A stretch of DNA of 21,305 nucleotides from a virus. A program made the position numbers and the translations under genes. The notes under the pieces are model-generated. The model was not told the DNA's origin and searched no databases. It saw nothing but the letters and a program-made list of their open reading frames with translations. The DNA is taken from positions 1-21,305 of the IMG/VR virus record IMGVR_UViG_3300025411_000102; one strand, 5' to 3'. Positions 1 through 21,305 of this stretch are shown here, one piece after another (position 1 is the first letter of the stretch; every line of letters begins with the position of its first letter).

Positions 1-1
1 T

Positions 2-1414
2 AATGGCGTTTTAGTGGACCAAGATGCGAAAGCTAAAGACTACCAAGACCACTTAGAGAAATTCATTCTCAAAATAAATTTCAAGTCTTTTACGCAAGTA
101 GTCATCTTGGGTTCCGCCTCATTTGTTCCGTTCATGCAGTTATCACCTGGTGACCGTAGAGCAATCATTGAGGACTTATTAGACATTGGTATCTTCTCAT
201 CAATGAATGGCATTGTTAAAGAGAAGATATCTGCCAATAAATCAGAATCACTAAAAACAAAATATGATTTAGATTTGACGGCAGAAAAGATTAAACTTCA
301 AAAAGAAGCCATTGAAGAATCCAAAAAACATAATGAAGCCGAAATTCAGAAGAAGAAAAAAGAAAGAATAGAATCTGGCATACAAGTAACTAAGATAGCC
401 AAAGACATTGAGTTAATTCAAAAACATATTGATGTATTAAACAAAAGAATTAGTGATAAACTATCAACAGAAAAGAAAGTGAACCAACTGGTTCAATTGG
501 AGTCCAAACTAGAATCTCGATTAAAAAAATTAGACAAGGAGCATAAATTCTATGAAGAAAACTACGACTGCCCAACCTGCAAACAAAGTATTGCTGAAAC
601 CTTCAGACATAGCCAGCTTAGTGGAATCGATAAAACAAAAGGAGAAATCGGAGTTGGACTTAAAGAAATCGAGATTAAAATCAAAAAGACAAATGAACGC
701 ATCGAAGAAATCCAAAAGATAGTATCTCATATACAAGCACACAATAATGAAATCGTCAAACACAATTCAACCATATCAGCAATCAATGTATACTTGGATA
801 AACTCCAAAAAGAAATTGAAGATTTATCTACCCTACGAGAGAACATTGAAACCGAAAATGCCAAGCTCAAAGAACTTAGAACTGAACTTGGATTGTTGGT
901 TAAAAAACAAGAAAATTTGGCAAGTGAGAAACAATACTTAGAGTATGCCGGTAACTTATTAAAAGATACTGGTATCAAAACAAGAATCATCAAACAATAT
1001 TTGCCAATCATGAACAAGTTGATTAACAAATATTTGACGGCTATGGACTTCTTTGTGAACTTCAATATCAATGAATCATTTGAAGAAACAATTAAGAGCA
1101 GACACCGTGATGATTTTAGTTATGCTAATTTCTCTGAAGGCGAAAAACTAAGAATTGATTTGGCGCTATTATTCACATGGCGTCAAATTGCCAAGATGAA
1201 GAATTCAACTAATACGAATCTATTAATATTAGATGAAGTGTTTGATTCTAGTTTAGATACAGTTGGCACAGATGAGTTTTTAAAATTAATTTATGATATG
1301 GATAAAGATACAAACGTATTTGTTATCTCTCATAAAGGTGACCAATTATTTGATAAATTTAGAAGTGTGATCCGTTTCAAAAAGGTCAACAATTTTAGTC
1401 AAATAGAAAAATAA
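2..1414 (+). CDS. 46: gp46 recombination endonuclease subunit (SbcC/Rad50-like), 5'-truncated
   Basis: Large subunit of the T4 gp46/gp47 (Rad50/Mre11-type) complex, which resects DNA ends for recombination-dependent replication. The reading frame is open from the first bases of the window, so the N-terminus with the Walker A P-loop lies upstream; the in-frame GTG at 14 is not a real start. The first visible residues (DQDAKAKDYQDHLEKFILK, then GSASFVPFMQL) match the conserved gp46 region after the P-loop. A long charged coiled coil follows, with a zinc-hook CPTC at about nt 569-580, then a second coiled coil, the ABC signature FSEGEKLRIDLAL (about nt 1131) and Walker B LLILDEVFD (about nt 1220). 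The C-terminus is intact. A late promoter and a homing nuclease follow directly. Confidence 0.95.
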   Translation, partial: NGVLVDQDAKAKDYQDHLEKFILKINFKSFTQVVILGSASFVPFMQLSPGDRRAIIEDLLDIGIFSSMNGIVKEKISANKSESLKTKYDLDLTAEKIKLQKEAIEESKKHNEAEIQKKKKERIESGIQVTKIAKDIELIQKHIDVLNKRISDKLSTEKKVNQLVQLESKLESRLKKLDKEHKFYEENYDCPTCKQSIAETFRHSQLSGIDKTKGEIGVGLKEIEIKIKKTNERIEEIQKIVSHIQAHNNEIVKHNSTISAINVYLDKLQKEIEDLSTLRENIETENAKLKELRTELGLLVKKQENLASEKQYLEYAGNLLKDTGIKTRIIKQYLPIMNKLINKYLTAMDFFVNFNINESFEETIKSRHRDDFSYANFSEGEKLRIDLALLFTWRQIAKMKNSTNTNLLILDEVFDSSLDTVGTDEFLKLIYDMDKDTNVFVISHKGDQLFDKFRSVIRFKKVNNFSQIEK

Positions 1415-1427
1415 GTTTAGGTGTTTA

Positions 1428-1440
1428 TTTATTATAAATA
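1428..1440 (+). promoter_or_regulatory. T4-type late promoter ahead of homing nuclease 1
   Basis: TATAAATA at 1433-1440, the T4 late promoter core, inside the 13-mer TTTATTATAAATA. The same 13-mer precedes the homing nucleases at 8548 and 20359. It lies between the gp46 stop and the nuclease start, 24 nt ahead of the ATG. Confidence 0.75.
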
Positions 1441-1464
1441 AAAGAAATAACTTTGGAGTTTAAA

Positions 1465-1923
1465 ATGCCTAGAAAAAAACTATATAACGACTTACCAGAA
1501 AGAAGCCATCCAGATTACATGAAACTTTATGCTGAAAAGAATAAAGAAAAGCTTATTGAACAAGGTAAAGAGCACCGAAAAAAAAGATTAATTCAAAATC
1601 CTGATTATTATAAAGAACAATATAAAAAACACGAAGAATATAGAAAAAAGTGGAGAGAAGAAAATCGACATACTATAAGTGAAAAACAATGGAAAGGACG
1701 TGGGATTATTGATATGACTTATTCAAAATATTTGGAAGAATTAAAAAAACAAAATAGTAAGTGTTTAATTTGCCAAAAAGAAATGAATAATCCACAAGTT
1801 GACCATGACCATATTACTGGTAAATATCGTGGCATTTTATGTGTTCCCTGTAACAATGGTTTAGGAATTTATGAAAACAAAAAAGATTTATTTGAAAATT
1901 ATTTAAATAGGATATCATCATGA
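1465..1923 (+). CDS. Homing endonuclease, endonuclease VII-like HNH (treble-clef)
   Basis: Free-standing nuclease of 152 aa. The N-terminal ~70 residues are highly basic and charged, a probable DNA-binding arm. The C-terminal half has the T4 endonuclease VII (gp49) zinc and catalytic layout: Cys100-x2-Cys103, then VDHDHITGKYRG (113-116 DHDH), then Cys126-x2-Cys129 and N130/N131. T4 gp49 resolves branched DNA, but the small size, basic arm, insertion site and private late promoter suggest a mobile homing nuclease. I start at ATG 1465, with GGAG at 1455-1458; the TTG at 1453 overlaps this RBS. The stop TGA overlaps the ATG of the deformylase (ATGA), and the downstream RBS (AGGA) lies inside this gene. 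Confidence 0.85.
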   Translation: MPRKKLYNDLPERSHPDYMKLYAEKNKEKLIEQGKEHRKKRLIQNPDYYKEQYKKHEEYRKKWREENRHTISEKQWKGRGIIDMTYSKYLEELKKQNSKCLICQKEMNNPQVDHDHITGKYRGILCVPCNNGLGIYENKKDLFENYLNRISS

Positions 1924-2552
1924 GTGACGAAATAATCCGGTTTAATACCGAAGAAGCATTACAACCAAAACCAGCACCTGTAGTTCCACAAAATATAGAA
2001 ACATTTAAATTGGTTTCTGAAAAAGATCCAATCTTAAAAGAAGTATTACCTGAGTTTGATTTTGAAAATCCTCCTGTAAACCCAAATCAATTTGCTTCAT
2101 CATTGGTAGAAACGTGTAAAGCAAATAAAGGCTTTGGTTTATCTGCCAACCAATGTGGATTTAAACATAGAGTATTTGTTATGGGCGCTGAAGATAATTA
2201 TGTGGCATTTTATAATCCTAAAGTGATTGCAACAAGAGGTGAAGCACATACAGCTGAAGGATGTTTATCATTTCCACTTTTGGCACTATATGTCACCAGA
2301 CCGGCAGAAATAGATGTTGAATACCAAGATTATAACGGAGAAGTTAGGAAGTCGACCTTTAATGGTATGTCTGCAAGATGTTTTCTACATGAGCTTGACC
2401 ATTTGAATGGAATACTGTATACTGAAAGATGTAAGCCTTTGGCTTTACAACAAGGCATGAAAAAACGTAGTAAGTATACCAATTTAATCCAAAAAGCAGA
2501 AAAAAATTTAAAGGTTTTAGAAAATCATGGCAACTACAATAGAGTTCGTTGA
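1920..2552 (+). CDS. def: Peptide deformylase
   Basis: Metal-dependent removal of the N-formyl group from nascent proteins; phage deformylases are thought to service phage-encoded or rapidly made host proteins. All three family motifs are visible: GFGLSANQCG (71-80, motif 1), EGCLSFP (113-119, with metal ligand Cys115) and HELDH (157-161, with metal ligands His157 and His161 and catalytic Glu158). The protein is 210 aa, with a ~40-residue N-terminal extension that has no obvious domain and a Lys-rich C-terminal tail. The start overlaps the stop of the upstream homing nuclease, and the last 26 nt overlap the next gene, so translation is probably coupled. It is predicted to be active. Confidence 0.93.
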   Translation: MSDEIIRFNTEEALQPKPAPVVPQNIETFKLVSEKDPILKEVLPEFDFENPPVNPNQFASSLVETCKANKGFGLSANQCGFKHRVFVMGAEDNYVAFYNPKVIATRGEAHTAEGCLSFPLLALYVTRPAEIDVEYQDYNGEVRKSTFNGMSARCFLHELDHLNGILYTERCKPLALQQGMKKRSKYTNLIQKAEKNLKVLENHGNYNRVR

Positions 2553-3792
2553 AAAACAATGGGAAGAATGGCAAGAAGATAATCCACCATCTTCTTTTGA
2601 ACACATTGATGAAGTAAATATGAAAGAAGTCCTTATCAAGGATTTAGAATATGCTTCAAAAATGGATGTGCGTGAATATACTTTATACCAAAAGTGGTGT
2701 GAAGTCAAAGAAAGATATCCTGTGGAAGAAGTTTCTACATTATTTGGTCAAGAATTACAGATGGTTTATCCAGAACAAGAGAAACTTATTAAACAAGTTC
2801 GCTCTAATTTTTGGGTACCACAATCACCTGATGATTATGAAAATTTAAAACCTGTTATGGTTCTTTCAAATGGTCCTGATGCCGAAAGATGGAATGCTAT
2901 TCGTACCTTCTCATCGACCATGAAGAACAATTCTAACATTGGTCGTAACCTATTTTATGTTCTAACAGATGAGGTTACAGGCAAATATCTAGGTGTTATC
3001 TGTATCAGTTCAGACTTTCTAGACCTCACACCACGTGATAACGCAATAGGATGGTCGAGAGATGTTAAGACACAGCAACACATGATTAATCATACTGCGA
3101 TTGGATCCACCATCGTTCCGTTACAACCACTAGGCTTTAATTATATGGGTGGTAAGTTATTGGCATTGATGTGTTTATCAGATACAGTTCAGAAAGATTG
3201 GAAAAGACAATATGGCGACACATTGGTCGGAGTTACTACCACCAGCTTGTATGGAAAAACTAAAGCAGGCGGGTTATCACAATACGATGGACTCGAACAT
3301 TGGAACCCAATGGGGTTCTCCTCTGGCTCAGTTGCATTTGAACCAAGTAGAGCAACCAAAAAATTGGTGTTTGATTGGATTAAAGAGAATCACACTAGAA
3401 AATACTTCGAGTGGTGGGAAGCAAAGAATCAACAAGGCCTTCCGTTAAAACGTGACCACAAAAATCGTTCTTTGAATTTTGCTTATTCACAATTAAAAAT
3501 ACCTAAAGAATTGATTCGTACCGAACACCAACGTGGAATATATTTTTCTCCACTTTATAATAACACAAACGAATTTCTCCGTAAGGAAATTACGGATGAA
3601 TCATTGGTAAAGTCTTTTGATACCAGTGAAGAAGCTTTGGCAAACATTTGGAAAACTCGTTACGCAAAACCAAGAATTAGGCAACTTCAGAAAAAAGGTA
3701 ATGTTTCATATGAAACACTTTTCTATGATGACCTAATTTACCTCTCTTGGGAGGAAACCAAAGAGCGTTATTTACCACAAGTAGGTCGATAA
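2527..3792 (+). CDS. DruA-like (DUF4338) protein
   Basis: A 421-aa protein whose middle third resembles the DUF4338 family, which includes DruA of the Druantia anti-phage system. The matching segments are GRNLFYVLTDEVTGKYLGV, a small-residue stretch ending in RDNAIGWS, then GGKLLALMCLSDTVQKDWK and a late LYGKT...WNPMG motif. In DruA the same order reads roughly GR.LFY..D..G..LG, RD..IGW, LAS..L......DW..Y, GT.Y....W...G. The call rests on motif order read by eye. The biochemical role of DruA is not established, so I assign no reaction. The gene overlaps the end of def and is followed by a promoter. None of the large Druantia helicase partners is in the window. It could instead be a phage nucleic-acid-binding protein. 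Confidence 0.6.
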   Translation: MATTIEFVEKQWEEWQEDNPPSSFEHIDEVNMKEVLIKDLEYASKMDVREYTLYQKWCEVKERYPVEEVSTLFGQELQMVYPEQEKLIKQVRSNFWVPQSPDDYENLKPVMVLSNGPDAERWNAIRTFSSTMKNNSNIGRNLFYVLTDEVTGKYLGVICISSDFLDLTPRDNAIGWSRDVKTQQHMINHTAIGSTIVPLQPLGFNYMGGKLLALMCLSDTVQKDWKRQYGDTLVGVTTTSLYGKTKAGGLSQYDGLEHWNPMGFSSGSVAFEPSRATKKLVFDWIKENHTRKYFEWWEAKNQQGLPLKRDHKNRSLNFAYSQLKIPKELIRTEHQRGIYFSPLYNNTNEFLRKEITDESLVKSFDTSEEALANIWKTRYAKPRIRQLQKKGNVSYETLFYDDLIYLSWEETKERYLPQVGR

Positions 3793-3796
3793 ACGC

Positions 3797-3826
3797 TTGA
3801 CATATACACATATATAATGATATGAT
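3797..3826 (+). promoter_or_regulatory. Sigma70-like promoter for the HTH gene
   Basis: TTGACA at 3797-3802, an 18-bp spacer, then TATGAT at 3821-3826. It starts 4 nt after the DruA-like stop codon. The predicted transcription start, about 3832-3834, falls on the first base of a hairpin. Confidence 0.7.
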
Positions 3827-3832
3827 GTGAGT

Positions 3833-3862
3833 ACTTCGTGAATCCACGAGGTTTTATTTTTT
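3833..3862 (+). terminator. 5'-terminal hairpin with U-tract directly after the promoter
   Basis: The 8-bp stem ACTTCGTG/CACGAGGT (3833-3840 with 3845-3852) has the loop AATC and is followed by TTTTATTTTTT. It has the form of an intrinsic terminator but lies at the very 5' end of the predicted transcript. It may act as an attenuator or as a 5' stability hairpin, or it may terminate transcripts coming from upstream. Confidence 0.6.
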
Positions 3863-3884
3863 AACTATGAATAGGAGTTTTATT

Positions 3885-4148
3885 ATGAAATTATCTGCTA
3901 AAGATAAAATGTTACTTGCTTTGAAACAAACAAGTGGTTACAACACTTTTACTGTTAAGCAAGCCCAGCGCCGTTTCGGCATTCAAAATGTTTCTGCACG
4001 TATTGAAGAATTACGTAAAGAAGGTCATTGTATCTACACAAACACTAAAGTTGTTGATGGTAAGAAAGTTGCTTCTTATCGTTTAGGTACACCAACTAAG
4101 GCAATGGTTCAAGCTGCCTTATCTGCAGGTTATTCTTTCGCTGCTTAA
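3885..4148 (+). CDS. Small helix-turn-helix protein
   Basis: An 87-aa basic protein with a winged-HTH look: MKLSAKDKMLLALK, then FTVKQAQRRFGIQNVSARI (helix-turn-helix), then ELRKEGHCIYTN and KKVASYRLG (wing). Small phage proteins with a helix-turn-helix domain of this type are common, but the target is unknown. I start at ATG 3885, with AGGAG at 3872-3876; the ATG at 3867 lies upstream of that RBS. The gene has its own promoter, a 5' hairpin and a strong terminator, so it is an independent, probably highly expressed unit. A DNA-binding or regulatory role is inferred from the fold alone. Confidence 0.75.
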   Translation: MKLSAKDKMLLALKQTSGYNTFTVKQAQRRFGIQNVSARIEELRKEGHCIYTNTKVVDGKKVASYRLGTPTKAMVQAALSAGYSFAA

Positions 4149-4153
4149 GTAGT

Positions 4154-4178
4154 ATGGGGGATTAATTCCCCCATTTTT
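4154..4178 (+). terminator. Rho-independent terminator after the HTH gene
   Basis: Perfect 8-bp stem ATGGGGGA/TCCCCCAT with loop TTAAT, then TTTTTATTATT. It begins 6 nt after the HTH stop codon. Confidence 0.9.
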
Positions 4179-4197
4179 ATTATTCCTCGGAGCCCAA

Positions 4198-5016
4198 ATG
4201 GAAATATCAATCAAAAAAGAAGATTTACAAAAAAAATCTATCTTTTGTGCAACACCTATGTATGGTGGTATGAATCATGGATTATACATGAAAGCCTGTC
4301 TTGATTTACAGGGTATGTGTTTACAGTATGGTATTCAAATCAAATTCTCATTCCTGTTTAATGAGTCACTAATTACTCGAGCAAGAAATTATCTTGTTGA
4401 CGAATTTATTCATCGTTCTGATTGCACACATATGTTGTTCATTGATTCGGACATTAATTTTGATCCTAAAGATGTTATTGCCTTGTTAGCTTTAGATAAA
4501 GATGTTATTGGTGGTCCTTATCCTAAGAAAGCCATTAAATGGCGTGCTGTTAAAAAGGCAGTCGTAAAAAATCCTGATATTGAAGAAGGATTACTGGCAC
4601 AAGTAACTGGTGATTATGTGTTTAATCCAGTTAAAGGTACAGCACAATTCTCTGTAACAGAACCCCTTGATGTATTAGAAATTGGTACTGGTTACATGAT
4701 GATTAAACGTGAAGTATTTGCTAAGATGGAAAAAGAATATCCATCTATTCGTTATAAACCAGACCATGTTGGACAAGCACACTTTGACGGCTCACGTTAC
4801 ATTCATGCTTTCTTTGATACAGTCATTGATACTAAAGATTCAATTACTGGTGGCGGTTCTGACCGTTATCTGTCTGAAGATTATATGTTCTGTCAAATGT
4901 GGCGTAAAATGGGCGGACAAATCTTCTTATGTCCTTGGATGAAAACATCACACATTGGTACTTATCATTTCCAAGGAGATATGCCAGCAGTTGCTAATTT
5001 TGTTGGAGAAATGTGA
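4198..5016 (+). CDS. Glycosyltransferase, GT-A fold
   Basis: A 272-aa protein of the GT-A glycosyltransferase type. A strand-rich N-terminus (IFCATPMYGG) leads to an arginine-rich helix (LITRARNYLVDEF) and then MLFIDSDINFDP, whose DSD at 83-85 is the metal and nucleotide-sugar binding DxD motif. Further on are GGPYPKK and a SEDYMFCQMW segment whose acidic pair resembles the catalytic base region of such enzymes. The donor and acceptor are unknown; likely acceptors are phage DNA bases, virion proteins or host envelope sugars. RBS CGGAG lies 7 nt ahead of the ATG. Its stop shares a base with the next start (TGATG), so the two genes are coupled. Confidence 0.8.
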   Translation: MEISIKKEDLQKKSIFCATPMYGGMNHGLYMKACLDLQGMCLQYGIQIKFSFLFNESLITRARNYLVDEFIHRSDCTHMLFIDSDINFDPKDVIALLALDKDVIGGPYPKKAIKWRAVKKAVVKNPDIEEGLLAQVTGDYVFNPVKGTAQFSVTEPLDVLEIGTGYMMIKREVFAKMEKEYPSIRYKPDHVGQAHFDGSRYIHAFFDTVIDTKDSITGGGSDRYLSEDYMFCQMWRKMGGQIFLCPWMKTSHIGTYHFQGDMPAVANFVGEM

Positions 5017-5444
5017 TGAAAAAGACAGTCATTGGCGGTTCATCTTCCGTAAACGATTATGAAGAAGAAATTAAAGCAAGTATTACTGCACCAAGTTATA
5101 TGAATTTAGTAAAAGCATCACAAACGGCCACCACAGGTGGTCGTAAATTTGATGGTGGTAAATTGCAGTATGGTTTACTACCACCATTTGCATTAAAAGA
5201 AATTGTAGGGATACTGACTTTTGGTGCAGAGAAGTATGAACCAGATAATTGGAAAAAAGTACCAGATGCCAAGCGTAGATACTTTGATGCCGCACAAAGA
5301 CATTTATGGGCTTGGAAATCAGGTGAACAAAATGACCAAGAAACAGGTAAGAATCATCTAGCACACGCTATGTGTTGTATCATGTTTCTTTTAGAGAGAG
5401 ATTTATTTGATGATGAAGAATGGGAAAATTACATTAAGAAATAA
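5016..5444 (+). CDS. dATP/dGTP diphosphohydrolase-like protein (MazZ/MazG-type)
   Basis: A 142-aa protein. The N-terminal ~45 residues are of low complexity, then comes a conserved block: GGRKFDGGKLQYGLLPP, TFGAEKYEPDNWKK, FDAAQRHLWAWKSGE and ETGKNHLAHAMCCIMFLLE. This is the signature of the phage dATP/dGTP diphosphohydrolase family, all-alpha NTP pyrophosphohydrolases related to MazG and to cyanophage S-2L MazZ. The probable role is adjusting the (d)NTP pool. No PurZ or DatZ is visible here, so there is no evidence for Z-DNA. I start at ATG 5016 (GGAG at 5005-5008) rather than GTG 5013. The last 11 nt overlap the 3' end of the convergent homing nuclease. Confidence 0.75.
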   Translation: MKKTVIGGSSSVNDYEEEIKASITAPSYMNLVKASQTATTGGRKFDGGKLQYGLLPPFALKEIVGILTFGAEKYEPDNWKKVPDAKRRYFDAAQRHLWAWKSGEQNDQETGKNHLAHAMCCIMFLLERDLFDDEEWENYIKK

Positions 5445-6132
5445 CTTTTACTCGGCCTCTATACCATTCATTTGGTTGGGTATTTTCCGGTATAAATTTA
5501 TTTTCTAATCCGTTTGTATACCATTTTAAATTTTTTTCTTTTATTGCACTACGACCATACATCTGATTGTTGATACCTGAACAGTCGTAGTGATTTTTTG
5601 ACAAAGATTTTTTGTGTTGTTCAGATTTTGGTTTTCCTTTTGAAGATAACGACATTTTTAATTTAGTTTCTTCAGATTTTTCAATACCTTTTCGTTTAAT
5701 AGACATTTTTAATTTGGTTTCTTCGGATGCTTTCTTTCCAGTTTTTGACTTTCTTAATTTGTCTTTAATTGTTTGATTAAACATAGGATTATAAGTTTTA
5801 ATTCTTTCGGATTGTAATTTTGAATGTTGTTCTTTTAGTATAGAATATGTTTTTGAAGTTAATTTGAATGTTCTTTTTCCTTTTGGACTCATTTTCATAG
5901 ACCAAAAAGCGAAAGTCATTTCTTTATTTTGATATGCTTTCCATAACATCCAATGTGCAATAAAATGTTCTCTAGCAGAAAGTTTAATTATATTGGAAGG
6001 TTCATTAGAACCACCCATGGATTTAGGCAGTATGTGGTGATTTTCAGTATATCCAATATAAGTCCTCAATTTACAAGAATTGATGAATTTCGAATAACGA
6101 GTTAGGTATAATTGGTTTTTAATTGCGTTCAT
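5434..6132 (-). CDS. Homing endonuclease, HNH with NUMOD3 motifs
   Basis: A 232-aa free-standing homing nuclease on the opposite strand to its neighbours. The N-terminal HNH domain contains ENHHILPKSMGG followed by NIIKLSAREHFIAHWMLWKA. The middle holds repeated NUMOD3 DNA-binding motifs (ASEETKLKMS, KSEETKLKMSLSSKG, KSEQHKKSLS). The C-terminus ends in a WYTNG...EW.RGR module often seen in such proteins. The HNH block closely resembles the nuclease inserted in gene 43 (20359-21054), so the two are related. The ATG lies only 5 nt after a TATAAATA on its own strand and has no Shine-Dalgarno sequence, so the mRNA may be leaderless. The next in-frame Met would cut into the HNH motif, which supports this start. 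Confidence 0.88.
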   Translation of the reverse strand: MNAIKNQLYLTRYSKFINSCKLRTYIGYTENHHILPKSMGGSNEPSNIIKLSAREHFIAHWMLWKAYQNKEMTFAFWSMKMSPKGKRTFKLTSKTYSILKEQHSKLQSERIKTYNPMFNQTIKDKLRKSKTGKKASEETKLKMSIKRKGIEKSEETKLKMSLSSKGKPKSEQHKKSLSKNHYDCSGINNQMYGRSAIKEKNLKWYTNGLENKFIPENTQPNEWYRGRVKVIS

Positions 6133-6137
6133 GTATG

Positions 6138-6145
6138 TATTTATA
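6138..6145 (-). promoter_or_regulatory. Late promoter for the leftward homing nuclease
   Basis: TATAAATA on the minus strand, 5 nt upstream of the ATG at 6132. A T4 late transcript starting 5-7 nt downstream would begin at or inside the start codon. Confidence 0.6.
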
Positions 6146-6157
6146 TGAACACAGATT

Positions 6158-6221
6158 TATAAATATTAATTATGGTATAAATGTTAAAACTATTGACATT
6201 TATATTTTTTTATGTTAAAGT
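6158..6221 (+). promoter_or_regulatory. gp45 promoter region: late core plus sigma70-like elements
   Basis: An exact TATAAATA at 6158-6165 faces gp45, with a 7/8 match (TATAAATG) at 6176-6183. Farther down, TTGACA at 6193-6198 has only weak -10 partners: TAAAGT at 6216-6221 with a 17-bp spacer, or TAGTAT at 6221 with 22. A very AT-rich leader (runs of TA, then T9) leads to the GGAG RBS. Early or middle plus late expression would suit gp45, which serves both replication and late transcription in T4. Confidence 0.5.
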
Positions 6222-6258
6222 AGTATATATATATTTTTTTTAAATAATGGAGAAGTGA

Positions 6259-6933
6259 ATGAAACTATCAAATGAAACCTTAAATGTGTTGAAGAACTTT
6301 TCAACTATCAATGAAGGCCTTGAATTTAAACAAGGTAAAAAAATTAAAACTGTTTCTACAAGTAAAGCATTGATGGCAGAAGCTAATTTGTCTGATGACT
6401 TTCCAGAAACATTTTGTGTGTATGACTTGAATCAATTCTTGTCTGTTAATTCTTTATTCAAAGATAAACCAGAACTTAGTTTTGATGATGCAAACATTAC
6501 TTTTCAAAGTGGTCGTAACAAAATCAAATATCGTAAATGTGCTGATACAATGATTGTCAAAGCACCAGATAGAGATATCACATTGGGTACAGTCGATGTT
6601 TCTTTTACTTTATCTGCCGCTGATTATAACTTAGTGATGGATACTGCAAAAGTATTATCTTCACCACATATTGCCGTACAATCTGATGGCGATACGGTTG
6701 AAATTGTAACTTTTGATGCAACTAATGATTCCGCTCATGAAAATTCAATTGGTATTGATACAACAAAAACTACTGGCAAATACAAAATTGTTTTCAATAC
6801 AGAAAACTTTAAAATGATTCCTGGTAGTTATGATGTACAGATTTCATTCAAAGGCGTAGCACATTTCAAAAATACCAAAGATGATATTCAATATTGGGTA
6901 GCATTTGAGGCTAAACACACTAAGATAGGATAA
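6259..6933 (+). CDS. 45: gp45 sliding clamp
   Basis: Trimeric ring clamp that tethers the gp43 polymerase and, in T4, acts as the mobile activator of late transcription. The 224 aa compare with 228 in T4. The start (MKLSNETLNVLKNFSTINEG) is the conserved gp45 N-terminus, followed by alternating amphipathic strands and FCVYDLNQFLSV. The C-terminus (DIQYWVAFEAKHTK) matches the conserved end. The ATG has GGAG 8 nt upstream. Overlapping stop-start spacing (2 nt) links it to the next small gene and then to the clamp loader, so this is the 45-44-62 replication operon. Confidence 0.95.
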   Translation: MKLSNETLNVLKNFSTINEGLEFKQGKKIKTVSTSKALMAEANLSDDFPETFCVYDLNQFLSVNSLFKDKPELSFDDANITFQSGRNKIKYRKCADTMIVKAPDRDITLGTVDVSFTLSAADYNLVMDTAKVLSSPHIAVQSDGDTVEIVTFDATNDSAHENSIGIDTTKTTGKYKIVFNTENFKMIPGSYDVQISFKGVAHFKNTKDDIQYWVAFEAKHTKIG

Positions 6934-6935
6934 TT

Positions 6936-7130
6936 ATGTTAATCAATTTTACAGATGCAACAAACGGTAATTCAGTTTCAGTAAACCCGCAACACGTTGT
7001 TTGTGTCTTTACTACTAAAGATGAAAAAAGTGGTTTAGATGCTACAGTTATCAATGTATTAAATGGTAACATTGCTGTTACTGAATCATTTACTGAAGTT
7101 GTTGGTCGTATTCAAGGTGAATTGAAGTAA
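6936..7130 (+). CDS. Small conserved protein, FlbD-like
   Basis: A 64-aa protein between gp45 and gp44, 2 nt after the gp45 stop, with AGGA in its RBS. The pattern INFTDATNGNSVSVNPQHV, then ATVINVLNGNIAVTES, then FTEVVGRIQ resembles the short FlbD family (lT..NG..i.lN...I, TvI.l.nG....V.Es..ev...i). FlbD is known from flagellar operons but its function is unclear. The resemblance is by eye and may only reflect a shared small beta fold. Its position suggests a clamp- or clamp-loader-linked accessory role, which is inference. Confidence 0.65.
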   Translation: MLINFTDATNGNSVSVNPQHVVCVFTTKDEKSGLDATVINVLNGNIAVTESFTEVVGRIQGELK

Positions 7131-7161
7131 TTTTTAAGTTGTATTATATTATGGAGATTTT

Positions 7162-8103
7162 ATGAGTGATTTAAAACAGATTCTTTGGTGTGAAAAATAC
7201 AGGCCACAAAAAGTGGAAGATTGTATTTTACCAGATGCAATAAAAACCACATTCCAAGAGTATGTCAATAAAAAAGAGATTCCAAATCTACTTCTCTCTG
7301 GTTCAGCAGGTGTCGGTAAAACAACTATCGCAAAAGCACTTTGTGAAGAAGTTGGTTGTGACTATCTTGTTATTAATGGTTCTGATGAATCAGGTATTGA
7401 TGTCCTTCGTACTAAGATTAAACAGTATGCTAGTTCGATTTCTCTTGCTGGTGGCAGAAAAGTAATCATCATTGATGAAGCGGACTATCTAAATCCTAAT
7501 TCAACGCAACCTGCAATGCGTGGTGCAATCGAGGAGTTCTCCTCAAACTGTTCTTTCATCTTCACTTGTAACTTTAAGAATCGAATCATTGACCCAATCC
7601 ATTCTCGGTGTTCGGTCATTGACTTCAAGATTAATGGTAACAAGGCAAAGATGGCTGCTCAATTCTTCAAACGTGTTGAGTGGATTCTTGAACAAGAAAA
7701 TATCCAATATGATAAGCAAGTAGTTGCTGCTGTAATTACCAAACACTTTCCAGATAATAGGAGAATTCTCAATGAACTTCAACGATATTCCGTATCTGGT
7801 GTCATTGATAAAGGTATTTTGCATAATGTTACTGACGTTCAGCTTGATGCATTGGTTTCAGGACTAAAAGAAAAAGATTTTGCTTCCGTTCGTAAATGGG
7901 TAACAAATAACTCTGACCAAGATACTTCAATTTTATTCAGAAAAATATATGACTCAATGTATGACAATATGAAACCTCAATCTATACCACAAGCTGTAAT
8001 AATTTTAGCTAAGTATCAATATCAAAATGCTTTTTGCTCTGACAGAGAAATTAATTTTATGGCTTGTTTAGTTGAACTGATGGTTGATGTGGAATGGAAA
8101 TAA
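7162..8103 (+). CDS. 44: gp44 clamp loader ATPase subunit
   Basis: AAA+ ATPase, the large subunit of the gp44/gp62 clamp loader that opens gp45 and places it on DNA. The 313 aa compare with 319 in T4. Visible motifs are the N-terminal LWCEKYRPQKVEDC, Walker A GSAGVGKTT (47-55), Walker B VIIIDEAD (101-108), sensor 1 FIFTCNFKNR and the SRC arginine-finger motif (148-150). RBS GGAG lies 8 nt ahead of the ATG. The stop is followed after one base by the gp62 start, as in the coupled T4 44-62 pair. Confidence 0.96.
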   Translation: MSDLKQILWCEKYRPQKVEDCILPDAIKTTFQEYVNKKEIPNLLLSGSAGVGKTTIAKALCEEVGCDYLVINGSDESGIDVLRTKIKQYASSISLAGGRKVIIIDEADYLNPNSTQPAMRGAIEEFSSNCSFIFTCNFKNRIIDPIHSRCSVIDFKINGNKAKMAAQFFKRVEWILEQENIQYDKQVVAAVITKHFPDNRRILNELQRYSVSGVIDKGILHNVTDVQLDALVSGLKEKDFASVRKWVTNNSDQDTSILFRKIYDSMYDNMKPQSIPQAVIILAKYQYQNAFCSDREINFMACLVELMVDVEWK

Positions 8104-8104
8104 T

Positions 8105-8494
8105 ATGGCGGATTTATTCAAAGATGTAATTCCGTCAATACTTCAAACTAAAAAAAACCCATTTCAAGATGAATTGGACTATAAAGATTACGTTCCTTTT
8201 GTTGTTAATCGTGCTCTGTCTTACCATCTTGATTGTGTTCTCTATGTTAATGAGTTGAATTGTTATCCAGGATTAGATAAAGACCTTCAATATCAGTATC
8301 TTCTCAACTCTATTCGGCCAATGAAACGAAAATTTCAACCTTGGCAAAAATCAACTACTGATAAAGATTTGGAATATATTAAAGAATATTTTGGTTATTC
8401 AAATCAAAAGGCCAAAGAGGCTTTGTCATTATTGACAGATAAACAGATTGAAGAAATTAAAATTAAAACGGATAAAGGTGGCGTTAAAAAATAG
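8105..8494 (+). CDS. 62: gp62 clamp loader small subunit
   Basis: The small non-ATPase subunit of the clamp loader, identified mainly by its position directly after gp44 and by family-like segments (DYVPFVVNRALSYHLDCVLYVNELN, split by several conserved aromatics, then RPMKRKFQPWQK). At 129 aa it is clearly shorter than T4 gp62 (187 aa), as in distant T4 relatives. I start at ATG 8105, one base after the gp44 stop, with GGAA upstream; the ATG at 8084 lies inside gp44. A late promoter and a homing nuclease separate it from RegA. Confidence 0.85.
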   Translation: MADLFKDVIPSILQTKKNPFQDELDYKDYVPFVVNRALSYHLDCVLYVNELNCYPGLDKDLQYQYLLNSIRPMKRKFQPWQKSTTDKDLEYIKEYFGYSNQKAKEALSLLTDKQIEEIKIKTDKGGVKK

Positions 8495-8510
8495 TTCTTT
8501 AAAAAGTACA

Positions 8511-8529
8511 TTTATTATAAATATAAATA
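8511..8529 (+). promoter_or_regulatory. Doubled late promoter ahead of homing nuclease 3
   Basis: Two overlapping exact TATAAATA cores (8516-8523 and 8522-8529). The first sits in the same TTTATTATAAATA 13-mer seen at 1428 and 20315. Confidence 0.75.
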
Positions 8530-8547
8530 TACTATAAAGGTTTAAAT

Positions 8548-9144
8548 ATGACAAATAAAATTAAATATAAACAATATCCTGACAAGAAAGAATTTTCTGC
8601 GCTTTATAAAAATATGACTCAACAAGAATTAGCTGATTATTATAGTTGTAATAAATTAAGAATTAGAAAATGGATAGACCATTTTGGATTAACAAGACGA
8701 ATTCAAGGTGGTGGTAATAATAGAAAATACAATCTTGATGCTAAAACTTTGCAAGAATTGGTAGATGCTAGATATAGTAATGACGATATAATTAAATTAT
8801 TAGATATAAAAAACAAATCATCATTAAATGCATGGCTTAAAAAATTTGATATTAAAAGAAAATATAAAACAAATGAATATAAAAAATATTGTAGAAAAGT
8901 TCGGTGGCTGACAGAAATTGAATATTCTAAATATACCAATGAAATCAATCCTAATAATTACCCAAGAACTTTATGTGGGGTTGATGGTGGTTATCAATTA
9001 GACCACATAAAAGGTGTTTCGGAATGTTTTTATTCTGGCGTTTCTATTGAAGATTGTGCTTCAAAATCAAATCTACAAATGTTGCCATGGAAAAATAATT
9101 TGAACAAAAGAATATTTCACCAAAATAATAAGGATAATAAATGA
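8548..9144 (+). CDS. Homing endonuclease-like protein, HTH plus HNH-type
   Basis: A 198-aa protein inserted between gp62 and regA. The N-terminal half has two HTH-like repeats (MTQQELADYYSCNKLRIRKWI and, about 50 residues on, YSNDDIIKLLDIKNKSSLNAW) that would read DNA sequence. The C-terminal part has an HNH-like core: YQLDHIKGVSECFYSG, then SNLQMLPWKNNLNKR. It lacks the Cys pairs of the nuclease at 1465 and the NUMOD3 repeats of the one at 5434, so it belongs to a different family. The start has AAAGG 8 nt upstream and a late promoter before it. The stop overlaps the regA ATG (ATGA), and the AAGGA serving regA lies inside this gene. Confidence 0.8.
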   Translation: MTNKIKYKQYPDKKEFSALYKNMTQQELADYYSCNKLRIRKWIDHFGLTRRIQGGGNNRKYNLDAKTLQELVDARYSNDDIIKLLDIKNKSSLNAWLKKFDIKRKYKTNEYKKYCRKVRWLTEIEYSKYTNEINPNNYPRTLCGVDGGYQLDHIKGVSECFYSGVSIEDCASKSNLQMLPWKNNLNKRIFHQNNKDNK

Positions 9145-9560
9145 GTGATGTAGATATTTTTTTAGGATATGGTGTTGAGGTTATATTAAGAGAAAAAGAT
9201 GATTTTCTAAAAATTAGAGAAACACTAACACGAATTGGTGTAGCATCTAAAAAAGACAGAATTTTATACCAATCTTGCCACATACTTCATAAAAGAGGTC
9301 ATTACGCAATAGTTCATTTCAAAGAGTTGTTTGCATTAGATGGTAAACCTACCGACATATCTGAAAACGATTTATCTCGTAGAAATGCCATTGCTAAACT
9401 TCTACAAGATTGGGACTTAGTAAAAGTGGTAAACATTAAGCAAATTGAAGAACCAGTACCAATCTTTTTATCACAGATTAAGATATTGTCCCATAAAGAA
9501 AAAGACGAATGGGAACTTGTTACCAAGTATTCAATTGGTAAAAAACCAGGTTCTTATTAA
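9141..9560 (+). CDS. regA: RegA translational repressor
   Basis: Sequence-specific RNA-binding protein that represses translation of many T4 early mRNAs, including those of 45, 44 and regA itself, by covering their start sites. The conserved core is clear: DDFLKIRETLTRIGVASKKD, LYQSCHILHKRGHYAIVHFK, NAIAKLLQDWDLVKV and, near the end, EWELVTKYSIGKK. At 139 aa it is longer than T4 RegA (122 aa), with about 10 extra N-terminal residues (MSDVDIFLGYG) encoded right after the homing-nuclease junction. The added N-terminus may be a by-product of the insertion. It is separated from gene 43 by about 9 kb, whereas in T4 they are adjacent. Confidence 0.95.
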   Translation: MSDVDIFLGYGVEVILREKDDFLKIRETLTRIGVASKKDRILYQSCHILHKRGHYAIVHFKELFALDGKPTDISENDLSRRNAIAKLLQDWDLVKVVNIKQIEEPVPIFLSQIKILSHKEKDEWELVTKYSIGKKPGSY

Positions 9561-9568
9561 GATAAATA
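9561..9568 (+). promoter_or_regulatory. Possible late promoter variant
   Basis: GATAAATA, 7 of 8 bases of the late core, directly after the regA stop and ahead of the His-rich gene. The extended ATAAATAGG recurs at 11267-11275. Confidence 0.35.
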
Positions 9569-9589
9569 GGTAAAAAATAGGAGATAATC

Positions 9590-10012
9590 ATGTCATCAAT
9601 TCAATTAGATATTTGGAAAAAGAGAGCTGGTTTAGTAAAGGAAGAAAATGATTCTTCTGAATTAATTAGTGAATCAAGTAAGTATGAACCCGATTTAACT
9701 GATATGGGTCGCTCAGAATTATGGCACGCTCATAGTGAAGTTCACGAATTGCATCATAATATGGGCTATGGAAAAAAATACAAAGAACTTTACCAAAAAA
9801 TTCATGCTCATGTTGCAAAAGTTCACGGTAAAGAAATGGCTGATGATATGCATAAACACTCTGAATTACAATCATCTGAAGAAAATAAACGCTCTGCTTT
9901 AGAAGCATTAAAATTAAGAAAAAAACACAATATCAATAGGAAAGATGGTATAGGAACTAATTGGCACCGTACCGGAGAAAAAGACGATAAAGAAGCCAAC
10001 CATCCATGGTAG
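9590..10012 (+). CDS. His-rich conserved phage protein of unknown function
   Basis: A 140-aa hydrophilic protein. I do not recognise a named family. The centre is strikingly rich in histidine (ELWHAHSEVHELHHNMGYG, IHAHVAKVHGKEMADDMHKH) and probably helical. The N-terminus SIQLDIWKKRAGLVKEE and a basic tail ending NHPW flank it. The histidines could bind metal, or they may only mark a charged helical scaffold. RBS AGGAG lies 8 nt ahead of the ATG. A possible late promoter variant sits just upstream, which would suit a virion or assembly role; that is weak inference. Confidence 0.7.
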   Translation: MSSIQLDIWKKRAGLVKEENDSSELISESSKYEPDLTDMGRSELWHAHSEVHELHHNMGYGKKYKELYQKIHAHVAKVHGKEMADDMHKHSELQSSEENKRSALEALKLRKKHNINRKDGIGTNWHRTGEKDDKEANHPW

Positions 10013-10031
10013 GTAATTTACCAAAATAAGC

Positions 10032-10062
10032 TTGACAAATAAGACAATTTAGTGTATAAATA
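10032..10062 (+). promoter_or_regulatory. Dual promoter for hsp20: sigma70-like and late core superimposed
   Basis: TTGACA at 10032-10037, a 17-bp spacer, then TATAAA at 10055-10060. The -10 is part of an exact late core TATAAATA (10055-10062). One site could therefore serve both early and late transcription. Confidence 0.65.
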
Positions 10063-10063
10063 T

Positions 10064-10096
10064 AAGTGTAGATGCCTTCGGGGTCTACACTTTTTT
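10064..10096 (+). terminator. UUCG-capped hairpin with U-tract at the hsp20 transcript 5' end
   Basis: Stem AAGTGTAGAT/GTCTACACTT (10064-10073 with 10083-10092), one bulged G, then CC-TTCG-GG, followed by TTTTTT. The cUUCGg tetraloop is exceptionally stable and known from T4 mRNAs. The hairpin lies right at the predicted transcription start (about 10067), as at 3833. Confidence 0.65.
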
Positions 10097-10127
10097 ATTA
10101 ACTCGCTTGAATTTAAGGAGAAAATCT

Positions 10128-10580
10128 ATGACAAGCACATTCTTTCCATCTCTGGAACAATTCCACAAATCGTTTGACCCGTTTACTGTTGGCTTTGAAG
10201 ATATTATGAAACAACTTGAAGAAGTTCAAAATACAGCCATGACAAATGCTGGCTCTTTTCCTCCATACAATATCAAACAAGTAAAAGAAAACAAGTATGT
10301 CATTGAAATGGCAGTTGCTGGTTTTGCTAAAACTGATATTGAAGTTACTTTAGAAGGTAACAAATTGGTGATTAAAGGAAGTTCAGAGGATGATAAAGAT
10401 TCACAATACTTATACAAAGGTATTGCAGGTCGTAAATTCAACCGTGTATTTACTTTAGCAGACAAAATTGAGATTGGTGATGTTGAAATGGTAAATGGTA
10501 TGCTTAGAGTATGGTTGGAAAATATGGTCAAGGCACAGGATATGGTAAAGAAACTTACCATAAAATCGAAAGATGAATAA
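10128..10580 (+). CDS. hsp20: Small heat-shock protein, Hsp20/alpha-crystallin family
   Basis: A 150-aa ATP-independent chaperone that holds unfolding proteins. A divergent N-terminal arm of ~40 residues precedes the alpha-crystallin domain: PPYNIKQVKENKYVIEMAVAG, FAKTDIEVTLEGNKLVIKGS, YLYKGIAGRKFNRVFTLADK and NGMLRVWLEN. The C-terminal KKLTIK supplies the I/L-x-I type tail motif used for oligomer assembly. Hsp20 genes are common in T4-like phages of marine bacteria. The start is ATG 10128, with AAGGAG at 10115-10120; an in-frame upstream start at 10107 precedes this RBS and is rejected. The transcript would begin with the UUCG hairpin. A 20-codon ORF overlaps its end. Confidence 0.9.
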   Translation: MTSTFFPSLEQFHKSFDPFTVGFEDIMKQLEEVQNTAMTNAGSFPPYNIKQVKENKYVIEMAVAGFAKTDIEVTLEGNKLVIKGSSEDDKDSQYLYKGIAGRKFNRVFTLADKIEIGDVEMVNGMLRVWLENMVKAQDMVKKLTIKSKDE

Positions 10581-10635
10581 CTGGTGGCCTGTAACCGATG
10601 AAGAATGGGAAGATTTAAACTTTCCTGGTAAGTAA
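10573..10635 (+). CDS. Possible 20-aa microprotein after hsp20
   Basis: ATG at 10573 overlaps the hsp20 stop (ATGAATAA). It encodes the acidic, Trp-rich peptide MNNWWPVTDEEWEDLNFPGK and stops 5 nt before the terminator. No clear RBS is seen, so it would depend on coupling to hsp20. The composition looks unlike random AT-rich sequence, but the ORF is very short. Confidence 0.35.
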   Translation: MNNWWPVTDEEWEDLNFPGK

Positions 10636-10640
10636 CCACA

Positions 10641-10665
10641 AGGGGCTTGACAAAGCCCCTTTTTT
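10641..10665 (+). terminator. Rho-independent terminator of the hsp20 unit
   Basis: Perfect 8-bp stem AGGGGCTT/AAGCCCCT, loop GACA, then TTTTT. The loop and stem carry the -35 box of the next promoter. Confidence 0.92.
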
Positions 10666-10675
10666 ATGATATAAT
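10647..10675 (+). promoter_or_regulatory. Sigma70-like promoter nested in the terminator
   Basis: TTGACA (10647-10652) spans the end of the left stem arm and the loop. The 17-bp spacer is the right arm plus T-tract, and TATAAT lies at 10670-10675. Both elements match consensus exactly. Confidence 0.8.
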
Positions 10676-10703
10676 GGTATTTTATGATGACAAAGGTGAA
10701 TAT

Positions 10704-10907
10704 ATGAATTTGATGATGGAACGCATTATGGTGAGAAACCGTTTTGATATTCATAATGATAAACACGTAGCTATTGCTAAAGAGTTTTTTACTACCTACA
10801 GATGGGGTCCAACAGGTTGCCCATTCATCCAAGAAGTTCCATGGGAAAATATTCCAGATATGCTCAAGGACAAGATAACTAAATATCACCTCGACATAGA
10901 GGAGTAA
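10704..10907 (+). CDS. Small conserved protein of unknown function
   Basis: A 67-aa protein. I do not recognise a family. Visible features are MNLMMERIMVRNRFDIHND, AIAKEFFTTYRWG, a central GCPFIQEVPWENIPDML and an acidic end (HLDIEE); it is soluble with one Cys. I start at ATG 10704, with AAGGTG 5 nt upstream. The in-frame ATG at 10674 lies inside the -10 box and so upstream of the expected transcription start (about 10682). It is the first gene of the unit that continues with the SpeD-like gene 2 nt downstream. Confidence 0.65.
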   Translation: MNLMMERIMVRNRFDIHNDKHVAIAKEFFTTYRWGPTGCPFIQEVPWENIPDMLKDKITKYHLDIEE

Positions 10908-10909
10908 TT

Positions 10910-11266
10910 ATGAGTTATTGGGGTTATCATTTAATGCTGGACGTAAAAGGCTGTGAAATTCAACGAGCGACCGATCCAGAATACATTAAACATTTTACCA
11001 AAGAATTAGTCAGATTAATTGAAATGGTACCTTATGGTGAACCTCAATTAGTTCATTTTGCCGATGGAACAGATAAAGCTGGATGGACAGTATCGCAACT
11101 CATTGAAACTTCTAACATTATGGGTCATTTTTTAGATATTAATGGTGACCTGTATATGGATATCTTCAGTTGTAAAGATTTTGACGAGGCAAGAGTTGTT
11201 GATGCAATTAATCAACATTTTAAGCCAGAAAAAATTAAATCTAGGTTCTTCAGAAGGCAAGCTTAA
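10910..11266 (+). CDS. speD: S-adenosylmethionine decarboxylase-like protein (SpeD family)
   Basis: A 118-aa pyruvoyl-type decarboxylase relative. SpeD makes decarboxylated AdoMet for spermidine synthesis and matures by self-cleavage before a serine. Family features are MSYWGYHLMLDVKGC at the N-terminus, the ETSNIMGHFL segment and LYMDIFSCKDFD (Cys88). At the cleavage site the usual Glu-Ser-His is replaced by Thr67-Ser68-Asn69; Ser68 is kept. Some SpeD homologues have shifted to ornithine or arginine decarboxylation, so the substrate here is open. Similar genes occur in marine T4-like phages. RBS GAGGAG lies just ahead of the ATG. No spermidine synthase is nearby. Confidence 0.8.
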   Translation: MSYWGYHLMLDVKGCEIQRATDPEYIKHFTKELVRLIEMVPYGEPQLVHFADGTDKAGWTVSQLIETSNIMGHFLDINGDLYMDIFSCKDFDEARVVDAINQHFKPEKIKSRFFRRQA

Positions 11267-11273
11267 ATAAATA
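11266..11273 (+). promoter_or_regulatory. Possible late promoter variant
   Basis: AATAAATA, 7 of 8 late-core bases, at the speD stop and 62 nt ahead of the metallopeptidase start. It shares ATAAATAGG with the site at 9562. Confidence 0.3.
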
Positions 11274-11335
11274 GGGTTGTGTGAGTGGTAACACGAATAT
11301 GCCAATTATTGGGTCAATTTACTAAGGAGACCTAA

Positions 11336-11851
11336 ATGAAATTAAGTATAGTTGGTTGTCCCGATAAAGAGCGATTCCGCCCTTACGTTAAGCGTGCCAT
11401 CATGTTCTACGCACACGAATTATTGAGTACCAAAATGATGGAAAATATTGACCTCAAGGTCAAATTTGATAAAAGTATTAAAGATTGTTATGGTTATGCT
11501 TCAGTAGAAGCAAGAACTGATAGTGGTAAAGCAAGAGATTTTCTAATAGAAATTAATCCTGTAATAGGTGGTCGTGCAATATTAAAAGCACTAGCACATG
11601 AGATGGTTCACATTAAACAATACGCCTATGATGAAACCAATGATAACCTGACCAGATGGAAAGGTATGCCGATGAATTGTGATTTTGCAGATTACTGGCG
11701 TCAACCATGGGAAATAGAAGCTTATGGTATTGAAGCGGGTTTGTTTAGAAAGTTTGTTGTTAACGAAAAATTATGGGAAGTATTTGAAGGTATAGACAAT
11801 CCAGATTCACCAATAGAAGAAGTTTCTATTGGTTGGAAACATTACGGGTAA
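11336..11851 (+). CDS. SprT-like zinc metallopeptidase
   Basis: A 171-aa protein with a zincin active site: ALAHEMVHIKQYAYDE, with HEMVH at 88-92 supplying two zinc ligands and the catalytic Glu89. About 34 residues on, PWEIEAYG provides Glu126 as the likely third ligand. This arrangement is typical of SprT/Spartan-like and other compact phage metallopeptidases. SprT-like enzymes act on DNA-protein crosslinks, but no DNA-binding zinc module is visible here, so the substrate is unknown. RBS AAGGAG lies 8 nt ahead of the ATG. A tRNA promoter follows. Confidence 0.75.
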   Translation: MKLSIVGCPDKERFRPYVKRAIMFYAHELLSTKMMENIDLKVKFDKSIKDCYGYASVEARTDSGKARDFLIEINPVIGGRAILKALAHEMVHIKQYAYDETNDNLTRWKGMPMNCDFADYWRQPWEIEAYGIEAGLFRKFVVNEKLWEVFEGIDNPDSPIEEVSIGWKHYG

Positions 11852-11897
11852 ACACTCCCACAACTGTAGTAAAAAAACAACAGCCTTAAAATAACAC

Positions 11898-11925
11898 TTG
11901 ACTTATCCTGTGGTTCATGTATAAT
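11898..11925 (+). promoter_or_regulatory. Sigma70-like promoter of the tRNA cluster
   Basis: TTGACT (11898-11903), 16-bp spacer, TATAAT (11920-11925). The predicted start is about 15 nt ahead of tRNA-Glu. Confidence 0.8.
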
Positions 11926-11946
11926 GGTTGTATATTAAGTAGTAAT

Positions 11947-12021
11947 GCTCGATTCATCTAGCGGTTAGGATATCACCCTTTCACGGTGGTCACACCAGTT
12001 CGAATCTGGTATCGAGCGCCA
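11947..12021 (+). tRNA. tRNA-Glu (anticodon TTC)
   Basis: Complete cloverleaf of 75 nt with encoded CCA: acceptor GCTCGAT/ATCGAGC, D-arm, anticodon loop CTTTCAC, T-loop TTCGAAT, discriminator G. Its CCA begins an 18-bp helix that reaches across the spacer into tRNA-Asp. Confidence 0.96.
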
Positions 12022-12082
12022 TATTGAAACGCATTCGCAACCAAATGGGAGTGTAATGTCCGCGGGGAGTGTGTTTCAATAT
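12022..12082 (+). ncRNA. Structured inter-tRNA spacer RNA
   Basis: The spacer between tRNA-Glu and tRNA-Asp closes an 18-bp helix (12019-12036 with 12067-12084, two G-U pairs). It uses the CC of the Glu CCA and the first GG of tRNA-Asp. The 8-mer GGGAGTGT occurs twice, in the loop (12047) and across the right arm (12065), so the left arm could pair with either copy. Normal tRNA end processing would release a ~61-nt hairpin RNA, reminiscent of T4 stable RNAs C and D. Function unknown. Confidence 0.55.
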
Positions 12083-12159
12083 GGTTTGTTAGATTAGTTG
12101 GTTAAATCGCCTCCTTGTCACGGAGGAGACCATGGGTTCGAGTCCCATACAGACCGCCA
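12083..12159 (+). tRNA. tRNA-Asp (anticodon GTC)
   Basis: 77 nt with encoded CCA: acceptor GGTTTGT/ACAGACC (one G-U), D-stem GATT/AATC, anticodon stem CCTCC/GGAGG with loop TTGTCAC, T-stem ATGGG/CCCAT, discriminator G. Confidence 0.96.
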
Positions 12160-12162
12160 AAT

Positions 12163-12236
12163 GCATCTCTAGTATAATGGCAGTACTGCGGTCTCCAAAA
12201 CCGTTAGTCGGGGTTCGAGTCCCTGGAGGTGCGCCA
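12163..12236 (+). tRNA. tRNA-Trp (anticodon CCA)
   Basis: 74 nt with encoded CCA: acceptor GCATCTC/GAGGTGC, short D-stem GTA/TAC, anticodon loop CTCCAAA, T-arm CGGGG-TTCGAGT-CCCTG, discriminator G. Three nt after tRNA-Asp. Confidence 0.93.
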
Positions 12237-12244
12237 GAATTTAT

Positions 12245-12322
12245 AGTACGGTGGCAGAGTGGTCCAATGCAGCGGCCTGCAAAGCCGTAAAACCGTCGGT
12301 TCAAATCCGACCCGTACTTCCA
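12245..12322 (+). tRNA. tRNA-Cys (anticodon GCA)
   Basis: 78 nt with encoded CCA: perfect acceptor AGTACGG/CCGTACT, anticodon loop CTGCAAA, T-loop TTCAAAT, and discriminator T, which is typical of tRNA-Cys. Confidence 0.95.
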
Positions 12323-12350
12323 ATTTGATATATAGAAGAAAGGAGGGCAT

Positions 12351-12914
12351 ATGCCAGCAGTATTTTTAGTCAGCGACACACATTTCGGCCATAATGGCGT
12401 ATGTCACTTCATGCAAAATGATGGTGTAACAAAGCTTCGTCCGTGGGATAATGCTGAAGATATGGATGAAGAAATGGTCAAGCGTTGGAACGATACAGTA
12501 AGACCTAATGATAAAGTATACCATCTTGGTGATGTTGTGATTAATCGTAGAGCATTACCTATTATGAGTAGATTGAATGGTGATAAAGTATTGATTCGTG
12601 GTAACCATGATATCTTCCGTGATGATGAGTATAGGCAATACTTTCGTGAGCTTCGTGCTTATCATGTAATGAACGGTATGATTCTTTCTCATATACCATT
12701 ACATCCAGAAAGTCTTGGTCGTTTTGGTACAAATATTCACGGCCATACTCATTCTAACCGAGTTATGCTTGACAATCAGATAGATATCCGTTATCATTGT
12801 GTATGTGTAGAACAAACAGATTTTACCCCGATTCTTTTTGAAGATGTTATCAAAAAAATTGAAGCAGAAGGTGGTATGATTGGTTTCAAAAATGGTAATG
12901 GTTCAGTAACGTGA
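12351..12914 (+). CDS. Metallophosphoesterase, calcineurin-like
   Basis: A 187-aa two-metal phosphoesterase. All signature motifs are present: SDTHFGH (Asp9, His11), HLGDVV (Gly60-Asp61), RGNHD (83-87), a metal-ligand His in LSHIPLH (114) and GHTH (131-134). Members cleave phosphomonoesters or phosphodiesters of nucleotides, RNA or proteins; the substrate here cannot be read from the sequence. It lies within the tRNA region, between tRNA-Cys and the structured RNA, which makes an RNA or cyclic-nucleotide substrate an attractive but unproven idea. The RBS AAGGAGG is near perfect. The next promoter starts 1 nt after the stop. Confidence 0.9.
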   Translation: MPAVFLVSDTHFGHNGVCHFMQNDGVTKLRPWDNAEDMDEEMVKRWNDTVRPNDKVYHLGDVVINRRALPIMSRLNGDKVLIRGNHDIFRDDEYRQYFRELRAYHVMNGMILSHIPLHPESLGRFGTNIHGHTHSNRVMLDNQIDIRYHCVCVEQTDFTPILFEDVIKKIEAEGGMIGFKNGNGSVT

Positions 12915-12943
12915 TTGACAAGTCATCTATATAATGATATACT
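12915..12943 (+). promoter_or_regulatory. Sigma70-like promoter of the structured RNA / tRNA-Met region
   Basis: TTGACA (12915-12920), 17-bp spacer, TATACT (12938-12943). The predicted start, about 12949, coincides with the first RNA stem. No protein start follows for nearly 500 nt, so this promoter makes non-coding RNA first. Confidence 0.78.
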
Positions 12944-12946
12944 GGA

Positions 12947-13015
12947 CTTACTGTTGGGAAACAGCATAAACTTCCGACTCTCTTAGAGTCCCTGTAACCG
13001 GTAAGCAGGATTTTT
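12947..13015 (+). ncRNA. Candidate small structured RNA, 5' domain
   Basis: About 69 nt with several helices: CTGTT-GGGA-AACAG (12951-12964, GNRA tetraloop), GACTC-TCTTA-GAGTC (12976-12990), and CCTG/CAGG (12991-12994 with 13006-13009) followed by ATTTTT, which is terminator-like. A competing 7-bp pairing CTTACTG/CGGTAAG (12947-12953 with 12999-13005) would enclose the first two hairpins. No known family is recognised. Confidence 0.5.
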
Positions 13016-13155
13016 AAGTAAGTGTTTTGACCTGATGCGACGCAATACCAATTGAGTTATGAACATCAGAGTATTGGTTAACGTCTGTAAAAATATCCCG
13101 TTAGTGTGGATTAGTGCCTGCAGCACACAGATATATCAAAACACTTTCTTAAGAA
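13011..13155 (+). ncRNA. Candidate structured RNA closed by a 20-bp helix
   Basis: 13011-13030 pairs with 13136-13155 over 20 positions with a single mismatch and one G-U (core AAGTGTTTTGA/TCAAAACACTT). The 105 nt inside have more complementarity: CTGATG/CATCAG (13032/13064) interleaved with ACCAAT/ATTGGT (13047/13073), which together would form a pseudoknot; GACG/CGTC (13039/13082); TCTGT/ACAGA (13084/13127); and GTGC-CTGCA-GCAC (13114-13126). No plausible protein is encoded. Confidence 0.55.
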
Positions 13156-13158
13156 TAT

Positions 13159-13227
13159 GCGGTGGGTTGGAGAACAGATTGAGATTCCCTCTTAATTATC
13201 TTTGTGCAACTCAAAGACACCGCTCCA
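13159..13227 (+). ncRNA. tRNA-like structure ending in CCA, D-arm reduced (Gly-TCC-like)
   Basis: Acceptor GCGGTG/CACCGC (13159-13164 with 13218-13223), then T and an encoded CCA (13225-13227). An anticodon-like arm TTGAG/CTTAA has a 7-nt loop ATTCCCT (TCC at the anticodon place). The T-like arm CTTTG/CAAAG has the 7-nt loop TGCAACT, close to TTCRANY. The D-arm space is only 13 nt with no stem, acceptor pair 7-66 is mismatched, and position 37 is C. It is either a decayed tRNA-Gly or a deliberate tRNA mimic at the 3' end of the structured RNA. Confidence 0.5.
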
Positions 13228-13232
13228 GTTTT

Positions 13233-13274
13233 GCGGGTATAATTCAGGGGTAGAATATTTCGTTGCCAACGAAA
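13233..13274 (+). pseudogene. 5' half of a tRNA-Gly (GCC), 3' half missing
   Basis: A good tRNA-Gly 5' half: acceptor strand GCGGGTA, D-arm ATTC-AGGGGTA-GAAT, anticodon arm TTTCG-TTGCCAA-CGAAA. After the anticodon stem the sequence turns A-rich, with no T-arm and no TACCCGC acceptor partner before tRNA-Met at 13350. It begins 5 nt after the CCA of the tRNA-like element. Confidence 0.7.
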
Positions 13275-13349
13275 AAAACAATCAAAAGAACACAAAGAAA
13301 ATATTAGTAAAGCCATTAAACAATGGCACATGAATAAAAAAAATATCTA
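13275..13349 (+). other. A-rich spacer before tRNA-Met
   Basis: About 75 nt of A-rich sequence where the missing half of tRNA-Gly would be expected. No terminator, promoter or ORF with a start is seen. Confidence 0.5.
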
Positions 13350-13424
13350 TGTGGAGTAGCGCAGAGGTAGCGCACCGGCCTCATAAGCCGGGGGTCGGTG
13401 GTTCGATTCCATCCTCCGCAACCA
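13350..13424 (+). tRNA. tRNA-Met (anticodon CAT)
   Basis: 75 nt with encoded CCA: acceptor TGTGGAG/CTCCGCA, D-stem GCGC/GCGC, anticodon stem CCGGC/GCCGG with loop CTCATAA, T-loop TTCGATT, discriminator A. Pair 1-72 is T-A, so an initiator tRNA is unlikely. A lysidine-modified tRNA-Ile2 cannot be excluded. Confidence 0.93.
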
Positions 13425-13438
13425 ACCAAGGAGATGAT

Positions 13439-13582
13439 ATGAGTGAAATAAAATCCAACACTAAAAGAGTTCCTCTCATTCAAGGAAAAAAATCAAAATC
13501 ACCAACTTTTCCTAAAGCAGCACCCAAAGCTCCTGTGTCACAAAAATTTAATTCTGTAAAACGTTCAGGACGTGGAAGATAA
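13439..13582 (+). CDS. Small basic protein of unknown function
   Basis: A 47-aa, Lys/Ser/Pro-rich, very basic protein (MSEIKSNTKRVPLIQGKKSK ... KRSGRGR), probably disordered. AAGGAG lies 7 nt ahead of the ATG. A longer in-frame reading begins inside tRNA-Met and is rejected. It starts 14 nt after the tRNA CCA and may share its transcript. Nucleic-acid binding is possible from charge alone. Confidence 0.6.
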   Translation: MSEIKSNTKRVPLIQGKKSKSPTFPKAAPKAPVSQKFNSVKRSGRGR

Positions 13583-13623
13583 CATATATATATTGTTTCA
13601 ATGCACAATACAATTATTAAATT

Positions 13624-14646
13624 ATGTCAAAATTATTATTCATTCTTAAACGTAGAGAAGATTACAATGCTGTTATACACAACAATATAGGCTTAAGCAC
13701 AGGCCTATATAATTCAGCCAAATTCATGAATGATATGATGGTTGAAAGTGGTTTTGAATCTAATCTTGAAGTTGCTATTGATAATAATTGTATTGATAGA
13801 TTAATCAATAAGCATAAACCTACACACGTTATTATTGAAGCATTGTGGGTAGTTCCTTCTAAATTTTCCGTATTACAAAAATTACATCCAAATGTAAAAT
13901 GGATTATTCGTTTACATTCTGAAATGCCTTTTATGGCAGGAGAAGGAATGGCAATGGATTGGTTAGTAGAATATTCTAAATTCAATAATATTGTAATAGC
14001 TTGTAACGCACCTAGAATGTTACGAGAAATCAAACTTCTCTGTGGAGATAAAAAAGTAATTTATTTACCAAATTATTACCCACAAAAAATGGCACATAAA
14101 TCTTTTAATAGAAATAAAGATACTATTGATGTAGCTTGTTTTGGTGCAATTAGGCCGTTAAAGAATCATTTAGTTCAGGCATTTGCTGCAATTGAATTTG
14201 CTGAAAAAATTAACAAAAAGTTAAGATTTCATATTAATGCAGGTCGTATTGAGATGAAAGGTGATGCTGTTAAAAATAACATCAGAGGATTATTTGAGCA
14301 GATAAGTGAAAAAACTGGTCATCAATTAATCAATCATACGTGGACGCCAAGAGAAGAATTCTTAAAAACTTGTGCACAAATGGATATTGGATTACAATGT
14401 AGTTTTTCTGAAACTTTTAACATTGTTGGAGCAGACTTAATTAGTCAAGGTGTACCATTAATCTCAAGCAAAGAAATTCCATGGTCAACTTTTATGTTTG
14501 ATGCCGAACCTACAAGTAGTGAAGAAATATGTGATAGATTGTTAACAACCTATAAATATCCACAGATGAATGTTAAGTTAAATCAATTTTTACTTAATCG
14601 GTACACCAATAACACCAAGAAAATTTGGAATAAATACTTCCTTTAG
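13624..14646 (+). CDS. Glycosyltransferase, GT-B fold (GT4-like)
   Basis: A 340-aa protein with a two-lobed GT-B outline. The N-terminal lobe has LLFILKRREDY, GLSTGLYNSAKFMNDMM (a GGxx-like loop after a first strand) and HVIIEALWVVP. The linker carries KVIYLPNYYP. The C-terminal lobe has IDVACFGAIRPLKNHLVQAF (the typical GxxRPxKN donor-lobe entry), HINAGR, HTWTPREEF and a donor-site region ALGLQCS-like DIGLQCSFSETFNIVGADL with Glu. Such enzymes use nucleotide-sugars; the acceptor is unknown. It is the second glycosyltransferase in the window. No Shine-Dalgarno is visible ahead of the ATG, which is unusual here. An exact TATAAATA at 14551-14558 lies inside the gene. Confidence 0.82.
   Translation: MSKLLFILKRREDYNAVIHNNIGLSTGLYNSAKFMNDMMVESGFESNLEVAIDNNCIDRLINKHKPTHVIIEALWVVPSKFSVLQKLHPNVKWIIRLHSEMPFMAGEGMAMDWLVEYSKFNNIVIACNAPRMLREIKLLCGDKKVIYLPNYYPQKMAHKSFNRNKDTIDVACFGAIRPLKNHLVQAFAAIEFAEKINKKLRFHINAGRIEMKGDAVKNNIRGLFEQISEKTGHQLINHTWTPREEFLKTCAQMDIGLQCSFSETFNIVGADLISQGVPLISSKEIPWSTFMFDAEPTSSEEICDRLLTTYKYPQMNVKLNQFLLNRYTNNTKKIWNKYFL
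14551..14558 (+). promoter_or_regulatory. Possible internal late promoter for the 62-aa gene
   Basis: Exact TATAAATA within the 3' end of the GT-B gene, 97 nt ahead of the small gene at 14656. It encodes Tyr-Lys-Tyr in frame, so it could be chance. Confidence 0.3.
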
Positions 14647-14655
14647 GAGAAATAA

Positions 14656-14844
14656 ATGTCACGCCACATGGTAAAACGTCACAAATGGGTAAATGGAATT
14701 TTAGAATCTTTTAATCATGTTTTTGATTCTTTTGAAGATGCTAGCGTTTTTGCAAGTTCAGCAGAAGGTGATACAATCAAAATTTATGATGAAAATGGTC
14801 AATTAGTTCAAGAATCTACACCAGTTCAAAATAGTTACGCTTAA
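14656..14844 (+). CDS. Small protein of unknown function
   Basis: A 62-aa soluble protein: a basic start (MSRHMVKRHKWVNG), a central FDSFEDASVFASSAEG and GDTIKIYDENGQLVQES, which reads like a short beta hairpin. No family recognised. RBS AGGAG at 14646-14650, 9 nt after the GT-B stop begins; likely cotranscribed. Its stop faces the end of the leftward cassette 10 nt away, with no clear terminator between them. Confidence 0.65.
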   Translation: MSRHMVKRHKWVNGILESFNHVFDSFEDASVFASSAEGDTIKIYDENGQLVQESTPVQNSYA

Positions 14845-14853
14845 TTATTTGTT

Positions 14854-15216
14854 TTAAAAATCAAAATGAAGGCCCACATTTAAATTATTGCCCACGGCAG
14901 TGAATTCTATTAAACTTGTAATCATTAGTATCTGTTTTCTATATTCAGGTAAATAATCAGCTGCTATGAATATTAAAGGTATGCCTACCAAAAAATGTAG
15001 GTTCATCTGTTGTGTTGTTGGGTATCTACCTAGAACAGGATTAGTTTCGTAATAACCTTCATTATACCGGCGAGTAAGATTTATAGAAGTTGACCAATCA
15101 GCTACCAATAGGGCGCCAGTAACAGCGCCCCATTCTTTTTCTTCATCTGTCCATGCTCTTTCGGCAAAGCAATTAACGCTAAAAAATAATAGAACAATGA
15201 CTAGTAATTTTTTCAT
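14854..15216 (-). CDS. Exported/membrane protein of the late envelope cassette
   Basis: A 120-aa protein. An N-terminal signal sequence (MKKLLVIVLLFFSVNCFA, cleavage likely after CFA) is followed by AERAWTDEEKEW. It then has hydrophobic stretches (VTGALLVADW, FLVGIPLIFIAADYL, ILMITSLIEFTAVGN) around a conserved-looking YETNPVLGRYP motif seen in small bacterial membrane proteins of unknown function. Fourth and last gene of the leftward cassette, 13 nt after the previous stop. It is probably in the inner membrane or, given the amphipathic end GNNLNVGLHFDF, in the outer membrane. Function unknown; lysis or superinfection control are possibilities only. Confidence 0.75.
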   Translation of the reverse strand: MKKLLVIVLLFFSVNCFAERAWTDEEKEWGAVTGALLVADWSTSINLTRRYNEGYYETNPVLGRYPTTQQMNLHFLVGIPLIFIAADYLPEYRKQILMITSLIEFTAVGNNLNVGLHFDF

Positions 15217-15229
15217 TGCTCTATTAAAC

Positions 15230-15763
15230 TTATCTAGAGGATAAAGGATTATCCATTGCTTTTTGAATTTTATTATCTATTTCTTTTTGCAATACGGAAA
15301 GTCTACCTTCAACTTCTTTTTGCAATGTTCTATTTTCGTTTCTCACATCACGAACAGATTGGTCGGTTTCTCTTTGAGCTTGTTTAGCACTACGTTCAAC
15401 TTGGTCAATTTGGTCGCCTTGTCTACGAATATCTGCCTTCAAATCGTTTTTGATGTTATTAACATAGTCTAATTCTTTTTGACTATTTTGTTCCATAACA
15501 GCTAAACGCTTATCAAATTCAGATAAATCTGGAGTTACATAATTAGCAATTTTCTTTTGCATATCTTGGTATGATTTGTATACTTCAAATGCACCGTATA
15601 ATCCACCTAAGATTGATGATACTAATGTAAATGCAACCATTAGTTTTGCTGGAGTAAATTCATATCCACCAATACTAATAACTGTATCTTTACTAGCATA
15701 TTTTTTTACTGCCGCTTCTGCGTTATCAATTGCCGCATTGATGTCTTTTATTTCTTCTGCCAT
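15230..15763 (-). CDS. Membrane-anchored coiled-coil protein
   Basis: A 177-aa protein with no signal peptide but one membrane segment at about 44-62 (KLMVAFTLVSSILGGLYGAF). After it comes a long charged heptad-like region from about 70 to 170 (QKELDYVNNIKNDLKAD, IDQVERSAKQAQRET, LQKEVEGRLSVLQKEIDNK). The N-terminal ~40 residues are polar. A single anchor plus a coiled coil suggests a scaffold or spanin-like bridging element, though it lacks the lipoprotein partner of classical spanins. Third gene of the cassette, with GGA ahead of the ATG. Confidence 0.75.
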   Translation of the reverse strand: MAEEIKDINAAIDNAEAAVKKYASKDTVISIGGYEFTPAKLMVAFTLVSSILGGLYGAFEVYKSYQDMQKKIANYVTPDLSEFDKRLAVMEQNSQKELDYVNNIKNDLKADIRRQGDQIDQVERSAKQAQRETDQSVRDVRNENRTLQKEVEGRLSVLQKEIDNKIQKAMDNPLSSR

Positions 15764-15777
15764 TTTATTTTCCTTAT

Positions 15778-17868
15778 TTAATTTCCTAATTTATATTGTG
15801 AATTAATGATTTCGTTGTATCTAATATCATTTGGTCCAAATAAACCATATAAGTTTCTTTTATTATCTATTGTTTTTTGATTTTTATAAATGTCATAAGG
15901 TTTATAGAACAATGAATCTTTAATGATAACCTTTGAATAAACATCAAAACCTGGAACAGAACCCATGGATGCAATCAAAGCATTTTGTGCTGCCTTTTGT
16001 TCATCCATACTCTTTGCACCTTTATTGGCCGCAACCGCTTCTTTTTGTTTTTCTTCTTGCTTGTCTTTAGACTGTGGTTGTTCTTTACGATTATTAGAAG
16101 GTGCTGGTTGATTATTAGCTTGTTGTTGTGGTTGTCCGCCACCTTGCGGCGCATTATTTTGTGGACCAGACATAGCCTGTGACATTGGTGAACCAGCAGG
16201 TGCTTGTGGAGTAATTACAGAGTTTGTAGCCGCTGGTGATACAGAGGTTGCTGATGTGGTAGATGTGGTTGTTGGTGTTGATATTACAGAATCTACCGTT
16301 GTACTACCTGTTGTTGATGGCGTTGTTGATACCGAACCATTGGTATTTACAGATGTAGGATTACTTGCAGATACAGCTGCTGTACCTGATAAAGATTGAT
16401 TAACCGCAGCCGAATCTACGTTTGGTACTAAATTTTTGATTGCATATGCAGTATTATATCCTGAACAAAGTCTACTGTATAATGAGTCTTTTATACATTG
16501 AGCGTTAAGATATGCTTGCTGATATCCAGCACAATCTGTTGCATATAATGGATTAATTGAACATTGTTGGTCATGGTACGCTTGTTGATAACCACTACAA
16601 GTATTAGAGTATAATGGATTAACACTACATTGTTGTTGTGTGTAAGCCTGTTGATATCCGGTACAAGATGAAGAATACAACGGATTAATATTACATTGTT
16701 GAGCAGTATATGCTTGTTGATATCCGGCACAAGTTGAAGAATATAACGGGTTTATACTACATTGTTGTTGTGTGTAAGCTTGCTGATATCCTGAACAAGT
16801 AGTAGAATATAATGGATTGATATTACATTGTTGTGTGGTATAAGCCTGTTGATACCCAGCACAATCTGTTGCATATAATGGATTAATTGAACATTGTTGG
16901 TCATGGTACGCTTGTTGATAACCAGTACAATCAGAAGCATACAATGGGTTTATACTACATTGTTGGTCGTGATATGCCTGTTGATATCCAGGACAACTTG
17001 TGGAGTATAATGGGTTATTAGTACATTGTTGTGTTTGATAAGCTGCAGCATAGCCAGGACAACTTGTAGAGTATAACGGATTAGCAGAACATTGTTGTGT
17101 AGTATATGCAGCTTGATAACCTGGACAAGCAGTTGAATATAATGGATTAGCAGAACATTGTTGTGTTTGATAAGCTGCAGCATAGCCAGAACAAGAAGGA
17201 CTTGAGAGTGGATTAACAGAGCATTGGTCAAATGTATAATTTAAAGAAAGACTTGGGACTTTAATTTGAGGTCCATAGTATCCTGCCCAAAATCTATCAT
17301 CTTTACCATTAAGACTTAAACTGAAATTTGCTATATTGGAAGCTAATAAACCATTGGTAAAAGTTTCTGTTCCACTTAATGTAGTCCAATCAGTAGTTGG
17401 TCCTAAAGTCCAATTTTTGGAGTATAAAGATTGACCATTTGTGGAAGCAAAGTTAAGAGAAGCCGTTAAACTACCACGACTTGTTCCTTGATTTAAATAT
17501 TGAAAACTATAATTATAACCAACAATACTCATTCCACTATTTTGCAAAGCTTGACTAAATGCATAAGTGTAAGCAATGGTAGATTGAGTATAACCAAACA
17601 TAAATGTTCCGGTTGTTGTATTATAACCAGGTTGATTACCTCCAGATGTACCACCACCAGTTGATGTGGTTGTTGTGAATCCTGACCATGAATATGGAGC
17701 AGTTGTTCCTGCCGGTAAATTTGCAGGGTTTACTGTTGAATAAACCAAATTTGGAGAAGATAAGACACCAGTAAGTACTGTAGCCGTACCTACTTTAGTT
17801 GTCTGTGCATTACTAAAAGAAACGCTTATAACTAAAAAGATAGCCAGTAAAGCCTTTAATTTTTTCAT
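15778..17868 (-). CDS. Large secreted protein with twelve 22-residue Cys repeats
   Basis: A 696-aa exported protein. Residues 1-21 are a signal peptide (cleavage near SNAQ). Residues 22-213 form a Ser/Thr/Gly-rich, beta-strand-like domain. Residues 214-477 are twelve tandem 22-residue repeats with consensus QQCSxNPLYSxxC, xGYQQAYxx, two cysteines each (24 in all) at fixed spacing. Residues ~480-620 are a low-complexity Ser/Thr/Val then Gln/Asn/Pro/Lys-rich linker. The last ~70 residues form a conserved-looking end (SVPGFDVYSKVIIKDSLFYK, YDIYKNQKTIDN). The regular Cys pairs and export suggest disulfide-stapled repeats in an oxidising compartment. The role is unknown; cell-surface, virion-surface or envelope-modifying roles all fit. 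The ATG directly follows the previous stop. Confidence 0.8.
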   Translation of the reverse strand: MKKLKALLAIFLVISVSFSNAQTTKVGTATVLTGVLSSPNLVYSTVNPANLPAGTTAPYSWSGFTTTTSTGGGTSGGNQPGYNTTTGTFMFGYTQSTIAYTYAFSQALQNSGMSIVGYNYSFQYLNQGTSRGSLTASLNFASTNGQSLYSKNWTLGPTTDWTTLSGTETFTNGLLASNIANFSLSLNGKDDRFWAGYYGPQIKVPSLSLNYTFDQCSVNPLSSPSCSGYAAAYQTQQCSANPLYSTACPGYQAAYTTQQCSANPLYSTSCPGYAAAYQTQQCTNNPLYSTSCPGYQQAYHDQQCSINPLYASDCTGYQQAYHDQQCSINPLYATDCAGYQQAYTTQQCNINPLYSTTCSGYQQAYTQQQCSINPLYSSTCAGYQQAYTAQQCNINPLYSSSCTGYQQAYTQQQCSVNPLYSNTCSGYQQAYHDQQCSINPLYATDCAGYQQAYLNAQCIKDSLYSRLCSGYNTAYAIKNLVPNVDSAAVNQSLSGTAAVSASNPTSVNTNGSVSTTPSTTGSTTVDSVISTPTTTSTTSATSVSPAATNSVITPQAPAGSPMSQAMSGPQNNAPQGGGQPQQQANNQPAPSNNRKEQPQSKDKQEEKQKEAVAANKGAKSMDEQKAAQNALIASMGSVPGFDVYSKVIIKDSLFYKPYDIYKNQKTIDNKRNLYGLFGPNDIRYNEIINSQYKLGN
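16438..17229 (-). repeat. Tandem 66-bp repeat array, 12 units
   Basis: Twelve in-frame 66-bp units encoding the 22-residue Cys repeat. The first and last units are most diverged. Two 69-nt stretches, 16526-16594 and 16856-16924, are identical and lie exactly 330 bp (five units) apart, which points to recent block duplication or gene conversion within the array. Confidence 0.93.
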
Positions 17869-18369
17869 TTATTCTTTACTTTTTACTTTTTGTGGCTTAC
17901 GTTTTGGATTTGATTCCCAAATTTCTTTAGCGGAAGCACCAATTTGTCCGTCTACAGGACATGGAGTACCAGCGTTTTCCATTGCAGTAAATACTCGCTC
18001 ATCTTGGCACATAACTGATACGGCAGCTACTTTCATACCCATGTCAAATAATGCACGGGAAAGTTTCAATCTTTCGCAATTATAATCTTTAGTTGTTCCA
18101 CCAAAAGATATACCTAATATTTGTGTTTGAGCAGCACCGGAATAACCAACAACGCAAACATCAGAGTTAATGATTGTTACAGCTGGTGAAATTGCTGAAG
18201 GAGGTGGAGAAATAACTCTAGTTGTAGTATCACCATTTGTTGTAGTGGTGCTAGTAGAATTAGATGTGGATTGTGTTACAATTGGATCTGATTGTGCAAT
18301 TGAAGCACTAGAAAATGTCAAAATTGCTAAAATAATAGCAATTTTATTTAAAATATTCATATTGGTCAT
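17869..18369 (-). CDS. Secreted protein, first gene of the late envelope cassette
   Basis: A 166-aa protein with a signal peptide (MTNMNILNKIAIILAILTF, cleavage near SIAQ). A Ser/Thr/Asn-rich mature start leads to a compact domain: VCVVGYSGAAQTQILGISFG, DYNCERLKLSRALFDMGMK, VAAVSVMCQDERVFTAM and TPCPVDG, with four cysteines that could form disulfides. The C-terminus is basic (KRKPQKVKSKE). I start at ATG 18369, with AGGA 9 nt upstream; a longer TTG-started reading from 18432 would place extra residues before a normal signal peptide. ATG 18360 is a close alternative. The late core on its strand at 18481-18474 would drive the cassette. Confidence 0.75.
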   Translation of the reverse strand: MTNMNILNKIAIILAILTFSSASIAQSDPIVTQSTSNSTSTTTTNGDTTTRVISPPPSAISPAVTIINSDVCVVGYSGAAQTQILGISFGGTTKDYNCERLKLSRALFDMGMKVAAVSVMCQDERVFTAMENAGTPCPVDGQIGASAKEIWESNPKRKPQKVKSKE

Positions 18370-18425
18370 TCTTTGGCATCCTGTGTTAAAAGTTATATGG
18401 AATAATAAAGAATACCAAAGGCCAA

Positions 18426-18454
18426 TTGACAATTGATTTTAAATCATGTATACT
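18426..18454 (+). promoter_or_regulatory. Sigma70-like promoter of the Sm-like / gene 43 unit
   Basis: TTGACA (18426-18431), 17-bp spacer, TATACT (18449-18454). It overlaps the leader of the leftward cassette, so early rightward and late leftward transcripts cross here. Confidence 0.78.
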
Positions 18455-18473
18455 ATCAATTCAACTACACACT

Positions 18474-18481
18474 TATTTATA
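18474..18481 (-). promoter_or_regulatory. Late promoter of the leftward envelope cassette
   Basis: Exact TATAAATA on the minus strand, about 105 nt ahead of the first cassette start at 18369. It is the only promoter-like element seen upstream of the four genes on that strand. Confidence 0.65.
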
Positions 18482-18507
18482 CCAATCAATTTTAAAGGAA
18501 ATGTTAC

Positions 18508-18816
18508 ATGGATATCAAAATCTTAAAGTTAAATACAGGAGAAGAAGTTCTTGGAGAAATTGAATCTGAGTCGGAAACAGAAATTGTTGTCTGTAATCCT
18601 GTTGGAGTAGCCATTGTCCGTGGCAAAGATGGTCAGCCAAACGTTGGTTTTGCACCATTTCCATTACACGCAGAACAAAAAAAGGATCAAACCGTTGCCT
18701 TTTCTAAGAAGAATGTAGTATACTCCTATGTCCCAGCACAAGAATTTTTAGATAACTATAACCAATTATTTGGTTCTGGTATTGTTCTTCCTAATAAACA
18801 ATTGATTGTAGGTTAA
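18508..18816 (+). CDS. Sm-like fold protein
   Basis: A 102-aa protein with an LSm/Sm-like N-terminus: MDIKILKLNTGEEVLGEIES (Sm1-like strands with a conserved GEE), EIVVCNPVGVAI, then a Lys/Gln-rich loop and FSKKNVVYSYVPAQEFLDNY. Related small proteins are widespread in T4-like phages of aquatic bacteria. The fold suggests RNA or protein binding in an oligomeric ring, but this is not proven. AAAGGA precedes the ATG. Its stop is one base ahead of the gene 43 TTG start, so gene 43 translation probably depends on it. Confidence 0.7.
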   Translation: MDIKILKLNTGEEVLGEIESESETEIVVCNPVGVAIVRGKDGQPNVGFAPFPLHAEQKKDQTVAFSKKNVVYSYVPAQEFLDNYNQLFGSGIVLPNKQLIVG

Positions 18817-18817
18817 T

Positions 18818-20311
18818 TTGTATACAAACGTCCAAAGTTTCAGTAATTATATCCTCTATCGAGGTGTAAAAAATGGTAAAAGAGTGAAGGAAAGAATTGA
18901 GTATTCTCCTTCACTTTTCATGCCTTCCAAACGAGTAACTAATTTTACCAATCTTGAGGGTGAATATCTTGACCAGAAAATCTGTAAAGATATTAAAACT
19001 GCCAGAGAATATATCAAACAATTTGATGGTGTTTCAAATGCACCTAAGATTTATGGTCAAACTCGTTATGAATATGCCTTTATTGCCGATGAACATAAAG
19101 GTATGGTTGATTATGATTTTGAAAAAGTATTGATTGGCATAGTCGATATTGAGGTCGGTTCAGAGAATGGTTTTCCTGACCCTTATGAAGCAAATGAACC
19201 AATTACTGCTATTGCTATTACCTATTTAAATGATAAGACTTATGTGTTTGGTTGCGGCATTTATGAAACACAAGGTGATGAAATCTATGTTAAATGTAGA
19301 GATGAATATACTTTGTGTAGAAAATTCATGGAACTCTGGACTAAAAAATGTCCAGATATTATTACTGGTTGGAATACAAAGTTCTTTGATATACCGTATT
19401 TGATTAATCGTTTTCGTAAAATTCTTGGTGAACCTGATGCCAAGAAATTATCTCCGTGGAATTTTATTGGTGAACGTAAAACTAAAATAAATGGCAGAGA
19501 TTTAATTGCATATGAGTTATTGGGTGTGGCCTCACTTGACTATATAGAGTTATACAAATGGTATGCTCCTGGCGGCAAGTCACAAGAATCATATCGTTTA
19601 GATGCTATTGCTCAAATTGAATTAGGTGAAGGTAAATTATCTTATGATGAGTATGACAATCTACACTCTTTATATCGTTTAAACTTTCAAAAGTTTATTG
19701 AGTATAACATACGAGATGTACAGATTATTCTAAAACTAGAAGATAAGTTGAAGTTGTTAGAATTAGCAGTAACTTTGGCATACGACACAAAATCAAACTT
19801 TGAAGATGTATTTGCACAGACCCGTATGTGGGATGCGATGACGTATTCTTATTTGTTAGAAAAGAATATTATTGTACCGCCAAGAGTAGTCAAAGAAAAA
19901 GACGGTATGTTTGAGGGTGCTTATGTTAAAGAAGTTCAAGTTGGATTACATGATTGGGTTGCTTCATTTGACTTAACCTCTTTGTATCCAAGTTTAATGA
20001 TGCAATATAACATGAGTCCTGAAACGTTAATTGAACCAGAAGATTATTCTGATGAGATGCGAAAGATTTTATCTGAGGGTGTATCTGTTGATGGCATGTT
20101 AATGAAACAGGTGAATACTTCCGGGCTGGTTACTGCTACATTAACACCAAATGGACAGTTTTTCAGAACAGATATCAAAGGATTTATGCCAAGTTTAATT
20201 GAAACGATGTTTGAACAAAGACAAAACGCAAAAAAAATAATGTTAAAAGAAAAACAGCAATTGGAGTTAGTTTTAACTGAATTGGAAAGAAGAAATCTTA
20301 GAGTTGAATAG
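18818..20311 (+). CDS. 43: gp43 DNA polymerase, N-terminal part (split gene)
   Basis: N-terminal 497 aa of the family B replicative polymerase. The 3'-5' exonuclease is complete: Exo I VDIEVGSE (Asp110, Glu112), Exo II GWNTKFFDIPYL (Asp191), Exo III YNIRDVQI (Asp300). Polymerase motif A, ASFDLTSLYPS, with metal ligand Asp385, is present. The reading frame ends in a charged helix (KIMLKEKQQLELVLTELERR) corresponding to the fingers, before motif B. Motif B lies on a second ORF at 21044 beyond a homing nuclease. The start is TTG 18818, since an in-frame stop at 18809 leaves no ATG; the start MYTNVQSFSNYILYRG fits the family. Activity would need non-covalent assembly of the two chains. Confidence 0.95.
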   Translation: MYTNVQSFSNYILYRGVKNGKRVKERIEYSPSLFMPSKRVTNFTNLEGEYLDQKICKDIKTAREYIKQFDGVSNAPKIYGQTRYEYAFIADEHKGMVDYDFEKVLIGIVDIEVGSENGFPDPYEANEPITAIAITYLNDKTYVFGCGIYETQGDEIYVKCRDEYTLCRKFMELWTKKCPDIITGWNTKFFDIPYLINRFRKILGEPDAKKLSPWNFIGERKTKINGRDLIAYELLGVASLDYIELYKWYAPGGKSQESYRLDAIAQIELGEGKLSYDEYDNLHSLYRLNFQKFIEYNIRDVQIILKLEDKLKLLELAVTLAYDTKSNFEDVFAQTRMWDAMTYSYLLEKNIIVPPRVVKEKDGMFEGAYVKEVQVGLHDWVASFDLTSLYPSLMMQYNMSPETLIEPEDYSDEMRKILSEGVSVDGMLMKQVNTSGLVTATLTPNGQFFRTDIKGFMPSLIETMFEQRQNAKKIMLKEKQQLELVLTELERRNLRVE

Positions 20312-20314
20312 TCT

Positions 20315-20327
20315 TTTATTATAAATA
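20315..20327 (+). promoter_or_regulatory. Late promoter ahead of the gene 43 homing nuclease
   Basis: TTTATTATAAATA with exact core TATAAATA at 20320-20327, starting 4 nt after the stop of the N-terminal polymerase part. Confidence 0.75.
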
Positions 20328-20358
20328 CTAAAGGTATTAAAATCTAAGGACAAAAAAA

Positions 20359-21054
20359 ATGAATTATATAAAACATTATATAAAACTTTGTAAAAAAGCA
20401 AAAAAAAGAACGGTAATATTTGAAAGAAAAGATTATGAAAACCACCATATTTTCCCCGAATCTATTTACGGAGAAAATAAAAATATTGTTAAGTTAACTT
20501 TACGAGAACACTATATTGCACACCATCTTTTATGGAAATTTTTTAAGAAAAGATATGGAACAAATAATCAAAAAACAAGAAAAATGGCACAAGCATATCA
20601 TATGATGGTATTAGGTAGTGATGGAGATAACCATAGAACAGTTAGTTATACTTCTAGACAATTTGCTTTAGCTAAACTAGCAATCTATGAATCTAAAAAA
20701 GGAAAAATAAGAAATGATTTAGTTGGAAAAAAATATTTTGGAGCTTCCGAAGAAACAATAAAATTTGGAATTGAAAAAATGCGTGTTAAAAAAACAGGAA
20801 TGAAAATACAAAATTATCCTAAAAATAGAAAATCATCTCCTTGTTCATCTCAAAAATCCAAAAAAATTAGTGAATCTAGGTTGAAAACAAAAGAAAAATA
20901 TATTAATATGACTGATATAGAATTTAACGAATGGGTGAAAAAACAAAATCCATTTAGAAAAGATGGTAAAAGGAATCCTAATCTTACAAGAGCTTTAGTA
21001 TATAGAAACAACGATGTAGAATTATATTATGGAAAATTAAATAATGGATTATAA
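20359..21054 (+). CDS. HNH homing endonuclease splitting gene 43
   Basis: A 231-aa basic nuclease. The N-terminal HNH block YENHHIFPESIYG followed by NIVKLTLREHYIAHHLLWK closely matches the HNH block of the leftward nuclease at 5434-6132. A NUMOD3-like helix (ASEETIKFGIEKMRVKKTG) and a Lys/Arg-rich second half probably bind DNA. AAGGA lies 8 nt ahead of the ATG. The last 11 nt overlap the start of the C-terminal polymerase ORF. There is no room downstream for a group I intron core, so it is a free-standing insertion, not an intron-borne one. Confidence 0.9.
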   Translation: MNYIKHYIKLCKKAKKRTVIFERKDYENHHIFPESIYGENKNIVKLTLREHYIAHHLLWKFFKKRYGTNNQKTRKMAQAYHMMVLGSDGDNHRTVSYTSRQFALAKLAIYESKKGKIRNDLVGKKYFGASEETIKFGIEKMRVKKTGMKIQNYPKNRKSSPCSSQKSKKISESRLKTKEKYINMTDIEFNEWVKKQNPFRKDGKRNPNLTRALVYRNNDVELYYGKLNNGL

Positions 21055-21305
21055 AAATTTATCTGATACCGAATTAATTGAAATGTATTATAATCTAAAG
21101 AAATCTATATCAAAAAATAATAATATACAGTTAGCTAAAAAAGTCGGATTAAATTCTCTTTACGGAGCATGCGGTTCTCAATATTTCCGCTTTTATGACC
21201 TCCGTATGGCTCTTGGTGTTACTACTGCAGGCCAGTTGTCAATTCGTTGGATAGAAGCAAAATTAAACCAATACATGAATAAGGTATTAGAAACAAAAGA
21301 TGTTG
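21044..21305 (+). CDS. 43: gp43 DNA polymerase, C-terminal part (continues beyond window)
   Basis: Second polymerase chain, opened by ATG 21044 (GGA 11 nt upstream, inside the nuclease gene). It begins with a charged fingers helix (MDYKNLSDTELIEMYYNLKK) and reaches motif B, KKVGLNSLYGACGSQYFRFY, then TTAGQLSIRWIE, all typical of gp43. Motif C (DTD) and the thumb lie beyond the window end. It is in the same frame class as the N-terminal part, which fits interruption of one original ORF. Little or nothing of the fingers appears lost at the junction. Confidence 0.93.
   Translation, partial: MDYKNLSDTELIEMYYNLKKSISKNNNIQLAKKVGLNSLYGACGSQYFRFYDLRMALGVTTAGQLSIRWIEAKLNQYMNKVLETKDV

Follow-up and report, generated by a model that had tools for sequence, protein, structure and literature searches.

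An HNH homing endonuclease gene inside a split DNA polymerase gene 43 of environmental T4-like phages, and sequence evidence for the spread of the split

The DNA analysed here, called the window, is a 21.3-kb fragment (21,305 nt) of a T4-like phage, known from an uncultured, metagenomic record (IMGVR_UViG_3300025411_000102). Together with genes for a gp46-like SbcC subunit, the clamp gp45, the clamp loader gp44 and five tRNAs, it carries the gene for the DNA polymerase gp43 as two open reading frames, 43A and 43B, with an HNH nuclease gene between them (Table 1). The 43A sequence matches DNA_pol_B_exo1 and the first part of DNA_pol_B, as well as phrog_262 and phrog_2062; it holds the exonuclease domain, motif A (DLTSLYPS) and the first fingers helix. 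The 87 visible amino acids of 43B contain the second fingers helix and motif B (LNSLYG), and the record ends before motif C. The remainder can be read in contig L002, which is identical to the window (100%) over all shared sequence, i.e. 5.6 kb to the left and 0.9 kb to the right of the HNH start. Its 43B is complete, with 367 aa, motif C (DTDS), the KKRY sequence and, at the C terminus, a clamp-type peptide (LEDFF), and a further replication gene lies downstream. Wherever 43B is complete among the carriers, it has this length and these three elements. Two PHROG families, 2062 with 502 aa and 1918 with 382 aa, fit such gp43 halves in length and score. Elsewhere in the window, the minus strand of 15778-17868 encodes a 696-aa protein of no clear family, in which a motif like QQCSINPLYATDCAGYQQAY is repeated many times in tandem.

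Table 1. Coordinates of features of the split gene 43 and of related loci (window positions unless a contig is named)
Feature	Position	Strand	Remarks
43A, N-terminal chain of gp43	18818-20311	+	TTG start, TAG stop, 497 aa
Left co-conversion tract, widest extent	19948-20308	+	motif A to end of 43A
Inserted cassette, 738 nt	20309-21046	+	43A TAG through 43B ATG; missing from intact relatives; exact ends inferred
Predicted hairpin pairing the HNH Shine-Dalgarno on read-through RNA	20311-20351	+	weakly significant
Late promoter TATAAATA	20320-20327	+	present in both cassette versions
Shine-Dalgarno AAGGA of HNH gene	20346-20350	+	
HNH homing endonuclease, 231 aa	20359-21054	+	phrog_655 family
Possible weak Shine-Dalgarno GGAAAA of 43B	21031-21036	+	within HNH gene
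43B, C-terminal chain of gp43	21044-21305	+	ATG start; record end cuts gene
Right co-conversion tract	21047-21208	+	43B start through motif B
Second HNH split loci	L111 790-4203; L129 2550-6050; L144 2-2411; L266-L312		

Where does the polymerase chain break? In an alignment with RB69 gp43, 43A stops at about residue 510 and 43B starts at about 528-531, and in L005, the closest intact relative, helices 456-484 and 488-519 of an AlphaFold2 model (mean pLDDT 84) flank the break point. Alignment and model place the break at the fingers tip, in the turn between two helices. An earlier note on this DNA had proposed that a homing nuclease splits gene 43 within the fingers, with the exonuclease and motif A on one open reading frame and motif B on another, and gene map, profile matches, alignment and model bear this out. 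The loss of motif C downstream, which the note had named as grounds for abandoning the idea, is not seen, as the L002 sequence puts motif C on 43B beside motif B.

The nuclease open reading frame matches the phrog_655 homing endonuclease family (E 1e-28) and is MobA/MobE-like; its tblastn relatives are annotated as homing endonucleases, consistent with a free-standing enzyme of the HNH/Mob kind. Relatives in phrog_655 include nucleases that adjoin T4-type nrdA or lie within topoisomerase genes, and to nucleases in these two places the window enzyme is 32-35% identical. No sequence relative was found in the PDB, and the predicted structure has a pLDDT of only 45. No GIY-YIG nuclease of the seg43 type was detected in the gap, the match being to the HNH family only. 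By its sequence the nuclease is thus an HNH enzyme, not GIY-YIG, which is new for a split gene 43. As the earlier note observed, the end of the nuclease gene overlaps the 43B start; the overlap is 11 nt. Two other nuclease sequences were encountered. An open reading frame at window positions 8548-9144 has a partial HNH-endonuclease match (phrog_8446) and is possibly a second homing gene, with two overlapping TATAAATA sites just upstream, at 8516-8529. A second, distant relative of the gap nuclease (43% identity) lies elsewhere on the L085 contig (L315/L316; positions 78403-79095 and 93892-94353).

The same split arrangement occurs in eight other IMG/VR viral contigs, from seven metagenomes, in two cassette versions. 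Could these halves be something other than two working chains? That the record is metagenomic and the fragment 21 kb long might point to an assembly or sequencing artefact, but nine records from several metagenomes, with two diverged cassette versions and frames open throughout, make the chance of this negligible, and the recurrence in other contigs refutes an assembly accident. Simple read-through is excluded by the TAG that ends 43A and the in-frame TAA two codons upstream of the 43B ATG. It is very improbable that the insert is spliced out, as a group I or II intron or through a split intein, to restore a single gp43 chain. Such cases have been described, gene 43B of Aeromonas phage 25 being annotated with a group IA2 intron and a split intein being reported in MIJ3 PolB (PMC6892783). 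The insert, however, consists of 47 nt plus the HNH gene, where an intron core would not fit, and Rfam searches of the window, L002, L084 and L085 returned no introns, even at E 0.1. The two chains end and begin directly in the fingers helices; no intein N or C blocks were found on 43A or 43B, and polymerase sequence runs up to the break. In Vibrio phage vB_VmeM-32 (L261, KU160494), the annotation of gene 43 comprises five pieces and, between them, an HNH/I-LimII-like open reading frame; the gene is probably intron-interrupted.

Nor does it seem at all probable that 43A and 43B are decaying remnants in a phage replicated by another polymerase. In other settings a split gene is often a pseudogene, but between the two cassette versions dN/dS is 0.07-0.09 at the end of 43A and 0-0.12 in 43B, like that of intact gene 43 (0.084). 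Both gp43 halves are therefore under purifying selection (dN/dS <= 0.12), every polymerase motif is retained across them, and no second gene 43 was found in the 120-kb contig of carrier L085, which has the two halves only. The HNH gene has a value of 0.22. Selection appears to maintain all three, the nuclease as well as the two halves. Assembly of two chains is the most likely way in which 43A and 43B work, and the phage 25 proteins of these names copurify and polymerise, according to the account of that phage in PMC2988022.

Comparison of carriers with each other and with intact relatives points to movement of the insert together with its flanks. L084 and L085 are 100% identical in the HNH gene and the adjoining 43A and 43B codons, on backbones 82% (43A) and 71% (43B) identical. 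L002 and L085 agree at 92.4% in the insert and 92.8% in the flanks, against 75.8% in the backbone (Fisher p 9e-26 and 4e-12, guides only, as the test treats sites as independent). L005 lacks the nuclease and is 92-98% identical to L002 over most of gene 43, with identity falling to 63% and 62% in the ~100 nt on each flank of the insert (p 2e-14 and 3e-28, guides in the same sense); the drop is steepest in the last ~140 nt of the left tract. Intact gene 43 copies show no special divergence at these positions. L002 and L004 are 100% identical outside the motif A-to-motif B tract and diverged inside it, so that by sequence the two cassette versions are present in one backbone. A value of 42% for the ungapped left-flank identity between cassette versions was discarded, since a 1-nt leader indel had produced it.

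The flanks differ in kind as well. All carriers have motif A as DLTSLYPS and motif B as GLNSLYGACG (window 19960-20000 and 21150-21180), and intact relatives have DLNSLYPH and SLNSAYGALG. The fingers region has ~83 residues in carriers, about 20 more than the 63 found in 224/224 fingers sequences of intact relatives, a count in which some loci overlap. Taken together, the mosaics, the altered motifs A and B and the longer fingers indicate that the nuclease travels with active-site codons from another polymerase lineage. These comparisons are direct evidence that the split and neighbouring active-site codons are copied between phage lineages; spreading of this kind is new relative to the known cases of split gp43.

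The cassette begins after GAA (20306-20308), the last codon of the helix, stops before GAT (21047), and is ordered as the 43A TAG, a late promoter, a strong ribosome-binding site, the HNH gene and, at its right end, the 43B ATG; the HNH stop codon is situated within polymerase codons. As no uninterrupted allele turned up, these boundaries are putative. The late promoter that the earlier note had placed between the halves is confirmed as TATAAATA, a sequence with nine sites in the window against 3.3 expected (0/100 shuffles reach nine). What does it serve? On RNA reading through from 43A, the nuclease Shine-Dalgarno is predicted to be 22% unpaired in the window version and 4-30% unpaired in others, whereas on RNA from the late promoter, without the 5' arm of the hairpin, the predicted figure is 84-90%. 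The pairing is common to both cassette versions and is weakly better than chance (11/200 and 24/300 shuffles in two runs). Since the hairpin would mask the nuclease ribosome-binding site when RNA reads through from 43A, and late RNA cannot form it, the promoter looks aimed at the nuclease, with additional late 43B as a by-product. The earlier note had thought of late transcripts for 43B; this is plausible, and the promoter may even be there chiefly for 43B, but the account is incomplete, the predicted hairpin suggesting the nuclease as the beneficiary instead. Hairpin control of this type is described for I-TevI, segB and Aeh1 mobE (PMC2988022).

How does the locus compare with known systems? 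Aeromonas phage 25 (43A - seg43 - 43B) has the same gene broken at the fingers tip, a homing endonuclease in the gap and a 43A of 498 aa, against 497 aa in the window. Its Seg43, however, is a SegD-like GIY-YIG enzyme, and the window enzyme is an unrelated HNH. Aeromonas phage 44RR2.8t shares the break region, the two chains and a 43A of 498 aa, but its gap is an untranslated intercistronic stretch of ~50 nt without a nuclease gene, where the window gap carries the HNH gene. The earlier note could not tell whether the Aeromonas split lies at the same site; in phages 25 and 44RR it is at the same structural place, the fingers tip. Synechococcus phage ACG-2014f (Kyanoviridae; L247 1681-4697, KJ019148) is also broken in this region. 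Its 43A has 491 aa, the best-scoring families for its halves are phrog_2062 and phrog_1918, both of which match the window halves too, and its gap of ~370 nt holds two small open reading frames and no recognised homing gene; in the literature searched, no paper discussing this split was found. HNH genes that split a core DNA-metabolism gene, as here, are seen in Aeh1 (mobE in nrdA) and in topoisomerase genes (T4-type mobA-like HNH genes, for example in Acinetobacter phage Stupor). Aeh1 mobE shares the late promoter and the ribosome-binding-site hairpin with the window HNH (PMC2988022), but in both cases the target gene differs from gene 43. Split gp43, seen in a few phage isolates, and HNH-split core genes are each already known, and it is the HNH split of gp43 that is new; no paper reporting it was found in the literature searched.

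We consider it highly probable that a free-standing HNH homing endonuclease gene sits in the fingers-tip codons of gene 43, that the polymerase is made as two chains and that the cassette is copied with its flanks. The cassette would supply the 43A stop, the late promoter, the nuclease gene and the restart ATG of 43B, leaving the polymerase as two chains. In a co-infection the nuclease would cut the other phage's gene 43 where this is uninterrupted, and the cassette, with about 100-350 bp of polymerase codons from its flanks, would be copied in during repair. The chains, one with the exonuclease and motif A, the other with motifs B and C and the thumb, would come together again by way of the two fingers helices and form a functional replicase, as is reported for phage 25. 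The nuclease would be made late, its ribosome-binding site being paired on early and middle read-through RNA, and 43B may be translated from its own weak site.

Did the nuclease make the split, or did it come later? It is possible, though we think it unlikely, that gene 43 was first split by another cause and that the HNH gene entered the gap afterwards and hitch-hikes with the split allele. For seg43 in phage 25, later invasion of the gap has been suggested. The carriers' fingers differ from those of all intact relatives and exceed them in length, and no uninterrupted allele with long fingers was found in phages or IMG/VR: the hits to joined flank peptides were all carriers, relatives with short fingers or remote cyanophages, RN05-S being the best of the last at 43%. 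That gene 43 of ACG-2014f is broken at this very place, with no homing gene present, fits this order of events as well. Against it, the cassette ends match the split exactly, with stop, promoter, nuclease and restart codon and no spare sequence, and no HNH-free split allele of the lineage was found in IMG/VR and phage searches. In phage 25 (Petrov et al., 2010, as cited in PMC2988022) there was no close unsplit relative by which to tell if the split had been made, or moved, by the nuclease; in the window lineage, unlike phage 25, the mosaics show cassette movement.

The split state might itself be an inherited trait. We offer this tentatively, as a possibility somewhat short of probable. The cassette would carry a co-adapted, split-tolerant module, from motif A to motif B and including the fingers helices that are about 20 residues longer, into phages whose polymerase is intact, a recipient's replicase would become two-subunit in one step, the longer helices would form the interface between the chains, and the nuclease would be hard to lose, the recipient's fingers codons having been replaced.

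Gene 43 is also split elsewhere. In ~45 other environmental contigs the break follows directly on motif A, and the gene lodged there encodes an HNH protein of ~177-190 aa unrelated to the first. One search gave 47 loci that carry it, including L111 and L144; both polymerase halves are seen around it in 44/47, and the other three end before the second half. Rfam introns were absent from L111, L129 and L144, and in the phage isolates of the collection only a short partial match to this HNH was found, outside gene 43. These HNH genes are up to 92% identical in phages whose 43A are 56% identical, a disparity by which the gene appears to home independently. Counting both cases, free-standing HNH genes split gene 43 recurrently in these phages.

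Can a homing nuclease break up an essential replicase gene and afterwards spread the broken form? In its treatment of phage 25, PMC2988022 leaves this open. Intact and split alleles in close relatives, two cassettes in one backbone and identical cassettes in different backbones make the question testable. Together, the two HNH splits suggest that environmental T4-like phages commonly have two-chain replicases, and that these are under-annotated.
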